From Microbacterium croceum (GTDB lineage: Bacteria; Actinomycetota; Actinomycetes; Actinomycetales; Microbacteriaceae): a DNA stretch of 64,000 nt. Shown piece by piece: positions 1-64,000 of this stretch (the stretch's first letter is position 1; each line of letters begins with the position of its first letter). Under the pieces are notes generated by a model, which ran no database searches, had not been told where the DNA came from, and was given only the letters and a program-made list of their open reading frames with translations. A program made the position numbers and the translations under genes. The stretch lies in NCBI RefSeq assembly GCF_023091245.1, contig NZ_JAHWXN010000002.1, positions 496,001 to 560,000 of the forward strand, written 5' to 3'.

Positions 1-82
1 GAGGTTCCGGCTGCCGTTACACGACAGACGGCCTGCGATGAGCACGCAATCTTCAATTGTACGTGCACATTGGCGATGAATC

Positions 83-120
83 CGACAGGCTCAGAAACCC
101 GAGGGTTCCTGAGCCTGTCG
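83..120. repeat. REP-like palindrome / possible terminator after rplE
   Basis: Arms at 83-100 and 103-120 form an almost perfect inverted repeat (CGACAGGCTCAG ... CTGAGCCTGTCG), the only imperfect pair being a G-U on the minus-strand transcript. It starts 5 bp after the rplE stop. From memory, the core CGACAGGCTCAG is a common dispersed intergenic palindrome in Microbacterium-type genomes, so it could be a REP-like element, a terminator, or both. There is no strong U-tract. Confidence 0.6.
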
Positions 121-125
121 AGGGA

Positions 126-716
126 TCACGCCTGTGCGTCTTCCGAGCGGAACGGGAAGCCGAGGTGGCGGAGCAGTGCCCGACCCTCGTCATCCGTCTT
201 CGCGGTGGTGACGACGGTGATGTCGAAGCCGCGAACCCGGTCGATGCGGTCCTGATCGATCTCGTGGAAGACGCTCTGCTCCTGGAGACCGAAGGTGTAG
301 TTGCCGTTGCCGTCGAACTGCTTGCCCGAGAGTCCGCGGAAGTCGCGGATACGAGGCAGTGCGAGCGAGACGAGGCGGTCCACGAACTCCCAGGCGCGGT
401 CACCGCGGAGGGTGACGTGCGCGCCGATGGGCTGTCCCTCACGCAGCTTGAACTGCGCGATGGACTTGCGGGCCTTCGTGACGATCGGCTTCTGGCCGGT
501 GATCTTGGTGAGGTCGTCGACCGCGCCATCGATCACCTTGCTGTCGCGAGCTGCCTCGCCGACACCGGTGTTCACGACGACCTTGACCAGTCCGGGGATC
601 TGCATGACGTTCGCGTAACCGAACTCTTCCTGCAGAGCCTTCTTGATCTCAGAGTTGTACTTCGCCTTCAGGCGGGGCTGCACCTTGACAGCCTCCGCAG
701 CGTCAGTAGCTGCCAT
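126..716 (-). CDS. rplE: 50S ribosomal protein L5
   Basis: This protein of the large subunit's central protuberance binds 5S rRNA and contacts the P-site tRNA. The 196-residue product is slightly longer than the usual 180-190 because of an N-terminal extension. It carries the L5 hallmarks: the [11 protein letters not shown] segment near residue 45, [11 protein letters not shown] near 85, and [10 protein letters not shown] near 120. Its ATG shares one base with the rplX stop (TGATG), so translation is probably coupled. It is the last S10-operon gene visible here; a strong palindrome follows its stop. Neither rpsN nor rpsH is seen in the remaining 82 bases to the left edge. Confidence 0.97.
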
Positions 717-1063
717 CAGAGGTCCTTACCGCTCTTCTTCGCGAAGCGCACGCGGACGTTGCGCTTGACGCCGTCCTTCACCTGCTCCTCGACCCGGTGG
801 CCGACCTTGGTCGGCTTCTTGGTCGAAGGGTCGACGAGTGCGACATTCGAAATGTGGATGGGAGCCTCGACAGTCTCGAGGCCACCCGTCTTGGTGCCAC
901 GCTGCGTCTGACCGACGCGGGTGTGCTTGGTGACGTAGTTCACGCCCTCGACGACGACGCGGTTGCGCTCGGACAGGATCTCGAGGACCTTGCCCTGCTT
1001 GCCGCGCTCGTCCTTGGATCCGGTGATGACCTGAACCAGGTCACCCTTCTTGATCTTCGCCAT
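716..1063 (-). CDS. rplX: 50S ribosomal protein L24
   Basis: L24 is an early assembly protein that nucleates folding of the 5' domain of 23S rRNA near the exit tunnel. The 115 residues begin [13 protein letters not shown], and a KOW motif ([21 protein letters not shown]) fills residues 5-25. The C-terminus is basic as expected. It sits 2 bp after rplN and overlaps rplE by one base. Length and sequence are ordinary for an actinobacterial L24. Confidence 0.97.
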
Positions 1064-1065
1064 GA

Positions 1066-1434
1066 TTAGATGACCTCCGGCGCCAGCGACACGATCTTCA
1101 TGAACTTCTTGTCGCGAAGCTCACGACCGACCGGCCCGAAGATACGGGTGCCGCGGGGCTCCCCGTCGTTCTTCAGGATGACGGCGGCGTTCTCGTCGAA
1201 CTTGATGTACGAGCCGTCAGGACGGCGCGTCTCCTTCTTGGTGCGGACGATGACCGCCTTGACGACGTCGCCCTTCTTGACGTTTCCACCGGGGATCGCG
1301 TCCTTGACGGTCGCGACGATGGTGTCGCCCAGGCCGGCGTAACGACGCTTGGAGCCACCGAGCACACGGATGGTGAGCAGCTCCTTGGCACCGGTGTTGT
1401 CGGCGACCTTGAGTCGGGATTCCTGCTGAATCAC
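1066..1434 (-). CDS. rplN: 50S ribosomal protein L14
   Basis: L14 sits at the subunit interface and forms intersubunit bridges with 16S rRNA. The product is exactly 122 residues, the standard length. It begins [18 protein letters not shown], the classic L14 N-terminus, and contains [15 protein letters not shown] and [15 protein letters not shown], both highly conserved. The start overlaps the rpsQ stop by 4 bases (ATGA), the usual sign of translational coupling in this operon. Confidence 0.98.
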
Positions 1435-1748
1435 TTGGCCTTCTCCAGAATCTCCACCAGACGCCAGCGCTTCGTGGCGCTCAGCGGGCGGGTCTCGTTG
1501 ATGAGGACCAGGTCGCCGATGCCGGCGGTGTTCGCCTCATCGTGCGCCTTGACCTTCGAGGTGCGGCGGATGACCTTGCCGTAAAGCGGGTGCTTCACGC
1601 GGTCCTCGACCTCGACCACGATGGTCTTGTCCATCTTGTCGCTGACGACGTAGCCACGACGCGCCTTGCGGTACCCACGGGCATCCGCATCGCGGACGTC
1701 GTGAGCGGCGTGCTCAACCTCGACGGCTGCTTCCTTCTTGGTGGCCAT
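1431..1748 (-). CDS. rpsQ: 30S ribosomal protein S17
   Basis: S17 is a primary 16S rRNA-binding protein needed for early 30S assembly. The core [18 protein letters not shown] followed by [13 protein letters not shown] matches the OB-fold S17 family. About 30 extra residues precede it, as in other actinobacteria. I chose the ATG at 1748 because it overlaps the rpmC stop as TGATG, the junction used throughout the operon; an in-frame GTG at 1751 would add one residue. The product is 105 residues. Confidence 0.95.
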
Positions 1749-2065
1749 CACTCAGCCTCTTCCTTCACGGCGTCGTCAGCGGAGTCCGCCTTCTTCGCCT
1801 TCGACTTGGTCGCCTTCTTCGCCGGGACCTCGACCGGAGCGGGCGTCGCACGGATGCCCAGCTCGCGTTCGCGGATCACGGTGTAGAGACGCGCGATGTC
1901 GCGCTTGACGGCGCGGATGCGGCCGTGGCTCTCCAGCTGGCCGGTGGCCGACTGGAAACGGAGGTTGAACAGCTCCTCCTTGGCCTTACGCAGCTCCTCG
2001 ACGAGGCGCTGGTCTTCGAACGTGTCGAGCTCTGTAGGAGCGAGCTCCTTGGTGCCGATCGCCAT
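1748..2065 (-). CDS. rpmC: 50S ribosomal protein L29, C-terminally extended
   Basis: L29 lies at the polypeptide exit tunnel, next to L23, where trigger factor and SRP dock. The L29 core ([16 protein letters not shown], then [20 protein letters not shown]) occupies about residues 25-70. A roughly 35-residue tail rich in Ala, Lys and Glu follows, so the product is 105 residues against about 65 in E. coli; such tails are common in actinobacteria. The start ATG at 2065 shares one base with the rplP stop (TAATG). A longer in-frame reading to 2212 runs back into rplP and is not a real start. Confidence 0.93.
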
Positions 2066-2484
2066 TACGCGTCGCCCTCCTCGCGCTTGATGATGCGTGC
2101 CTTGAGCGGCAGCTTGTGAATGGCACGGGTCAGTGCCTCGCGAGCGAGTTCCTCGCTCACGCCGGCGACCTCGAAGAGGACGCGACCCGGCTTGACGTTG
2201 GCGACCCACCACTCGGGAGAACCCTTACCGGAACCCATGCGGGTCTCAGCAGGCTTCTTCGTGAGCGGACGGTCCGGGTAGATGTTGATCCACACCTTGC
2301 CGCCACGCTTGATGTGACGCGTCATGGCGATACGAGCGGACTCGATCTGACGGTTCGTCACGTAAGCGGGCGAGAGCGCCTGGATGCCGAAGTCTCCGAA
2401 CGAGACCTTGGTGCCACCAGTAGCCTGACCCGAACGACCGGGGTGGTGCTGCTTGCGGAACTTGACCTTACGGGGGATGAGCAT
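2065..2484 (-). CDS. rplP: 50S ribosomal protein L16
   Basis: L16 helps shape the A-site region of the large subunit and the 5S rRNA-binding region. The 139-residue protein begins [19 protein letters not shown], the standard start, and contains [26 protein letters not shown], split here by the family's conserved GSGKG turn near residue 83. Length is normal. It overlaps rpsC and rpmC by one base each (TAATG junctions). Confidence 0.98.
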
Positions 2485-3239
2485 TATGCCGACGCTCCTT
2501 CTGCAACAGGTGCCTCGTTGCGCGGGGCACGACGGCGGTCGCCGCCACGGTCGTCGCGACGGGCCTTCGGTGCGTTGGCCTGCTCGCGAGCGAGCTCCTT
2601 CGCGGTGAGGTCGCCCTTGTAGATCCAGACCTTCACGCCGATGCGGCCGAAGGTGGTCTTGGCCTCGTAGAAGCCGTAGTCGATGTTCGCGCGCAGCGTG
2701 TGCAGCGGCACACGACCCTCGCGGTAGAACTCCGAACGGCTCATCTCGGCGCCGCCGAGGCGGCCGGAGACCTGGATACGGATGCCCTTGGCGCCAGCGC
2801 GCTGTGCGCCCTGGAGACCCTTGCGCATCGCACGACGGAACGCCACACGAGCAGAGAGCTGCTCGGCGATGCCCTGCGCGACGAGCTGAGCGTCAGCCTC
2901 GGGGTTCTTGACCTCGAGGATGTTCAGCTGGATCTGCTTGCCCGAGAGCTTCTCGAGGTCGCCACGGATACGCTCGGCCTCTGCACCACGGCGACCGATC
3001 ACGATGCCCGGACGGGCGGTGTGGATGTCGACGCGGACGCGGTCACGGGTGCGCTCGATCTCGATGTTCGAGACACCGGCGCGGTCCAGCTGCGTCTTCA
3101 GCAGGTTGCGGATCTTGATGTCCTCGGCGACGTAGTCGGCGTAGCGCTGACCCGGCTTCGTCGAGTCCGAGAACCAACGCGACACGTGGTCCGTGGTGAT
3201 GCCGAGACGGAAGCCGTACGGGTTTACCTTCTGTCCCAT
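2484..3239 (-). CDS. rpsC: 30S ribosomal protein S3
   Basis: S3 forms part of the mRNA entry channel and has helicase-like function in the small subunit. The 251 residues start [18 protein letters not shown], typical of S3. An N-terminal KH domain ([15 protein letters not shown] near residue 78) and the C-terminal S3 domain ([19 protein letters not shown] near 180) are present. The last 35 residues are Arg/Pro-rich and probably disordered, making it a little longer than the E. coli form (233). It overlaps rplV by one base. Confidence 0.98.
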
Positions 3240-3637
3240 TACTTGCTCGCCTTCTTGTTGCTGTCACCCGTGGCGGCCGGAGCTGCCTCAGGCGTCGAGA
3301 GCACGACCGTGATGTGGCTCGTGCGCTTCTTGATCTGGAAAGCGCGACCCTGTGCACGGGGCTGGAAACGCTTGAGCGTCGTGCCCTCGTCGACGTAGGC
3401 GTTAGCCACGTACAGGTCCTGCTCGTCGAGGTACTCGCCGTCGCGATCCGCCTTGACCTGCGCGTTGGCCATAGCCGACGCGACAAGCTTGTAGATCGGC
3501 TCACTGGCGCTCTGCTGTGCGAACTTCAGGATCGCCAGAGCCTCCTGGGCCTGCTTGCCCTTGATGAGCGCAACGACACGACGAGCCTTCTGAGGGGTCA
3601 CGCGGATGTGTCGCACGCGTGCGATCGATTCGACCAT
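3239..3637 (-). CDS. rplV: 50S ribosomal protein L22
   Basis: L22 contributes a beta-hairpin that lines the exit tunnel and is a site of macrolide resistance mutations. The core ([20 protein letters not shown] near residues 6-25, and [25 protein letters not shown] near residues 76-100) is clear. The tunnel-tip region shows no insertion. A short Ala-rich C-terminal tail gives 132 residues. One-base overlaps join it to rpsS and rpsC. Confidence 0.97.
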
Positions 3638-3918
3638 TAGCGGCGCCGCCCCTTCTTGTCGTCCTTCTCGTGGCCGCGGAAGGTGCGGGTGGGCGCGAAC
3701 TCGCCCAACTTGTGACCGACCATGGTCTCGGACACGAACACAGGGATGTGCTTGCGACCGTCGTGGACCGCGATCGTGTGACCCAGCATGGCCGGGATGA
3801 TCATGGACCGGCGAGACCAGGTCTTGATGACGTTCTTCGTGCCCTTTTCGTTCTGACCGATCACCTTGCGAAGCAGGTGCTCGTCGACGAAGGGGCCCTT
3901 CTTAAGACTGCGAGGCAT
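3637..3918 (-). CDS. rpsS: 30S ribosomal protein S19
   Basis: S19 sits in the 30S head with S13 and contacts 16S rRNA and intersubunit bridge elements. The 93 residues begin [18 protein letters not shown] and contain [20 protein letters not shown] and [13 protein letters not shown], all family hallmarks, with a short basic tail. Length is normal (92-93). It starts 12 bp after rplB ends, behind a good ribosome binding site (AGGAGTAAGAG). Confidence 0.98.
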
Positions 3919-3930
3919 CTTCTCTTACTC

Positions 3931-4770
3931 CTACTTACGCTTCTTGCCGGCGTTACGACGACGCACGATGTACTTGTCGCTTTCCTTGTTGGCGTGACGG
4001 GTGCGACCCTCAGCCTGACCCCAGGGGGAGACCGGGTGACGACCACCGGAGGTCTTACCCTCACCACCACCGTGCGGGTGGTCGACCGGGTTCATGGCGA
4101 CACCACGGACGGTCGGGCGGACGCCCTTCCAGCGCATGCGGCCGGCCTTACCCCAGTTGATGTTCGACTGCTCGGCGTTGCCGACCTCGCCGATGGTCGC
4201 GCGGCAGCGCGCATCGACGTTGCGGATCTCGCCCGAGGGCAGACGCAGCTGGGCGTAGGGGCCATCCTTGGCGACGAGACGGACCGAGACTCCGGCCGAA
4301 CGTGCCATCTTCGCGCCGCCACCGGGGCGGAGCTCGATCGCGTGGATGACGGTACCCGTCGGGATGTTCTTCAGCGGGAGGTTGTTGCCCGGCTTGATGT
4401 CAGCCCCGGCGCCCGACTCGACGATGTCGCCCTGCTTCAGCTTGTTCGGCGCGATGATGTAGCGCTTCTCGCCGTCGAAGTAGTGCAGCAGCGCGATGCG
4501 TGCGGTGCGGTTGGGGTCGTACTCGATGTGAGCGACCTTGGCGTTGACGCCGTCCTTGTCATTGCGACGGAAGTCGATGACGCGGTACTGGCGCTTGTGG
4601 CCACCACCGATGTGACGGGTCGTGATGCGGCCCTGGTTGTTGCGACCACCGGTCTTCGAGAGCGGGCGCAGCAGCGACTTCTCCGGCGTCGATCGAGTGA
4701 TCTCGGCGAAGTCAGCCACCGACGAGCCGCGACGGCCCGGGGTCGTGGGCTTGTACTTGCGAATAGCCAT
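3931..4770 (-). CDS. rplB: 50S ribosomal protein L2
   Basis: L2 is needed for subunit association and peptidyl-transferase assembly. The 279 residues include the N-terminal OB-fold region and the C-terminal SH3-like domain. The conserved [19 protein letters not shown] stretch lies near residue 41. The essential His motif ([19 protein letters not shown]) lies near residue 227. The length is near the usual 275-280. It lies 20 bp downstream of rplW. Confidence 0.98.
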
Positions 4771-4790
4771 TATTGTCCTTATCCCCCGGG

Positions 4791-5114
4791 TCAGCCGATT
4801 GCCGTGAAGATGTCGATGGTGCCCGACTTCAGGGTGACGATGGCGCGCTTGGTGTCCTTGCGCTTGCCGGTTCCGAAGCGGGTGCGACGAGCCTTGCCGA
4901 CGCGGTTGAGGGTGTTGACCCCAGCGACCTTGACGCCGAAGATCTTCTCGATGGCGAGCTTGATCTCGGTCTTCGAAGCGCGCGGGTCGACGAGGAAGGT
5001 GTACTTGCCTTCATCGATGAGACCGTAGCTCTTCTCGGACACGACCGGCTTCAGGATGATGTCGCGCGGGTCCTTGTTCAGGGCCGTCTGGAGAACAGAT
5101 GCCTGCTCGCTCAT
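4791..5114 (-). CDS. rplW: 50S ribosomal protein L23
   Basis: L23 is the exit-tunnel docking site for trigger factor and SRP. The 107-residue protein contains [22 protein letters not shown] near residues 20-40 (split by the family's conserved SEKS) and [12 protein letters not shown] near 65. This is a normal length for the family. Its start overlaps the rplD stop by 4 bases (ATGA). Confidence 0.97.
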
Positions 5115-5773
5115 GCGGAGACCTCCTGGTTGGCGCCGGACTTCGAGGCGATGAACCCCTCGAGCGCGGCCTGGGTGAAGACGATGTCGTCGGAGACGAG
5201 CACGTCGTAGGCGTTGAGCTGGTCGAACGTCAGCACGTGCAGGTTCGACAGGTTGCGGATGCTCTTCAGCGTCACGTCGTCGCCCCGCTCGATCACGACG
5301 AGCACGTTCTTCGACGAGACGACGTTGGTGAGGAAGCTCACCGCGGACTTCGTCGAAGGCGTGCCGTCGATCCCGAAGGACTCGATGGCGTGGATGCGGT
5401 CACCGCGGAAGCGGTCGCTGAGCGCGCCCAGGAGGGCGGCGGCGATCATCTTCTTGGGGGTGCGCTGCGAGTAGTCGCGCGGCTTCGGTCCGTGGACGAT
5501 GCCACCACCGGTCATGTGCGGCGCGCGGATGGAACCCTGACGGGCGTTACCCGTGCCCTTCTGCTTGAAGGGCTTGCGGCCGGCACCGGAGACCTCACCG
5601 CGACGCTTGGTCGAGTGCGTTCCCTGGCGAGCCGCCGCGAGCTGCGCGACGACGACCTGGTGGATCAGCGGGATGTTCGTCTTGGCGTCGAACAGCGCGG
5701 CGGGAAGCTCGATCGAGCCTGCCTTCTTGCCGTCTGCCTTGAGGACGTCGAGCGCGAGAGTGGAGTCAGCCAT
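5111..5773 (-). CDS. rplD: 50S ribosomal protein L4
   Basis: L4 extends a loop into the exit tunnel and in E. coli also represses the S10 operon by binding its leader. The 220-residue product has the conserved loop ([18 protein letters not shown] near residues 53-70, then [16 protein letters not shown] near 72). The C-terminal domain ends with [18 protein letters not shown]. The length is slightly above the E. coli 201. Whether it autoregulates this operon cannot be told from the sequence, although the leader is long enough. Confidence 0.97.
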
Positions 5774-5775
5774 GG

Positions 5776-6435
5776 TCAGGCACCCTTCACTGCGTTGCGG
5801 ACATAGACGATGCGGCCACGAGCACCGGGGACGGCGCCCTTGACGAGCAGCAGACCCTTCTCGATGTCGATGGCGTGCACCGTGAGGTTGAGGACGGTCA
5901 CGCGCTCGCCACCCATACGGCCGGCCATGCGCATGCCCTTGAAGACGCGGCTCGGGGTCGACGATGCGCCGATGGAGCCGGGCTTGCGGTGGTTGCGGTG
6001 CGAACCGTGCGATGCCGAGACGCCCTTGAAGTTGTGACGCTTCATGACACCGGCGAAGCCCTTGCCCTTGCTCGTGCCGACGACGTCGACGAGCTGGCCG
6101 GCCTCGAACGTGCCGTCGACCGTGAGCTCCTGACCGAGTGAGTAGTCAGCAGCATCCGCGGTGCGGATCTCGGTGACGTGGCGTCGCGGCGTGACGCCGG
6201 CAGCCTCGAAGTGAGCCGTGAGGGGCTTGTTCACCTTGCGCGGGTCGATCTGGCCGTACGCGATCTGCACGGCGTTGTAGCCGTCCTTCTCGGGCGTGCG
6301 AACCTGAGTCACCACGTTGGGTGCGAGTTCGATGACGGTGACGGGGATGAGCTTGCCGCTCTCGTTCCACACCTGGGTCATGCCGAGCTTCGTGCCCAGC
6401 ATGCCCTTGGAAATCTTTGCGTTGATATCAGCCAT
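5776..6435 (-). CDS. rplC: 50S ribosomal protein L3
   Basis: L3 binds directly to 23S rRNA near the peptidyl-transferase centre and starts 50S assembly. I place the start at the ATG at 6435 ([19 protein letters not shown]). The reading frame stays open to 6606, but that part overlaps rpsJ in another frame. The product is 219 residues. The tip loop carries the conserved [17 protein letters not shown], with [15 protein letters not shown] after it. The gene is 8 bp after rpsJ and 2 bp before rplD. Confidence 0.97.
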
Positions 6436-6443
6436 GTCGAACC

Positions 6444-6752
6444 TCAGAGCTTGATCTCGATGTTGACATCGGCCGGGAGGTCGAGACGCATCAGCGAGTC
6501 GACAGCCTTGGGCGTCGGGTCGACGATGTCGATCAGACGCTTGTGGGTGCGCATCTCGAAGTGCTCGCGGCTGTCCTTGTACTTGTGGGGCGACCGGATG
6601 ACGCACACGACGTTCTTCTCGGTCGGAAGCGGCACGGGGCCGACGACGGTCGCGCCCGCACGGGTCACGGTGTCGACGATCTTGCGTGCCGACGAGTCGA
6701 TGACCTCGTGGTCATACGACTTCAGGCGAATGCGGATTTTCTGTCCCGCCAT
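6444..6752 (-). CDS. rpsJ: 30S ribosomal protein S10
   Basis: S10 (NusE) is part of the 30S head and also of the Nus antitermination complex. The 102-residue product begins [19 protein letters not shown] and contains [19 protein letters not shown] and [13 protein letters not shown], as in all S10 proteins. The frame is open upstream to 6935, but the ATG at 6752 gives the family length and follows an AGAGAGTGAGC ribosome binding site. It is the first gene of the operon and has a leader of about 330 nt. Confidence 0.98.
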
Positions 6753-7084
6753 TGTCTGCTCACTCTCTTTAAGCGTCTTACCGACCTGGGCCGGATGGCC
6801 CGGGGGCATTGGACGCACGTCGGCGCTGTTCGCGCCTCGGCACTCGAACGGCTCTCGCGAGTCGATCTGCTGCACCACTGTTCTTCTGTCAGCCCGGGCA
6901 CCTCTCAGCGACCGGGATGCCGACGTCTGCCGCACATGGCGGAGCCCTCATCATGAAGGTGTCGGGGGTTGTGTTCTGCTACCCGCGGCCTAGAACCCTG
7001 CAGCTCCCGGAGGAGACGCCGTCTATGCACTGCCCTGGTAGTGATCCGGCATACGCATAGCGCGCCGAAATGTCGAACCTGTCT

Positions 7085-7114
7085 ATTCTGCCACGGCTGA
7101 TTTCACTTGTGCAA
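7085..7114 (-). promoter_or_regulatory. Candidate promoter of the S10 operon
   Basis: On the minus strand, TTGCAC (7109-7114) is separated by 18 bases from CAGAAT (7085-7090). That would give a leader of about 330 nt before rpsJ. The -35 is good and the -10 moderate. This is a sequence match only. Confidence 0.4.
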
Positions 7115-7380
7115 ACCCGGGCGTGTCGCGCGTCGGATCCGACATCGCGAAGCGGGGTCCGCCCCCTCCCCCGCAGCCATCTGCGGCCATGTCCTGAGGG
7201 TCAGATCTCTCCGTTCTGCGCGCGAACTGCAGGAGGGACGGCGGCGTGCAGGACGCATCGGCGGCATGTCATCCGACGCCTCGCGATCACTCCTGCAGAT
7301 GGCGGTCGGTCACGGCGCCTCGGTCGATACCGAACGTCGATATCGACCAGGGGTCGAATGACGTCACGCCGCAGGAGATA

Positions 7381-7412
7381 GCGGGGCGAGGCATCCCCAT
7401 GCCTCGCCCCGC
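7381..7412. terminator. Perfect 14-bp hairpin
   Basis: Arms at 7381-7394 (GCGGGGCGAGGCAT) and 7399-7412 are perfectly complementary around a CCCC loop. No T-tract follows on either strand. It lies between the small MT0933-like gene and the S10 promoter and may block read-through in both directions. Confidence 0.5.
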
Positions 7413-7732
7413 TTGGGGAGGGCGTTCAGTGCGAGGGGGCACACCGAACGCGAGGAATCCGGCGTGAAGGGACGCCAGGATCCTCGTTCGAGGGCGCGGC
7501 GGAGAACCCGCTGCGCGAGCGGGGCGGAATGGCGGCGCACAGACGGCGCGCAGCGCACGGTGATCCCCAAATCGATTCCCCAGTTGTGAGCACGGCGACC
7601 GCCGTGCAGCTTCGGTGCGTCGAACCCCTTCGATGCACCAGGTCGCAAGATCCCCAGGCGACTGACCACAGTCTACGGGTTCCGCATCACGGATGCGAGC
7701 GTCCCGGCCAATGATTCTCGGGGAGGAACGCG

Positions 7733-7766
7733 GAGACGGCGGCCCACCTCAGTGGGTCGCCGTCTC
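7733..7766 (-). terminator. Terminator hairpin of the 70-aa gene
   Basis: A 15-bp stem (7733-7747 with 7752-7766, one G-U) with a 4-base loop lies 20 bp after the stop of the small gene ending at 7787. There is little U-tract. Confidence 0.6.
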
Positions 7767-7786
7767 TGCGAAGCTCGGTCGAGCGC

Positions 7787-7999
7787 TTACTCGTTGCCGA
7801 CAGCCTTGTCGGCACTGTCGCGGATCTCGTCGATCTTGTCCGCCGCCCCCGGAGCGATCTTCTTGGCGAAGTCGGCCACCCCGTCGAGCACCTTGTCGCT
7901 GATGTCCTCGGCCTGCTCGCTCTTGACCGCCTCGGCGATCTTGTCCTTGTTCTGCTCGAAGAGATCCTTGCCCTTGTTCACGGCGTCTTCGATACCCAT
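7787..7999 (-). CDS. Small MT0933-type antitoxin-like protein
   Basis: This 70-residue, charged, helical protein reads MGIEDAVNKGKDLFEQNKD at the start and ends DEIRDSADKAVGNE. It resembles the MT0933/Rv0909 family, labelled antitoxins in pattern databases, in which a short DKAG/DKA-rich repeat follows an amphipathic N-terminus. No toxin gene sits beside it, so a true antitoxin role is unproven; it may instead be a stress or scaffold-like small protein. I chose the ATG at 7999, which follows an AGGGGGA ribosome binding site, over an upstream in-frame start at 8089. It stands alone between the S10 and tuf units, with its own terminator. Confidence 0.7.
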   Translation of the reverse strand: MGIEDAVNKGKDLFEQNKDKIAEAVKSEQAEDISDKVLDGVADFAKKIAPGAADKIDEIRDSADKAVGNE

Positions 8000-8133
8000 G
8001 TTGTCCCCCTTAGCGGTGTGTGCTGCCGACCGGTCAGGTCGATCAACCTCATTGTGCATGTCCGCATCGGGGAACGGAACCCTCGACACTGATTGATACC
8101 GCAGATGTCTCCGCGCCTCGTCCCCTCAACGAC

Positions 8134-8165
8134 AGCAGGGCCGGACCCGAAGGTCCGACCCTGCT
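8134..8165 (-). terminator. Terminator of tuf
   Basis: A 14-bp stem (8134-8147 with 8152-8165, one G-U) is closed by a UUCG tetraloop on the minus-strand RNA. It begins 16 bp after the tuf stop. The stability fits an intrinsic terminator, although the tail is not U-rich. Confidence 0.75.
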
Positions 8166-8181
8166 GCGAGAAAGCAGATGC

Positions 8182-9372
<1,191 letters not shown>

Positions 9373-9483
9373 TGGGTCCTCCTCAGGACGTCATGTAGAG
9401 GTTGCCGGGCACTGGTTTGCGACCGGTTCTCTACGGGTGTGAATCTCAGTTTAGTAGAGAGGGAATGTGAAGTTGTAGGGGAC

Positions 9484-9513
9484 CTGAGAGCCGGGCCGGA
9501 ACCCGGCTCTCAG
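9484..9513 (-). terminator. Hairpin after fusA
   Basis: Twelve perfect pairs (CTGAGAGCCGGG at 9484-9495 with 9502-9513) lie immediately after the fusA stop. The tail is not U-rich, so termination before tuf may be partial. No strong promoter for tuf is obvious between 9373 and 9483. Confidence 0.6.
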
Positions 9514-9521
9514 AAAGACGA

Positions 9522-11636
9522 TTACTCGCCCTGGTTCTTCTGGACGATCTCGTCGGCCACAGCGCGGGGAACCTCAGCATAGCTGTGGAACTCCATCGAG
9601 TAGACGGCACGACCCGAGGTCTTCGAGCGCAGGTCGCCGATGTAGCCGAACATCTCGGACAGCGGCACGTGCGCACGGACGACCTTGACGCCTGCAGCGT
9701 CTTCCATCGACTGGATCTGACCGCGACGCGAGTTCAGGTCACCGATGACGTCACCCATGTACTCCTCGGGAGTACGCACCTCGACCGCCATCAGCGGCTC
9801 GAGGAGCACGGGGTTCGCCCGACGAAGAGCTTCCTTGAAGCCCATCGATCCGGCGATCTTGAACGCCATCTCCGAGGAGTCGACGTCGTGAGCGGCACCA
9901 TCGACGATGGTGGCCTTCACGCCGACGATCGGGTAGCCGGCGAGCACGCCGACGTTCATGCCGTCCTGGAAACCGGCATCGATCGATCCGATGTACTCAC
10001 GAGGGATGCGACCACCGGTGACGGCGTTCACGAACTCGTAGGTCTTGTCGCCGTCCAGGTCGAGAGGCTCGATGTTGAACTGGATCTTTGCGAACTGACC
10101 CGATCCACCCGTCTGCTTCTTGTGGGTGTAGTCGTACTTCTCGACGGCCTTCTTGATCGTCTCGCGGTACGCGACCTGGGGCTTTCCGACGTTCGCCTCG
10201 ACGTTGAACTCGCGCTTCATGCGATCCACGAGGATGTCGAGGTGCAGCTCGCCCATGCCCTTGATGGTCGTCTGACCGGTCTCGGGGTTGAGCTCCGTGC
10301 GGAAAGTCGGGTCCTCCTCAGCGAGCTTCTGGATGGCGACACCCAGCTTCTCCTGGTCGGCCTTGGTCTTCGGCTCGATGGCCACCTCGATGACCGGCTC
10401 CGGGAACGTCATCGACTCGAGGACGACCGGCTCGGCGGGGTCGGTGAGGGTGTCACCCGTGGTGGTGTCCTTCAGACCGATGACCGCGTAGATGTTTCCC
10501 GCGGTGACCGAGGGGACCGGGATCTCCTTGTTGGCGTGCATCTGGAAGATCTTCCCGATGCGCTCCTTCTTGCCCTTGGTCGAGTTGACGACCGCGGAGC
10601 CCGACTCGAGGTGACCCGAGTAGACGCGCACGTAGGTGAGACGACCGAAGAACGGGTGCACGGCGACCTTGAACGCGAGGGCCGCGAACGGGTCATTGGC
10701 GTCGGGGTGACGCTCGATGATCGTGTCGTAGTCCTTGGGGTCGTGCGCCTCGATGGAACCCACGTCGAGGGGGTTCGGGAGGTAGTCGACGACCGCGTCG
10801 AGCATCGGCTGGACACCGCGGTTCTTGAACGCGGAGCCACAGAGCACCGGGTAGATCTCGGAGGCGACGGTCAACTTGCGGATCGCGCCCTTGATCTCGG
10901 CGACGGTGAGCTCCTCGCCACCGAAGAACTTCTCGAGCAGCGCGTCGTCGGTCTCCGCGACGGTCTCGAGGAGAGCCTGACGGTACTCGTCGGCCTTCTC
11001 CTTGAGGTCGGCCGGGATCTCCTGGATCTCGTAGGAGGCGCCCATGGTGACGTCACCCTTCGAGTCTCCGGCCCAGACGAGGGCACGCATCTCGACGAGG
11101 TCGATCACACCGATGAAGTCGTTCTCTGCGCCGATGGGCAGCTGGATGACCAGCGGCTTCGCGCCGAGACGGTTGATGATCGTGTCGACCGTGAAGTAGA
11201 AGTCCGCGCCGAGCTTGTCCATCTTGTTGACGAAGCAGATGCGGGGGACGTTGTACTTGTCAGCCTGACGCCACACGGTCTCGGACTGGGGCTCGACGCC
11301 CTCCTTGCCGTCGAACACGGCGACGGCACCGTCGAGGACGCGGAGCGAACGCTCCACCTCGACCGTGAAGTCCACGTGACCGGGGGTGTCGATGATGTTG
11401 ATCTGGTTCTTGTTCCAGTAGCAGGTCACGGCGGCAGACGTGATCGTGATGCCGCGCTCCTTCTCCTGCTCCATCCAGTCGGTCGTCGAGGCGCCATCGT
11501 GCGTCTCGCCGAGCTTGTGGTTGACGCCCGTGTAGAACAGGATGCGCTCGGTCGTCGTGGTCTTGCCGGCATCGATGTGCGCCATGATGCCGATGTTGCG
11601 GACCTTGCTCAGGTCGGTGAGCACGTCTTGTGCCAC
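9522..11636 (-). CDS. fusA: Elongation factor G
   Basis: EF-G is the GTPase that drives ribosomal translocation and, with RRF, recycling. The 704-residue protein starts [33 protein letters not shown], in which G1 is AHIDAGKT near residue 19; G3 is DTPGHVDF near 86 and G4 NKMD near 140. All five domains are represented, including [16 protein letters not shown] in domain IV. The length is normal. It is 84 bp after rpsG, with a hairpin between them. No acquired fusidic acid resistance feature can be read from the sequence. Confidence 0.99.
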
Positions 11637-11684
11637 AGGAGTGTCCTTATCTGTCGAGCAGTGGTACTGCGAAGAGTGGGTGCC

Positions 11685-11709
11685 CGCCCCCGGCGAGTGG
11701 CCGGGGGCG
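11685..11709 (-). terminator. Hairpin between rpsG and fusA
   Basis: CGCCCCCGGC (11685-11694) pairs perfectly with GCCGGGGGCG (11700-11709) around a 5-base loop. Its position inside the str operon suggests attenuation or RNA processing rather than full termination. Confidence 0.5.
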
Positions 11710-11720
11710 AGCGAAGCTGT

Positions 11721-12191
11721 TTACCAGCGGTAGTGAGCGAACGCGCGGTTCGACTCGGCCATCTTGTGAGTGTCTTCACGGCGCTTGACCGCGGCACCCA
11801 GGCCGTTCGACGCGTCCAGGATCTCGTTCTGGAGGCGCTCGGTCATCGTCTTCTCACGACGACCCTTGGCGTAGCTGACGAGCCAGCGCAGCGCGAGGGT
11901 GTTCGCGCGGTGCGGCTTGACCTCGACCGGCACCTGGTAGGTCGAACCACCGACGCGGCGGCTGCGGACCTCGAGGGTCGGGCGCACGTTGTCGAGCGCC
12001 TTCTTGAGGGTGGCGACGGCATCCTGACCGTTCTTCGCCTCGACGCCGCGGAGGGCACCGTAGACGATCGACTCGGCCAGCGACTTCTTGCCGTCGACGA
12101 GGATCTTGTTCACCAGCGAGGTGACGATCGGAGCGCCGTATACCGGGTCGTTGACGACGGGGCGCTTGGGGGCGGGACCCTTACGAGGCAT
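11721..12191 (-). CDS. rpsG: 30S ribosomal protein S7
   Basis: S7 nucleates assembly of the 30S head and lies at the E site. The 156-residue protein begins [18 protein letters not shown] and contains [21 protein letters not shown] and [23 protein letters not shown], both diagnostic when read piecewise around [11 protein letters not shown] near residue 82. It is 5 bp after rpsL, so the two are almost certainly co-translated. Length is as expected (156). Confidence 0.99.
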
Positions 12192-12196
12192 CTAAC

Positions 12197-12565
12197 TCAA
12201 CCCTTCTTCGCGCCGTAGCGGGAACGAGCCTGCTTACGGTTCTTGACAGCCTGGGTGTCCAGGGCGCCACGGACGATCTTGTAACGCACACCGGGGAGGT
12301 CCTTGACACGACCGCCGCGGACGAGCACGAGCGAGTGCTCCTGCAGGTTGTGGCCCTCACCGGGGATGTACGCGGTGACCTCGGTGCCGTTGCGGAGCTT
12401 CACACGAGCGACCTTGCGCATCGCCGAGTTCGGCTTCTTCGGGGTGGTGGTGTAGACGCGGGTGCAGACCCCGGCCTGCTGCGGGTTCGACTTCAGGGCG
12501 GGCGCCTTGGTCTTGGTGACCTTGGGCGAGCGACCCTTGCGAACCAACTGCTGAATGGTTGGCAC
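12197..12565 (-). CDS. rpsL: 30S ribosomal protein S12
   Basis: S12 controls decoding accuracy and is the main streptomycin resistance locus. The product is 122 residues, starting at GTG ([15 protein letters not shown]) behind GAGGAGAG. Lys43 (in [12 protein letters not shown]) and Lys88 (in [12 protein letters not shown]) are both the wild-type, streptomycin-sensitive residues. Asp89, the usual site of methylthiolation, is present. The gene opens the str operon behind a near-consensus promoter and a leader of roughly 160 nt. Confidence 0.99.
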
Positions 12566-12732
12566 GTTCTCTCCTCATAGTGCTGCACGGTGACAGCGTG
12601 ATGGGTTTCACATCATGACCCACCGGCACGCCGGAATCGACGCGCTTTGTGGTGTGGTGGGTATGCCGTGGAGGCGGACCGGCAAGGTGCCGGCGCCCAG
12701 TGCACACGCCGAGACGTGCACACACCTGATCA

Positions 12733-12761
12733 AGTGTAATGGCGCGTAACGTGACGGTCAA
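12733..12761 (-). promoter_or_regulatory. Strong promoter of the str operon
   Basis: On the minus strand, TTGACC (12756-12761) and TACACT (12733-12738) are 17 bases apart. This is one of the best sigma-A-type matches in the window and drives rpsL-rpsG-fusA, with a 5' leader of about 160 nt. Confidence 0.8.
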
Positions 12762-12827
12762 ATGAGGGCGGACCGGATTCCGGCGACTCCCCCACCGCTG
12801 ACGGGCGTCGTGCCCGTGGACGCGGGG

Positions 12828-13475
12828 TCAGGGCGCGTCGGGGTCGAACGGCGAGTCGAGCGACTGCGTCAATTCGGCGAGGAGTGCCTCGATCTGCGGC
12901 TCGACGTGCTGCGAGATCGCCGCCTGGATGGACAAGCGGTGCCGCAGCAGCAGGCCGCAGACCTCGCGCCCGATCATGTTCGCGTACTCGTCGGCCAGGC
13001 CGACCTCCTGGCGCAGTGCGGCCTTCGCCTCGTCGGACAGGGGCGGCAGGGGCGGCAGCTCGGCAGCCGCATCGTCTGCGAGTCCGGCGATCGTGAACAG
13101 GAAGGGAGCGCCGGCGACCGGTTCCGGATCCAGCGGCAGCCCGTCGAACTCCGGGTCGAGGTCCTCGTTCGGGCGGTAGGCGCGGGCGCGGTTGCGTGCA
13201 GCCTGCTGATCGAGCTCGCGCTGCAGGGTGGGCAGATTCCGCGCGGTGTACTCGGCGACCGCGTGGTCCACGATCGTCTTGATCCGGGTCGAGAGACCGT
13301 GCTGCACACCGTGCGGGACATCAGCTCCGATCCCGGCGGCGGAAAGGATGGGAGAGCCGAGGCAGCGGCGGCACGGGGCCACGCGGCCCCGATGGGTGGC
13401 CGGCTCCCAGCGCGGCACCCAGCGCAACCAGGACTCGACAGCCTGGTCCACCTGCGCCTCCAATGAACGCTCCAC
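12828..13475 (-). CDS. Conserved hypothetical protein
   Basis: The 215-residue product has no domain I can name. It is acidic, has no signal peptide or membrane helix, and carries a CRRC pair near residue 35. A Pro-rich LPPLPPLSDEAK stretch lies near residue 140. The GTG start at 13475 is preceded at 6 bases by TACGCT (13482-13487), a good -10 box, so the message is probably leaderless. It is convergent with nothing and ends about 67 bp upstream of the rpsL promoter on the same strand. Function unknown. Confidence 0.75.
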   Translation of the reverse strand: MERSLEAQVDQAVESWLRWVPRWEPATHRGRVAPCRRCLGSPILSAAGIGADVPHGVQHGLSTRIKTIVDHAVAEYTARNLPTLQRELDQQAARNRARAYRPNEDLDPEFDGLPLDPEPVAGAPFLFTIAGLADDAAAELPPLPPLSDEAKAALRQEVGLADEYANMIGREVCGLLLRHRLSIQAAISQHVEPQIEALLAELTQSLDSPFDPDAP

Positions 13476-13535
13476 ACCGACAGCGTACGGCGCTCACGCC
13501 ACCCGCGCGCCGATTTCTGCCGCGACGGCGGGGCG

Positions 13536-13967
13536 TCACTCCTCTTCGTCGCGCTCCCAGGGCCAGCGCGGCCTGGCTGATCGCGTACGTCGCAGCGCGA
13601 TGCCGGACCAGGCCGCGATCGCGGCAGCGATGATCAGCACGACGCTCGGCCCGCCGCGGACCAGGTCGCCTGCGACGGCCGTCGCGGTGATCAGACCGCC
13701 CGTTCCGATGAGCACGGCGATCCACACGCCGACCAGATGCCCGAGCGCCGTCGCCAGCGAGATCGCCAGCGAGGCGGCAGAGGAGGGGGAACGCCGACGC
13801 AGCGTGAGCCCCAGCATCAGAGCGAACACGAGGAGGGCGATCAGCATCCCGGTCACCCCCGGCCCCTGGCCGAGACCGGGCACCGAGATGATGTCGGTAT
13901 CCGTCGCCGCGCTCACCGCACCGAGACCGAAGACCGCGAGCGCGAAGAATCCGATGGTGGCGAGCAC
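13536..13967 (-). CDS. Membrane protein of uncertain start
   Basis: A small protein of 3-4 predicted membrane helices (LATIGFFALAVFGLGAVSA, GMLIALLVFALMLGL, GVWIAVLIGTGGLI, VVLIIAAAIAAWSGIAL) with a basic/acidic tail ending WERDEEE. The start is unclear. The frame remains open up to the stop of the upstream gene, where the expected TAATG junction reads TAATC, so the ATG appears lost. The first normal start codon is the GTG at 13967, which has no obvious ribosome binding site and gives 143 residues. A perfect hairpin (13986-14015) falls in the stretch that would otherwise encode the N-terminus. It may therefore be a shortened or decaying gene, or start at a rare ATC codon. Confidence 0.55.
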   Translation of the reverse strand: MLATIGFFALAVFGLGAVSAATDTDIISVPGLGQGPGVTGMLIALLVFALMLGLTLRRRSPSSAASLAISLATALGHLVGVWIAVLIGTGGLITATAVAGDLVRGGPSVVLIIAAAIAAWSGIALRRTRSARPRWPWERDEEE

Positions 13968-13985
13968 CAGCGCCAGGATGGCCGA

Positions 13986-14015
13986 AACCCCCGCGGACTC
14001 AGGTCCGCGGGGGTT
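13986..14015 (-). terminator. Perfect 13-bp terminator hairpin
   Basis: AACCCCCGCGGAC (13986-13998) and its exact complement (14003-14015) flank a 4-base loop, and on the minus strand the stem closes with GGGGGTT then TCGG. It starts about 20 bp after the stop of the 329-residue membrane protein gene and probably ends its transcript. Confidence 0.7.
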
Positions 14016-14035
14016 CGGCGTGGTGGCGTTCGTGA

Positions 14036-15025
14036 TTACCTCGCCAGCGTGGGGCCGGCCTCGAGCGTGCGCTCGTACTCGCGCTGCGCCTCGGCGTTCT
14101 GCTCGGTCTTGCGAGCGCCGCTGCGCGCGACCCAGGCGCCGAACCAGATGGTGAGCTCGCGGGCGAAGATGAAGGCGGCGATCGCGAGAGGCGCAAGGAG
14201 CTGCTCGCCGACGAGTTCGGATGCGGCCGAGGGGGTGAGCGTGAGGATGCCCGCCTCGAAGATCTGGCCGAGGAGGTGCCCACCGTAGGCGATGGCGCCC
14301 ACGATGATGCCGAACACGACCCACAGACCCCAGCGGCCGCGGTTGATGATCGCGCCCAACAGCCAGAAACCGATGAAGAAGACGACGACCGGCGTCCAGT
14401 ACCCCCACGTCGCAAGCGGCGCGAGTGCGGACTGACCGATGTTCTCGCCGGTCACGTCTCCCGCGAGAGCACCGAGGCCCAGCGTCGTGCCGAGGTACAG
14501 GACGGCGAAGACGAGCGTGGCGAGCAGACCGATCGCACCCGCGGTTCCCCGATTGCCGCGGTCGCGCGGCGGCTCGGGAGCCTGCACGAAGATCGGCTGC
14601 GGGAGCTGCGGAGATGCCGCGGCGACGAGCAGGGGCTCGGAGGGAACGACCTGGGTGTCAGCAGCGCCGTACGCCGGCGCGTAGGCGGCATCGGCCACGG
14701 AGGGTTCCTCGACGTGCGAGGCCGGAGCGGCGAAGACGGCGGTCGCGTCCGAATCGCGGTCGGAGCTGACGACTGCCGGCGGCGCTGCGGCAGCGGCCGG
14801 AGGCGCGAAGGTACCGGGGTAGGAGCGCTCGGCCTCTTCGAAGGCGGCGAGGTCGGGGTCGACGGCCTTCTCCTCGATCGGACGTTCGACGGCGTCGGGT
14901 TCCTGGACCGCACCGGGGACGTCGGCGCCCGCTGCGGCCGCAGCGTCCAGGCCGGCGTTCGCGCTGCCGACGACGTCGTCGACGTCTGACGGCTTCTCGG
15001 GCTGGGGAACGTCGGGGTCACTCAT
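14036..15025 (-). CDS. Membrane protein with long disordered N-terminus
   Basis: This 329-residue protein has a low-complexity, Ala/Pro/Glu-rich cytoplasmic half (residues 1-160) and then about four membrane helices (AIGLLATLVFAVLYLGTTLGLGAL; TPVVVFFIGFWLLGAII; LWVVFGIIVGAIAYGG; a last one near LLAPLAIAAFIFARELTIW), followed by a charged tail. No family could be named. I chose the ATG at 15025 because GAGAGGCG lies at a suitable distance upstream. An in-frame ATG at 15055 sits only 4 bases after a TACCCT box and is probably at or before the transcription start. Confidence 0.75.
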   Translation of the reverse strand: MSDPDVPQPEKPSDVDDVVGSANAGLDAAAAAGADVPGAVQEPDAVERPIEEKAVDPDLAAFEEAERSYPGTFAPPAAAAAPPAVVSSDRDSDATAVFAAPASHVEEPSVADAAYAPAYGAADTQVVPSEPLLVAAASPQLPQPIFVQAPEPPRDRGNRGTAGAIGLLATLVFAVLYLGTTLGLGALAGDVTGENIGQSALAPLATWGYWTPVVVFFIGFWLLGAIINRGRWGLWVVFGIIVGAIAYGGHLLGQIFEAGILTLTPSAASELVGEQLLAPLAIAAFIFARELTIWFGAWVARSGARKTEQNAEAQREYERTLEAGPTLAR

Positions 15026-15139
15026 GGGGGTGCGCCTCTCATCGGATGTCTGCATTGCGAGGGTACCGCCGGGAGCGCGGGCGCTCAGGGAGGCGTGCCG
15101 ACGTGTCGCCAGACCCCGTCACCCGCACTGCGTGCGTGA

Positions 15140-15292
15140 TCAGGGCAGTGCGTTGCGCAGGGCCGTGTCGGCGAACTCGGCGAGCACGGGGAGCATGGGG
15201 AGCGAGAGCCAGAGCAACGCCAGGATCACACCGGTGCAGAACACGCCGGCGATCCAACTCATCGCCAGATTGCGCCCAGCCACCCGTGCCAT
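15140..15292 (-). CDS. Small single-pass membrane protein (50 aa)
   Basis: A 50-residue protein with one hydrophobic helix (WIAGVFCTGVILALLWLSL) preceded by an Arg-containing N-terminus and ending NALP. The ATG at 15292 follows GGTGGGACC, a fair ribosome binding site. An upstream in-frame start (15334) would add an Arg-rich stretch with no support. No function can be given. It lies in the space between two larger membrane-protein genes on the same strand. Confidence 0.5.
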   Translation of the reverse strand: MARVAGRNLAMSWIAGVFCTGVILALLWLSLPMLPVLAEFADTALRNALP

Positions 15293-15361
15293 GGTCCCAC
15301 CGTACGACGAGGCCCGGCCGCGACGCGGAAGCAACGCCGAGCATTCGTGCGCGTCGCCCGA

Positions 15362-16018
15362 TCAGCGCGTTGCGCGTCCCCGCAGCCGCCACAGCAGCCA
15401 GAGTCCCGACGCGGGGATGAGGACCAGCCCCAGCGCGATCACTCCGAACCAGATGAAGTCGTACCACGCGGGCAGCAGGGGGTTTGCGACGGGCGGCGGT
15501 GTCCCGGTGCCCGAGGAGCTGCCGCTCGTCTCGGCGACGGCGAAACCCTGCATGGTCGTGATCAGGACGGCCGTGAGCACGAACACGCTGAACGGCACCA
15601 CGATGGCGACGACCTTCTCCCACGTCTTCCACAGCGCACTGAGGCTGACCAGCGCGGCGCCGACGAACCAGCCGACGACGGGCACGATGATCCCGCCGAA
15701 GCTCAGGGTCAGCGCCGCCGTGATCGCGAAGCCGCGCGTCGACGTGATCGGCGGACGAGGGGCCTCCGGTGCGGGCACGGGAGCCGCCACGACGAAGGTC
15801 GGCCCGGCCGGCGTCTCATCCTGCGCCTCACGCGCGATCGCCACCGGGTCGCCCAGCTGCGCGATCCTCGCGGCGGTCGCGGCGGCGTCCAGGCCGTGCA
15901 GCTCTTCGGCGATGCCCCCGCGGATGTCGGCGGCGACGCCGTGCGGCAGTCCGCGCATGGCCTCGTCGAGTCGCGCGAGATAGTCCTCGCGCAGCCCCTC
16001 AGCGGTGGTCTCGGTCAT
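15362..16018 (-). CDS. HAAS-domain membrane protein paired with PadR regulator
   Basis: The N-terminal 60 residues (YLARLDEAMRGLPHGV ... ARIAQLGDPVAIAREA) match the HAAS signalling domain, which in other bacteria is regularly encoded next to PadR-family regulators. A Pro-rich linker and four predicted membrane helices follow (for example TAVLITTMQGFAV and WFGVIALGLVLIPASGLWLLW). The product is 218 residues. The start at 16018 follows GGAGAGGG at 6 bases; an alternative ATG at 16024 overlaps the padR stop but lies directly on the Shine-Dalgarno. Role inferred: a membrane partner controlled by, or signalling to, the adjacent PadR. Confidence 0.75.
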   Translation of the reverse strand: MTETTAEGLREDYLARLDEAMRGLPHGVAADIRGGIAEELHGLDAAATAARIAQLGDPVAIAREAQDETPAGPTFVVAAPVPAPEAPRPPITSTRGFAITAALTLSFGGIIVPVVGWFVGAALVSLSALWKTWEKVVAIVVPFSVFVLTAVLITTMQGFAVAETSGSSSGTGTPPPVANPLLPAWYDFIWFGVIALGLVLIPASGLWLLWRLRGRATR

Positions 16019-16020
16019 GA

Positions 16021-16347
16021 TCATCCCTCTCCGACGATGCCAGTGACGACACGGGCGAACGGGGCCCACTGCGCACGGAACCGGGCGAGCTGCTCGATTC
16101 CGGCATCCGTGAGCCGGTAGTACTTGCGCACCGGCCCGCTCTCCGAGGGGAGGTCGAACGTGCTGACCCAGCCGTTGTCCCTCAGCCTGCCCAGCAGGGG
16201 GTAGAGCGTGCCGATGCTGGCGATCAGGCCCGCCTGCGTGAGCGCGTCCGCCAGCTGCCAGCCGTACATCGGCTCGCGCGAGAGCAGCCCGAGCACGCAG
16301 TACTCGACCACCCCTTTACGCATCTGCGCGCCGATGTCAGCTGTCAT
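16021..16347 (-). CDS. PadR-family transcriptional regulator
   Basis: This 108-residue protein is a compact winged-helix repressor. The PadR signature is clear: VVEYCVLGLLSREPMYGWQLADAL at residues 13-36, split by GLLSREPMYG, then GTLYPLLGRLRDNGWVS, and RKYYRLTDAGIEQL. It forms a two-gene unit with the HAAS-domain protein. The ATG lies 7 bases after a TACCTT -10 box, so the mRNA is probably leaderless. A perfect inverted repeat overlaps its -35, which suggests autorepression. Confidence 0.9.
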   Translation of the reverse strand: MTADIGAQMRKGVVEYCVLGLLSREPMYGWQLADALTQAGLIASIGTLYPLLGRLRDNGWVSTFDLPSESGPVRKYYRLTDAGIEQLARFRAQWAPFARVVTGIVGEG

Positions 16348-16354
16348 GCATCAC

Positions 16355-16383
16355 AAGGTAGCATGCGTGGCACGTTAGTGCCA
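16355..16383 (-). promoter_or_regulatory. padR promoter with overlapping palindromic operator
   Basis: TGGCAC (16378-16383), 17 bases, then TACCTT (16355-16360), 7 bases before the padR ATG. The palindrome TGGCACGTTAGTGCCA (16368-16383) covers the -35 element and is a candidate PadR operator. Confidence 0.5.
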
Positions 16384-16390
16384 TCCTGTC

Positions 16391-17278
16391 TCACCCCTTG
16401 GTGGCCCCTGCGGTGAGACCGCCGACGATGTACTTCTGCAGGAACAGGAACAGGATCATCACCGGGATCGCCGCCATCACCGCGCCGGCGGAGAAGGCCG
16501 ACCAGTCGGCGTAGCGCGGGTTGGCGACCAGCTTGGTGAGACCGACGACCAGCGTCTGCTGCTCGGGCTCGATCAGGATGACGCTCGCGATCACGTACTC
16601 GTTGACCGTGCCGATGAACGACAGGAGCCCCACGACAGCGAGGATCGGAGCGACCAGGCGCAGGATGATCGTGAAGAAGATGCGGGCGTGGCCGGCGCCG
16701 TCGATGCGCGCGGCCTCATCGAGCTCCTTCGGGATCGTGTTGAAGAAGCCGTACATGAGGTAGGTGTTCACGCCGAGCGCGCCGCCGAGATACACCAGGA
16801 TCAGGCCGGTATGGGTGTTCAGCCCGATCGCGGGGAACCAGTCCCCCAGCGTCGACAGCAGCAGGAAGATCGCGACGACGGCCAGGAGCTGCGGGAACAT
16901 CTGCACGACGACGATCGTGACCAGTCCCACCCGACGTCCGGCGAAACGCATGCGCGAGAACGCATATGCGGCGCAGGCGCCGATGAAGACGGTCACCGCC
17001 CCGGTCACCAGCGCGATGAGGAGCGTGTTCCCGAACCAGCGGAGATAGGGGTTCTGCGGATCGGTGAGGATGCGCACGTAGCTGTCGATGCCGATCGCGG
17101 AGAACAGCTGGTTCGATCCGGTCAGCGTTCCCTTCGGGTTCAGCGACGCCGAGACGACGTAGAGCAGCGGGAACAGAGCGAATGCGCTCACCACGATGCC
17201 GACGACATGGCGCCATCCGGTGTCGGCGAACCAGGCTCCGACGCTGCGCCGGCGCACGGGGGTGTCGATGGTGCTCAT
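16391..17278 (-). CDS. Sugar ABC transporter permease, MalG type
   Basis: The second inner-membrane subunit of a carbohydrate importer. The 295-residue protein has six predicted helices and the cytoplasmic coupling motif EAARIDGAGHARIFFTIILR near residue 190, which fits the EAA loop consensus that docks with the ATPase. N-terminal residues match MalG-type permeases (TDTGWRHVVGIVVSAFALFPLLYVVSASLN, broken here at VVSASLN). Its ATG shares a base with the malF-type stop (TGATG). No ATPase gene is present, so a shared MsmK/MalK-like ATPase encoded elsewhere is likely. Confidence 0.9.
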   Translation of the reverse strand: MSTIDTPVRRRSVGAWFADTGWRHVVGIVVSAFALFPLLYVVSASLNPKGTLTGSNQLFSAIGIDSYVRILTDPQNPYLRWFGNTLLIALVTGAVTVFIGACAAYAFSRMRFAGRRVGLVTIVVVQMFPQLLAVVAIFLLLSTLGDWFPAIGLNTHTGLILVYLGGALGVNTYLMYGFFNTIPKELDEAARIDGAGHARIFFTIILRLVAPILAVVGLLSFIGTVNEYVIASVILIEPEQQTLVVGLTKLVANPRYADWSAFSAGAVMAAIPVMILFLFLQKYIVGGLTAGATKG

Positions 17279-18882
17279 CAGTTCAGCTCCTCGAGGGCCT
17301 TGGTCTTGCGGAAGCTGATGATCGAGATCGTCGCCACCACGATGAAGATCAGGATCGTGAACGCGGACGCGAGACCGTAGTCGCGCGTCTGACCGGTGAA
17401 GGCCACCTTGTAGACCATCGAGATCAGGATGTCGGTGTGACCGACCGGGATCGACACGTCACTGAAGCGCGGGCCGCCGTTGGTCAGCATGTAGATCAGG
17501 TTGAAGTTGTTGAAGTTGAAGGCGAACGACGAGATCAGCAGCGGCGCGACCGTCACCAGCAGCAGGGGCAGCTTGATGCGTCGGAACACCTGCCAGGGGT
17601 TCGCACCGTCCATCACGGCCGCCTCGTTCACGTCTTCGGGGATGCCCTGCAGTGCTCCCATGCAGACCAGGAACATGTAGGGGAACCCGAGCCACAGGTT
17701 CACGATGAGGATCGAGACCTTCGCGAGCGTGGGGTCGGTGAGCCACGGGATGTCCGCTCCCCCGAAGATGACCTGGTTGATGAAGCCGAAGCTCTCGTTC
17801 ATCATTCCCGCCCACACCAGCGCGGAGAGGAAGGCGGGGAACGCGTACGGGAGGATCATGATGATGCGGTAGCCGTTGCGGAACCGCATCCGGGTGTTGT
17901 TGAACACCAGCGCCAGGAGCAGGCCGAGGAAGAACGTCGTGGCGACCGAGATGATCGCGAACACGAACGTCCAGATCGTCACAGAGATGAGCGGGCCGCG
18001 GATCGAGGCGTCGGTCACGGCGCGCACGAAGTTGTCGAAGCCGACGGTGACCTGCCAGCCGGGGAGAAGCTCTTCACCGTTCTCGGCGGTGAAGGCCCCG
18101 GTGCCGATGTCGGCGTATACCGTTCCGGTGCGGGTGTCGGTGATCGCGTCTGCGTCGGCATCGTACTCGAGCGTCGAGACGTACAGGTATCCGCTCTGTC
18201 CGTCGGGAGCGCGGAGGCTGCCGTCGTTCGGATCGTCGCTGAACGGCACGGCGAGGTTCTCGAGCTGCTCGGAGAGCGTGAACACCGTGGCGAGCGGGAG
18301 CGTCGTCCATCCGTCGACCGCGACCGCCTTGCCGCCGTCGAACTCGGCCTGCACCTGCTGCAGCGGCTGGTCGGCCGTGCCCAGCAGCGCATCGCCGGAA
18401 TCGGGGTCGGTCACCAGCAGGCCGTAGGTGCCGAACTGCTCGACGACGGTCACCGGGTAGGTCGGGGAGTCCTCCACCCGCTCCTGCGCGGAGGCGAGCA
18501 GAGAGGAGATCGCCTGGCCCTTGGACCCGTTGTGCCCCGTGCCGTAGTTCGTGAAGCCGATGTACCCCGTGTACAGCAGGGTGAAGACCTGGAACACGAC
18601 CAGGAAGATGATGCCGGGAGTGAGGTACTTCGCCGGTACCCGCCGGCGGGAGAAGTAGATGTAGTTGACGAAGACCGTGACCGCGATGACCAAGGCCAGG
18701 ATGAGCCACTCCTGGTGCATATACAGCACGAATGCCGCGTAGACCGCGATGGCATCGACGACGGCCAGCAGCAGGATCTTCAGCAGCAACCAGCCGATCG
18801 GGCTGGATGCCGCCTCCGCGATCTTGGCGGCCTGTCGCTGGCGCTTCGTGAGAGGAGCCGTGGGCTCGACGGTGTCTGTCAT
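17278..18882 (-). CDS. Sugar ABC transporter permease, MalF type
   Basis: The first permease of the same importer. At 534 residues it is much longer than an ordinary 300-residue permease because of a large periplasmic-side insertion between the early helices (about residues 115-275), as in MalF of maltose systems. The EAA loop (NEAAVMDGANPWQVFRRIKLP) is near residue 425, giving the coupling site. I chose the ATG at 18882 (MTDTVEPTAP) over an upstream start at 18927. MalE lies upstream with a hairpin between. Maltose or maltodextrin is the likely substrate by architecture, not proven. Confidence 0.88.
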   Translation of the reverse strand: MTDTVEPTAPLTKRQRQAAKIAEAASSPIGWLLLKILLLAVVDAIAVYAAFVLYMHQEWLILALVIAVTVFVNYIYFSRRRVPAKYLTPGIIFLVVFQVFTLLYTGYIGFTNYGTGHNGSKGQAISSLLASAQERVEDSPTYPVTVVEQFGTYGLLVTDPDSGDALLGTADQPLQQVQAEFDGGKAVAVDGWTTLPLATVFTLSEQLENLAVPFSDDPNDGSLRAPDGQSGYLYVSTLEYDADADAITDTRTGTVYADIGTGAFTAENGEELLPGWQVTVGFDNFVRAVTDASIRGPLISVTIWTFVFAIISVATTFFLGLLLALVFNNTRMRFRNGYRIIMILPYAFPAFLSALVWAGMMNESFGFINQVIFGGADIPWLTDPTLAKVSILIVNLWLGFPYMFLVCMGALQGIPEDVNEAAVMDGANPWQVFRRIKLPLLLVTVAPLLISSFAFNFNNFNLIYMLTNGGPRFSDVSIPVGHTDILISMVYKVAFTGQTRDYGLASAFTILIFIVVATISIISFRKTKALEELN

Positions 18883-18900
18883 CTCGTCCTCGTCAGGGTT

Positions 18901-18935
18901 CTGCCGGGGCGGGCGCGCAGCGCCCACCCCGGCAG
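18901..18935 (-). terminator. malE-malF intercistronic hairpin
   Basis: A 15-bp stem (18901-18915 with 18921-18935, one G-U on the minus strand). Such hairpins between binding-protein and permease genes usually lower permease expression relative to the more abundant binding protein. Confidence 0.6.
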
Positions 18936-18952
18936 GGTCGGTACGTGAGGTG

Positions 18953-20161
18953 TTACTTGATCGCGGCGGTCACGTCATCGACGAGCTTCTGCCACGTCGA
19001 CTTCGCGTCCGCGCCGTTGATGATCGCGGCCTCGGCCACGCCCCAGTACTGCCAGACAGATCCCATCGCAGGGATGGCGGGCATCGGGACCGCGTCGGCG
19101 CCGACGGCCTGGAAGCCGGCGATGATCGGGTCGGATGCCGCGGAGTCCGCTGCCGCGGTGAGGGCGGGAAGCACGTTGCCCGCCTTGAAGAGCTCGAGCT
19201 GCACCTCTTCGGTGCCGAGGTAGTTCACGAGGAAGTCGTTCGCGGCGACCTTGTTCTTGGACTCGGCGCTGACGAAGAAGCCCTTCACGCCGGCGAACGG
19301 CGAGGCCGTCTCACCCGTGGGGCTCGGCACCGGGTCGATCGCGACGTTGATGCCGGCGTCCTTGGCAGCTCCGACGTTCCACGGACCCGTCAGCCAGAAG
19401 GCTGCGGTGCCGTCGAGGAACTGCTGCTTGGCGATCTCGCCGTCGATGTCGGTGTTCAGCGTGCCCGCTGCACCCTGCGCGGCGAGCCAGTCGGCGAAGG
19501 CGAAGCCACCCTCGCTGCCCAGCTGGAGGTCGGTGGAGTCGTAGCTGCCCGACTCGTCGGTGCCGAAGACGGGGGCGCCGAACGCGGTCTGGAACGGGTA
19601 CAGGTGGTACGGGTTGCCCTCTGCGCCCTGCTCGACCACGAAGGTGCCCTTCGACACCATGTCGTCGAAGCTGGTGGGGGCGTCGGGGACGAGGTCGGCG
19701 TTGCGCAGGATCGCGATGTTCTCGACCGCGTACGGGAGCATGTAGACCGTGCCGTCATAGGTGGCGGCCTGCAGTGCGACGGGCAGGTAGTCCGCGGAGC
19801 TGTCTCCGAGCTCGATCGGCGCGACGACACCGTTGGTCGACAGCTCGCCCAGCCAGTCGTGTGCGCCCATGACGACGTCGGGGCCCTTGCCGGTCGGGAC
19901 CTGCTGGATGAAGTCGTCCTTCATGTCGTCGACCGACTTGCCCACGAGCTCGACCTTGACGCCGGTCTTGTCCTGGTAGGAGTCGGCCGCACCCTGCAGC
20001 GCATCGACGCGCTCGGCGTCGACCCAGACGGTCAGCGTGCTGGCGCTGCCGCTGTCGGAGGAGTCGTCGCTGCTGGTCCCGGTGGAGCAGCCGGCAAGCG
20101 ACAGAGTGGAAACGATGGCGATGGCGCCTGCGGCGACGATGCCCCTCTTGTTCACCTTCAT
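18953..20161 (-). CDS. Extracellular sugar-binding lipoprotein, MalE type
   Basis: The solute-binding subunit of the importer. Residues 1-25 form a lipoprotein signal peptide ending in the lipobox LAGC (cysteine about residue 25), followed by a Ser/Asp-rich linker that tethers it outside the membrane. The mature part matches the family of maltose-type binding proteins (TLTVWVDAERVDALQ, KGPDVVMGAHDWLGEL, AAFWLTGPWNVGAAKDAGI). It is 402 residues. It is the first gene of the operon and lies behind two LacI-type operator sites. Confidence 0.92.
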   Translation of the reverse strand: MKVNKRGIVAAGAIAIVSTLSLAGCSTGTSSDDSSDSGSASTLTVWVDAERVDALQGAADSYQDKTGVKVELVGKSVDDMKDDFIQQVPTGKGPDVVMGAHDWLGELSTNGVVAPIELGDSSADYLPVALQAATYDGTVYMLPYAVENIAILRNADLVPDAPTSFDDMVSKGTFVVEQGAEGNPYHLYPFQTAFGAPVFGTDESGSYDSTDLQLGSEGGFAFADWLAAQGAAGTLNTDIDGEIAKQQFLDGTAAFWLTGPWNVGAAKDAGINVAIDPVPSPTGETASPFAGVKGFFVSAESKNKVAANDFLVNYLGTEEVQLELFKAGNVLPALTAAADSAASDPIIAGFQAVGADAVPMPAIPAMGSVWQYWGVAEAAIINGADAKSTWQKLVDDVTAAIK

Positions 20162-20199
20162 TGGTGTGTGCCTCTCTCAGTGCTGATGGCCTGCGATAC

Positions 20200-20213
20200 T
20201 GCAAGCGCTTACA
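20200..20213. promoter_or_regulatory. LacI-family operator 1
   Basis: TGCAAGCGCTTACA fits the LacI-family consensus TGNAARCGNTTNCA at every defined position. It overlaps the -10 by one base and covers the expected start of transcription of the malE-type gene. No LacI-family regulator is encoded in the window. Confidence 0.7.
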
Positions 20214-20242
20214 GTATGCAATGAGTTCCGCTCGAATCGCAA
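20213..20242 (-). promoter_or_regulatory. Candidate malE-type promoter
   Basis: On the minus strand, TTGCGA (20237-20242), 18 bases, CATACT (20213-20218). The -10 borders operator 1. Confidence 0.45.
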
Positions 20243-20296
20243 TGGACCATCCCTTCGATATCAAGCTGTGATGCCGATCTGTTGCCCGCCGCCGAG

Positions 20297-20310
20297 TGAA
20301 AGCGTTTCCA
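20297..20310. promoter_or_regulatory. LacI-family operator 2
   Basis: TGAAAGCGTTTCCA also fits TGNAARCGNTTNCA fully. It lies 97 bp from operator 1, between the divergent malE-type and yajQ genes, so looping or dual control is possible. Confidence 0.65.
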
Positions 20311-20348
20311 GACGGGCGGCACGCGGCCAGGCTCGGTACACTGCCTGT

Positions 20349-20837
20349 ATGGCTGACAGTTCCTTTGACATCGTCTCGAAAGTCGACCACCAGGAGGCGG
20401 AGAACGCCCTCAACCAGGCCCGCAAGGAGATCGAGCAGCGCTACGACTTCAAGGGAACCGGTGCGTCGATCGCATGGAGCGGCGAGCAGATCCTGATCAT
20501 CGCCAACTCCGAGGAACGCGCCAAGGCCGTGCTGGATGTCTTCCAGTCGAAGCTCATCAAGCGCAGCATCTCGCTGAAGAGCCTCGAGTCGGGCGAGCCC
20601 TTCGCCAGCGGCAAGGAGTTCCGCATCGTCTCGACCATCAAGGACGGCATCTCCTCCGAAAACGCGAAGAAGATCAACAAGATCATCCGCGACGAGGGCC
20701 CCAAGGGCGTCAAGAGCCAGATCCAGGGTGACGAGCTGCGCGTGCAGTCCAAGAGTCGCGACGACCTGCAGGCCGTGATCGCGCTGCTCAAGGGCTCCGA
20801 CCTCGACGTCGACCTGCAGTTCATCAACTACCGGTAA
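20349..20837 (+). CDS. yajQ: YajQ-family nucleotide-binding protein
   Basis: The YajQ family (two RRM-like folds) binds nucleotides; some homologues bind c-di-GMP. The 162 residues start [20 protein letters not shown] and include KGTGASIAW and [14 protein letters not shown]. Length is normal (about 160). The ATG at 20349 lies 6 bases after TACACT (20337-20342), so a leaderless message is likely. An in-frame frame-open start at 20268 would run through operator 2 and is rejected. A strong hairpin follows. Confidence 0.9.
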
Positions 20838-20858
20838 GCACCGCCGCCCCCGGACATC

Positions 20859-20898
20859 ACTTCGCCTCCCGCACGCACCAGCCAGCGGGAGGCGAAGT
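20859..20898. terminator. Bidirectional terminator
   Basis: ACTTCGCCTCCCGC (20859-20872) pairs perfectly with 20885-20898 around a 12-base loop. It serves the convergent yajQ and the Tat-signal gene that ends at 20909. Confidence 0.75.
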
Positions 20899-20908
20899 CA
20901 CGTCGGTG

Positions 20909-21511
20909 TCAGTCCGGGAAGACCTGCGTGTACGGGACGACGATCTCGGCATCCGTGTAACCGGGCGCGGAGAAGCGGATCGTGTAGGCACCGTCGTATG
21001 CGGCGAAGCCGCCGATCGGCGTCTCCTCGCCGTACATGATGGCGTTCGATGTGCTGCCCAGACGTCGCGAGACGACAGGGACCTGCGTGGTGCCGGTCGC
21101 GACGGTGGTCTGGAGGATGACTGCGGGATAGAGTCCGTCGTTCGGTGCACCCTGCACGAAGGTCCATCCGTCGATGGTGCTGTCAGGTGCGTAGACCCAG
21201 ATGCCGTCCGTTCCCGCGTTGTCGCCCGCACCCGCCCACGTGAACGTCACGGTGACGTTCGTCGGTGCGGTGGTCGCCGAGGAGAAGGTGATCTGACCGC
21301 TCAGGGAGAGCTCGGAGCTTCCGCCCAGGTTCGCATCGGGGAACGTCAGCACGACCCCGTCTGCGTTGATCGCGCCGGTGGCGACGCTGGCCGCGTGCAG
21401 CGGCACGGCGACCGCGGCGGCGACCACCGGGATCGACCAGGCGCCGGCGCTGAGGACCGTGCGGCGTGACAGTGAGGCGCGGGAAGCGGGGACGACGGAC
21501 TCTTCAGTCAT
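20909..21511 (-). CDS. Tat-signal secreted protein, unknown function
   Basis: The 200-residue protein has an N-terminal twin-arginine signal (SRRTVLSAGAWSIPVVAAAV, residues 15-34), so it is probably exported folded. The mature part is beta-rich and Thr/Ser/Gly-rich with little charge (DGVVLTFPDANLGGSSELS), resembling a surface or Ig-like adhesive fold; no named family. The ATG at 21511 follows AAGGA at 6 bases. A TAGGCT box near 21573-21578 is a candidate -10. It ends convergently with yajQ at a shared terminator. Confidence 0.75.
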   Translation of the reverse strand: MTEESVVPASRASLSRRTVLSAGAWSIPVVAAAVAVPLHAASVATGAINADGVVLTFPDANLGGSSELSLSGQITFSSATTAPTNVTVTFTWAGAGDNAGTDGIWVYAPDSTIDGWTFVQGAPNDGLYPAVILQTTVATGTTQVPVVSRRLGSTSNAIMYGEETPIGGFAAYDGAYTIRFSAPGYTDAEIVVPYTQVFPD

Positions 21512-22020
21512 GGGACATCCTTAACGATGCGATCTCGGGGGCCGAAACCGGGGCGTCTCGGAATGGGACGAGCCTAGCAGTGAGGTCGACGCGGCCAGTT
21601 CATGTTTTCGGTCCGCCACCGCATCCCCCGAACTGGGGGTTTGGGGGCTCGCACCCGGCGAATAGCCGCAATCCGAGGAATAGCATACCGATATACGGGT
21701 CGCTATCACCAAGACTGTATGAGGCCGCAACCGGAGGCGGCCGACGACGCGGAGTCACATGCCGCGCTGCCGCACTTCGGCTTCGCGGTCTCGGGATCAC
21801 GGAACCGGCCCTGTGGGGAACGGGAACCGGCAGCCGCATGTGGACGCGTCGTCCGTGGCCGGCGGGTGCCTCAGGCGCCCACCGGCCACAGAGCGGTCGC
21901 GCATCCTGTGCGTCCACCGTTCGGGTATTGGCACTGCGCACGATTCATGATGTAGTTGCCCTCCCGGGCGAAGATTCATGGGGTGCGCGGGAACAGAAGG
22001 ACAAAACTGGGGGCAGTTCC
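21512..22020. other. Gene-free divergent intergenic region
   Basis: About 500 bp without a supported gene. It holds the 5' leader of the Tat-signal gene (minus) and the gntR promoter (plus). Near 21855-21889 is a 16-bp imperfect hairpin. The GGAACCGG motif occurs twice near 21800-21835. Nothing else was recognised. Confidence 0.5.
21928..21956 (+). promoter_or_regulatory. Candidate gntR promoter
   Basis: TTGGCA (21928-21933), 17 bases, TGTAGT (21951-21956), 65 bp before the gntR ATG. A moderate match. Confidence 0.4.
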
Positions 22021-22653
22021 ATGAGCATCACGGAATCCAAGAGCATCGGGGAGAGCAAGCAGCTGTTGGCCGATGAGGTCTTCCACCACATCGGCCAGCA
22101 GATCATCGACGGCGTCCTGCCGCCGCAGCACCGGATCCGCGACGTCGAGGTCGCCGAGGAGTTCCACGTGTCGCGCACGCCTGTGCGCGAGGCGCTCCAG
22201 CGGCTGGAGCGCCTCGGCCTCGTCATTATGTACCCCAGCAGGTACACCGAGGTCACGATCGTGACGGAGGAGATCGTCGAGCAGACCCGCGTGTTCGCGG
22301 GCTACCAGGCGGGGATCTCGGCCCGGATGGGCCTCCCCCGGATCACGGCGATCCAGCGCACGCACCTGGCGAAGCTCGTCGACGACATGCACACCGCGCT
22401 GGAGGGCGATGAGGGCACCTCCGAGAGCCGGTGGGCGGTGTTCTCGTACCTGAGCGATCACAGCGGCAACACACAGCACATGTCGCTGATGAACGATGCC
22501 GAGGTCGCGCTGTTCCGCAACCTGCGCGACTGGCGAGTGCCTCGCGACGATCGGGAACGCATGCACACGACGTACGCGAGTTTCCGTGCCGCCATCCTCC
22601 GCGGCGATGCCGACGAGGCGGAGCGGCTCGCCCGAGCGATGTACTACGTCTGA
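22021..22653 (+). CDS. GntR-family transcriptional regulator
   Basis: Residues 16-65 hold the winged helix (LADEVFHHIGQQIIDGVLPP, then VAEEFHVSRTPVREALQRLERLGLV), the classic GntR DNA-binding motif with VSRTPVREAL. The C-terminal half is helical and FCD-like, binding an unknown small acid or sugar. The 210-residue product starts at the ATG at 22021. An ATG-less upstream extension in the same frame overlaps the intergenic region. The gene ends 8 bp from the convergent hydrolase, so no target is obvious from context. Confidence 0.85.
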   Translation: MSITESKSIGESKQLLADEVFHHIGQQIIDGVLPPQHRIRDVEVAEEFHVSRTPVREALQRLERLGLVIMYPSRYTEVTIVTEEIVEQTRVFAGYQAGISARMGLPRITAIQRTHLAKLVDDMHTALEGDEGTSESRWAVFSYLSDHSGNTQHMSLMNDAEVALFRNLRDWRVPRDDRERMHTTYASFRAAILRGDADEAERLARAMYYV

Positions 22654-22660
22654 GCGACGC

Positions 22661-23668
22661 TCACCATGTCGCGCGCCACCCGGTGACCCACGTCGCGAGC
22701 CGGTGATACGCGTCCTCCCGCGCCTCGTGCCGTGAGAGGAAGATGTCGTGCAGTGCGCCGTCGATGCGCTCGACCGTCACGGACGAGCCGAGCTTGAGCG
22801 ACGCGCGCGCGATGTCATCCACGACGAGCACCGAGTCCGCCCTGGTGAGGTCATCGGACCAGCGAGTCGGAGTCGCCGAGCGCGCGGAGAGCAGCACGCA
22901 CACCGGCGCGGCGATCGAGAGTCCGGACGCGACAGTGCGGTGCCCCGAGAGGATCGCGCTGAGCCATCCGGCGTACACCGCCATGCTCTGCACCGGACGC
23001 CACTCCAGGTTGATCTCCATCGGATCGTCCGGATCGAGGACCTCCTGCTGCGCCCGCGTGTAGAAGCCGAGATCCACCTGGGGTGCGACCTCGAGCGGAC
23101 GCAGCCGCGCCGTCAGCTCGACCATCGGCGCGATCGCCGAGCGCACCGACGCGAACTGGAACTCCAGCCACGGGCTGTTCAGGACCACGGCATCGGCGGC
23201 ATCCGGATGCCGGGAAGCCCACAGGCTCAGCGTCAATCCCCCGGTCGAGTGGCCGAGGAGCACGAGCTTCCGCGTCGTGCCCGTGCCGTCGGCACCGCGT
23301 CCCATCGCGTCGAGAGCCGCAGCGATGTCTTCGTCGTAAGTGCGCAGATCGGTGATGTACCCGGGCGTCTGCCCCTGGCGTAGGCTGCGGCCGTACTTGC
23401 GCAGATCGAGCGCGAAGAACCGTGCACCGCGCGACGTCCAGAAGCGCGCCAACCGCTTCTGGAAGAAGTAGTCCGACCAGCCATGGATGTAGAGCACGTC
23501 GACGCTCTCGAGCGGACGGCTGGTACCGGCGAGGCGCTCCCACCAGCGCAGCGGCCTCGGCAGCGCCCGCACGAGCGTCGCCACCACCGGACCCTGATCG
23601 TCTTCGCCGAGGTCGAGCGTCAGCTGCTCGAACTCGTCGCCGAGCACGTCCGGAGTCCAATCGACCAT
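22661..23668 (-). CDS. Alpha/beta hydrolase (serine hydrolase)
   Basis: A 335-residue alpha/beta hydrolase with the nucleophile elbow GHSTGG (near residue 142) and a likely oxyanion HG motif (YIHGWSDYF, near residue 57). The family resembles monoacylglycerol lipases or serine aminopeptidases; a catalytic Asp and the final His (DGALHDIF near 310) are present. The ATG at 23668 is 6 bases after TAGCCT (23675-23680), so it is probably leaderless. Substrate unknown. It is convergent with gntR. Confidence 0.85.
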   Translation of the reverse strand: MVDWTPDVLGDEFEQLTLDLGEDDQGPVVATLVRALPRPLRWWERLAGTSRPLESVDVLYIHGWSDYFFQKRLARFWTSRGARFFALDLRKYGRSLRQGQTPGYITDLRTYDEDIAAALDAMGRGADGTGTTRKLVLLGHSTGGLTLSLWASRHPDAADAVVLNSPWLEFQFASVRSAIAPMVELTARLRPLEVAPQVDLGFYTRAQQEVLDPDDPMEINLEWRPVQSMAVYAGWLSAILSGHRTVASGLSIAAPVCVLLSARSATPTRWSDDLTRADSVLVVDDIARASLKLGSSVTVERIDGALHDIFLSRHEAREDAYHRLATWVTGWRATW

Positions 23669-23729
23669 GCCGCCAGGCTAGCCGAGGGAAACGCGACGAC
23701 AGGGCGGCAGGCCCGTCAGGACCTGTTCT

Positions 23730-25103
23730 TCACTCGCCGCGGGAGACCCGGACCATCTCGTCGCGCGGCACGACCTTGATGCGCGCACGCTCTTCGGGAG
23801 CGCCGAGTGCGATCTCATGCTCGTCGAGCCGGTGCCAGCCGTCGAGGTCGGTCCAGGTGACGCCGCGCTCCTCCAGGAGCGCGGGGATCGCCTCTTCCGA
23901 GGGGTCCTCCGGGCGCCACCAGGAGCCCTGGTCGTTGATGATGTGCCGCACGGTCTCCATCGCGTCGGACTTGGTGTGTCCGATGAGCCCGACCGGACCG
24001 CGCTTGATCCAACCCGTGGCGTAGATGCCCGGCATCTGCTGGTTCGAGTCCTTCGCGAGCACCTGCCCCTCGCGGTTGGGGATGACGCCGTGCTTCTTGT
24101 CGAACGGTACGCCGGGCAGCGGCGAACCGAAGTACCCGATCGCGCGGTACAGCGCCTGAATCGGCACCTCGCGCATCTCGCCGGTGCCGATGGCTCCACC
24201 CTGGCCATCAGGCCGGGTGCGCTCGTACACCAGGGCCGCGACGCGACCGGCGTCATCCTTGCGGACCTCGACGGGGCGCGCCCAGAAGTGCAGGTGCAGT
24301 CGGCGCGAGGCCGTTCCGCCCGCGTTGTTCACGGATTCGCGCTTGCGCCACGACTGGAGCACCCGGTCGATGACCATGACCTGCTTGTTGCTGGCGACGG
24401 CATCCTTCGACGCATCGTCGTAGTCGAAGTCCTCGTCGTAGACGACCATGTCGACATCGCGCAGCTCACCCAGCTCGCGCAGTTCGAGCGGCGTGAACTT
24501 CACCTGCGCCGGTCCCCGGCGTCCGAAGACGTGGACGTCGGTGACCTCGCTGGCCTTGAGTCCCTCGTAGACGTTGGCCGGGACCTCGGTGACGAGGAGG
24601 TCCTCCGCGTGCTTCGCGAGCATGCGGGCGACGTCGAGCGCCACGTTGCCGTTGCCCAGCACGGCGACGGAGGCGGCATCCAGCGGCCACTCGCGCGGCA
24701 CGTCGGGGTGACCGTCGAACCAGCTCACGTAGTCGGCTGCCCCGTAGGAGGCGACCGCATCGATGCCGGGGATGTCGAGGGAGGTGTCGCGGATCGCTCC
24801 CGTCGCGAAGATCACCGCGTTGTAGTGGCGCTTGAGATCTTCGAGAGTGATGTCCTCGCCGAAGCGGACGTTGCCGAACAGGCGGATGTCGCCGCGGTCC
24901 AGCACGTCGCGCAGCGCCGTGATGATGCCCTTGATGCGTGGGTGGTCGGGGGCGACCCCATAGCGGACCAGACCGTACGGCGCGGGGAGCTGCTCGAAGA
25001 GGTCGATGGAGACATCGAACCTGCGCTCGGCCTTCAGCAGGATGTCGGCGGCGTAGATGCCGGCGGGCCCTGCTCCGACGATGGCCAGTCTGAGCTTGGT
25101 CAT
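23730..25103 (-). CDS. FprA-type NADPH-ferredoxin reductase
   Basis: An FAD enzyme that passes electrons from NADPH to ferredoxin or similar carriers, as adrenodoxin reductase does. The 457 residues begin MTKLRLAIVGAGPAGIYAA, the FAD-binding GxGxxG; the NADP site is AVLGNGNVALDVARML near residue 150. Motifs such as YGLVRYGVAPDHP (residue 48) and GYFGSPLPG are family hallmarks. It starts at the ATG at 25103 behind AAAGGA. It is 61 bp upstream of the hydrolase and 61 bp after the polyprenyl synthase on the same strand, so the three may be linked in transcription. Confidence 0.92.
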   Translation of the reverse strand: MTKLRLAIVGAGPAGIYAADILLKAERRFDVSIDLFEQLPAPYGLVRYGVAPDHPRIKGIITALRDVLDRGDIRLFGNVRFGEDITLEDLKRHYNAVIFATGAIRDTSLDIPGIDAVASYGAADYVSWFDGHPDVPREWPLDAASVAVLGNGNVALDVARMLAKHAEDLLVTEVPANVYEGLKASEVTDVHVFGRRGPAQVKFTPLELRELGELRDVDMVVYDEDFDYDDASKDAVASNKQVMVIDRVLQSWRKRESVNNAGGTASRRLHLHFWARPVEVRKDDAGRVAALVYERTRPDGQGGAIGTGEMREVPIQALYRAIGYFGSPLPGVPFDKKHGVIPNREGQVLAKDSNQQMPGIYATGWIKRGPVGLIGHTKSDAMETVRHIINDQGSWWRPEDPSEEAIPALLEERGVTWTDLDGWHRLDEHEIALGAPEERARIKVVPRDEMVRVSRGE

Positions 25104-25164
25104 AGGGGGGTCCTTTCGTGTGCCGTCGCCTCCTCCGCGCGCAGCCGAGGAGGCCGCGCCGTCG

Positions 25165-26226
25165 TCAGCTGGAGCGTTCGACGAGGGTCTCTGCGAAACG
25201 GGTGAGCGCGTCGCGCACGGTGCCACGCGGGAGCGGGGCGAGGGCGGCGATCGCATCCTTGGTCCAGGTGTGCGCGAGTGTCAGCGTCTTCTGCGTCCCC
25301 GCGTGGTCTCGCAGCTCGGTGAGCGGTCCGTCCAGGATCGCGGGATCGGCGCCGTCGGCGATGCGGGCGACTCCGTCGTCGATGCGTGCCGCGAGCTCGA
25401 CCGAAGCCGCATCGGACTCGGCCTTCAGCAGCAGGTAGGGCATGGTCGGCACACCGGCGCGAAGGTCCGTTCCCGGCACCTTGCCCGTGTCCTCGGGCTT
25501 GGCGGACAGGTCGATCACGTCGTCGAGCAGCTGGAACGCGACTCCGATCTTCTCGCCGTACACGCGCAGCGGCTCTTCGTATTCGGCCGGTGCGTTCGAG
25601 AAGATCACGCCGCCCTGCGTCGCCGCGGCGATCAGGGAGCCGGTCTTGTCGGCCAGCACCTGGATGTAGAACTCGATCGGGTCGTCGTCGGGCTGCGCCC
25701 CGAGGGTCTCGTGCATCTGTCCGAGCACCAGGCGCTCGAAGGTGTCGGCTTGCAGCCGGATGGCCCGCTCACCGAGGCGCGACATCAGCTGACTCGCCCG
25801 CGAGAACAGGATGTCACCGGTGAGGATGGCGATGTTGTTGCCCCATACCGCGTGCGCGGCGGGCACGCCGCGGCGGCGGTCGGCGCCGTCCATCACGTCG
25901 TCGTGGTACAGCGAGCCGAGGTGAGTGATCTCCAGCGCCTTGGCGACGTCGATCACGGCCTCGGTGTTGCCGTCGCCGAGCTGCGCGGCGAGCAGCGTGA
26001 GCACCGGCCGGATGCGCTTGCCCCCGGCCTCGTACAGATAGCGGCTGGCAGCGTCGGCCAGCGGATCGGCGACGCGCACGTCTTCCGCCAGTCCCGTCTC
26101 GACGAGCTCCAGCCCGTCTTCGATGGACTGGGCGATCCGCCTCGCGGCAGGGCCGATGAAGACACGGTCGCTGAAACCGAGACGGCTCGCCAGTCGCGAA
26201 CCCGGGGCTACGCGGCTCGAAGTCAC
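25165..26226 (-). CDS. Polyprenyl diphosphate synthase
   Basis: A prenyl transferase that builds the isoprenoid side chain of menaquinone from allylic and isopentenyl diphosphate. The 353 residues carry both Asp-rich motifs: the first is DDVMD (near residue 109, in HLGSLYHDDVMDGADRRRG) and the second DDVID (near 237). GKRIRP precedes them. It matches heptaprenyl or longer-chain synthases. The GTG start at 26226 is 6 bases after TAGGCT (26233-26238), so the mRNA is probably leaderless. Adjacent menG and nearby menF support a role in menaquinone synthesis; chain length cannot be read. Confidence 0.9.
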   Translation of the reverse strand: MTSSRVAPGSRLASRLGFSDRVFIGPAARRIAQSIEDGLELVETGLAEDVRVADPLADAASRYLYEAGGKRIRPVLTLLAAQLGDGNTEAVIDVAKALEITHLGSLYHDDVMDGADRRRGVPAAHAVWGNNIAILTGDILFSRASQLMSRLGERAIRLQADTFERLVLGQMHETLGAQPDDDPIEFYIQVLADKTGSLIAAATQGGVIFSNAPAEYEEPLRVYGEKIGVAFQLLDDVIDLSAKPEDTGKVPGTDLRAGVPTMPYLLLKAESDAASVELAARIDDGVARIADGADPAILDGPLTELRDHAGTQKTLTLAHTWTKDAIAALAPLPRGTVRDALTRFAETLVERSS

Positions 26227-26271
26227 GACCCCAGCCTACCGTCGTCGCGAAGCGGTGAGACGTCCATGCGA

Positions 26272-27012
26272 CTACTCCGGCTTGCGCGCACGGTGCAGGG
26301 CGACGATGCCGAACGTGAGGTTGCGGTACGCGACGTCGGTCCAGCCCGCATCGCGGATCCAGGCCGACAGCTTCTTCTGGTCGGGCCAGTCGCGGATCGA
26401 CTCGTTCAGATAGTCGTACGCATCGCCGTTCGTGCCGGCGACGCGGGCCACCCGCGGCAGGACCTTCGCGTTGTAGAAGCGGTAGACGCTGCGGAACAGC
26501 GTGCCAGGAGGAGTGGAGAACTCGTTGATCACGAGGCGTCCGCCCGGCTTGGTCACGCGGAAAAGCTCGCGCAGCGCCTGGCGCGGGTCGCTGACGTTGC
26601 GCAGCGCGTACGACATGGTGACGGCGTCGAACTCGGCGTCGCCGAAGGGCAGGTTCGTGGCATCCGCCTCGACAAAAGAGAGGTTGCGCATCGCCCCGTG
26701 GCGGCGCTGGCCCTCGGCGAGCATGCCAGGCGAGAAGTCCGCGGCGACGACCTGGGCGCCGCTGCGCGCGAGCGATGCGGACGACGAGGCGGTGCCGGCC
26801 CCCAGATCGAGGATCCGCTCCCCCGGCTTCGGGGCGACGGCGCGGGTCGTGGCGGCACGCCACAGTGCATCGTTGCCGAAGGTCATGGCCGTGTTGGTGC
26901 GGTCGTAGCCGGCCGCGACCTGGTCGAACATGCCGCTGACGCGGGCGGGGTCCTTGCCGAGATCGGCGCGATTGGGCTCGTTCGGGGTCACCTGATCCAG
27001 TGTAGGTGTCAT
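26272..27012 (-). CDS. menG: Demethylmenaquinone methyltransferase
   Basis: This S-adenosylmethionine-dependent enzyme methylates demethylmenaquinone in the last step of menaquinone synthesis. The 246 residues include the SAM motif ILDLGAGTASSS (about 64-75), ADFSPGML (about 92-99) and the UbiE-type TMSYALRNVSDP stretch. It begins at the ATG at 27012, overlapping the DUF402 gene stop by 4 bases (ATGA). A longer upstream reading frame is not used. It sits beside the polyprenyl synthase, as in many actinobacteria. Confidence 0.9.
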   Translation of the reverse strand: MTPTLDQVTPNEPNRADLGKDPARVSGMFDQVAAGYDRTNTAMTFGNDALWRAATTRAVAPKPGERILDLGAGTASSSASLARSGAQVVAADFSPGMLAEGQRRHGAMRNLSFVEADATNLPFGDAEFDAVTMSYALRNVSDPRQALRELFRVTKPGGRLVINEFSTPPGTLFRSVYRFYNAKVLPRVARVAGTNGDAYDYLNESIRDWPDQKKLSAWIRDAGWTDVAYRNLTFGIVALHRARKPE

Positions 27013-27566
27013 GACCTGGGCGCGAGCCCCCGCTCCTCGAGCCGGTCGAGCCAGATGTCGGCGGTGGCGTCGTCGAAGGGCGCCACCTGCTGTCGGACCC
27101 GGTCTTCGAGGTCCAGGGCGAGAGCCTCCAACCGCGACATCACGTCGGCGGGATACCCGTAGCGGATGCTGTGCTCCGCCCACTCGTCGCGGTCGTCGAC
27201 CCAGGTGCCGCGCTCGCCTTCGACCCGCACGACGTCGAGGTCCATGTCGATGCCGGTGGCCAGCAGGGGGTCATCCGACCACCGCACGTCGTAGCCGAGG
27301 TCGATGTAGATGCGCATGCCCTTGGGATGGTCACGGTTGACGGTGAGCGCGAAGTCGCCCTCCGGCGGGACGAGCGTCACGTTGGGCCCGGCGGCCACGA
27401 AGGCGGCTCCGGGTCGCGCGCTTCTCCAGCCCACGGGCTGGCCGAGCCAATCGCCCCATTGGTCGGCACCGAGGTACACGCACTCGTGCCGCCAGTGCGG
27501 CGAGTCGTCCCACTTGCGCCACTGGAAGATCATCTCGGCACCGGCTGCGGGACGTGCGTCACTCAT
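27009..27566 (-). CDS. DUF402 domain protein
   Basis: A 185-residue protein of the DUF402 beta-barrel family (VYLGADQWGDWLGQPVGW and IDMDLDVVRVEGE), whose members include nucleoside phosphatases. It has no signal peptide or membrane segments. The ATG at 27566 lies 6 bases after TAGGGT (27573-27578), consistent with a leaderless mRNA. It overlaps menG by 4 bases, so the two are translationally coupled. Biochemical role unknown. Confidence 0.85.
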   Translation of the reverse strand: MSDARPAAGAEMIFQWRKWDDSPHWRHECVYLGADQWGDWLGQPVGWRSARPGAAFVAAGPNVTLVPPEGDFALTVNRDHPKGMRIYIDLGYDVRWSDDPLLATGIDMDLDVVRVEGERGTWVDDRDEWAEHSIRYGYPADVMSRLEALALDLEDRVRQQVAPFDDATADIWLDRLEERGLAPRS

Positions 27567-27637
27567 CCGCCCACCCTAGAGCGACGCGCTGTGCGCGATG
27601 GCGTCCCGCCCCCAGCCCCGAGTCTTAGGCTGGAGCA

Positions 27638-28885
27638 GTGAGCAGCACGCTGGTCGTGGAGACCCGAGAGATCGATCCGGTCGAGGATCTTCTGGCCGCG
27701 GCGGACCCCGCGCGACCGCTGGCCTGGCTGCGACGCGGCGAGGGCATCGTCGCGGTGGGTGAGCCGCTGCGCGAGCTGCGTGCGTCGACCGGCTCCACCG
27801 GACTGCGCAGTTCCGCGCTCGCGACGGCGTGGCGCCACCTGGCGTCCGGAGCTCGGATCGACGACCCTGTCGGCCTTCCCGGCACCGGACTGGTCGCCTT
27901 CGGCGCGCTCGCCTTCGACGAGAAATCCGCCTCCGACAGCGTGCTCGTGATCCCCTCGCAGGTCATCGGACGACACGGCCATACCTTCTGGCGCACGACG
28001 ATCCGCGCCGCGGACGCCCCCGACCCCGTCGTCGCCGAGGACCAGCCGTATGGGCCGCACTGGGCCGGCACGGTCGGTCCGGGGGCGCAGAGTCCGCAGG
28101 GCTATCAGGACTCGGTGCGCCAGGCGCTCGGGCGCATCGCTCAGGGGGAGCTGAGCAAGGTCGTGCTCGCGCGCGACCTCACCGGCACGATCCCGGCCGG
28201 TTCCGACCTGCGGCGTCTCGTGCGGGCGCTCTCGACCGGCTACCCCGACACGTGGGCGTTCGCGGTCGACGGGCTCATCGGCGCCAGCCCGGAGACCCTG
28301 GTGACGGTGCAGAACCGCACCGTCACGGCGCGGGTGCTCGCCGGCACGGCCGGGCGCGGGGCCGATGCCGATGCCGACACCGCCGTGTCTGCTGCCCTGG
28401 CCTCGAGCACCAAGGACCTCGACGAGCACCAGTACGCGGTGCAGAGCGTGCTCGCCTCGCTCCGCCCGCACACGCGGGCCCTCGCGGCGAGCGAACAGCC
28501 GTTCCTGCTCAAGCTGCCGAACCTGTTCCACCTCGCGACCGATGTGGAGGGGGAGCTCGCGGAAGGCGAGTCTGCGCTCGACCTGATCGGCGCCCTGCAT
28601 CCGACCGCCGCGGTCGCCGGCACCCCGACCACCATCGCGATCGGTGTGATCCGCGAGCTCGAGCCCTTCGACCGCGGCCGCTACGCCGGGCCGGTCGGCT
28701 GGGTGGACGCGGAGGGCAACGGCGAGTGGGCGATCGCACTGCGGTGCGCGCAGTTCGAGGCGGGAGCGGACGACATCCACGTCACCGCCTACGCCGGGGC
28801 GGGGATCGTCGCGGGTTCCGACCCGGAATCCGAGTTGCTCGAGACGCGCGTGAAGTTCCGCCCCCTGGTCGACGCGCTGGCCTGA
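27638..28885 (+). CDS. menF: Isochorismate synthase
   Basis: MenF converts chorismate to isochorismate, the entry to menaquinone. The 415-residue product has the family signature in its C-terminal half (GELSKVVLARDL, GASPETLV and AGAGIVAGSDPESELLET). The GTG at 27638 is 6 bases after TAGGCT (27626-27631), so I take it as leaderless. EntC-like enzymes look the same, but the menD/menG neighbourhood favours MenF. It diverges from the DUF402-menG pair. Confidence 0.9.
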   Translation: MSSTLVVETREIDPVEDLLAAADPARPLAWLRRGEGIVAVGEPLRELRASTGSTGLRSSALATAWRHLASGARIDDPVGLPGTGLVAFGALAFDEKSASDSVLVIPSQVIGRHGHTFWRTTIRAADAPDPVVAEDQPYGPHWAGTVGPGAQSPQGYQDSVRQALGRIAQGELSKVVLARDLTGTIPAGSDLRRLVRALSTGYPDTWAFAVDGLIGASPETLVTVQNRTVTARVLAGTAGRGADADADTAVSAALASSTKDLDEHQYAVQSVLASLRPHTRALAASEQPFLLKLPNLFHLATDVEGELAEGESALDLIGALHPTAAVAGTPTTIAIGVIRELEPFDRGRYAGPVGWVDAEGNGEWAIALRCAQFEAGADDIHVTAYAGAGIVAGSDPESELLETRVKFRPLVDALA

Positions 28886-29008
28886 ATCGGTCCGGGAGCC
28901 GGGGACGCGACCTCCACGACTCAGGCGCAACGGAACCGAACCCAACCGAATCCGCCGTTTCCGGCGCGAGCGAGGCCGATCGTTCTGAGTTGAGGCGGGG
29001 CTCGGCGG

Positions 29009-29854
29009 TCAGCTCGCCTCGAGGCGCTTCTTCTCAGCCTCGACATCGAACTCCGCGACCGGCCACTGCGGATCGATGTCCTCCAGCACCGCGAGCAGCA
29101 GCTCCTGCACGGCCAGCCGCGCGTACCACTTGCTGTTCGCCGGGATCACGTGCCACGGCGCAACCTCGGTCGAGGTGCGGTCGAAGGCTGTCTGGTACGC
29201 CTCCATGTACTGCGGCCACAGCAGGCGCTCGTCGACATCGCCGGGGTTGTACTTCCAGTGCTTGTCCGGCCGCTCGAGGCGCTCGCGCAGGCGTGCCTTC
29301 TGCTCGTCGGGCGAGATGTGCAGCATGACCTTGATGATGCGCACGCCGGATGCCGCGACCTGCGCCTCGAACGCGTTGATGGCCTCGTAGCGGCGCTCGA
29401 TCTCGGAGGCGTCGGCGAGTGCGCGGACCTTGCCGATCAGCACGTCCTCATAGTGCGAGCGATCGAACACGCCGATGAACCCCGGCTCGGGGAGGCGCTT
29501 CTCGATGCGCCACAGGAAATCGTGCTCCCGCTCCTCGGGAGTCGGGGCCTTGAACGCCGCGAGCGCGACGCCCTGCGGATCGACGCCTCCGACGACGTGC
29601 CGCACGATGCCGCCCTTGCCCGCCGAGTCCATCGCCTGCAGCACCAGCAGCACGGCGTCCTGCGCCACCCCGGCGCGGCTCTCGGCGAACAGCCGTTCCT
29701 GGAGCGTGTTCAGCGAACCGAGCCCCTTCTCCAGGTCGAGGGCCCCCTGCGCCTTGCCGTGCTCGTAGCCTGGCGTGCTCTCGGGGTCGACGTCCGCGAG
29801 ACGGAAGCCCTCGTCGACACGGAGGATGTCTGCCCAGCGGCGCGCATTCGTCAT
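29009..29854 (-). CDS. ppk2: Polyphosphate kinase 2
   Basis: PPK2 enzymes transfer phosphate between polyphosphate and nucleotides. The 281-residue protein has Walker A (AMDSAGKGG, about residue 73), Walker B (FDRSHYEDV near 129) and the lid Arg region. It fits the single-domain PPK2 fold; the exact class (NDP or NMP phosphorylating) cannot be told from this alone. It has no close operon partner, being 44 bp upstream of menD's stop on the same strand. Confidence 0.85.
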   Translation of the reverse strand: MTNARRWADILRVDEGFRLADVDPESTPGYEHGKAQGALDLEKGLGSLNTLQERLFAESRAGVAQDAVLLVLQAMDSAGKGGIVRHVVGGVDPQGVALAAFKAPTPEEREHDFLWRIEKRLPEPGFIGVFDRSHYEDVLIGKVRALADASEIERRYEAINAFEAQVAASGVRIIKVMLHISPDEQKARLRERLERPDKHWKYNPGDVDERLLWPQYMEAYQTAFDRTSTEVAPWHVIPANSKWYARLAVQELLLAVLEDIDPQWPVAEFDVEAEKKRLEAS

Positions 29855-29897
29855 GTGCTCATCCTGCCTACTCTCGGCCGGTTCCGCACCTGTGGCG

Positions 29898-31565
29898 TCA
29901 GCGCGGCAGCGGGACCTCGATGAGCTGACGGCCGCCGCCAGGTGTGGTGAGTACCTGGTCGAGCGCCGTGCGAGTGGTCACCCGCTGGTATTCCCAGCCG
30001 TAGGCGATGGCCAGGTGCTCCAGTCGCACGGTGTGCGGAGTGTAGAAGGCGCGGTCCAGATCGGCGGGCGCTGCGGAGCTCGCGACCTCGAGCGAATCGA
30101 AGATCGTGCCGCCTCCGTCGTTGCCGACGATGACCTGCAGCCGCGGCTCGATCTCGTCCGGTGGTAGCAGCAGCGAGCCGACGTCGTGCAGGAAGGCGAG
30201 GTCGCCCAGCAGCACCCGGGTGACACCGGGCGTGCCGTCCGCCTGACTCGCCAGCGCGATGCCGGTTGCGGTCGCGATCGTGCCATCGATGCCCGCAAGA
30301 CCCCGGTTGGCGTGCACCGGCACCTTCTTGCCGCCGAGCACGGCATCGGCCACCCGGACCAGCCGCGAGGACCCGAACACCAGGCGGTCGTGCGGCCACG
30401 TGGCCCGCCACACCGAGTCGACGAGCAGTTCCCGATCCAACGGCCGGCGCACCGCGTCGAGCTCGGCACGCACGGCGTCGCGTCGAGCGGCGAAGTGCGT
30501 GGAGGAGAGTCCGTCCTGGTCGGGAGCCGCTTCGCTGAGGTCGACGACCGCCCCGGCAGAGGCTTCGAGCCAAGCGCCGAGCCACTCCCGATCGGGGGTG
30601 CCGTCCGCGACGACCACGGACGCCGCCGCGCGAGTGCGGTGGTTGAGATCGAGTTGCTCGCCGCCTCGCCGAACCGCCACGACATCGACGTGCGGACGGG
30701 AGAGCAGTGCCGTGACCTCGCGGCTGAGCGTGGGATGCCCGAGCACCACGGCGCGCTCGATGCGACCGCCGAGGTCGTCGCGGCGCAGGAGCCCGCGATA
30801 GCCGTGCACGATCTGACGCCCGAACCGCGCTCCGCTGACGATCTCGGCGATCAACGGCCAGCCGCCGGCATGCGCGAGCTCCTCCGCACCGGCTCCGGCA
30901 TCCGCCCCGGCGATCACCACCGTGCGTGGCCCTCGTTCCAGCACGAGCGGTTCGCCCGCCACGATCACGGGGGGCGGCCCGGGGATCGCGTCGGGCGTGG
31001 AGACCCCACCGGATAGCGGCTCACGCGACGGCAGGTTGAGGTGCACAGGGCCGGCGACTCCGGCACGACCACGAGCCGCGTCGGCGCCGAGAGCGACGCA
31101 CACGACGCGCCCTGCCAGGGCCGACCACTCGTCACCGACCACCGGGACCGGCGCATCGATCTCTTCACGCGCCCACGACGAGAACATCCCCGGCTGCGCG
31201 GTGGCCTGGTTCGCGCCGACGCCCCGCAACTCCGGAGGGCGGTCGGCTGTCAACAGCAGCAGCGGCACACCGGAGTGGAAGGCTTCCATGGCCGCGGGCA
31301 GGAGGTTCGCTGCCGCGGTCCCCGAGGTGCACAGCACGGCGACAGGGAGTCCGGTCTCGCGCGCGATGCCCAGGGCGGTGAACCCGGCGACGCGCTCGTC
31401 GATGCGCACGTGCACGCGGAGCAGACCCTCGTCGGCCCGACGGACCGCGGCAAGCGCGAGCGCCTGGGAGCGCGAGCCCGGCGACAGGACGAGATCGCGC
31501 ACGCCATGGGCGATGAGTTCGGCGATCAGCGACGCCGCGGCTTCGGAGGCGGGAGACGTGGTCAC
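29898..31565 (-). CDS. menD: 2-succinyl-5-enolpyruvyl-6-hydroxy-3-cyclohexene-1-carboxylate synthase
   Basis: MenD is a thiamine-diphosphate enzyme that joins isochorismate and 2-oxoglutarate in menaquinone synthesis. The 555 residues hold the TPP motifs GDLAFLHDVGSLLL (near 445) and VGNDGGGTIFDSLEVA (near 470), with LSPGSRSQALALAAVR near the N-terminus. Length is typical. It overlaps the upstream PLDc_N gene by 4 bases (ATGA). No menB, menC or menE was found in the window. Confidence 0.93.
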   Translation of the reverse strand: MTTSPASEAAASLIAELIAHGVRDLVLSPGSRSQALALAAVRRADEGLLRVHVRIDERVAGFTALGIARETGLPVAVLCTSGTAAANLLPAAMEAFHSGVPLLLLTADRPPELRGVGANQATAQPGMFSSWAREEIDAPVPVVGDEWSALAGRVVCVALGADAARGRAGVAGPVHLNLPSREPLSGGVSTPDAIPGPPPVIVAGEPLVLERGPRTVVIAGADAGAGAEELAHAGGWPLIAEIVSGARFGRQIVHGYRGLLRRDDLGGRIERAVVLGHPTLSREVTALLSRPHVDVVAVRRGGEQLDLNHRTRAAASVVVADGTPDREWLGAWLEASAGAVVDLSEAAPDQDGLSSTHFAARRDAVRAELDAVRRPLDRELLVDSVWRATWPHDRLVFGSSRLVRVADAVLGGKKVPVHANRGLAGIDGTIATATGIALASQADGTPGVTRVLLGDLAFLHDVGSLLLPPDEIEPRLQVIVGNDGGGTIFDSLEVASSAAPADLDRAFYTPHTVRLEHLAIAYGWEYQRVTTRTALDQVLTTPGGGRQLIEVPLPR

Positions 31566-31912
31566 GCGCGAGGTTCCGGCGCCGGACCTTCGTCGGTCTC
31601 GTCGTCCAGGCGGGCGAGTTCCTCTTCGAGACGGCGGATGCGGGCGTCCTGCTCGGTCTTGCTGATGCTGCGCAGGAACGCGGGGTCGTCATCCGGAGCG
31701 AGCACCCGGGGGACGCCCTGATCATCGGCGCGGCGACGTCCGATCACGAACCAGAGGATCCCGCCGATGACCGGGATCAGGATCACGATGACCAACCACA
31801 CGGGCTTTCGCACACCACGATGCCGCGTCGCCGGCTGCACAGCGCAGTCGACGATGCTGAACACCCAGAACACGGCGGCGAGGAAGCCGCCGACGATCAG
31901 TAGTCTCGCCAC
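31562..31912 (-). CDS. PLDc_N-domain small membrane protein
   Basis: A 116-residue protein: an N-terminal helix (LLIVGGFLAAVFWVFSIVDCAV), then the PLDc_N module (KPVWLVIVILIPVIGGILWFVIGR), and a charged tail. This domain is known as the N-terminal part of cardiolipin synthases, but here no phospholipase D domain follows. It may be a membrane anchor or regulator. The GTG at 31912 is 6 bases after TAGACT (31919-31924), probably leaderless. It overlaps menD by 4 bases, so the two are coupled. Confidence 0.8.
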   Translation of the reverse strand: MARLLIVGGFLAAVFWVFSIVDCAVQPATRHRGVRKPVWLVIVILIPVIGGILWFVIGRRRADDQGVPRVLAPDDDPAFLRSISKTEQDARIRRLEEELARLDDETDEGPAPEPRA

Positions 31913-31993
31913 CCTTCCAGTCTAGGCGGGTCGACAGGAGCCGGGTCCGCCTCCCGATCCGCACCGACGCGCCGTTGCTAGACTGCGCGGGAA

Positions 31994-32419
31994 ATGCCGC
32001 TCTCGCTCCTTCATCTTCCGCTGCGAGCGCGGACCGAGCAGATGCTGCTGGCGAAGATCGTCACGGCCCTCGGTCTCGCGCTCCTGCTCGTCGTGGGCGC
32101 CTGGTCGACGTCGCGCGGTGACGCCGATGTGCACGCCACCCTGTGTCTGGCTCCCGGAGCCTCCGCCCCGGCTGCCGCCGCAGGGGCCGAGCACCACGAC
32201 GAGGGCGCCGCTGTGGACGTGCTGTCATCGGATGCCGCGCTCTGCGTGATCGCCGTGCTCTGCGGTGTGGCGCTCGTGCTCCTGCTTCGCCGTGTGCTCG
32301 CGCGCGGCCGCGGTGTTCTCGCGGGAAGAGGAACCAGGACGGTGCCGCTCGTGCGCGCGGGACCGCAGCGCATCCCCTCCGCTCTCACCCTCATCGAGCT
32401 CTCGATCTCCCGTACCTGA
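31994..32419 (+). CDS. Small two-helix membrane protein, DUF6153-like
   Basis: A 141-residue protein with two hydrophobic helices (KIVTALGLALLLVVGAW; ALCVIAVLCGVALVLLLRR) separated by a Ala/Pro/His-rich stretch containing AEHHDEGAA. It vaguely resembles DUF6153, but I am not sure. A TAGACT box (31979-31984) lies 9 bases before the ATG at 31994, and a second candidate start is the later MLLAKI. It sits 71 bp upstream of the DsbA-like gene and may be cotranscribed. Function unknown. Confidence 0.6.
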   Translation: MPLSLLHLPLRARTEQMLLAKIVTALGLALLLVVGAWSTSRGDADVHATLCLAPGASAPAAAAGAEHHDEGAAVDVLSSDAALCVIAVLCGVALVLLLRRVLARGRGVLAGRGTRTVPLVRAGPQRIPSALTLIELSISRT

Positions 32420-32490
32420 ACGACCGCGTCGAACGAGCCGCCGCCCGCGGCACCCTTCCCCTGTCGTTGCACCCGTACCTGGAGACCCCT

Positions 32491-33144
32491 ATGAGAACCC
32501 CTGTCAAGGCGACCCTGATCGCCATCGCCGTCGCCATCGTCCTGCTGATCGTCGGCATCGTCTTCGCCATCAACCAGCGCGCTGCCACACCGGAGCCGCA
32601 GGCCGGAGAGAAGCTGCAGACCGTCCGTGCCGACTCGCATGTGCTCGATCAGGGCGGTGCGGATGCCGTCACGGTCGTCGAGTTCCTCGACTTCGAGTGC
32701 GAGGCATGCGGCGCCTTCTACCCGATCGTGGAGGAGCTCCGCGAGACCTACGCCGGCGACATCACCTACGTGGTGCGGTACTTCCCGCTCCCCGGCCACA
32801 TCAACTCGACCCAGGCCGCACTGGCCGCGGAGGCCGCAGCCCAGCAGGACCGGTTCGAGGACATGTACCACCGCCTGTTCGAGACTCAGGCGCAGTGGGG
32901 CGAGGGTTCCGAGGAGACCCCGGCCGTGTTCCGCGCGTTCGCCGAGGACCTCGGTCTCGACATGGCTGCGTACGACGCCGCGATCGCCGACCCCGCCACG
33001 CGCCAGCGCGTCGAGTCGGACAAGGCCGATGGCGAGAAGCTCGGCGTGAGCAGCACCCCCTCGTTCTTCATCGACGGCGAGCCCGTGGTGCTGCAGGAGT
33101 GGGACGACCTCGAGCAGGCGATCGAGAAGGCCGTGAACGGCTGA
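32491..33144 (+). CDS. DsbA-family thioredoxin-like protein, membrane anchored
   Basis: The 217-residue protein has an N-terminal membrane helix (ATLIAIAVAIVLLIVGIVF) acting as an uncleaved anchor, and then a thioredoxin fold. The active site is CEAC (in FECEACGAFYPIV, about residue 70), and the cis-Pro loop is VSSTPSFF near 186. This is the layout of actinobacterial extracytoplasmic DsbA or thiol-disulfide oxidoreductases. The ATG at 32491 lies behind GGAG. A strong terminator follows. Confidence 0.85.
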   Translation: MRTPVKATLIAIAVAIVLLIVGIVFAINQRAATPEPQAGEKLQTVRADSHVLDQGGADAVTVVEFLDFECEACGAFYPIVEELRETYAGDITYVVRYFPLPGHINSTQAALAAEAAAQQDRFEDMYHRLFETQAQWGEGSEETPAVFRAFAEDLGLDMAAYDAAIADPATRQRVESDKADGEKLGVSSTPSFFIDGEPVVLQEWDDLEQAIEKAVNG

Positions 33145-33153
33145 GTCCGGCCT

Positions 33154-33185
33154 CCCTGTCGGTGCCCGCTGCGGCACCGACAGGG
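33154..33185 (+). terminator. Terminator of the dsbA-like gene
   Basis: CCCTGTCGGTGCC (33154-33166) and GGCACCGACAGGG (33173-33185) are perfectly complementary, 10 bp after the stop. A T-tract is not obvious. Confidence 0.7.
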
Positions 33186-33255
33186 CTCGCGCCGCGTTCC
33201 GAGCGGCGCATTCGAAGAAGGGCGGATGTGCCGCCACCCTCGCTACGCTGAGCGC

Positions 33256-35334
33256 ATGACCGAGGCGCGAACGCACACGCCGAACCGCGTGCTCTCCATC
33301 GCGAGGCGCATGCCGGCGACGCTGTCGATGGTGCTGCTGATCGTGGCAGTGGGCGTGATCTGGCACGGTCTGTGGGCCCCGTTCGAGGACACGGCTCTGT
33401 TCCGCACCGTGGCGTACGGGCTGCCGAACCTCGCCGACGGCAAGTGGTGGACGCCGCTGACGGGCACGTTCTTCGTCAACCAGCCCTGGGTGTACGTGTT
33501 CACCATCTCCGGATTCTGGGGCATGGCGTACCTGGAGTTCCGACGCGGTTCGCGCGTGGCGCTCGCGTACTACTGGATCGGTCAGCTCTTCGCGATCTTC
33601 GCCACCGCACTCCTGCTGCTCGCGCTCTCTCAGTTCCCCTGGGCGTGGGCCGCGACGCAGGCGCAGGCGCTCGACGTCGGCGCATCCGGCGGCACCATGG
33701 CCTGCATCGCGGCAGCAGTCGGCCTCTTCCGCCCTCCCTGGCGGGTCCGCGGCTGGCTGATCCTGCTCGGGTTCGTCTTCATCGCGATGCTGTTCTGGGG
33801 CAAGGTCGCCGACCTCGAGCATCTGCTCGCGGTGCTGCTGATCCTGGTGGTCGACCGGTCTCTGCGCGTGCGCCGCACCACTGTGCGGGAGCAGCGGCTC
33901 ATCGCCGTGGTCGCGATCCTCGTGCTCGGCGCGGTCGAGCTCATCACGACCTTCGTCGCGACCGACGGTCCCTTCGGCCCGACCGATCCCGCTTCCGGTG
34001 GCTTCATCGATCTCGCGATCGACCTCGTCGTGATCCTGGTGCTGGTCAACGGCCTGCGTCGGGGACGACGCTTCGCCTGGGTGCTCGCGATCCTGCTGGG
34101 TCTGTACAACCTGCTGGGTGCTGCGCTGGTGCTCACTCTCATCATCCTGACCAGCCAGGCGGAGCTCGATCTGCACTGGGACGGCGAGACCGAGCTCGTG
34201 ATGGCCAACGGATTCCTGTGGCTGATCATGATCGTCTACCTCGTATGGGTGCGCCGCGCATTCCGCGCCAAGCGTCGCTCCCCTCTGGGCATCCAACCGC
34301 CGCCCACGATCGACGACGCGAAGACCGAGCTGCGCACGCATGGCGGCGGGACGCTGTCGTGGATGACCACGTGGGACGGCAACAGCTACGCGCGCACCAA
34401 CGGCGGCATCCTCGCGTACCAGCGGCGCAACGGCGTGGCGCTGGCTCTCGCCGACCCGATCGGCCCGGCCCCGCTGCGGGCCACTGCGGTCGAGGACTTC
34501 ATCCGCGACGCCGAGCTTGCGGGGCTGGTCCCCTGCTTCTTCAGCGCGGATGAGGCCACCCGCGCTGCCGTCCCGCCGACCTGGCGCAGCATCGTGGTCG
34601 CCGACGACACGATCGTCGACCTACCGGGACTGACCTTCACCGGAAAGCGCTGGAACTCCGTGCGCACCTCGCTCAACAAGGCGGGTCGCGAGGACATGAC
34701 CTTCCGCATGACGCACCTGAAGTCGGAATCGTGGGGCGTGCAGCAGCAGCTGCGTGCGATCTCCGAGGCGTGGGTCGGCGACAAGGACCTGCCCGAGATG
34801 CGCTTCACGCTGGGCACGCTGGAGGAGGCGGAGGACCCCGAGGTGCGACTCGCGCTCGCGCTCGCGCCCAACGGCGACGTCGACGGCTTCCTCTCGTGGC
34901 TCCCGGTGTACGGCGAGGGCGGCGCGGTGCGCGGCTGGACGCTCGACCTGATGCGGCGCCGCGAGGGGGGCTTCGGCCCGGTGATGGAGTACCTGATCGG
35001 ATCGTCGGCGCAGCAGTTCTCGGAGGAGGGCGCCGCGATCATGTCACTGTCGGGCGCGCCGCTCGCGCACGACTATCCGCCGGACGCGGGAGTGATCGCG
35101 GCGCTGAGCGATCGGCTCGCCGAGGCACTGGAGCCCGTCTACGGCTTCGGATCACTGCACCGGTTCAAGCAGAAGTTCCACCCGCGCTACGAGACCATGT
35201 ATCTGCTGTTCCGCGACGAGAGCGACCTCACCCGGATCGGCGGGGCGCTGACGCGTGCCTTCCTGCCGGATGCGACGCTGCGGCAGTTCGCGGGTGCAGG
35301 CCTGGAGCTGGTGCGCGGCGGCGACAAGGACTGA
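33256..35334 (+). CDS. Rhomboid-like domain fused to DUF2156 aminoacyltransferase
   Basis: The 692 residues split in two. Residues about 1-330 form a multi-helix membrane region with rhomboid hallmarks: WWTPLTGTFF (64-73), VGASGG (141-146, the GxSG serine), and His189 in a later helix. Residues about 340-680 match the DUF2156 domain (PGLTFTGKRWNSVRTSLNKAG near 460), the GNAT-like fold of lysyl-phosphatidylglycerol synthases. The ATG at 33256 is 6 bases after TACGCT (33244-33249), a leaderless pattern. Known relatives link MprF-type flippase helices to this domain; here a rhomboid-like core replaces them. Activity of either half is unproven. Confidence 0.8.
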   Translation: MTEARTHTPNRVLSIARRMPATLSMVLLIVAVGVIWHGLWAPFEDTALFRTVAYGLPNLADGKWWTPLTGTFFVNQPWVYVFTISGFWGMAYLEFRRGSRVALAYYWIGQLFAIFATALLLLALSQFPWAWAATQAQALDVGASGGTMACIAAAVGLFRPPWRVRGWLILLGFVFIAMLFWGKVADLEHLLAVLLILVVDRSLRVRRTTVREQRLIAVVAILVLGAVELITTFVATDGPFGPTDPASGGFIDLAIDLVVILVLVNGLRRGRRFAWVLAILLGLYNLLGAALVLTLIILTSQAELDLHWDGETELVMANGFLWLIMIVYLVWVRRAFRAKRRSPLGIQPPPTIDDAKTELRTHGGGTLSWMTTWDGNSYARTNGGILAYQRRNGVALALADPIGPAPLRATAVEDFIRDAELAGLVPCFFSADEATRAAVPPTWRSIVVADDTIVDLPGLTFTGKRWNSVRTSLNKAGREDMTFRMTHLKSESWGVQQQLRAISEAWVGDKDLPEMRFTLGTLEEAEDPEVRLALALAPNGDVDGFLSWLPVYGEGGAVRGWTLDLMRRREGGFGPVMEYLIGSSAQQFSEEGAAIMSLSGAPLAHDYPPDAGVIAALSDRLAEALEPVYGFGSLHRFKQKFHPRYETMYLLFRDESDLTRIGGALTRAFLPDATLRQFAGAGLELVRGGDKD

Positions 35335-35497
35335 CCGCGACCGGGTCGGGTGAGCGGGGGCACGTGCTGCCACACGCGACGTGCAGGAGAAGTGCGAGAT
35401 GCAGGAGCATCCACCCCCCGTTTCGCCCTGCAGGTCGCGGATGATCCTGTACGTCGCGCCGGGAACGGGGCGGGTGTGACCGCGCCGGATGCCGGCC

Positions 35498-35938
35498 TCA
35501 GGAATCGCGGGGGCGCTGACGCAGCTGCTTGACGTCGGTGCGTCGCTGCTTCGCCTTGAGCCGACGCTCCTTCGAGCCGCGGCTCGGCTTCGTCGGGCGA
35601 CGTGGCGGGGACGGCGGGCGCAGCGCCTCGGCCACCAGGGCCACGAGCCGCTCCCGCGCGGCATCCCGGTTGCGCAGCTGCGCGCGATGCTCGGAGGCCG
35701 CGACCGTCAGGACGCCGTCGACCAGGCGGCCATCGAGGCGCTCCAGGAGCCGCTCGCGCTGCGCCGGAGACAGGGCGGTCGAGGCTGCGGCATCCCACAC
35801 GAGCTCGGCGCGGGAATCCGCGGTGTTCACGCCCTGTCCGCCGGGACCGGACGACCGCGAGAACCGCCACGAGAGCTCGGACTCGGGGATCGTGACCCCG
35901 GCCGAGACGCGCAAGCCGGGACGGTGGGCGGAGGGCAT
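35498..35938 (-). CDS. arfB: Alternative ribosome-rescue factor / aminoacyl-tRNA hydrolase
   Basis: ArfB hydrolyses peptidyl-tRNA on stalled ribosomes without a stop codon. The 146 residues carry SRSSGPGGQGVNTADSR, the GGQ motif that enters the peptidyl-transferase centre, near residue 31. The basic C-terminal tail (RRPTKPSRGSKERRLKAKQRR) can bind the empty mRNA channel. It begins behind GGAGG at 35938 and is convergent with the rhomboid gene. Length matches the family (about 140). Confidence 0.88.
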   Translation of the reverse strand: MPSAHRPGLRVSAGVTIPESELSWRFSRSSGPGGQGVNTADSRAELVWDAAASTALSPAQRERLLERLDGRLVDGVLTVAASEHRAQLRNRDAARERLVALVAEALRPPSPPRRPTKPSRGSKERRLKAKQRRTDVKQLRQRPRDS

Positions 35939-35982
35939 GCATCCATCATCCTCCGCTCACTGCCCCGGCGGCCAGCCGGGGC

Positions 35983-37254
35983 TCAGGCGAGAGCGTCCGC
36001 CCGCTCGACGTGCGCCTCGTTCGGCGCGACCTTCGCCGTGTTGGCGATGTGCGCGCGAGCGACCACCACCGCCGCGACCACCATGAGCGCGGCCCCGAGC
36101 CAGTACGGAGCCGCGTGGCTGACCGTGACGTACAGCGCTCCGGCGATCAGCGGGGCCGCGGTGTTCATGGCCGCGGTCAGCGACTGCGTCGCCCCGCCGA
36201 GCCAGCCCTGCTCGTCGTCGCCGACCGCGTTCGACATCGCGCCGTCCATCGCGGCCGTCGATGCACCCTGACCGGCGGCGAGCATGAGCGCGCCGACGAT
36301 GAAGACCCACGGCTGGGCGAAGACCGAGGCCACGACAGCGAGACCGATGAGACCGATCATCTGCGCGATGATGGCGCTCACGATCACGCCGCGCTCGCCG
36401 ATGCGCGGGAGCAGGATGCCGAGCAGCACGCCCTGGATCAGGATGTCGATGATGCCGACGGCCGCAGTCAGCAGCCCGATCTGCGTCGGACCCCACTGGA
36501 TGGCGTCGAACGCGAGCACGCTGAAGTTGTTGACGAAGAACCCGAACGGAAGCGCGAGGATGCCGAAGGCGATCATCAGGCCCCGCAGCTCCTTGCGGCC
36601 GAAGGCCTCCCTGAAGACGCCGAACGGCTGGATCTCGCGCAGCGCGATCCGGGGGACGCGGTTCTCGGGCTTGAGGCTCTCGGGGAGCAGGAAGATGCTG
36701 AGGATCGCGATCACGAGACCGACGCCGGCCGTGACGAACACGGGGAGCTGAATGCTGACCGCTGCGAGCAGACCGCCGAGCGCGGGGCCGAGCATCATGC
36801 CGATACCGGTGAGAGCACCGAGCAGACCGAATCGCTTGGCGCGTTGCTCCGGTGGCGTGATGTCGGCGAGGTAGGCGAACAGTGCCGGCATGTCACCGGC
36901 GGTCAGGCCCTGGATGACGCGGGCGAGCACCAGCACCCAGAGAGCACCGCCGATGCCGAAGAGTGCCATGGAGAAGGCGGCGCCGAACGCAGCGCCGATG
37001 ATGACGGGGCGTCGTCCGAAACGGTCGGAGAGACGTCCGAGGAACGGCGCGACGAGGAAGGCGCAGAGCCCGTTGACCGCCTCGAGGATGCCGACCCAGA
37101 TGGCGAGATCCTTCTCCTCCGAGACGTACTGGAGCACGACGAAGGGAAGAACGGGAAGGACGACGGTCATCCCGATGACGGTGAGCATCGTCAGCACGAC
37201 GAGCATGACCCAGGCGCGGTTCACGCCGCGCGGGGAAGAAATAAGTGAAGTCAT
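35983..37254 (-). CDS. MFS drug-type transporter
   Basis: A 423-residue major facilitator with 12 predicted helices. The N-terminal half has LGRLSDRFGRRPVII (residues 72-86), the signature of drug-proton antiporters, and resembles TetA-like pumps. The TTGACA and TACACT boxes precede its ATG by 6 bases at the TACACT side, so it is likely leaderless. It is divergent from, and probably controlled by, the TetR regulator. The substrate is unknown. Confidence 0.9.
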   Translation of the reverse strand: MTSLISSPRGVNRAWVMLVVLTMLTVIGMTVVLPVLPFVVLQYVSEEKDLAIWVGILEAVNGLCAFLVAPFLGRLSDRFGRRPVIIGAAFGAAFSMALFGIGGALWVLVLARVIQGLTAGDMPALFAYLADITPPEQRAKRFGLLGALTGIGMMLGPALGGLLAAVSIQLPVFVTAGVGLVIAILSIFLLPESLKPENRVPRIALREIQPFGVFREAFGRKELRGLMIAFGILALPFGFFVNNFSVLAFDAIQWGPTQIGLLTAAVGIIDILIQGVLLGILLPRIGERGVIVSAIIAQMIGLIGLAVVASVFAQPWVFIVGALMLAAGQGASTAAMDGAMSNAVGDDEQGWLGGATQSLTAAMNTAAPLIAGALYVTVSHAAPYWLGAALMVVAAVVVARAHIANTAKVAPNEAHVERADALA

Positions 37255-37260
37255 ACCGAA

Positions 37261-37288
37261 AGTGTATCGATACCAGTTTTGGTGTCAA
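37261..37288 (-). promoter_or_regulatory. MFS promoter
   Basis: On the minus strand, TTGACA (37283-37288), 16 bases, TACACT (37261-37266), 6 bases before the ATG. A strong leaderless promoter. Confidence 0.7.
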
Positions 37289-37304
37289 GCCAGTTTTGTA
37301 TCGA
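37267..37304. promoter_or_regulatory. Candidate TetR operator region
   Basis: Two copies of CCAGTTTTG (starting at 37273 and 37290) and terminal arms TCGATAC (37267-37273) / GTATCGA (37298-37304) form a repeat-rich site between the divergent MFS and tetR promoters. It overlaps the MFS -35. The exact operator cannot be fixed by eye. Confidence 0.5.
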
Positions 37305-37324
37305 GTGCGCGATAGGCTGAAGGC

Positions 37325-37948
37325 ATGACCAGCACCGAGCCGATGGGGCGCCGCGAGCGGAAGAAGGCTGCGACCCGCAAGGCGATCTCCGACGTCGCGA
37401 CGATGATGTTCCTCGAGCGCGGCTTCGACAACGTGAGCATCCGGGAAGTCGCGGATGCCGCGGACGTCTCCCCCACCACCGTCTTCGCGCACTTCCCGCA
37501 GAAGGAGGCGCTGGTCTTCGACGAGGACGACGAGCAGCGCGACCGGCTCGTCTCCGCCGTACGCGATCGACCCACGGGCAGCACGATCAACCGCGCGATC
37601 CACGACTTCTACGCCACGGAGCTCCGCGCCAACGTCGATGAGCACGGCGACGACGTCACCCGCATCTTCATGAAGTTCCTGAACGAGACACCGGCGTTGC
37701 GCGACTACGCGGCGCGGATGTGGCTCCGCCACGAAGACGCCCTCTCGGATGCGATCGCCGACGAGCTCGGACTGCCCGAGCCCACCGCCGAGATCCGCGT
37801 CTACTCCCGCTTCATCCTGCAGATGCAGCTGCTCGTGAACGACACGGACGACCAGCTCGGCACGCTCGACGCCGGGTTCGCGATCCTGGAGCGCGGCTGG
37901 TCGCCGATCGAGGCACGATTGGCGAGCGCGAGCGACGCAGCACGATGA
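37325..37948 (+). CDS. TetR-family regulator
   Basis: The 207-residue protein has the TetR N-terminal helix-turn-helix (RKAISDVATMMFLERGFDNV, then VSIREVADAADVSPTTVFAHFPQKEAL at about 30-55). The ATG at 37325 is 6 bases after TAGGCT (37313-37318), so it is probably leaderless. Its position divergent from the MFS gene, with repeats between, makes it the likely repressor of the pump and of itself. It overlaps the AraC gene by 4 bases (ATGA). Confidence 0.9.
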   Translation: MTSTEPMGRRERKKAATRKAISDVATMMFLERGFDNVSIREVADAADVSPTTVFAHFPQKEALVFDEDDEQRDRLVSAVRDRPTGSTINRAIHDFYATELRANVDEHGDDVTRIFMKFLNETPALRDYAARMWLRHEDALSDAIADELGLPEPTAEIRVYSRFILQMQLLVNDTDDQLGTLDAGFAILERGWSPIEARLASASDAAR

Positions 37949-38787
37949 ACTCATACCGGCGGGACGACTGGGACGCGAGCCCGGAGCTCGCGTCGACCGT
38001 GGTCCCGCCGTACCTCATGGGAACAGGGGTCGTCACCGGGGAGGACACCGGCACCCGCCCGCTCTCCCCTCCGCACTCCCACGCCGACGCGATGCTCGCG
38101 TGGTGCTATCGCGGCACCGTGTGGGTGCACCTGCAGGACGCGATGTGGCGCCTCGCCCCGGGCCAAGGCGTGTGGATCCCCGCACGGACGCCGCACACGG
38201 CGCATCACGAGCGGGACTCCGTCGGCTGCTACACCTACCTGCCCGCCACCTCCGCGATCACGCCGATCGTTGACATCACACGGATCCTCGTGCCACGGGC
38301 CGTGCAGGAGATGCTGCTGCATCTGGGCATCAACGACATGCCCACCGATCTGCGCGTGCGCATCCAGTCCACTCTGATCGAGATGCTGCAGCAGCCGGCT
38401 CCTGAGGCACTGGACGGCTGGGGCGAAGTGCCGCTGCCCACCGACGAGCGTGTGCGCGCCCTGGTGCAGGCGGTGCTGGACGATCCGGGCGACCCGCGCA
38501 GCGCGGGCGAGCTCTTCCTCGCCCACGGCCTGCATGAGCGCACCGTGCTGCGCATCTTCCAGAACGACGTCGGCATGACGTTCGGTCGCTGGCGCACCGG
38601 GGTGCGGATGACCCTCGGCGCCCGCCTGATCGTCGACGGCACCCCCATCGGCGCCGCGGCGCACCGGTGCGGCTACGCCACGACCAGCGCCTTCTCCGCG
38701 AGCTTCAAAGAGAGGTTCGGACTCACGCCCCGTCAGCACGTCGCTCGCGTGCAGGCCGATTCCGCGCACCACCTCTACTGGCGCTGA
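37945..38787 (+). CDS. AraC-family regulator
   Basis: A 280-residue protein with an N-terminal cupin-like sensing domain (PPHSHADAMLAWCYRGTVWV near residue 32, ARTPHTAHHERD) and a C-terminal AraC helix-turn-helix pair (SAGELFLAHGLHERTVLRIFQNDVG, and GAAAHRCGYATTSAFSASFKERFG near 234). Translationally coupled to tetR, it may take part in the same drug response. It is also immediately upstream of the iron-uptake operon, with which it might have a regulatory link; this is only suggested by position. Confidence 0.85.
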   Translation: MNSYRRDDWDASPELASTVVPPYLMGTGVVTGEDTGTRPLSPPHSHADAMLAWCYRGTVWVHLQDAMWRLAPGQGVWIPARTPHTAHHERDSVGCYTYLPATSAITPIVDITRILVPRAVQEMLLHLGINDMPTDLRVRIQSTLIEMLQQPAPEALDGWGEVPLPTDERVRALVQAVLDDPGDPRSAGELFLAHGLHERTVLRIFQNDVGMTFGRWRTGVRMTLGARLIVDGTPIGAAAHRCGYATTSAFSASFKERFGLTPRQHVARVQADSAHHLYWR

Positions 38788-38882
38788 CTCCCGCGCCCAC
38801 CCGACGCGATCTGTCCGTTTCGCGACACAAGTCGTCCATCGATCGACACTTGCCCGAGCATCCGCGTTCTAGCATCGTTCTG

Positions 38883-38901
38883 TTAGGGCATGCTTACCTA
38901 A
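38883..38901. promoter_or_regulatory. DtxR/IdeR-type iron box
   Basis: TTAGGGCATGCTTACCTAA matches 14 of 19 positions of the iron-box consensus, including both outer half-sites TTAGG and CCTAA. It lies just after a TAGCAT box (38872-38877) and 54 bp before the siderophore-binding lipoprotein gene. It implies repression by an IdeR/DtxR regulator with Fe(II). No dtxR gene is in the window. Confidence 0.75.
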
Positions 38902-38954
38902 CTTCTCGCCGCGCCGACGCGGCACTCCCCTCCCCATCTCTCAGAAGGAGAACC

Positions 38955-40022
38955 ATGTCGCACGCTCTCGCGCGCCCGAAGATCCGACGAGGCTCTGCGC
39001 TCGTCGCCGCGGCCATCGCCGCCGCTCTCACCCTGGCCGGATGCTCGACCACCGGTGACGACACCGAATCCGCCCCGTCGTCGACATCCACCGACGGCGT
39101 GGTCATCGAGCACGGCCACGGTGAGACCGTGATCCCCGAGAAGCCCCAGCGCGTCGTCGCCCTCGGCTGGATGACGCCCGACATCGTCGCCGCCCTCGGC
39201 ACCAACCCCGTCGGCATCGAAGAGGTCTGGGGCGCCGGCGAGAGCGGCTACCAGCCCTGGTTCGAGGACTTCGTCACCGAGGAGTACGGCGAGAGCCCCG
39301 AGATCATCCCGTTCACCGAGGACGGCCCCAACTACGAGGCGATCAAGGCCCTCAAGCCCGACCTGATCCTCAGCCTGTACTCGGGCGTGAGCGACATCGA
39401 GTACGAGCGGCTGAGCGAGATCGCGCCCACCGTGCCCTACATCGAAGGCCCTTGGAACCCCGGCACCTGGGAGGGAATGACCCGCACCGTCGGCAAGGCG
39501 CTGTCGGAGGATGCCAAGGCCGAGGAGCTGATCGCCGAGACCGAGGAGCAGATCAGCACTCTCGCCGGAGAGCACCCCGAGTTCCAGGACAAGACCTTCG
39601 TGTGGGGGCTGACCCTGAACGAGGGCGGCACCGACCTCGGCGTCTACCTGGAGTACGACCCCCGCGTGCGCATCACCGAGGCGCTCGGCTTCACCTCCAC
39701 CTCCTCGATGGACAGCTTCCTTGCGAGCGCCGAGGGCGACAACTGGTACACCGGCGTCAGCCTGGAGAAGCTGTACGACGTGCAGGCCGACCTGTTCGCC
39801 GCCTGGGGCAGCACCGCCGCCGAAGGCGAGTACACGGTCGAGAACAAGGTGGTCTCGCGCTGGAACCCGATCGCGAACGGCTCCTACGTGATCTATGCCG
39901 ATGCCGCTGAGGCCTCTGCGATCAGCGCCCCGACCGTGCTGTCGCTGAAGTACATCCTCCCGAAGTACGTCGACGACCTCGCAGCCGCGCTGCAGGGCGA
40001 GCCGACCATCGCCGGAGAGTGA
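38955..40022 (+). CDS. Iron-siderophore binding lipoprotein
   Basis: The 355-residue solute-binding protein of an iron-siderophore importer. Residues 1-32 form a lipoprotein signal peptide with lipobox LAGC, followed by a Ser/Thr-rich linker. The mature domain has the class III binding-protein features (PQRVVALGWMTPDIVAALG near residue 62; KPDLILSLYSGVSD near 136). Start at the ATG at 38955 behind GAAGGAGAA. It opens the iron operon, with overlaps between most downstream genes. Substrate chemistry is not readable. Confidence 0.92.
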   Translation: MSHALARPKIRRGSALVAAAIAAALTLAGCSTTGDDTESAPSSTSTDGVVIEHGHGETVIPEKPQRVVALGWMTPDIVAALGTNPVGIEEVWGAGESGYQPWFEDFVTEEYGESPEIIPFTEDGPNYEAIKALKPDLILSLYSGVSDIEYERLSEIAPTVPYIEGPWNPGTWEGMTRTVGKALSEDAKAEELIAETEEQISTLAGEHPEFQDKTFVWGLTLNEGGTDLGVYLEYDPRVRITEALGFTSTSSMDSFLASAEGDNWYTGVSLEKLYDVQADLFAAWGSTAAEGEYTVENKVVSRWNPIANGSYVIYADAAEASAISAPTVLSLKYILPKYVDDLAAALQGEPTIAGE

Positions 40023-40030
40023 CGCGCGAG

Positions 40031-41104
40031 ATGTCCCTGGCGACGGAAGACGGCACGGACGTCTCGAACACAGGTGCGGGGGGTCGTGCAGACGGCTCCC
40101 CGCACCGGCGCGGGACGCTGGTGCGGGGACTGATCGTCTCGGCGGTGGTGCTGGTGCTCGCCACCATCGCCTCGCTCGCGGTCGGCAACCGTGCGATCGA
40201 TCCTGTCACCGTGCTGCAGTCCCTCTTCGCCTACGACGACGCGAACGCGCTGCACCTCATGGTCCTGGAGCTGCGGCTCCCGCGCACACTGCTCGGCATC
40301 GTCGTCGGCGCCGCCCTGGCGGTGTGCGGTGGGCTCATCCAGGCCTTCACCCGCAACCCCCTGGCCGACCCCGGCATCCTGGGCGTGAACGCCGGTGCGT
40401 CCTTCGCCGTCACCTTCGCGGTCGGCGTGCTCGGGCTCACCACCCCCGGCGCCTATGTGCCCTTCGCGCTGGCGGGCGCCTTCGTGCTCACGATCCTCGT
40501 GTACGCGCTGGGCTCGTTCGGGGCCTCCGGAGCGACCCCCATGAAGCTGACGCTCGCCGGGGTCGCCCTCGGAGCGGCGTTCACGGGTCTCACCACCGCG
40601 ATCGTGCTGCACGACCTGGGCACTCTCCAGGTCATGCGCTTCTGGGGCGTCGGCTCGATCGGCGGACGCACTCTCGACCAGCTCGCCTGGGCGGCGCCGC
40701 TGATCATCGCCGGCCTCGTGATCGGGCTGCTCTGCGCTCGCTCACTGAACGCTCTGACGCTCGGCGACGACCTGGCACAGGCGCTCGGCGCCCGCGTGCA
40801 GGTCACGCGCGTGCTGGTGATCATCGCGGTCACCCTGCTGGCCGGCACGAGCGTCGCCGCCGCCGGCCCCATCGCCTTCGTCGGCCTGATGATCCCGCAC
40901 ATCGTCCGCTGGTTCACGGGCCCGGATCAACGCTGGGTGCTGTCGTACTCGATGATCATCGGTCCGTCCTTCCTGCTGTTCGCCGACATCCTCGGCCGCA
41001 TCGTGCTCCCCAGCGGCGAGCTCCGCGTCGGGATCGTCACCGCGCTGCTGGGCGCCCCGCTCCTGATCGCACTCGTGCGCCGCAAGCGGGTGAGCGGACT
41101 GTGA
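40031..41104 (+). CDS. FecCD-type siderophore permease 1
   Basis: A 357-residue membrane permease of the FecCD/BtuC family, with around ten helices. Family motifs include LRLPRTLLGIVVGAALAVCGG near residue 80, NPLADPGILGVNAGA near 105, and AGPIAFVGLMIPHIVR near 280. The start is uncertain: the ATG at 40031 is chosen, but a GTG at 40019 that overlaps the previous stop by 4 bases (GTGA) would add four residues. It forms the channel with permease 2. Confidence 0.9.
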   Translation: MSLATEDGTDVSNTGAGGRADGSPHRRGTLVRGLIVSAVVLVLATIASLAVGNRAIDPVTVLQSLFAYDDANALHLMVLELRLPRTLLGIVVGAALAVCGGLIQAFTRNPLADPGILGVNAGASFAVTFAVGVLGLTTPGAYVPFALAGAFVLTILVYALGSFGASGATPMKLTLAGVALGAAFTGLTTAIVLHDLGTLQVMRFWGVGSIGGRTLDQLAWAAPLIIAGLVIGLLCARSLNALTLGDDLAQALGARVQVTRVLVIIAVTLLAGTSVAAAGPIAFVGLMIPHIVRWFTGPDQRWVLSYSMIIGPSFLLFADILGRIVLPSGELRVGIVTALLGAPLLIALVRRKRVSGL

Positions 41105-42207
41105 GCATCGACCAGCGCCCCGCCGTCCCCGCCACCGCCGCCGCGCACGTCGGCGCGGATCTCACCCCCGTCGACCACGGACGCCGCCAGATCCGGATCG
41201 ATACCGCGCGCATCGCGACGCTCATCCCGGTGCGCTCGATCGTGGTCTGCGCGGTGCTGGCCGCCGTGATCATCGTCGCGGGTCTCGCGTCGATGACGAT
41301 CGGCGCCTACGAGGTGGACTTCGGCTCGGTCATCCGTGCCATCGTCGACCCCTCCTCCGACCCCGACATCCGCCAGGTCGTCTTCGAGTGGCGGCTGCCG
41401 CGCGTGCTGTTCGCGGTGCTCTGCGGTGCGGCTCTCGCCCTCGCCGGCGGCATCTTCCAGTCGCTCACCCGCAATCCGCTCGGCTCCCCCGACATCATCG
41501 GCTTCGGCATCGGCGCGCAGTTCGGCGTGACGCTCATGATGGTGGTGCTCGAGCTCAACACCTACATGTTCAAGGCGGTCGGCGCGCTCGTCGGCGGACT
41601 GATCACTGCGCTGCTCGTGTACGTGCTGGCGAGCAAGAACACCCTGTCGTCGTTCCGCCTGATCATCGTGGGCATCGGCGTCTCCGCAGGGCTCGGGTCT
41701 CTCACCTCTTGGATCCTGATCTCGGTCAGCGTCGAGAAGGCGATGATGGCCGCGACCTGGGGAGCGGGTTCACTGGCCTCGCTCGGCTTCGACCAGCTGA
41801 TCCCCGCCTCGATCGTGTTCGCGATCGTCACCCTGCTGTCACTGCCGCTGAACCGTACGCTGCCGGTGCTCGAGATGGGCGACGACGCGGCGACGGCGCT
41901 GGGCATCAGCCCCGGTCGCACGCGGCTCGCGGCAATGGTGTTCGGCGTCGCCCTGGTCGCACTGGTCACCGCAGCCGCCGGGCCCATCTCGTTCATCGCG
42001 CTCGCAGCTCCGCAGATCTCGCAGCGCCTCACCCGCTCGAACACCCCCATGGGCACCATCCCCGTGATGCTCACCGGCGCCGCCCTCGTCGTGGTCTCCG
42101 ACGCGGTCGCCCAGCTCGTCGCCGTCCCCGTCGGCGTCGTGACGGTCTCGATCGGCGGACTCTATCTCGCCTGGCTGCTGGCCTCCCAGTACGCGCGCCG
42201 CACCTGA
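41101..42207 (+). CDS. FecCD-type siderophore permease 2
   Basis: The partner permease, 368 residues, begins at GTG (overlapping the stop of permease 1 as GTGA). It shows RLPRVLFAVLCGAALALAGG, TRNPLGSPDIIGFGIGAQ and AGPISFIALAAPQISQRL, the same repeated features as its neighbour. A short polar N-terminus precedes the first helix. It completes a heterodimeric transmembrane channel. Confidence 0.92.
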   Translation: MSIDQRPAVPATAAAHVGADLTPVDHGRRQIRIDTARIATLIPVRSIVVCAVLAAVIIVAGLASMTIGAYEVDFGSVIRAIVDPSSDPDIRQVVFEWRLPRVLFAVLCGAALALAGGIFQSLTRNPLGSPDIIGFGIGAQFGVTLMMVVLELNTYMFKAVGALVGGLITALLVYVLASKNTLSSFRLIIVGIGVSAGLGSLTSWILISVSVEKAMMAATWGAGSLASLGFDQLIPASIVFAIVTLLSLPLNRTLPVLEMGDDAATALGISPGRTRLAAMVFGVALVALVTAAAGPISFIALAAPQISQRLTRSNTPMGTIPVMLTGAALVVVSDAVAQLVAVPVGVVTVSIGGLYLAWLLASQYARRT

Positions 42208-42218
42208 AAGGAACACGC

Positions 42219-43007
42219 ATGACCGCTTCGCTGCAGGCCCGCGACATCACGCTGGGCTACGGGGAGACCCCCATCATCTCCGACCTGTCGCTGGAGGTGC
42301 CGGACGACTCGTTCACGATCATCATCGGACCGAACGCGTGCGGCAAGTCGACCCTGCTCCGAGGGTTCGCCCGACTGCTGCGTCCGACCACCGGCACCGT
42401 GCTGCTCGACGGCGCCGAGCTGCGCTCCCTCAAGCCGAAGGAGGCCGCGCGCAAGCTCGGCCTCCTCCCCCAGTCATCGATCGCGCCGGACGGGATCACG
42501 GTCGCCGACCTCGTCGGGCGGGGCCGGTTCCCACACCAGAGCGCGATGCGCACGTGGAGCAGCGCGGATGAGCGCGCGGTCTCCGAAGCGATGGCGGCCA
42601 CCGGGGTGACGGATCTCTCGCGTCGCCTGGTCGACGAGCTCTCGGGTGGCCAGCGCCAGCGGGTGTGGGTGGCGATGGCCCTCGCCCAGCAGACCCAGCA
42701 CCTGCTTCTCGACGAACCGACGACCTTCCTCGACATCGCGCATCAGATCGAGCTGATGGAGCTGTTCGCGGATCTGCACCGCAGTGGCACCACCCTGGTG
42801 GCCGTCCTACACGACCTCAACCACGCCGCGCGCTATGCGACCCACCTCGTGGCGATGCGCGACGGGGCCATCGTGGCGCAAGGCGATCCGCGAGAGATCA
42901 TCACCGCCGAGCTCGTGCAGGCCGTGTACGACCTTCCCTGCAAGGTCATCACCGACCCGGTCTCCGGCACGCCGCTCGTGCTCCCGCTCGGGAGGAGAAG
43001 GCCGTGA
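42219..43007 (+). CDS. Siderophore ABC transporter ATP-binding protein (FecE type)
   Basis: A 262-residue ATPase that powers the importer. Walker A is GPNACGKST (about residue 39), the signature ELSGGQRQRVWVAMAL is near residue 140, Walker B is LLLDEPTTFLD near 163, and the H-loop is in VLHDLNHAA near 196. All catalytic residues are intact. Start at the ATG at 42219. It overlaps the following ABC half-transporter gene by 4 bases (GTGA). Confidence 0.95.
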   Translation: MTASLQARDITLGYGETPIISDLSLEVPDDSFTIIIGPNACGKSTLLRGFARLLRPTTGTVLLDGAELRSLKPKEAARKLGLLPQSSIAPDGITVADLVGRGRFPHQSAMRTWSSADERAVSEAMAATGVTDLSRRLVDELSGGQRQRVWVAMALAQQTQHLLLDEPTTFLDIAHQIELMELFADLHRSGTTLVAVLHDLNHAARYATHLVAMRDGAIVAQGDPREIITAELVQAVYDLPCKVITDPVSGTPLVLPLGRRRP

Positions 43008-44650
43008 CGAACACCCCGCGGCAGCTCTTCGGGATCGCGCTGAAGGCGGAAGGACGTGGCATCGCCCTGGCTGGAGCGACGGCGCTGCTCATCGTGCACG
43101 CCCTGGCCGAGGCCACGATCCCCGTCATCATCGGAGCGACGATCGACCGCGCGGTGCTCCCCGCCGATCCGCTCGCGCTCGCGATCTGGATCGGCGTGCT
43201 GGTCGTGACGTTCCTGGTGCTGACCTCGAGCTACCAGTCCGCTTCCCGCCTGATGGTCTCGATCTACGGCTACGGCGAGCAGGCACTGCGCCACCTCACC
43301 CTGTCGCGGATGCTGCACCCCCGCCTCTCACGCCGCACGATGTCCCCGGGTGAGGCGCTGACCTTCGTGACCTCCGACACCTATCGCGTGGCCGGTGTGG
43401 CCTGGTCGGTGGCGCAGCAGTGCTCCACGATCGCCGCGATCATCGGGGCCGGGCTCGCGATGCTGGTGATCTCGCCCGTCGCGACGCTCGTCGTGTTCGG
43501 CTCGACCATCGCGATGATGTCCGTGATGCGGGCCGTGTCGCGTCCACTCGAACGTCGCGGCTTCGCCGAACAGCATGCAGCCACCGAGGCCGGGGCCGTC
43601 GCCGCCGACTTCATGAGCGGATTCCGCGTGCTCGTGGGCATCGGCGCTCGTGAGGAGGCCGTGCGGCGCTACGTCGCCGCGAGCGACACCTCCCGGCGCG
43701 CCGCGACGGCCGCCGGTCGATCCCTCGCCTCGTATGAGGCGATCAGCAGCACGCTGGCCGCGGTCGCGACGACTGCACTGGCGGGGATGTCGGCGTGGTT
43801 CGCTGCCGAGGGCCGCATCAGCATCGGCGAGTTGGTCACCGTGCTCGGCCTCGCCCAGTTCATCAGCGGCTACCTGGCCCATGCGGGCTCGTTCCCCTCG
43901 AACTGGATCCACAAGCTCGCCTCGGCCAAGCGACTCGCCGAGGTCATCGATGCGGAAGAGCTGCTCGACGGCCCGGCCTCACACGAGGGACGCGCGGACC
44001 CGGCGGATGACATCGTGCTCGCCTTCCGTGCAGGCCCGGGGTACGAGTCACTCGTGGAAGTGCGGGACGGTGAGCTGCTCGGCATCCGCCCCGCCGACAG
44101 CGACAGCGCGCGGGCGCTCTCCCGGCTTCTCGGTCTGCGCACGCCGCCTGAGCGCGGCAGAGTGCAACTCGCCGTCGACGGCGAAAGGCGGGATCTGACG
44201 GAGTGGGATCCGGTGGAGTACCGCCGCCGCGTCGTCGCTCCTCCGCACGGGCAGACGATCGTGAGCGGCACCCTGCGCGAGGCGGTGCGCGGGCACGGCA
44301 TCGACGGATCGCCGAACCCGGCCCTCGTCGACATGGCGGCGCTGCACGATACCGTCGTGCAGGTCGGCGGCTGGGAGTCGCAGGTCGGCGAGGCGGGCCG
44401 ACGCCTCTCGGGCGGACAGCGCCAGCGCATCGGGATCGCACGGGCGCTGCATGCGGAGGCCGACGTGCTGGTGCTGGACGAGCCGACCTCGGCGGTGGAT
44501 GCCGTCACCGAGGCGCACATCGCCCGCTCGCTGGCGGCGCACAGCGACACCGTCATCGTCATCGTCATCACCACCTCGCCCGTGCTGCTCGGCGCGTGCG
44601 ACCGGGTCATCGAGCTCGCCTCCCACGGAAAGGATGCACAGCATGACTGA
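43004..44650 (+). CDS. ABC half-transporter A with degenerate Walker A
   Basis: A 548-residue exporter-fold half-transporter (IrtA-like position): six helices in residues 1-330, then an ATPase domain. Its P-loop region (about residues 361-370) reads IRPADSDSARAL, without the GxxGxGK[ST] lysine, and the H-loop His is gone (VITTSPVLL). The signature RLSGGQRQRIGIARAL (about 467) and Walker B VLVLDEPTS are normal. So it cannot bind ATP in its own P-loop; it can only lend its signature to the partner. It starts at GTG behind GGAGGAG, overlapping the previous gene, and overlaps the next by 8 bases. Confidence 0.85.
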   Translation: MTNTPRQLFGIALKAEGRGIALAGATALLIVHALAEATIPVIIGATIDRAVLPADPLALAIWIGVLVVTFLVLTSSYQSASRLMVSIYGYGEQALRHLTLSRMLHPRLSRRTMSPGEALTFVTSDTYRVAGVAWSVAQQCSTIAAIIGAGLAMLVISPVATLVVFGSTIAMMSVMRAVSRPLERRGFAEQHAATEAGAVAADFMSGFRVLVGIGAREEAVRRYVAASDTSRRAATAAGRSLASYEAISSTLAAVATTALAGMSAWFAAEGRISIGELVTVLGLAQFISGYLAHAGSFPSNWIHKLASAKRLAEVIDAEELLDGPASHEGRADPADDIVLAFRAGPGYESLVEVRDGELLGIRPADSDSARALSRLLGLRTPPERGRVQLAVDGERRDLTEWDPVEYRRRVVAPPHGQTIVSGTLREAVRGHGIDGSPNPALVDMAALHDTVVQVGGWESQVGEAGRRLSGGQRQRIGIARALHAEADVLVLDEPTSAVDAVTEAHIARSLAAHSDTVIVIVITTSPVLLGACDRVIELASHGKDAQHD

Positions 44651-46445
44651 CCCCGGCACCACCTCACCCCTGTTGCCGATCGCCTCCAGCGCCCGCGTGC
44701 GCGCCGTGGTCCGAGCACTGCTGCGGCAGCATCCGGGCAGGGCGACCGGCGTCGCCGTGCTGTTCCTCGCGGCATCCGCTCTGGGCATCGTGATGCCCGC
44801 GTGCCTGGGGCGCATCGTCGACGCCGTGTCATCCGACGCCGGATTCGCGATCATCGCGGGCTGGGTCGTCGGAGCCGGCGCCGGCGCGATCGGCGCCGCC
44901 GCCGTGATGCTGTGGGCCGTGCGGGTGCTCACGGGGCTGGTGCAGGACATGCTGGCCACCCTGCGCGAAGACGTGTTCACCTCGGCCATGCGCCTGCCGG
45001 TGAGCACGGTCGACGACGGCGAGAGCGCCGACCTGCTCTCGCGCGTCACCGGCGACGTCGACGCCGTGGCCGAGGCCGGTGGGAACGTCGCACCGACCCT
45101 GTTGTCCGCCGCCTTCGCGATCGCCGTCTCGGTGGTCGCGCTGACCGCGCTCGACCCCTGGCTCGCGCTGGCGGGCGTCGCCTCCGCGCCGTTCTACGTG
45201 CTCGGCACCCGGGCGTTCCTGCGCCGGTCGCGTGTCGTGTTCCGCGAGGTGCGCGTGCGCGAGGCCGCGCGCAGTCAAGCAGTGCTCGATGCGGTCGAGG
45301 GCATCGACACGCTCACCGCGTTCAACGAGCAGGAGCACGCGCTCGCCCGCGTGTCCGAGCGAGCTGAGGCCTCGATCAGGATGCAGATCGAGGGCGTGCG
45401 CGTGACGAATCGGCTGTTCCGGTGGATCAACGGCGGCGAACTGGTCGGTCTGGCCGCGATCCTCGGCACGGGCTTCCTGCTGCAGTCCGCCGGTGCCATC
45501 ACGGTCGGCATGGTCACCACCGCGGCGCTGCTCTTCCACCGCCTGTTCGGCCCGGTCGGTCAGTTGATCTTCAGCCTCGACGACATCCAGCGCGCGGCGA
45601 TCGGACTCGCACGCCTGGTGGGCGTCATCGACCTCGCCCCGGCGACCTCCGAGGCGCAGGTCGCCGAACCGGATGCCGTGCCGACGGCCTCTGCGGGCAT
45701 CGAGGTGCGCGACCTGACGTTCCACTACCCGACCACCGGCCGCGGCATCAGCGACGTGAACCTGCACGTCCCCGCCGGCACGACCGCTGCGCTGGTCGGC
45801 ACCTCCGGGTCGGGCAAGAGCACCCTCGCGCGGGTGATCGCGGGCCACCACCCGGCGACCTCGGGCAGCGTGCATCTGGCCTCGACCACGGATGCGCCGT
45901 ACTACCTGTCGCAGGAACTGCACCAGTTCCGCGGCACGATCGCCGACAACCTGCGACTGGTCGCACCGGAGGCGAGTCATGACGAGATGGTCGCCGCGCT
46001 GCGGGCGGTCGGGGCTGAGTGGGCGGTCGATGCGCTGAACCGGGAGTCCGAGGCCGACTCGTCGGATGAACCAGCCGTGCCGATGGACGAGGGCCGCATC
46101 CAGCAGCTCGCGGTCGCACGGGCGTTCCTGGCCGACCCCTCGGTCGTGATCCTCGACGAGGCGACCGCCGACGTCGGACTGCATCACCGCGACGCGGTCG
46201 AGGGCGCCATCACCGCACTGCGCAGGGGCCGCACGGCGCTGCTCATCGCGCACCGGCTGCAGCAGGCCACGACCGCCGAACAGATCGTCGTGTTCGCCGA
46301 CGGACGCCCGACGCAGCGCGGCACGCACGAGGAGCTCCTCGCCGCCGACGGCCTCTACCGCGACTCCTGGCTCGCCCAGACCGCGCACGCCCCGACCACC
46401 CCCACTCACTCCCCCACCCCGAACGAAGAGACGGAGACTCCGTGA
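44643..46445 (+). CDS. ABC half-transporter B with degenerate signature
   Basis: The partner half-transporter, 600 residues, with six helices and an ATPase domain. Walker A GTSGSGKST (386-394), Walker B VVILDEATAD (about 501) and the H-loop LLIAHRL are intact. The ABC signature, however, is replaced by VPMDEGRIQQLAVARAF (about 479), so it has no LSGGQ. Together with half A, only one composite site (B's Walker A and A's signature) can work. The C-terminal end is a Pro/Thr-rich tail. In actinobacteria such pairs (IrtAB) import siderophores although built on an exporter fold. Confidence 0.85.
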   Translation: MTDPGTTSPLLPIASSARVRAVVRALLRQHPGRATGVAVLFLAASALGIVMPACLGRIVDAVSSDAGFAIIAGWVVGAGAGAIGAAAVMLWAVRVLTGLVQDMLATLREDVFTSAMRLPVSTVDDGESADLLSRVTGDVDAVAEAGGNVAPTLLSAAFAIAVSVVALTALDPWLALAGVASAPFYVLGTRAFLRRSRVVFREVRVREAARSQAVLDAVEGIDTLTAFNEQEHALARVSERAEASIRMQIEGVRVTNRLFRWINGGELVGLAAILGTGFLLQSAGAITVGMVTTAALLFHRLFGPVGQLIFSLDDIQRAAIGLARLVGVIDLAPATSEAQVAEPDAVPTASAGIEVRDLTFHYPTTGRGISDVNLHVPAGTTAALVGTSGSGKSTLARVIAGHHPATSGSVHLASTTDAPYYLSQELHQFRGTIADNLRLVAPEASHDEMVAALRAVGAEWAVDALNRESEADSSDEPAVPMDEGRIQQLAVARAFLADPSVVILDEATADVGLHHRDAVEGAITALRRGRTALLIAHRLQQATTAEQIVVFADGRPTQRGTHEELLAADGLYRDSWLAQTAHAPTTPTHSPTPNEETETP

Positions 46446-47332
46446 GCATCCACCGCGGCATCGTCAGCAGCACGACCACCCTCACCCCGAACCTGGTGCG
46501 CATCACCCTCGGCGGCGAGGGCGTCGCCGACTTCCTCAGCACCGGCATCGGCGACGAGTACGTGCGCGTGTTCTTCCCGCATGGAGAGGATCCCACCGAC
46601 GTCTCGCTGCCCGTGCCAGCCGGCGACTGGTGGGAGACGCCGGAGGGGGCACCGGAGGCCCCGATGCGCACCTACACGGTCAGCGGTGTGCGTCCGGATG
46701 CCGGCGAGCTCGACATCGACTTCGTCATCCATGAGGCGGGGGTCGCCGGTCCGTGGGCCGCCCGCGCCGAGCCCGGCCATGTGCTCGGGCTGAACGCGCC
46801 GACCGGCCTGTACGCACCCCCGGCCGACATCACCTGGCAGGTGCTCGTGGCCGACCTGACCGGTCTGCCCGCCGTCGCGCGCATCGCCACTGCGGCGCCG
46901 GAGGGCGTGCGCACCCGGGTCGTGCTCGAGGTGCCCAGCGCGCAGGATCAGATCGCGTTCGAGGTCGGCAGCGACGTGGAGGTCACCTGGGTCGTGGGCG
47001 GCAACGGTCAGGGGCCGAGCGCGCTCGGGCAGCTGGTACGCGGCATCGTCGACGACCGCCTCGCCCTCGACGAGGGATACGTCTGGGTGGCGGGCGAGAC
47101 GGTCGCGCTGCGCGATGTGCGCAAGTATCTGCGCAAGGAGCTCGGTCTGCCCGCGACGCGTTTCAAGGTCGTCGGCTACTGGACCCCGATCGCCGCCTGG
47201 GACGAGAAGTTCGCCGCACTGCCCCCCTTGGTGCAGAAGGAGCTCGACGCGATCTGGAGCGAGATCGACGACGACGAGCCGGAGGACGTGCAGGTGCGGT
47301 TCGAGGAGAGGCTCGACCAGCTCGGGCTCTGA
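46442..47332 (+). CDS. Siderophore-interacting FAD reductase (SIP/ViuB family)
   Basis: SIP proteins reduce ferric siderophores in the cytoplasm and release the iron, using a flavin and NAD(P)H. The 296 residues contain the FAD-binding MRTYTVSG (about 78-85) and the C-terminal NAD(P)H domain (GYVWVAGETVALRDVRKYLRKELG near 220). It starts at GTG (46442) overlapping the exporter-fold half B. It is the last gene of the iron operon and would take over substrate delivered by both transporters. Confidence 0.9.
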   Translation: MSIHRGIVSSTTTLTPNLVRITLGGEGVADFLSTGIGDEYVRVFFPHGEDPTDVSLPVPAGDWWETPEGAPEAPMRTYTVSGVRPDAGELDIDFVIHEAGVAGPWAARAEPGHVLGLNAPTGLYAPPADITWQVLVADLTGLPAVARIATAAPEGVRTRVVLEVPSAQDQIAFEVGSDVEVTWVVGGNGQGPSALGQLVRGIVDDRLALDEGYVWVAGETVALRDVRKYLRKELGLPATRFKVVGYWTPIAAWDEKFAALPPLVQKELDAIWSEIDDDEPEDVQVRFEERLDQLGL

Positions 47333-47378
47333 AGGAGGGGCGGCACTGCGGCTCTGTGAGGCGCCGCGCGAGCGTCTG

Positions 47379-47408
47379 TTGCCGATCGCTCGGCCTTCGC
47401 CGTACGTT
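47379..47408 (+). promoter_or_regulatory. Candidate promoter of the RibD-like gene
   Basis: TTGCCG (47379-47384), 18 bases, TACGTT (47403-47408), 34 bp before the ATG. Moderate match; it would separate this gene from the iron operon. Confidence 0.35.
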
Positions 47409-47441
47409 TGTCGCACACTCGACAAGTCCCCTGGAGATGAC

Positions 47442-48101
47442 ATGTCCCTCGTCCGCGTGCACAACTTCTCGGTCTCCCTCGACGGCTTCGGCGCCGGCGA
47501 AGGGCAGACCCTCGAGGCGCCGTTCGGCCACGCCGACTCGCGCCTGATGCAGTGGGCGTTCGGAACCCGCACGTTCCGCGAGATGGGACTGCCCGGTCCG
47601 ACCCCCGGCTCCACCGGCGTCGACGATGCGTTCGCCCGCCAGTGGGGACCCGGCATCGGCGCGGAGATCATGGGGCGCAACAAGTTCGGCCCGCAGCGTG
47701 GTGCGTGGGAGGACGAGGAGTGGCAGGGGTGGTGGGGCGATGAGCCCGTCTTCCGCACTCCGGTCGTGGTGCTGACGCATCACCCGCGACCGACGCTGGA
47801 GATGGCCGGAGGCACCACGTTTCACTTCGTCGACGCCGATCCCGTCGACGCACTGGCGCAGGCGCGTGCTCTGGCCGGTGACGGCGACATCCGCATCGGC
47901 GGAGGCGTCGACACCGTGCGGCAGTTCCTCGCTGCCGACCTGATCGACCACCTGCACATCGTGCTCGTGCCGATCGTGCTCGGCCGCGGCGAACGCCTGT
48001 GGGACGGACTGGAAGGACTCGAGGAGCGGTTCGACATCGCGGCGACGCCGTCACCCTCCGGCGTCGTGCACCTGGTGTTCACGCGGCGATCCGCGCGGTG
48101 A
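47442..48101 (+). CDS. RibD C-terminal / DHFR-family reductase
   Basis: A 219-residue protein with the dihydrofolate-reductase-like fold seen in RibD C-terminal domains (FSVSLDGFGAGEGQ near the N-terminus, IGAEIMGRNKFGPQRG near 75, and GGVDTVRQFLAADLIDHLHIVLVPI near 147). NADPH-binding reductases of this group act on varied substrates; the true substrate is unknown. It starts at the ATG at 47442 behind GGAGATGA. It follows the iron operon but has its own promoter candidate and a terminator cluster downstream. Confidence 0.8.
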   Translation: MSLVRVHNFSVSLDGFGAGEGQTLEAPFGHADSRLMQWAFGTRTFREMGLPGPTPGSTGVDDAFARQWGPGIGAEIMGRNKFGPQRGAWEDEEWQGWWGDEPVFRTPVVVLTHHPRPTLEMAGGTTFHFVDADPVDALAQARALAGDGDIRIGGGVDTVRQFLAADLIDHLHIVLVPIVLGRGERLWDGLEGLEERFDIAATPSPSGVVHLVFTRRSAR

Positions 48102-48133
48102 CGACCTGACGACCGGGAGGGGTCGTCAGGTCG
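48102..48133 (+). terminator. Terminator hairpin 1
   Basis: CGACCTGACGACC (48102-48114) and its exact complement (48121-48133), immediately after the RibD-like stop. Confidence 0.7.
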
Positions 48134-48149
48134 CGAGGCGTCACGCCAC

Positions 48150-48186
48150 CCGTGGGTGGTCGCGGTGTTGCTGCGACCACCCACGG
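48150..48186. terminator. Terminator hairpin 2
   Basis: CCGTGGGTGGTCGC (48150-48163) pairs perfectly with 48173-48186 around a 9-base loop, second of three tandem hairpins. Confidence 0.6.
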
Positions 48187-48189
48187 AAC

Positions 48190-48217
48190 GTCAGGGCTCG
48201 TTCGCGCGAGCCCTGAC
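48190..48217 (-). terminator. Terminator hairpin 3
   Basis: GTCAGGGCTCG (48190-48200) and CGAGCCCTGAC (48207-48217) around a 6-base loop, 3 bp after the hsp20 stop on the minus strand. A likely hsp20 terminator. Confidence 0.6.
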
Positions 48218-48220
48218 CGG

Positions 48221-48649
48221 TCAGGCCGTCACTGCCTTGGCGTTGTGAGAGCCGACCGAATCGATCTGGATCTTGCGCGGCTTGGCACGCTCGGCGATCG
48301 GGATCACCACGCTGAGCACGCCGTTGTCGTAGGTGGCGCTGATGCCCTGCGCGTCTACGTCGTCACCGATCGTGAAGCGGCGGACGTAGGACCCGAACGG
48401 GCGTTCCTGTGCCAGCCAGCGCGAGTTGTCACGGTTCGCCTCGGTGCGTTCGGCGCGGATCGTCAGGAGGTGGCCGTCGACATCGACATCCACCGACCCT
48501 GGGTCCACCCCCGGGAGGTCGGCGTTGAGGACGTAGCGGTCGCCTTCACGGAACAGGTCCACCGGCATCAGGCGCGGTTGCCGGCTGGTGTCGAAGACGC
48601 TCTGGGCGATGCGGTCCAGCTGGCTGAAAGGATCAAATGACATCGACAT
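48221..48649 (-). CDS. Hsp20 small heat-shock protein
   Basis: An ATP-independent chaperone that holds unfolding proteins. The 142-residue product has the alpha-crystallin domain from about residue 30 (PVDLFREGDRYVLNADLPGVDPGSVDVDVDG broken at VDVDVDG, then NDNGVLSVVIPI-like YDNGVLSVVIPIAE near 108, the A-x-x-x-n-GvL motif). Starting at the ATG at 48649 places AAGGAGA at a good distance; an in-frame ATG at 48670 would extend it. It lies downstream of a 103-residue unknown gene and opposite an HspR-like regulator. Confidence 0.92.
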   Translation of the reverse strand: MSMSFDPFSQLDRIAQSVFDTSRQPRLMPVDLFREGDRYVLNADLPGVDPGSVDVDVDGHLLTIRAERTEANRDNSRWLAQERPFGSYVRRFTIGDDVDAQGISATYDNGVLSVVIPIAERAKPRKIQIDSVGSHNAKAVTA

Positions 48650-48682
48650 GGTGAAAGATTCTCCTTCCATGGGAGGACGGCG

Positions 48683-48994
48683 TCAGGAGCCGTCCGGTCG
48701 TAGCGGGTGATGAGAACGGCCGCGCGCGGCGGCCCCCTGCGGAGGCGCCCGCACCCGTTCGGAGAGTGCTCGGACCCACAGCTCCACGACCGGTGCTGTT
48801 CGGCGGCCCCGGAGAGCGCCGCGCTCTTCTGCGGGGCGCGGCACGGTGGCAGTCGCCGTGGACTCGGCCGCCAAGACGGCCACGATCTGCGCGAACTCCG
48901 ACGCGATCCACTCCGCATCCGCGGACACGATGTCCGCGAACTCTTCTTGCGCAGCAGTCACCTGCGTGTCATCCGCCTGGCACATCGCCGCCAT
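48683..48994 (-). CDS. Hypothetical protein in the hsp20 operon
   Basis: A 103-residue protein of no recognised family. The N-terminal half is acidic (AAQEEFADIVSADAEWIASEFAQIVAVLAAE), and the C-terminal half is basic and rich in Arg and Pro. It is convincing as a gene because its ATG at 48994 follows a near-perfect GGAGGTGATC ribosome binding site at 4 bases. It is promoter-proximal to hsp20 (33 bp), so may be induced with it. It may be an unknown partner of the chaperone. Confidence 0.65.
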   Translation of the reverse strand: MAAMCQADDTQVTAAQEEFADIVSADAEWIASEFAQIVAVLAAESTATATVPRPAEERGALRGRRTAPVVELWVRALSERVRAPPQGAAARGRSHHPLRPDGS

Positions 48995-49089
48995 ACGCGA
49001 TCACCTCCATACCTGTCGTCGCCTGCCGTCGCGGTGCCCGTGTGTCGTGGGCTCGCGACCCGGATAGATCTGGATCAACTGATGCATAT

Positions 49090-49118
49090 TTTCTACACCC
49101 AGATTTGACGAAATGCAA
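49090..49118 (-). promoter_or_regulatory. hsp20-operon promoter next to HspR-like gene
   Basis: On the minus strand, TTGCAT (49113-49118), 17 bases, TAGAAA (49090-49095). The region lies between divergent hsp20-operon and HspR-like genes and holds imperfect inverted repeats (TGCAT..TTT / AAATGCA), which could bind the regulator. A classic HAIR operator was not found. Confidence 0.55.
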
Positions 49119-49140
49119 GTCCATGCGAGATGCTCCCTTC

Positions 49141-49461
49141 ATGGATCAGACTTCCCGCGCCGTGCCGGTGTACACCATGAGCGTCGCGGCCGAACTCCTC
49201 GACCTGCCTCCGGCGACACTGCGGCTGTACGAGCGGAAAGGACTGGTCCTCCCGGCGCGCACCGACGGCGGAACCCGGCGCTACAGCGCGGATGACATCG
49301 ACCGCATGCGACGGATCGCCGACCACCAGAGTGACGGAATCAATCTGGCCGGCATCAGAACGGTCATGGGGCTCGAAGATGAGAACGCGGAGCTCAGGGC
49401 GACCCTCGATCGACGGGATCCCCGCCCCGACGCCCGCGAGAAGGACGACCCCGCGCCCTGA
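49141..49461 (+). CDS. HspR-like MerR-family regulator
   Basis: The 106-residue protein is a short MerR-type repressor similar to HspR. It contains MSVAAELLDLPPATLRLYERKGLV (helix-turn-helix at about 15-38), GGTRRYSADDIDRMRRI and GINLAGIRTVMGLE, which match the HspR family. Divergence from hsp20 supports heat-shock control. An earlier ATG at 49124 would add residues without a better ribosome binding site. The acidic tail ends DDPAP. Confidence 0.8.
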   Translation: MDQTSRAVPVYTMSVAAELLDLPPATLRLYERKGLVLPARTDGGTRRYSADDIDRMRRIADHQSDGINLAGIRTVMGLEDENAELRATLDRRDPRPDAREKDDPAP

Positions 49462-49493
49462 CGCGACGCCGGGAGAACCCGCGGGTCGACGCG

Positions 49494-50141
49494 TCAGGGG
49501 CGTGCGGGCGACGCACGGCACGCGGCCAGCGCGATCGCCACGGCACCCAGCACCACGGCGGCGATCAGGAGGGCCACCCCGCCTCCGAGCCGGTGAGCCG
49601 CCGCGCCCACGACCGCTCCGCCCGCAAGCGCGCCCCACAACAGCAGGGGACGCTGCCACGCTGTACGCGAGCGCCCTGTGACCAGTGCCGCGAGCGCCAA
49701 CCCGAGGCTCACCAGCGTGCCGGTGGCATAGGTGATCGCGACCCGCGCGCGTCCTTCCGACAGATACAGAGTGTTCAGCGCGCCCATCGCCGCCGCGAGC
49801 AGCAGAAACCGCCACGGTCCGTCGGGCAGCAGGAATGAAAGGCCGGCGCTGAGCGCGACGGCGGCGGCGGATGCGGCCACAGCCCAGGCCCGTTGTTGTC
49901 CGTGCCGACCGATGAGAGCCCCGGCGGTGACGCCGACGACGAACGCCGCGACGAGCGAGAGCGGCAGGAACACCACCCCCGCCCCTTGCGCGATGACCTC
50001 GACACCCGCCTGGGTGGAGTTGCCACTCATGAACGAGACGAACAGGCCTCCCGTCTCGATGAAGCCGATGGCGTCGACGTATCCCGCGATACCGCCGAGC
50101 AGCAAAGAGAGCAGCAGGCCGCGACGTGTCACGTCTCTCAT
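49494..50141 (-). CDS. YoaK-family (DUF1275) membrane protein
   Basis: A 215-residue protein of about six helices. It begins MRDVTRRGLLLSLLLGGIAG, and the family motifs GYVDAIGFIETGGLFVSFMSGNST (near 19, split by FVSFMSGNST) and GRARVAITYATGTLVSLG (near 127) fit DUF1275. Members are thought to be transporters; no function is established. Start at the ATG at 50141. Read-through from the upstream tRNA-like gene is blocked by its terminator, so it would need its own promoter. Confidence 0.82.
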   Translation of the reverse strand: MRDVTRRGLLLSLLLGGIAGYVDAIGFIETGGLFVSFMSGNSTQAGVEVIAQGAGVVFLPLSLVAAFVVGVTAGALIGRHGQQRAWAVAASAAAVALSAGLSFLLPDGPWRFLLLAAAMGALNTLYLSEGRARVAITYATGTLVSLGLALAALVTGRSRTAWQRPLLLWGALAGGAVVGAAAHRLGGGVALLIAAVVLGAVAIALAACRASPARP

Positions 50142-50199
50142 GCCAGGAGCCTCATGCTGCGAGTCTAGGAGGCTGTGCCACCACAGCCGTCGAAGGAGA

Positions 50200-50237
50200 A
50201 GCCCCGCGAGCCCTGAATCATCAGGACAAGCGGGGCT
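50200..50237 (-). terminator. Terminator of the tRNA-like gene
   Basis: AGCCCCGC (50200-50207) pairs with GCGGGGCT (50230-50237), with an inner stem (50210-50216 / 50221-50227). On the minus strand the hairpin is followed by TTCTCCTTCG, partly U-rich. It starts 8 bp after the tRNA-like CCA. Confidence 0.7.
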
Positions 50238-50244
50238 CCCGACA

Positions 50245-50320
50245 TGGACGCGACGGCGGGAGTCGAACCCGCAACGCCACCAGGTATGAACTGAGGCCCG
50301 GGACCGCCCGGATCGCCGCG
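50245..50320 (-). tRNA. Atypical tRNA-like gene, anticodon CAT
   Basis: A 76-base minus-strand sequence ends with encoded CCA. All seven acceptor pairs form (CGCGGCG with CGTCGCG, one G-U), and the T-arm is a normal GCGGG TTCGACT CCCGC. A 4-bp anticodon stem with loop TTCATAC gives anticodon CAT (50286-50288). It departs from normal tRNAs: position 8 is A, the D-arm is a CCGG hairpin without the usual features, and the anticodon stem has an outer mismatch. Numbering still fits 76. A following terminator suggests it is transcribed. Could be a degenerate tRNA-Met/Ile2 or another structured RNA. Confidence 0.45.
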
Positions 50321-50472
50321 ATGAGCACGACGTTACCCGGCCGTGATCTGCAAAGCCAGGGAGGGCGCCTGAGATGACGCCAGGAGTCGACGGATGACGC
50401 AGGGTGTCATCCACGGGGACGGGCCGGGCACCAGCGCGCGGCATCCTGGGCGGGCGGATGCCGGGCGCACGC

Positions 50473-51471
50473 TCAGTCGGCGAGTCTGATCACGGTCTTG
50501 CCGCGACCCCCTCCCCCGGCGAGCCCGGCCAGCGCTTCCGGCAGTCGCGTGAACGGATACGTCTGCGCGACCACCGGCCGCAGCACGCCCTGATCGATCA
50601 GGGCGGCGATCTCGCCGAGCTGCGCGCCGTCCGCCCGCATGAACAGGAACTCGTAGGTCACCCCGAGCTTCTTCGCCTGACGGCGGATCCGCAGGCTGAG
50701 CGCGGTGATCGCCAGCCGCAGGAGTGGATTCATGCCCCGGGCTGCGGCGAATGCAGGATCGGGTGGGCCGGAGATGCCGATCGCCCTACCGCCCCGCTTC
50801 AGCACCCGCAGCGACCTTTCGAGGTTCTCGCCACCGAGGCTGTCGAGCACCAGGTCGTAGCCCGACAGCTCCTCCGCGAAGTCCTGCGCGCGGTAGTCGA
50901 TCACGACGTCGGCGCCGAGCTCGCGCACGAACGCGGCGTTCGCCGCGCTCACCGTGGTCGCCACCGTCGCCCCCAGGTGTGCAGCGAGCTGGATCGCGAT
51001 CGAACCGACTCCCCCTGCACCGGCATGGATGAGCACCTTCTGCCCCGGGCCCACCCCGCCGCGCTCCACCAGTGCCTGCCACGCCGTGAGCGCGACCAGC
51101 GGCAGCGAGCCCGCCTCGACCATCGAGATGCTCGTGGGCACGAGGGCGAGGTCGGCCTCCGCAACCGCGATCCGCTCGGCGAACGTCCCGATGCGGGAGT
51201 CGTCCGGCCGGGCGAAGACGCGGTCACCCGGCTGGAAGCGCCGCACCAGCCGGCCGACGCGGATCACCGTGCCGGCCAAGTCGTTGCCCAGGATCAGCGG
51301 CAGCTCGTAGGGCAGGATCTGCGCGAACTCACCGTTGCGGATCTTCTCGTCCAGCTGGTTGAGACTGGCCGCTTCGACCCGGACCAGGACGTCCCGGTCC
51401 CCCACCACGGGTTCCGGAACGTCTCTGAGGACCAGCGGCTGCTTGTACTTCTCGACGACGAATGCGCGCAT
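50473..51471 (-). CDS. Zinc-independent quinone oxidoreductase / alcohol dehydrogenase family
   Basis: A 332-residue medium-chain dehydrogenase/reductase, NADP(H)-dependent. N-terminal half has the GroES-like fold (VVGDRDVLVRVEAASLNQLDEKIRNGE), with no zinc-binding Cys cluster; the NADP site is LIHAGAGGVGSIAIQLA near residue 145. Family members reduce quinones or enones. It is 39 bp after the SDR gene, on the same strand, so the two probably form one unit. Divergent from a TetR regulator. Confidence 0.88.
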   Translation of the reverse strand: MRAFVVEKYKQPLVLRDVPEPVVGDRDVLVRVEAASLNQLDEKIRNGEFAQILPYELPLILGNDLAGTVIRVGRLVRRFQPGDRVFARPDDSRIGTFAERIAVAEADLALVPTSISMVEAGSLPLVALTAWQALVERGGVGPGQKVLIHAGAGGVGSIAIQLAAHLGATVATTVSAANAAFVRELGADVVIDYRAQDFAEELSGYDLVLDSLGGENLERSLRVLKRGGRAIGISGPPDPAFAAARGMNPLLRLAITALSLRIRRQAKKLGVTYEFLFMRADGAQLGEIAALIDQGVLRPVVAQTYPFTRLPEALAGLAGGGGRGKTVIRLAD

Positions 51472-51510
51472 GACTCCGTGCTCTCCCTTTGCTCGATCGA
51501 CGGTCGCGGA

Positions 51511-52224
51511 TCAGGCCGCCGCGGCCCGGAGCTGCGGGTAGAGCGCTTCCAGCGGCGCGCTCAGGCCCGCCTTGACCTGCACCGAGGTCTCGTCGGCGAG
51601 CACTTCGTACTCGCCGCGCTCGGTCGCGTCGAGGACGGCACGCACCAGCTCGGCGGGGTCGGTCTTCGGGTCGTCGACGTGCGCGGCCATCGCGGTGTCG
51701 ACGTAGCCGACGTGCACCCCGACGACGTGCACTCCCGCCGGCGCCAGCTCGAGCCGCAGCGAGTTCGTCACCGACCACAGCGCCGCCTTCGTGGCGCTGT
51801 AGATCCCGGCGACCGCGAACCACGAGAGCGCGGAGTGGATGTCGATGATCGTGGCACCGGGGCGACCGGCGAGGAGCGGGGCGTAAGCGCGCGCGAGGAA
51901 CAGCGGCCCGAGGAAGTTGGTCTCGACGTTGCTGCGGATGTCGTCATCCGAATGGCTCAGGATGCCGGCCGTCGGCACGGACGCCCCCGCATTGTTGATC
52001 AGCACGGTCACATCGGGTGCCGCCTCCACGACGGCACTGATCGATGCGGGATCGGTGACGTCGAGAGCGAGAGGCACCACCCGCTCGTCATCCCAGGTCC
52101 GCGGCGTGCGGGCCGTCGCGTAGACCTTGGCGGCACCGCGCGCGAGCGCCTCGGCGACGAACTGCGTGCCGATGCCTCCGTTCGCTCCGGTGATGAGGAC
52201 GACGGATCCGGTGAGTGAAGGCAT
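51511..52224 (-). CDS. Short-chain dehydrogenase/reductase
   Basis: The 237-residue SDR has TGANGGIG (residues 13-20) for cofactor binding, NNAG (near 78), and the catalytic YSATK (near 137) with an upstream Ser. Substrate unknown. It starts at the ATG at 52224 and is the first gene of a two-gene unit with the quinone oxidoreductase. A palindromic operator lies between it and the divergent TetR gene, suggesting repression by that regulator. Confidence 0.9.
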   Translation of the reverse strand: MPSLTGSVVLITGANGGIGTQFVAEALARGAAKVYATARTPRTWDDERVVPLALDVTDPASISAVVEAAPDVTVLINNAGASVPTAGILSHSDDDIRSNVETNFLGPLFLARAYAPLLAGRPGATIIDIHSALSWFAVAGIYSATKAALWSVTNSLRLELAPAGVHVVGVHVGYVDTAMAAHVDDPKTDPAELVRAVLDATERGEYEVLADETSVQVKAGLSAPLEALYPQLRAAAA

Positions 52225-52286
52225 GGACTGTTCTCTCTTCTTTGCGACAATGGATTCTGAGTGCGCACGTAAGCGACTTCACTCAT

Positions 52287-52304
52287 AACTGAACACACTC
52301 AGTT
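52287..52304. promoter_or_regulatory. TetR-type operator
   Basis: AACTGAACACACTCAGTT is a perfect inverted repeat (6-bp arms, 6-bp spacer) between the divergent SDR and TetR genes. Both reading directions have a promoter position near it. This size and symmetry are typical for a TetR operator. Confidence 0.65.
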
Positions 52305-52322
52305 TCTATTCCCGGAGGTTCC

Positions 52323-52922
52323 ATGTCATCCGACGCAGCCGTGGGCCGCCGCGAGCGCAACAAGCAGCAGAAGCTCGCGCGCATCACCGCGGCAGCCGCC
52401 GAGCTCTTCGCGGAGCGCGGCATCGACGACGTCACGACGCAGCAGATCGCCGAACGGGCGGATGTCGGCACCGGCACGCTGTTCCTCTACGCCAAGACCA
52501 AGGGTGAGCTGCTGCTGCTGGTGCAGAACACGCACTACGCCGTCGCGCTCGAGTCGGGGATCGCGATGGCCGCGCGCATCTCCGATCCCCTCGACGCGCT
52601 CATGGCGCTGCTGCGTCCGATCATCGAGTGCAATCGCGTGCAGATCGACAACGGGCGCGTCTACCTGCGCGAGATGGTGTTCGGCGACCCATCGGACGCG
52701 CATCACGCGGAAGCGCTGCGCATCGTCGCGGCCACGGAGGATGCGGCAGCCGCGATCCTGCGACGCGACCCGGCGGTCACCGAGGACGACGCCGCATCGC
52801 TGGCGCGGATCATCTCGGGCATCATGTTCCTGACGATGAGTGCGAGCCTCAAGGTCGGCCTCACCGTCGACGAACTCGCCGACGACGTGCGCCGACAGAT
52901 CGGCGCCCTGCTCGCCCGCTAG
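52323..52922 (+). CDS. TetR-family regulator
   Basis: A 199-residue protein with the TetR DNA-binding helix-turn-helix (LFAERGIDDVTTQQIAERAD, then VGTGTLFLYAKTKGEL at about 40-60). The C-terminal ligand domain is helical (LARIISGIMFLTMSASLKVGL). Start at the ATG at 52323 behind GGAGG. It most likely represses the SDR/quinone-oxidoreductase unit and itself through the palindrome 20 bp upstream. Confidence 0.9.
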   Translation: MSSDAAVGRRERNKQQKLARITAAAAELFAERGIDDVTTQQIAERADVGTGTLFLYAKTKGELLLLVQNTHYAVALESGIAMAARISDPLDALMALLRPIIECNRVQIDNGRVYLREMVFGDPSDAHHAEALRIVAATEDAAAAILRRDPAVTEDDAASLARIISGIMFLTMSASLKVGLTVDELADDVRRQIGALLAR

Positions 52923-52926
52923 TCAC

Positions 52927-54372
52927 CTACCGCCGAATAGAGTCCTGGAAGGGGTTCGGTTCGAGCGTGTAGTCCGTGGACGCGTCGGACCAGGTGCCGC
53001 CGTCGGCCGGCTGACGTCTCCGGCGCACCGCGGCGAGCGCACCCGTGACCGGGACCCCGACCGCGAGTGCCGCCGCGCCCCGCACGGTGCGGTCTTCGGT
53101 GCCGAGCACGCTCGCCCGATGCCAGGCGTCGTGCAGCGCGCCGCCGCGTGCCGCCGGCACACGCTTCGCGGGCAGGGCCCCCGCGCGGCGGAGGGCGACG
53201 AGCTGCTCGACGCGTTCCCACCACGTCGACTCGGATTCGGGGTGGAAGTAGTTGTCGCGCAGCCAGTCCGGATGCGGATGCCGGAACCTCCCCGCGACGA
53301 CCTCGCTCCGCCCACCGAGAAGCCCGCTCCCCACGAACACCGTGTTCAACAGGCTCTTGCTCACCCCGAACGAGTCGAGCGCGATCACCGGAATGCCCAG
53401 GGCTGTCGCCTCGATCGCGGCCGTGGAACTCACGGTGACGAGCCCGGCTGCGCTGTCGAGCGCCGAGGCCATCGAGTCGTAGGAGAAGACCAGGTTGTCG
53501 GGTCGCTGCTCCGGCAACAGCTCCGCATAGGGCGCGCACTCGAGGTGCGTCTCGGACTCCCCCGGCCGGGAGCGCAGCTTCACGACCACGCGCCTTCCCG
53601 GATCGGCCTCGGCCGCACGCACCAGCATCGCCGCGATCTCCGCACGCTCCGCGCGCTCGACCGGCACCAGGGCCTGCGCGGCGAACACGATGTCGGTGGC
53701 CGCGGGCCGCACCGCGACGGGAGTCGACGGACGCTCGGCCACCACGACAGCGCCCTGGCTCCGCGCCACGGCATCCACGCGTACGTGCTCCGGCTTCAGC
53801 ATCCGCTGTCGCCGCCGCGCGAAGGGCAGTGTGGCGAGCGCGGTGGGGAGCGTCACGCCGATGCGTCGCCCCAGCTCCGCGAAGGCGCGCTGCTCGCGGT
53901 GGGAGTGCAGGATGAGCAGATCGGTGTGGCGGCGGTAGTCCAGGGCACCGCGCTGCGCGGGGATCGCCATGCCGGGAAGTCCGGAGATCGTGACCGGCCG
54001 GTGGGTGAGCGCGTCGATCACACGCCCCAACAATCGTACGAACGGCCCACGCCCGGCGAGCAGCACGACGTCGGGCCGCTGCCCTTCGAGCCAGGCCTGC
54101 ACGTCGGCGAAACGCACACGGGTGACCGCATCGGCCGCCATGCCGGTTCCGGCCAGCGCCGTGCGCTGCTGATCGACGCTCGCGGTGAGAGGTGTGCGCA
54201 CCAGCAGCAGGTGCGCACGGATGCCGGGCACCGCACCGAGCAGCGACGCCGACCATTTCACGAACGAGTCGGCATCGGCAATCGCGACGACCCGCAGTCC
54301 CTCGTGACTCCTGGGTGCCCCGCTCATGCGCTCTCCGGTCATGCGCTCTCCGGTCATGCGGTCTCCTGTCAT
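52927..54372 (-). CDS. DUF6716 putative glycosyltransferase
   Basis: The 481-residue protein ends the nonulosonate cluster. It resembles DUF6716 putative glycosyltransferases: GT-B-like with ADADSFVKWSASLLG near the N-terminus, and a C-terminal NLVFSYDSMASALDSAAGLVT followed by VSSTAAIEATALGIPVIALDS, a motif of nucleotide-sugar-dependent capsule enzymes. The start region holds three full copies of a 15-bp repeat, giving in-frame ATGs at 54372, 54357, 54342 and 54327. The first overlaps the neuB stop by 4 bases. No membrane segment. Acceptor unknown. Confidence 0.7.
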   Translation of the reverse strand: MTGDRMTGERMTGERMSGAPRSHEGLRVVAIADADSFVKWSASLLGAVPGIRAHLLLVRTPLTASVDQQRTALAGTGMAADAVTRVRFADVQAWLEGQRPDVVLLAGRGPFVRLLGRVIDALTHRPVTISGLPGMAIPAQRGALDYRRHTDLLILHSHREQRAFAELGRRIGVTLPTALATLPFARRRQRMLKPEHVRVDAVARSQGAVVVAERPSTPVAVRPAATDIVFAAQALVPVERAERAEIAAMLVRAAEADPGRRVVVKLRSRPGESETHLECAPYAELLPEQRPDNLVFSYDSMASALDSAAGLVTVSSTAAIEATALGIPVIALDSFGVSKSLLNTVFVGSGLLGGRSEVVAGRFRHPHPDWLRDNYFHPESESTWWERVEQLVALRRAGALPAKRVPAARGGALHDAWHRASVLGTEDRTVRGAAALAVGVPVTGALAAVRRRRQPADGGTWSDASTDYTLEPNPFQDSIRR

Positions 54373-54375
54373 GCG
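54318..54375. repeat. Tandem 15-bp repeat at start of DUF6716 gene
   Basis: A 15-bp unit (ATGCGCTCTCCGGTC on the plus strand) repeats with small changes, giving four ATGs in frame on the minus strand. Copy-number change would alter the N-terminus by 5 residues at a time (MTGER) without shifting frame. Confidence 0.65.
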
Positions 54376-55241
54376 GTGATGCGACGCAGCTTCGCCATGG
54401 GGGCCAGCTCACTGTCGAAGACGCGCTTGACACCGTCACCCAGTGCCGTCTCGATCACGCGGATGTCGCGCACGAGGTGCTCGAGTCCGGTCGGCTCCAG
54501 CGAGGCCGCGTGGTCGGAGCCCCACATCGTGCGGTCCAGAGTGATGTGGCGCTCGACAGCGACCGCGCCGATGGCCACGGCCGCCAGCGAGATCTGCAGT
54601 CCGCGTTCGTGGCCGGAGTAACCGATCGGGACGCCGGGGTAGCGGTCGCGCAGCGTGGCGATCGCCCGGAGATTCGCCTCTTCCGGTTCCAGCGGATACG
54701 TCGAGGTGGCGTGCATGAGCACGACACGGTCGGTGCCGAGCGTGTCGAGCGCGCGGTCGATCTGCGCGATCGTCGACATCCCGGTGGAGAGGATCACGGG
54801 CTTGCCCGTCGCCCGCAGCGCCTGCAGCAGCTCGGTGTCGGTGAGGCTGGCCGAGGCGACCTTGTGAGCCACCACGTTCAGGTCCTCCAGGAAGTCGACG
54901 CTCGGCACGTCCCACGGCGAGGCGAACCAGTCCAGGCCCTGCAGCGTGGCGTGGTCGCCGATCGCGACGTACTCGTCACGGCCGAACTCCACCCGGCGAC
55001 GGTAGTCCAGGTAGCTCATCGTGCCCCACGGGGTCTCCCGCGGCACGTCGCGCATGTGCTCGGGCGTGGAGATCTCGGGGGTGCGCTTCTGGAACTTCAC
55101 GGCATCCGCCCCGGCGCGCGCGGCGACGTCGATCAGACGCCGGGCGATATCGACATCACCATTGTGGTTCAGGCCGATCTCGGCGATGACGTAGGCGGGA
55201 TGACCGCCTCCGATGACGCGCGATCCGATGCTGACAGTCAT
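54369..55241 (-). CDS. NeuB-family nonulosonic acid synthase, short form
   Basis: NeuB enzymes condense PEP with a mannose derivative to make sialic acid, legionaminic acid or Kdn (or the 9-phosphates). The 290-residue TIM barrel begins VIAEIGLNHNGDVDIARRL (17-36) and has AVKFQKRTPEISTP, TSTYPLEPEEANL and IGYSGHERGLQISLAA, all NeuB hallmarks. It lacks the roughly 60-residue C-terminal SAF (antifreeze-like) domain of most NeuB proteins. It overlaps the DUF6716 gene by 4 bases. Substrate cannot be read; no NeuC epimerase gene is near. Confidence 0.88.
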   Translation of the reverse strand: MTVSIGSRVIGGGHPAYVIAEIGLNHNGDVDIARRLIDVAARAGADAVKFQKRTPEISTPEHMRDVPRETPWGTMSYLDYRRRVEFGRDEYVAIGDHATLQGLDWFASPWDVPSVDFLEDLNVVAHKVASASLTDTELLQALRATGKPVILSTGMSTIAQIDRALDTLGTDRVVLMHATSTYPLEPEEANLRAIATLRDRYPGVPIGYSGHERGLQISLAAVAIGAVAVERHITLDRTMWGSDHAASLEPTGLEHLVRDIRVIETALGDGVKRVFDSELAPMAKLRRITA

Positions 55242-55335
55242 GATTCCTCCGGTCGTCGAGCGGTCTGAGATCCCCGCCCCTCCTGGCTACGCCTCGCGGG
55301 TGAACGCCATGCGACCGAAGAGTTACCGGCACCGG

Positions 55336-56520
55336 TCAGCTCGACAACACCCGCTCGATGAGCTCTCGCACAGCCCCGTGTCCTCCGCGCCGGGTGAGCA
55401 CGACGCGCGCCTCCTCGAGTACGAGCGGATGCGCGTCGGCGACGGCCACCGGCCACCCCACGATCCGCATCGCGGGAAGGTCGTTGACGTCGTTGCCGAG
55501 ATACGCGATATCGTGCAGCGCGACGCCGACCTCCTCCGCCCATCCACGCAGCGCCGACTCCTTGTCGTCGATGCCGTGCAGCACGGGCACCCGCAGCTTC
55601 TCGGCTCGCGACCGCACCACCGGGTTGACCTCGGTGGAGAGGATCAGCATCGGCAGCCCCGCCCGGCGCAGCAGCGCGACCCCCATCCCGTCCTCGCGGC
55701 TCACCCGCACGCGTTCCCGCCCGTCCGCGTCGACGAGGGCGGTGTCGTCGGTGTGCACGCCGTCGAAGTCGGTCACGACCGCCTGCACGGCGATCCGCTC
55801 GACCTTGTCGTGCCGCGCGGCGAGCGCCCTGGCGATCTCGAGCTGCTGCGCGTCGTCGATCTCGATCGCCGACCACTCCGGCACCTCGGCGATGCGGATC
55901 CGGCCGAAGAAGCGATGCCTGCTCTCGCGGAAGCCATCCGCCCGGAAGACGTAGAAGGCGCCGGTCTCGAGATGGTGCGGCTCCCGGTCCTGACGCCGCG
56001 GACGATGCGCGGCCTCGTGGTTGATCGCGACCGCCGCGCCGTCGGTATCCCGGCGCCAGAGGAACCCATACGTCGCGTGCGCCGAGAACACGCTGTCGGC
56101 ACGACCGGCCGCGACCTCGGCGACGGCCGCGGCGAGCGCGTCGCTCGGGATGAACGGCGACGTCGCCTGGAGAAAGGCCACGATGTCGTAGTGCTCGCCC
56201 TGCGCCTCGAACTCGTCGAGCGCGTGCAGGATCGCGCTCTCGGACGACGCCGTGTCACCCGAGATCTCGGCGGGGCGGCGCATCACGCGTGCTCCCGCGG
56301 ATGCCGCGACACCGGCGATCTCGTCGTCGTCGGTCGACACGACCACCCGCTCGATGCCCGCCGCCAGCGCCGAACGCACACCCCGCGCCACCAGGGCGAT
56401 CCCGCCCACGCGCTGCAGGTTCTTACGCGGGACGCCTTTCGACCCGCCGCGCGCCGGGATGATCGCCACCGTGCGCGGGGGCGCGTCCGTCATCACCTGT
56501 TCGGCGTTGTCGATCATCAT
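55336..56520 (-). CDS. CMP-nonulosonate synthetase fused to HAD phosphatase
   Basis: A bifunctional 394-residue protein. Residues 1-235 are an acylneuraminate/Kdn cytidylyltransferase: VAIIPARGGSKGVPRKN at 18-34, FLQATSPF at 117-124 and ETGAFYVFR at 185-193. Residues 245-394 are a KdsC-like HAD phosphatase: TDFDGVHTDD at 250-259, ILSTE at 293-297, Lys320 and LGNDVNDLP at 341-349. The phosphatase could remove a 9-phosphate from the NeuB product before CMP activation. The ATG at 56520 overlaps the previous gene by 4 bases. A 94-bp gap precedes neuB. Confidence 0.88.
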   Translation of the reverse strand: MMIDNAEQVMTDAPPRTVAIIPARGGSKGVPRKNLQRVGGIALVARGVRSALAAGIERVVVSTDDDEIAGVAASAGARVMRRPAEISGDTASSESAILHALDEFEAQGEHYDIVAFLQATSPFIPSDALAAAVAEVAAGRADSVFSAHATYGFLWRRDTDGAAVAINHEAAHRPRRQDREPHHLETGAFYVFRADGFRESRHRFFGRIRIAEVPEWSAIEIDDAQQLEIARALAARHDKVERIAVQAVVTDFDGVHTDDTALVDADGRERVRVSREDGMGVALLRRAGLPMLILSTEVNPVVRSRAEKLRVPVLHGIDDKESALRGWAEEVGVALHDIAYLGNDVNDLPAMRIVGWPVAVADAHPLVLEEARVVLTRRGGHGAVRELIERVLSS

Positions 56521-57878
56521 CGTCCTCGCATCACTCGCCACACCCGTGCTGCACGGTTCCGCGCCCCGAGAGCCGTCAGCCGCCACTGCTCCACCCGCCC
56601 CACTCCCCCCGCGGAGCGCAGCATCCGTCGCACCGGCCTCTCGGCGGGCGCTCCAGGCAGACGCAGGAGCGACAGCCGCTCGGGGGCGAAGTAGCGGTCG
56701 CGCTCCGACGGGGCCAGCGTACGCAGCAGTAGTTCGGCCCGCGGCCGCAGGTGCCCGGCGATCTCCGGCTGCATGGCGTGGCCGAGCGCATCGATCAGCA
56801 GCTGCAGGTGCGCGGGATCCGCGGCGGGGACATCGTCGCGGGTGAGTGCATCGACGATCGCCAGCGGCACGCGGTTGCTGTTCTCGAAGGGCGCCAACCG
56901 CGCGAGGAGGCGCGTCGTCCCCGCCGATCCCACCGGAATGCCGAGCGTCGCCCGCACGGTCGGCAGCGCGGTCGAGAACCCCGCCACCACGGCGACCGCG
57001 TCGATCCGCTCGGCGAGCACCTCGGCGGGCAGCGCTCCGCGATACTCGGCGTACTCGAGCCCGAGCGAGAGAACCCGCTCTCTGACGGCATCCGACTGCA
57101 GCGGCGGCGCGGCGGGGTGCGCCTTGAACACGACTCGCTGCGGCGACCACGTCATCGCGCGATCGACCAGGTCGCGGTGCAGAGCCGCCTCCTCGCGGAC
57201 GGACAGCAGCCCGAGCGCCGACAGGTACTGGCCCAGCACGAGCACGGTCGGCACCGCGTCGTCCAGCGCCGCACCCGAGGCATCGACCACCGGTGCACCG
57301 GAGTCGGTCTCGCGCAGCACCTGCTGGAAGCGACTCGGCGGCACCGGGAGCGGGGTCGCGAAAGGCGATCCGACCAGCGGCCGCACTCCCGGCACCACGT
57401 CGGCGTACACGACCTGCCCGATCCGCGCGGCGACCAAACGACCGAGTGCGACCCGCATCGGCGAATAGGTCATCAGCCCGTCGCCGATGATCGACAGCCG
57501 CGCGCGCGGGAAGATCGACATCAGCGTCCGCGCGGGCGCCACCTGAGGGCTCTGCACGAACAGCTCCAGGTCGCCGGGGTCGATACCCCAGGCGCGCGTG
57601 AGCAGCTTCTCCAGCAGCGGCAGATCCGCGTCGGACGGCTGCCAGTCGCTCGGATGCTGCGCTCCCAGCAGCACCCCGAGGTCTTCGACGCGGTCGAATC
57701 GCCCCCGCAGCGATTCCAGCGACGGGTCGATGCCGATGCCCACCACGGTCTCGGGCACCCGGGCCGAGACGAAGGGGACGAGCACGCGGTCCGCCGCGTC
57801 GCCGAGAAGGCCCTCATCGATCGCCGCGACGGCGGTCGCGAGTCCGTAGGTGCTGTGCACCGCGAACAGCTGAGTCAT
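56517..57878 (-). CDS. Polysialyltransferase-family glycosyltransferase
   Basis: The 453-residue protein resembles the bacterial alpha-2,8-polysialyltransferase family that extends nonulosonic acid chains. It starts MTQLFAVHSTYGLATAVAAI, has an IIGDGLMTYS patch near residue 131 (like the D/E-D/E-G motif), VVFKAHPAAPP near 250 (the HP motif) and VAGFSTALPTVRATLG near 306 (the serine-rich motif). It overlaps both flanking genes by 4 bases (ATGA). No membrane segment is clear. Exact linkage cannot be inferred. Confidence 0.65.
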   Translation of the reverse strand: MTQLFAVHSTYGLATAVAAIDEGLLGDAADRVLVPFVSARVPETVVGIGIDPSLESLRGRFDRVEDLGVLLGAQHPSDWQPSDADLPLLEKLLTRAWGIDPGDLELFVQSPQVAPARTLMSIFPRARLSIIGDGLMTYSPMRVALGRLVAARIGQVVYADVVPGVRPLVGSPFATPLPVPPSRFQQVLRETDSGAPVVDASGAALDDAVPTVLVLGQYLSALGLLSVREEAALHRDLVDRAMTWSPQRVVFKAHPAAPPLQSDAVRERVLSLGLEYAEYRGALPAEVLAERIDAVAVVAGFSTALPTVRATLGIPVGSAGTTRLLARLAPFENSNRVPLAIVDALTRDDVPAADPAHLQLLIDALGHAMQPEIAGHLRPRAELLLRTLAPSERDRYFAPERLSLLRLPGAPAERPVRRMLRSAGGVGRVEQWRLTALGARNRAARVWRVMRGR

Positions 57879-58885
57879 CGCGCCTGCCCTGAGCCGCGGA
57901 GGCTGGAGGCGAGCACTCGGCGGCGAGGACCGTCGAGCCGGGCCACCGCCGCCTGCACCTCGGCGTGCGGCAGACGCTCGAGCAGGCCGCGGATCGCGGC
58001 CCGCATCTCGCCGCGCAGCGCGCGGGGCATCCGACGCGATCGCACCAGATGATGAGAGCTGAGCGCGAGCGCCGTCCACACCGCCTTGGGCAGGAACCGC
58101 TGCGACTCCGGATCGATCTCGACGAGGTCGACGACCTCCGACATGGCCCGGGCGAAATCCAGCTGTCGTCGATCGCGCACCTGTGTCAACGAGGTCGAGA
58201 CACCGCGACGATAGAGCAGCGCCGGGGCATCCACCACCGCGAAGGACTCCGCCTGCAGGTGCAGCCGCCAGATCCAGGGCCGGTCCTCCGCCGTGAACAG
58301 CCCGGGCGAGAACCCGGCCAGGCCGTGGTCGATCACCCGGCGATGGAAGATCCCCGCCCACGCGAACGGGTAGTCCACCATCGTCGACTCCGTGTCCGGA
58401 AGGATCGCCTCACGCGGCGGCACGAGCTGCTCGCGCCACGGGTGCGGTGCCCGCACGAGCGTACGCACCCCGTCGCGAACCGTCACATGGTCGGTACGGA
58501 CGAAATCGGCACCGAGGTCCCGCAACCGCGTCGCCAGCACGGCCAGGCGCCCCGGCTGCATCCAGTCGTCGCCGTCGACGAAGCAGAACGACTCGGCCTC
58601 GACGAGCGCGAGCCCCTGGTTGCGGGCGCTCGCGAGTCCGCGAGGCGCAGGATTCACGATCACCTCGGCATTCGCGAAGCGCGCGGCGTAGCGGCGCATG
58701 AGATCCCCAGTCCCGTCGTGGGAGCCGTCGTCGATCGCGACGAGCTGGAGCGCCGAGGGGTCGTCGAACTGCCGCAACAGGGTCTCCAGCGTCGTCGCGA
58801 TGTACGCGCCGGCGTCCTTCGCGGGCAGGATGACGGTGACGAGCGGTCTGCGCACGGAACTCCCGGGGGTGGACGGTGCCCGCAT
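57875..58885 (-). CDS. Family 2 glycosyltransferase
   Basis: A 336-residue GT2 enzyme, the first gene of the cluster. VTVILPAKDAGAYIATTLETLL (21-42, broken at TLETLL) opens the nucleotide-sugar-binding fold; IDDGSHDGT and FCFVDGDDWM supply the acidic metal-binding motifs near 60 and 106. The C-terminal half is Arg-rich. I used the ATG at 58885 (MRAPSTPG); no better start lies upstream. It probably makes a linker or alternating sugar for the nonulosonate glycan. Confidence 0.82.
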   Translation of the reverse strand: MRAPSTPGSSVRRPLVTVILPAKDAGAYIATTLETLLRQFDDPSALQLVAIDDGSHDGTGDLMRRYAARFANAEVIVNPAPRGLASARNQGLALVEAESFCFVDGDDWMQPGRLAVLATRLRDLGADFVRTDHVTVRDGVRTLVRAPHPWREQLVPPREAILPDTESTMVDYPFAWAGIFHRRVIDHGLAGFSPGLFTAEDRPWIWRLHLQAESFAVVDAPALLYRRGVSTSLTQVRDRRQLDFARAMSEVVDLVEIDPESQRFLPKAVWTALALSSHHLVRSRRMPRALRGEMRAAIRGLLERLPHAEVQAAVARLDGPRRRVLASSLRGSGQAR

Positions 58886-58976
58886 GGTCTCAGTCGCGCA
58901 TGGCGGGATGCTGACGCCGCGGTAAACGCGGGGTGTCCTGGTCACGGGACCCCCGCGGATCGGCGACGATGGACAG

Positions 58977-59870
58977 ATGCTCTGGTCTCGGCACTCGCAC
59001 GGTCGCCCGATGCGCCGCCGCGTGCGCGAGACGGACGAACTGCGTTGGTTCACCGCACGGGCCTGGACCACGCGGTGGTATCCGCAGGGCATCGATGTGG
59101 GCGCGTGGCGCGGTCGACGCACTCTCGCGGTGAGCTGGTTCCGGCAGGACCGCAGCGGCAGTCACCTCGCCTCCCGTGTGGTGCTGATCGACCTGCAGCG
59201 CTCCCGCCACATCGACATCGCCCTCGCGATCGAGGAGGACGGCGAGCTGCAGCCCGCCCGCATCCACACCGGAGGGATCGCGTGGTTCGGTGATCGGCTG
59301 TTCGTCGCGGCGACCACGCAGGGCATCTGGGAGTTCGACCTCAGTGCGGTGCACGAGGTGCGGGGTGCCGTCGCGCGACGCGTGCGCGGGATCTCGGGAC
59401 GTCGTCCCGGCGCGCGGTCGCTCGTGGCGGTGCGCACGCGGGTGCACCCGGTCGCCCTGCGCTGCTCCTTCCTCGGCCGCGTGTACGACGAGGACGGCAT
59501 CTCCCTGCCGCGGGTGCTGATCGGCGAGTTCCGCTCGGATGACCGCGGTCGTATCGGCGAGTTCGCGATCCCGTCCGGCGCAGACGGTGAGTTCGAGGAG
59601 AAGGACCGGTTCGTGCCGGGCATCGGCCACATGCAGGGCGCGGTGCGCGGGGGCGACCAGGTCTTCGTGTCGCAGTCCGACGGGATGCGACCCGGCACGC
59701 TGTGGTCAGGACCGGTCGGAGCCCTGACCCCGCACGCGTACCGGCTGCCCGTCGGCTGCGAGGACCTGGCGCTCGACCCCGAGGCGAGGATGCTGTGGTC
59801 GCTGGGCGAGCATCCGCGCAAGCGCGTGGTCCGCGGCATCCCCTTCGCATGGATCGGGCTCGAAGGCTGA
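58977..59870 (+). CDS. Conserved hypothetical protein near glycan cluster
   Basis: A 297-residue protein of no family I can name. It is rich in beta-strand-forming segments with repeated DRLFVAATT/ DQVFVSQSD/ EARMLWSLGE-like blades, which would fit a propeller. No signal peptide. It diverges from the GT2 gene and shares a 91-bp gap. A GACGAT box 6 bases before the ATG suggests a leaderless mRNA. Its position hints at a role with surface glycans, but that is only context. Confidence 0.65.
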   Translation: MLWSRHSHGRPMRRRVRETDELRWFTARAWTTRWYPQGIDVGAWRGRRTLAVSWFRQDRSGSHLASRVVLIDLQRSRHIDIALAIEEDGELQPARIHTGGIAWFGDRLFVAATTQGIWEFDLSAVHEVRGAVARRVRGISGRRPGARSLVAVRTRVHPVALRCSFLGRVYDEDGISLPRVLIGEFRSDDRGRIGEFAIPSGADGEFEEKDRFVPGIGHMQGAVRGGDQVFVSQSDGMRPGTLWSGPVGALTPHAYRLPVGCEDLALDPEARMLWSLGEHPRKRVVRGIPFAWIGLEG

Positions 59871-59898
59871 GCTGCGGCCGCGCGTCTAGACTGGTGGG

Positions 59899-60201
59899 GT
59901 GAAGCCTGCACCCCTCCTCGTCTACACCGTGCTGCGGCTGCTGGCGTTCCTCGTCCCCCTCGCGATCATGTGGTTCTTCTTCCCGATCTTCCGGGAGTTC
60001 TGGTGGCTCGCGGCTATCTTCGCCGCGCTGATCGGCACCAGCATCTCGATGCTCTTCCTGCGCGCGCCGCTGTCGAAGGCGTCCGCCGAACTGCACGAGC
60101 GCCGCGAGGGACGCACCTCCGCACGCCAGGCCGACGCCGACGCCGAGGACGCGGTCGTCGAGGGTGCCGCCGTGGAGGATGGCACCACTACCCGCGACTG
60201 A
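59899..60201 (+). CDS. DUF4229 membrane protein
   Basis: A 100-residue protein with two helices (YTVLRLLAFLVPLAIMWFFF; WWLAAIFAALIGTSISMLFL) and an acidic tail, matching DUF4229, an actinobacterial family of unknown function often near menA or related genes. The GTG at 59899 lies 6 bases after TAGACT (59887-59892), so it is leaderless. It is convergent with menA, with an 85-bp gap. Confidence 0.8.
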   Translation: MKPAPLLVYTVLRLLAFLVPLAIMWFFFPIFREFWWLAAIFAALIGTSISMLFLRAPLSKASAELHERREGRTSARQADADAEDAVVEGAAVEDGTTTRD

Positions 60202-60286
60202 CCGGTCGCATATCGTCGCGTCCGCCCCTGCGAAGCGACCACTCCCGACCACTCCTCAACCGGCGGGATGCCGCTGCCCGCGTGTG

Positions 60287-61267
60287 TCAGCCGGCGAACG
60301 CCCAGAACAGCGCGCCGGCGTAGAGCAGTGACGTCAGCGACGTGAGCGCGAGGGCGATCACGAGTTCGCGCGGCTGACGGTAGGTCCAGACGATCAGCAC
60401 CGCGGGCAGTCCCGCCAGCAGCGCCAGCAGAGAGATCCAGGCGATCGGGAACACCAGCGCGAGGAACACGGCGATCCCGAACGGCACCAGGATGAACAGC
60501 GTGAACAGCACCTGGGTCGCGCGGCGGCCGATCAGCACGGTGAGCGTGCGCTTGCCGACCTCTCGGTCCTGATCGATGTCGCGCAGATTGTTCGCCAGCA
60601 GCACGGCGCAGGCGAACAGGCCGGCGGCGACCGCCCCGAGCCAGGCCTGCTGCGGCAGCTGGAACACCTGCACCCACGTGGTGCCGAGCGTGGCGACCAG
60701 GCCGAAGAACACGAAGACGAAGACCTCGCCCAGACCCGCGTAGCCGTAGGGCCGCTTGCCGCCGGTGTAGAACCACGCGGCCACGATGCAAGCCGCACCG
60801 ACCGCCAGCATCCACCACTGCTCGGTGCGCACCACGATCGCGAGGCCGACGAGAGCCGCGAGTGCGAAGAAGCTCAGCCCGATGATCAACACCGTGCGGG
60901 GCTTCACCCGCCCCGAGGCGGTCAGTCGCGCCGGTCCCACGCGCACGGCGTCGGTGCCGCGGATGCCGTCGCTGTAGTCGTTCGTGAAGTTCACGCCGAT
61001 CTGCAGCAGCACCGCGACGGCGAGGCACGCGAGGGCGATCACCCAGTGGAACTCCGGTCCCGTGCTGCGCGCCGCACCGGAGCCGATGATGACCGGAGCC
61101 GCGGCGAGCGGCAGCGTGCGCAGTCGCGCGGCGCCGATCCAGTCCGCGGCCGTGACCGGTCCGGCTTCGACGACGGGGCGTCGAGCAGGGTTGCCGCTGG
61201 TGCGACTCGGGGTGCGCGGGGTGCTCTTGGTGCGCGCAGAACTCTTGCGCTTCGACGATGCTGCCAC
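60287..61267 (-). CDS. menA: 1,4-dihydroxy-2-naphthoate polyprenyltransferase
   Basis: MenA attaches the polyprenyl chain to 1,4-dihydroxy-2-naphthoate in the membrane. The 326-residue protein has a basic, disordered 35-residue N-terminus and then eight or nine helices. Motifs NFTNDYSDGIRGTD (about 95) and NNLRDIDQDREVGKRTL (about 228) carry the Asp pairs that bind prenyl diphosphate. The GTG at 61267 lies 7 bases after TAGGAT (61275-61280), probably leaderless. It completes the visible menaquinone genes. Confidence 0.93.
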   Translation of the reverse strand: MAASSKRKSSARTKSTPRTPSRTSGNPARRPVVEAGPVTAADWIGAARLRTLPLAAAPVIIGSGAARSTGPEFHWVIALACLAVAVLLQIGVNFTNDYSDGIRGTDAVRVGPARLTASGRVKPRTVLIIGLSFFALAALVGLAIVVRTEQWWMLAVGAACIVAAWFYTGGKRPYGYAGLGEVFVFVFFGLVATLGTTWVQVFQLPQQAWLGAVAAGLFACAVLLANNLRDIDQDREVGKRTLTVLIGRRATQVLFTLFILVPFGIAVFLALVFPIAWISLLALLAGLPAVLIVWTYRQPRELVIALALTSLTSLLYAGALFWAFAG

Positions 61268-61342
61268 GCTCGGAATCCTACTGGGCGCGCTGATGACACC
61301 CCTCGACAGGGTCGCGGCTTCGCGCGGCCTCGGCGAGCGATC

Positions 61343-61633
61343 TCAGGCGTCGGGGTTGGAATCCTTGCCGTCGAGCCAGAGCGTGTCGCTCTTGTCGCCG
61401 TGCGCCCCGGGCTTGCCGACGTGCTTGTCGCCGATCTTCGGGCCCTTGGTGATGACGTGCACCAGTGCCATCGCATGGCCCTGGCCCAACTGGTACTCCT
61501 CTTTCAACCACGCGACGATCGGCGTCGCCTTGGTCGTCTCGTCGAACCCCTTCGCCTTCGCGAGTTCGATGAACTGGCGCGGGGTGAGGCCGGTCTTGGT
61601 CTCGATGTTGTCGAGGTAAGCCTGGAAGGACAT
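61343..61633 (-). CDS. DUF4287 domain protein
   Basis: A 96-residue protein: MSFQAYLDNIETKTGLTPRQFIELA matches DUF4287, a short helical family, in its first half. KEEYQLGQGHAMALVHVITKG follows. A basic tail ends DSNPDA. Function unknown. The start at 61633 lies behind AGGAGAGCTC, a strong ribosome binding site. It stands alone, downstream of an AsnC regulator and upstream of menA on the same strand. Confidence 0.82.
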   Translation of the reverse strand: MSFQAYLDNIETKTGLTPRQFIELAKAKGFDETTKATPIVAWLKEEYQLGQGHAMALVHVITKGPKIGDKHVGKPGAHGDKSDTLWLDGKDSNPDA

Positions 61634-61710
61634 GAGCTCTCCTGTGTTCAGCGGTGCGACAGCCATCATCGCCGAGCGCACAGCGGATGACAATGCCGAC
61701 GGAGCGCTTG

Positions 61711-62181
61711 TCAAGACTCGACTGCGTCCTCGGTGGCGAGGGGCAGGATCGGCCGGTTCTCGTAATAGGTCTGCAGCACGACGGTCGTGCGGGTGCTGAC
61801 GGATGCCGCCGTGCGGATATCGCGGACGAGCTCCTCCAGCGCGCGCGGCGAAGCCACCCGCACGAAGAGCATGTAGCTGGCGTCACCGGCGATGGAGTGG
61901 CAGGCCTCGATCGCGTCGAGGTGCTCCAGCAGCTCGGGGGCGTTGTCGGGCTGCGCAGGGTCGAGCGGGGTGATCTCGATGAACGCGGAGAGGGGCGTAC
62001 CCACGAGCTCGGGGTCGAGGATCGCGCGATAGCCGGTGATCACGCCGCGGGTCTCGAGCCGCCGGAGCCGCGACTGCACAGCCGACACCGAGAGGCCGAC
62101 GGCATCCGAGAGCTGGGAGAGCGTCGCGCGTCCGTCACGAGCGATCTCCGCGACGATCGCGCGGTCGACAGAATCATCCAT
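61711..62181 (-). CDS. Lrp/AsnC-family regulator
   Basis: A 156-residue regulator with an N-terminal helix-turn-helix (TLSQLSDAVGLSVSAVQSRLRRLE near 20-43) and the RAM ligand-binding domain (IEACHSIAGDASYMLFVRV near 91). Its ATG lies 7 bases after TAATCT (62189-62194), so it is probably leaderless. The divergent DUF6421 gene and a palindrome between them suggest that DUF6421 is its target. Confidence 0.9.
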   Translation of the reverse strand: MDDSVDRAIVAEIARDGRATLSQLSDAVGLSVSAVQSRLRRLETRGVITGYRAILDPELVGTPLSAFIEITPLDPAQPDNAPELLEHLDAIEACHSIAGDASYMLFVRVASPRALEELVRDIRTAASVSTRTTVVLQTYYENRPILPLATEDAVES

Positions 62182-62214
62182 GGATGTAAGATTATCGTCA
62201 GTATCCCGTTATGA

Positions 62215-62229
62215 CCGGAAAATTTCCGG
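62215..62229. promoter_or_regulatory. Palindrome between asnC-type gene and DUF6421 gene
   Basis: CCGGAAAATTTCCGG is a perfect palindrome with an AT-rich centre and resembles Lrp-like sites. It lies 34 bp upstream of the regulator's start and 25 bp before the DUF6421 ATG. Confidence 0.5.
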
Positions 62230-62253
62230 CATGCCGCATGATCGGAGGTTTCG

Positions 62254-63693
62254 ATGTCCATCATTTCCGCCCACAGCTCTGCTGCACAGGCCATCGTCGG
62301 CGAACCCGAGGTCGTCGAGGATGCCTCTCTGGCCGAGCAGTCGAGCGCCTGGGCCCAGCTCAAGGACGCCGCGATCGCGATCCGCGAGTTCCAGATCAAG
62401 GACGGCTCCATCCCGGATGCCGCGCACCACGCCACCGCGCGTGACCTCGTGCGTGCCATCACCGCAGCGATCCGCGCTCTCGCGCCCGCCTTCCCGCACG
62501 ACGCGGAGTACCTGGCCGCCTCGATCGTCGACTTCGACCGCTGGGCGTCCGGGGACTTCGGCGTGCCGGACTTCCTCGACTCGCTCATGGCCTTCCAGCC
62601 GCAGCAGCACCGCGTCGACGGCATCCGTCACCTGGTCGTGTTCCCGATGTACACGCAGAACGGCTCGAGCGACCGCCTGGTCGAGGCCCTGATCGTCGAG
62701 ACGATCTGGCCGGAGTTCATCGCGGCGCTCGAAGCGGGCGACTACGGAAACAAGCTGTTCGTCTCGCTGCGTCTCGTGGACTTCACGCCCGGATACGACA
62801 CCAACTCCGCCGTGCTCTTCCCCGAGACCGTCGCGATGCGCGAGATCCCGTCGTTCACGTGGGGCGCGATCTTCCAGGACCGCGAGGCTGCCCGGTACCG
62901 CCGGGTCACCCGCGCCGCGGCCGAGATCACCAACCTCGACCTGCCGGAGCGCGCAGCCGCGATGCTCGACGACCAGCAGGTGGCCGAGAAGACCTTCGTG
63001 ATGTGGGACATCATCCACGACCGCACCCACATGCGCGGCGACCTGCCGTTCGACCCGTTCATGATCAAGCAGCGGATGCCGTTCTTCCTGTACTCGCTGG
63101 AGGAGATGCGTTGCGACATGACCGCGTTCCGCGAGTCGGTGAAGATCGAGCGTGCCCTCGCCGCCCGTATCGCGGCCGGCGAAGTGCTCACCGAGACCGA
63201 GCAGGAGATGCACGACTACGCGCATCTGGTGCAGTACGCGGTGATCTTCGACCGCATCTTCCGCTTCTCGATCACCGGCACCCGCACGCGCAACTACGAC
63301 GCGGTCGGCGGTCAGCTGCTGTTCGCGTGGCTGCACCAGCGCGGCGTGCTGCACTGGACCGACACCGCGCTCGCCTTCGACTGGGAGAACGTGCCGGATG
63401 CCGTGGTGGCACTGGGCGACGCGATCGACGACCTGTACTGGCACTCGATCGACCGCCCGAAGGTCGCGCATTGGCTCGCCGCCTACGAGCTCGTCCGCGG
63501 CACGCTCACGCCGCATCCGGCGTCGCAGTGGGCGCGCGGCTTGTCCGACGAGATCCTCGCCGGTGCGCCGAAGGGCTACACGGATGCCGTGATGGACGAC
63601 GAGTTCCCGCTGTCGATGTTCTTCGAGACCCTCGACAAGAAGATGAAGCCCGTCATCGAGTCGACGGTCGGCATCCGCGGCACCGACGACTGA
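62254..63693 (+). CDS. DUF6421 family protein
   Basis: A 479-residue protein that resembles DUF6421, an uncharacterised actinobacterial family. It is mostly soluble and helical, and carries a metal-site-like cluster (WDIIHDRTHMRGDLPFDPFM near residue 251, and EEMRCDMTAFRE near 288). Its presence next to an Lrp/AsnC regulator may mean amino-acid responsive control. It starts behind GGAGG at 62254. No function can be given. Confidence 0.8.
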   Translation: MSIISAHSSAAQAIVGEPEVVEDASLAEQSSAWAQLKDAAIAIREFQIKDGSIPDAAHHATARDLVRAITAAIRALAPAFPHDAEYLAASIVDFDRWASGDFGVPDFLDSLMAFQPQQHRVDGIRHLVVFPMYTQNGSSDRLVEALIVETIWPEFIAALEAGDYGNKLFVSLRLVDFTPGYDTNSAVLFPETVAMREIPSFTWGAIFQDREAARYRRVTRAAAEITNLDLPERAAAMLDDQQVAEKTFVMWDIIHDRTHMRGDLPFDPFMIKQRMPFFLYSLEEMRCDMTAFRESVKIERALAARIAAGEVLTETEQEMHDYAHLVQYAVIFDRIFRFSITGTRTRNYDAVGGQLLFAWLHQRGVLHWTDTALAFDWENVPDAVVALGDAIDDLYWHSIDRPKVAHWLAAYELVRGTLTPHPASQWARGLSDEILAGAPKGYTDAVMDDEFPLSMFFETLDKKMKPVIESTVGIRGTDD

Positions 63694-63741
63694 CCGTCAC
63701 GCGCCCGAGGCGCGTGTGAATGCAGCGCTGGGGGCGCACTG

Positions 63742-63797
63742 CTTCTGCGGCCGGAACCACTTTCTGCGGATCATCCCGCCGGTTCTGGCCGCAGAAG
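63742..63797 (+). terminator. Large hairpin after DUF6421 gene
   Basis: Arms at 63742-63758 and 63781-63797 match over 17 bp (one mismatch/G-U) around a 22-base spacer. The motif TTCTGCGG appears in the left arm and in the loop, with its complement in the right arm. It could be a terminator of the DUF6421 gene or a leader element of the SDR gene at 63825. Confidence 0.5.
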
Positions 63798-63824
63798 TGT
63801 CTTCCATCCGCGAAAGTGAGAGAC

Positions 63825-64000
63825 ATGACTGACCACCAGGACATCTCCGGACGCACGGTTCTGCTCGCTGGCGCGACGAGCGCGGCCGGGCTCGAGGTGA
63901 CGCGTGCGCTGCGAGCCTCCGGCGCACAGGTCATCACGACCGGCCGCTCGGCCGAGCGGTTGCGGGACCTCGCGGATGCCGGTGCACAGGTCGAAGTCGC
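63825..64000 (+). CDS. Short-chain dehydrogenase (truncated by window edge)
   Basis: The first 58 complete codons read MTDHQDISGRTVLLAGATSAAGL and VTRALRASGAQVITTGRS, a typical SDR nucleotide-binding start in which the Gly-rich loop is AGATSAAG rather than TGxxxGIG. The rest lies beyond the window. Only 27 bp separate it from the hairpin. The exact enzyme cannot be named. Confidence 0.8.
   Translation, partial: MTDHQDISGRTVLLAGATSAAGLEVTRALRASGAQVITTGRSAERLRDLADAGAQVEV

Follow-up and report, generated by a model that had tools for sequence, protein, structure and literature searches.

The window analysed here is a 64,000-nt stretch of the Microbacterium croceum genome (assembly GCF_023091245.1, contig NZ_JAHWXN010000002.1, positions 496,001–560,000, forward strand). 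Five genes, all on its minus strand, match Pfam profiles of the families named in a preliminary description of this DNA: a GT2 glycosyltransferase (57875..58885; 336 aa; PF00535, 3e-24), a polysialyltransferase-like (PST) GT-B enzyme (56517..57878; 453 aa; PF07388, 1.6e-13), a cytidylyltransferase-HAD fusion (NeuA-HAD; 55336..56520; 394 aa; PF02348, 1.3e-22), a NeuB-family synthase without a SAF domain (54369..55241; 290 aa; PF03102, 4.1e-79) and a DUF6716 GT-B protein (52927..54372; 481 aa; PF20471, 2.4e-123). With the starts chosen here, three of the four junctions are 4-bp overlaps (57878/57875, 56520/56517 and 54372/54369), as had been described for most of them, and NeuA-HAD and NeuB are separated by 94 bp (55242–55335). 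NeuB, NeuA, an HAD phosphatase and at least two transferases of the families seen in Streptomyces are found clustered, the composition of a Kdn-type teichulosonic-acid cluster.

Predicted functions of the five proteins

The nearest structure to the HAD half of the fusion is 3mmz, followed by 3e81. We take 3e81 to be BT1713, a Bacteroides Kdn-9-phosphate phosphatase, and 4hgq and 4hgr to be its mutants; by their sequence letters these correspond to 3e81 with E56A and with E56A/K67A, respectively. The window carries D, D, E and K at the catalytic Asp pair and at the positions equivalent to E56 and K67. Residues matching the latter two are kept in 20/20 Microbacterium and 80/80 Streptomyces homologues (best 80 of 519), whereas the single KdsC included for comparison (3n1u) carries A and Q there. 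One of the 20 Microbacterium HAD rows is without the D10/D12 letters, suspected to be L065, whose match covers only fusion residues 250–394; in L050 the fusion was found as two overlapping pieces. The NCBIfam model for KDN-9-phosphatase (NF058599) matched the fusion at 4.9e-30 but with 104.8 bits against a cut-off of 180 bits, and in the same search neither NeuB nor the fusion matched any equivalog above its cut-off. We do not file the fusion as an NF058599 equivalog, predicting only that it works like a Kdn-9-phosphate phosphatase; as a whole it is predicted to combine this activity, in a KdsC-type HAD half, with that of a CMP-Kdn synthetase. A second CTP_transf_3 match elsewhere in the genome was rejected as a second NeuA, as it overlaps a gene resembling GlmU by eye.

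Two known systems resemble this arrangement. We assume that BT1713 and BT1715 belong to the Bacteroides thetaiotaomicron Kdn pathway, which is like the window in its 9-phosphate route and in keeping the HAD residues that match E56/K67; however, the Bacteroides phosphatase stands alone as a protein of 164 aa (3e81), whereas that of the window is fused to the cytidylyltransferase. BT1714 of this pathway is named in the available text of PMC6200933. Vertebrate CMAS/CSS also has a cytidylyltransferase followed by a KdsC-type HAD domain (3ewi match), and the CMAS C-domain reportedly exists in certain bacteria as well as in vertebrates (available text of PMC8636478). According to the same text, mouse CMAS and its C-domain showed no phosphatase activity; in the window HAD, the positions equivalent to D10, D12, K80, D104 and D107 are conserved.

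The cluster NeuB is 65–66% identical to its Streptomyces counterpart among the loci listed, and its barrel keeps the catalytic residues of the Neisseria enzyme (E25, K53, Q55, K129, S213, H215, E234 and H236), with F288 and the SAF residue R314 falling outside the aligned segment. Pfam found no SAF domain in this protein. Arg314 of the SAF domain positions the N-acetyl group of ManNAc, and an R314A mutant is inactive (available text of PMC6795526). The NeuC-linked second NeuB of L046 (genome G022), the one such protein scanned, has a SAF match of 21.2 bits (cut-off 21). The human synthase presumably carries a SAF domain as well. As it accepts Man-6-P (available text of PMC6795526), the SAF argument for Kdn is weakened; nor need a SAF-less synthase be a Kdn enzyme, because 6ncs, SAF-less and also 290 aa long, was deposited under the name of a sialic acid synthetase. 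A Man-6-P-specific Kdn-9-P synthase has been characterised in an alga (available text of PMC6200933). We predict that the cluster NeuB is a Kdn-9-phosphate synthase condensing mannose-6-phosphate with PEP.

Profile and structure comparison of each gene, as the preliminary description had advised, placed the PST-like protein in PF07388 above the gathering score and in the polysialyltransferase fold. Its best fold match is the bacterial polysialyltransferase 5wc6/5wcn, which we take to come from Mannheimia; the folds are alike at 15–16% identity, but the Streptomyces counterpart of the window protein accompanies a mixed Gal-Kdn polymer. We regard the window protein as a candidate Kdn transferase. 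The GT2 is 41–44% identical to the Streptomyces gene adjoining PST (among the loci listed) and is a candidate backbone sugar transferase, likely the counterpart of SCO4878, which is annotated as glycosyltransferase family 2 or putative glycosyltransferase. DUF6716 is labelled a putative glycosyltransferase in Pfam and is treated here as such; a profile comparison did not connect it with the PST-like protein (0.3%).

Conservation in Microbacterium and Streptomyces

Comparison of the cluster across Microbacterium, another check that had been proposed, showed NeuA-HAD and NeuB to be constant, with PST and GT2 varying between species. DUF6716 accompanies NeuA-HAD/NeuB in 19/20 Microbacterium loci, and these genes, nearly always all three, are the core of the cluster. 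Elsewhere PST and GT2 are replaced by a protein of ~320 aa (L056 and L065) or by a gene set that includes a pyruvyltransferase; L066 matches GT2 only weakly and in part (27%), and this was not counted as GT2. A Pfam search of the ~320-aa protein of L056 and L065 returned nothing convincing, and its SPLQ segment may be reminiscent of GT52-type sialyltransferases.

The same gene set is present in Streptomyces, and the cluster is therefore not novel in kind. Among the best 80 of 519 relatives, found with a Streptomyces HAD as query and by design all Streptomyces loci with NeuA-HAD, NeuB occurs in 80, PST in 77, GT2 in 77 and DUF6716 in 76, and all five genes stand side by side in one order in 71/80. 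The teichulosonic-acid region of Streptomyces coelicolor was reportedly treated by Ostash et al. 2014. The available text of PMC13011467 names SCO4873–SCO4882 as the teichulosonic-acid cluster, and the gene order and labels of our loci fit SCO4877–SCO4881 within it, an assignment by order and published labels and not by S. coelicolor DNA. All five families are shared, in line with the suggested likeness to actinobacterial Kdn teichulosonic acids, but the layouts differ: the five window genes share a strand and DUF6716 follows NeuB, while Streptomyces has PST-GT2 divergent from DUF6716-NeuA-NeuB, and the Streptomyces DUF6716 is just 30–33% identical to that of the window. The Streptomyces polymer consists of Gal plus Kdn (available text of PMC11481543). 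The idea that the PST-like enzyme polymerises Kdn is not favoured, a Kdn homopolymer being less likely than a mixed polymer. The combination had also been called little described in Microbacterium, and searches of the open-licence PMC literature turned up no description from that genus; they likewise gave no account of DUF6716, of wall Kdn in Microbacteriaceae or of a Microbacterium polysialyltransferase, for which the sole match was a Brochothrix genome paper. A paper on umbrella toxins mentions the word teichulosonic a single time, within its reference list.

PHO-box-like repeats

A new observation is that each of the cluster's two gaps contains PHO-box-like repeats with 11-nt units. Site 1 (58910..58938, minus strand; units GGACACC/GTTTACC/CGTCAGC) lies 25–53 bp upstream of the GT2 start used, and site 2 (55299..55327, minus strand; GGTAACT/GGTCGCA/GTTCACC) lies in the 94-bp gap upstream of NeuB. 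Both score 15/21, a value reached by 0/300 dinucleotide shuffles for site 1 and by 4/500 mononucleotide shuffles for site 2. A site scoring at least 15 is found upstream of GT2 in 9/10 relatives with GT2, and in the NeuB gap in 7/10 relatives with PST and GT2 (13 in the other three); none of the nine loci measured without PST and GT2 has a NeuB-gap site of at least 15. In Streptomyces the repeats lie between GT2 and DUF6716, where 37/53 intergenic regions reach at least 15 (with 60 control permutations the count has a median of 0 and never exceeds 28); the 53 were those of the best 80 of 519 relatives with a 41–499-bp gap between divergent GT2 and DUF6716 starts. SCO4873–SCO4882 is reported as a PhoP target in Streptomyces (available text of PMC13011467). 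These repeats suggest PhoP-type phosphate-starvation control, and their presence in both gaps and retention in close relatives lead us to predict induction of the cluster by phosphate starvation.

With regard to regulation only, there is an appreciable though lesser chance that the GTTCACC-like repeats arose by chance or are bound by another response regulator. The matches are imperfect at 15/21, and such sites also occur outside the cluster, both in the window (one of three sites of at least 15, at 48076, the other two being those in the gaps) and in four relatives (L048:1028, L057:8452, L063:7195 and L066:10254). L054 has no such site before GT2, its best score of 11 being matched by 208/300 shuffles, and conservation among close relatives is not independent because they share ancestry. 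However, the shuffles rarely or never reach the scores of the two sites, and of 420 letter permutations GTTCACC alone reaches 15 in both gaps, the only other permutation summing to 30, CGTTCAC, being the same motif offset by one base. The Streptomyces count, higher than that of any of the 60 control permutations, also argues against this reading.

Probable product of the cluster and alternative readings

From the observed family assignments, gene set and repeats we infer a scheme for substrate, order of transfer, ligation and regulation. The SAF-less NeuB would condense mannose-6-phosphate, supplied by ManA, with PEP to form Kdn-9-phosphate. Within the fusion, the HAD half would strip the 9-phosphate and the cytidylyltransferase half would yield CMP-Kdn. 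Kdn would then be transferred by the PST-like GT-B enzyme and its partner sugar by GT2, alone or together with DUF6716, and the resulting mixed chain would be joined to peptidoglycan by an LCP protein encoded elsewhere; PhoP acting on the two 11-nt repeat sites would turn the genes on in phosphate shortage. Overall, the cluster probably produces CMP-Kdn and uses it for a wall glycopolymer of the teichulosonic-acid kind that contains Kdn but no phosphate, with predicted induction by PhoP.

The absence of NeuC near the cluster, noted previously, was confirmed and extends to the whole genome, where the best match to TIGR03568 has 68.8 bits against a cut-off of 235.9. The two Epimerase_2 proteins of the genome are both wecB (251 and 258 bits; cut-off 210), with only 69 and 40 bits to the NeuC model. 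However, NanE (PF04131, 142 bits) is encoded elsewhere in the genome, so a supply of ManNAc-6-P is possible and Neu5Ac-9-phosphate is conceivable, though less likely, as a product. Its neighbours resemble, by eye, an ABC sugar transporter, a GntR regulator and a ROK kinase, which points to a catabolic setting. The cluster-type synthase is present in 89/149 sampled Microbacterium genomes (94 have NeuB matches at 1e-10, of which five with only relatives of ≤43% identity were left out; in G091 it is in two pieces). NanE, NeuC and AGE are all absent over cut-off in 57/89 synthase carriers and in 54/83 of those at least 90% complete; NanE matches under cut-off in 11 genomes were not counted, and counting them leaves 49/89 without any route. 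NeuC exceeds its cut-off in 9/149 genomes, each time ≤0.2 kb from a second NeuB of ≤43% identity, and manA is found in 148/149. The proposal of Kdn made from mannose-6-phosphate is favoured by the SAF-less NeuB, the E56/K67 pair and the carriers without a ManNAc route; NanE in the genome itself counts against it.

That NanE, over cut-off in 23/89 synthase carriers, would serve a mammal-like route to Neu5Ac, in which it converts GlcNAc-6-P to ManNAc-6-P, NeuB forms Neu5Ac-9-P, the fusion yields CMP-Neu5Ac and the PST-like enzyme, given its PF07388 family and polysialyltransferase fold, polymerises or transfers it. We consider this unlikely given the apparently catabolic neighbours, the majority of carriers without NanE, NeuC or AGE, the lack in NeuB of the SAF arginine to position an N-acetyl group, and the Kdn-9-phosphate phosphatase specificity residues in the HAD half. 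It would be a very long shot for ManNAc to come instead from DUF6716, acting in place of NeuC as an unrecognised epimerase with the UDP-GlcNAc 2-epimerase fold: all of these are small GT-B proteins, whose common fold proves no function, Foldseek matches also include the polysialyltransferase 5wcn, and hhalign aligns only a 42-residue nucleotide-side segment (11.9%). Moreover, 32 DUF6716 sequences have no invariant acidic residue at 102–150, where GDT, EAG and PEENR motifs would be expected, and the Pfam name is that of a putative glycosyltransferase; the residue-level DUF6716-WecB alignment is unreliable in the N-domain and was not used as proof. CMP-Kdn might also be made for a capsule, exopolysaccharide or glycoprotein, since Pfam identifies no ligase, flippase or transporter among the five genes and the transferase part varies between species; the match of the five-gene set to the region linked to the Streptomyces wall glycopolymer (available text of PMC13011467 and PMC11481543) makes this improbable. 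Three LCP protein matches were found in the genome.

The wall-glycopolymer reading would extend the published Streptomyces Kdn wall system to Microbacterium, through the synthase of those 89 genomes, with phosphate-starvation induction as an added regulatory prediction. More tentatively, Microbacterium may have a modular, phosphate-starvation-induced Kdn wall-polymer system with a constant NeuA-HAD/NeuB core, nearly always joined by DUF6716 and governed by PhoP-type direct repeats, and polymer-building transferases swapped between species. In that case its wall polymer would spare phosphate and differ from species to species, and DUF6716 would represent a Kdn-associated transferase family not described before. 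The combination of a SAF-less NeuB beside a NeuA-HAD with the E56/K67 pair offers a sequence rule by which proteins named N-acetylneuraminate or legionaminic acid synthase in databases can be re-examined. Across a phylum sample, the fusion was matched in 19/396 genomes at 1e-40, of which 14 matches span residues 4–17 to 388–394 or more, four start at residue 128–164 and one (G497) lies only in the cytidylyltransferase half, where it occurs twice.

Cluster architecture and its Streptomyces counterpart

Five minus-strand genes lie where the preliminary description, which read the cluster well, had placed them, and every one exceeds a Pfam cut-off: a family 2 glycosyltransferase (GT2, 58885–57875), a PF07388 polysialyltransferase-like protein (PST, 57878–56517), a cytidylyltransferase-HAD fusion (NeuA-HAD, 56520–55336), the synthase NeuB (55241–54369) and a DUF6716 protein (54372–52927), with 4-bp overlaps at three junctions and a 94-bp gap between the fusion and NeuB. 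The product is probably Kdn. This kind of cluster is already known from Streptomyces and is common in Microbacterium. NeuB reaches up to 95% identity to named Microbacterium proteins. The present analysis adds a distribution test of precursor supply, a phosphatase residue test, a division into core and variable parts, and PHO-like repeats.

A scan of named genomes with the 3mmz HAD sequence gave 519 relatives. The 80 best of them were kept; all are titled Streptomyces, and they carried NeuA-HAD (80, by construction), NeuB (80), PST (77), GT2 (77) and DUF6716 (76), in the order PST− GT2− DUF6716+ NeuA-HAD+ NeuB+ in 71 of these 80 loci. NeuB identity to the window protein was 65–66% in the loci printed, and Pfam confirmed PF07388 and PF20471 in locus L067. 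Published labels give SCO4877 as hypothetical, SCO4878 as glycosyltransferase family 2, SCO4879 as hypothetical, SCO4880 as a putative transferase and SCO4881 as NeuB (PMC8269224, PMC2267785, PMC2367054), with a one-gene discrepancy in PMC8269224, where sialic acid synthase is set against SCO4880. The five-gene order fits the numerical order SCO4877–SCO4881, a match by order and published label. The teichulosonic-acid cluster is described as SCO4873–SCO4882 and as a PhoP target (PMC13011467), and its polymer as Gal and Kdn, frequently accompanied by GlcNAc or methyl (PMC11481543, PMC7831098).

In other Microbacterium species, PST and GT2 are replaced upstream of NeuA-HAD by a ~320-aa protein starting WVESPLQ (L056:3887–4846; L065:4669–5604; before 4797 in L059), for which two scanned examples gave no convincing Pfam match. 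A second set within one genome (L066, in G043) combines a NeuB of 73% identity with NeuA-HAD on the opposite strand and with a polysaccharide pyruvyltransferase (PF04230); nothing in it matches DUF6716.

Around the cluster, a divergent 297-aa gene (58977–59870, plus strand) shares its intergenic gap with GT2; it has no Pfam or NCBIfam match, and of the 20 Microbacterium loci fetched, 6 have a homologue (64–90% identity) next to GT2. Nearby lies MenA, a 1,4-dihydroxy-2-naphthoate prenyltransferase over the NCBIfam cut-off (60287–61267, minus strand), and the only tRNA gene found in the window by ARAGORN is tRNA-Met (CAT; 50245–50320, minus strand).

Precursor supply across Microbacterium

The 3.68-Mb genome (3 contigs; window at G000:C2:496001–560000) encodes one NeuB and one NeuA, a second NeuA match overlapping a gene that looks like GlmU. 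No NeuC exceeded the cut-off in the genome, whose two epimerases are of wecB type; AGE was likewise absent. One NanE over the NCBIfam cut-off is present, so that Neu5Ac-9-P made via NanE is possible in this strain. Across 149 Microbacterium genomes, 89 carry a synthase of the cluster type (at least 73% identity), among which NanE exceeds the cut-off in 23 and NeuC in 8, while NanE, NeuC and AGE are all missing from 57 (54 of 83 at ≥90% completeness), and known ManNAc supply is therefore dispensable for synthase retention. ManA, over cut-off in 148 of 149 genomes, means that Man-6-P is nearly always on hand. Kdn from Man-6-P, as the preliminary description had proposed, is the best reading of the product and is probably right, with the NanE route as a possible alternative in this strain.

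By eye, the genes next to NanE (L008, G000:C1:445000–458000) resemble those for an ABC sugar transporter, a ROK kinase, a regulator of the GntR family and a DHDPS-type protein, the last without NCBIfam match; the neighbourhood possibly serves amino-sugar or sialic acid catabolism.

Phosphatase and synthase residues

The nearest structure to the HAD half is 3mmz, which we take to be a Streptomyces avermitilis protein and whose HAD matches Streptomyces loci at 100% identity, followed by 3e81, presumably the Bacteroides Kdn-9-phosphate phosphatase BT1713, and then by KdsC proteins. Set against 3e81, the sequence letters of 4hgq and 4hgr read E56A and E56A/K67A. Equivalents of E56 and K67 are present in the window HAD and in 20/20 Microbacterium and 80/80 Streptomyces homologues, whereas 3n1u, the sole KdsC compared, has A and Q; those of D10, D12, K80, D104 and D107 are also present, one Microbacterium row lacking D10/D12. 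Since the score under the NCBIfam Kdn-9-phosphatase model, 104.8 bits, falls short of the cut-off of 180, the HAD half is a predicted Kdn-9-phosphatase by function rather than by formal membership. The fusion as such is a known architecture: vertebrate CMAS has the same domain order, its C-domain showing no activity as a phosphatase, and C-domains of this type reportedly exist in some bacteria too (PMC8636478). In a phylum sample the fused query matched at 1e-40 in 19 of 396 genomes (7 of 236 genera), 14 of them across both halves in full.

In the 290-aa NeuB, Pfam recognised the NeuB barrel and found nothing matching SAF. Against the Neisseria enzyme, for which 13 key active-site residues are listed (PMC6795526), the alignment shows E25, K53, Q55, K129, Y186, S213, H215, E234, H236 and D247 as kept and N74→T, T110→S, F112→W and N184→S as changed; its segment does not include F288 and R314. 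As Arg314 of the SAF-like domain is reported to position the N-acetyl of ManNAc and R314A to be inactive, SAF is expected where N-acetyl must be held, yet SAF does not bar Man-6-P; the same source gives mannose as not taken by the Neisseria enzyme and Man-6-P as accepted by the human one (PMC6795526). Nine of the 149 Microbacterium genomes (G017, G022, G023, G069, G078, G083, G087, G089 and G147; loci L043–L046 among them) have a NeuC over cut-off, always with a second NeuB within 0.2 kb, at most 43% identical to the window NeuB; the one scanned has SAF, barely over cut-off (21.2 versus 21 bits). This contrast within the genus fits the N-acetyl role of SAF. Absence of SAF is no proof of Kdn, because the entry 6ncs, a protein of the same 290 aa, bears the name sialic acid synthetase. 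In L046, an aminotransferase-like gene (by eye) precedes the pair and suggests a pathway of legionaminic-acid type.

PHO-like repeats

Direct repeats of GTTCACCC whose CA pairs are separated by 9 bp are given as the definition of a PHO box (PMC7244524); we read this as an 11-nt period. Mycobacterial PhoP is said to recognise 7-bp repeats spaced by 4 bp (PMC4832192). Sites were scored by how well three 7-mers, set 11 nt apart, match GTTCACC (maximum 21), and three sites among 127,942 window positions reached 15: one before GT2 (58910–58938), in the gap shared with the 297-aa gene, another ahead of NeuB, within the 94-bp gap (55299–55327), and one outside the cluster (48076, plus strand; GTGCACC/GTTCACG/GATCCGC, score 16). 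None of 300 dinucleotide shuffles scored as high as the first site, and 4 of 500 mononucleotide shuffles scored at least as high as the second. Among 420 motif-letter permutations GTTCACC is the only one to score 15 or more in each of the two gaps; CGTTCAC, the motif moved by one base, equals it on summed score.

From the repeats, PhoP control of the cluster appears likely. In relatives' loci with GT2, which like the Streptomyces loci share kinship and give site counts that are not independent, a site of at least 15 precedes GT2 in 9 of 10 (exception L054), and the NeuB gap reaches 15 in 7 and 13 in the remaining three. No such site occurs in the NeuB gap of nine measured loci without PST and GT2 (L066 left out). 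L060 and L065 have sites of 18 and 16 ahead of the operon's first genes, and four more of at least 15 lie elsewhere in relatives' loci. In Streptomyces, 37 of 53 GT2/DUF6716 regions reach 15; across 60 control permutations the highest count was 28.
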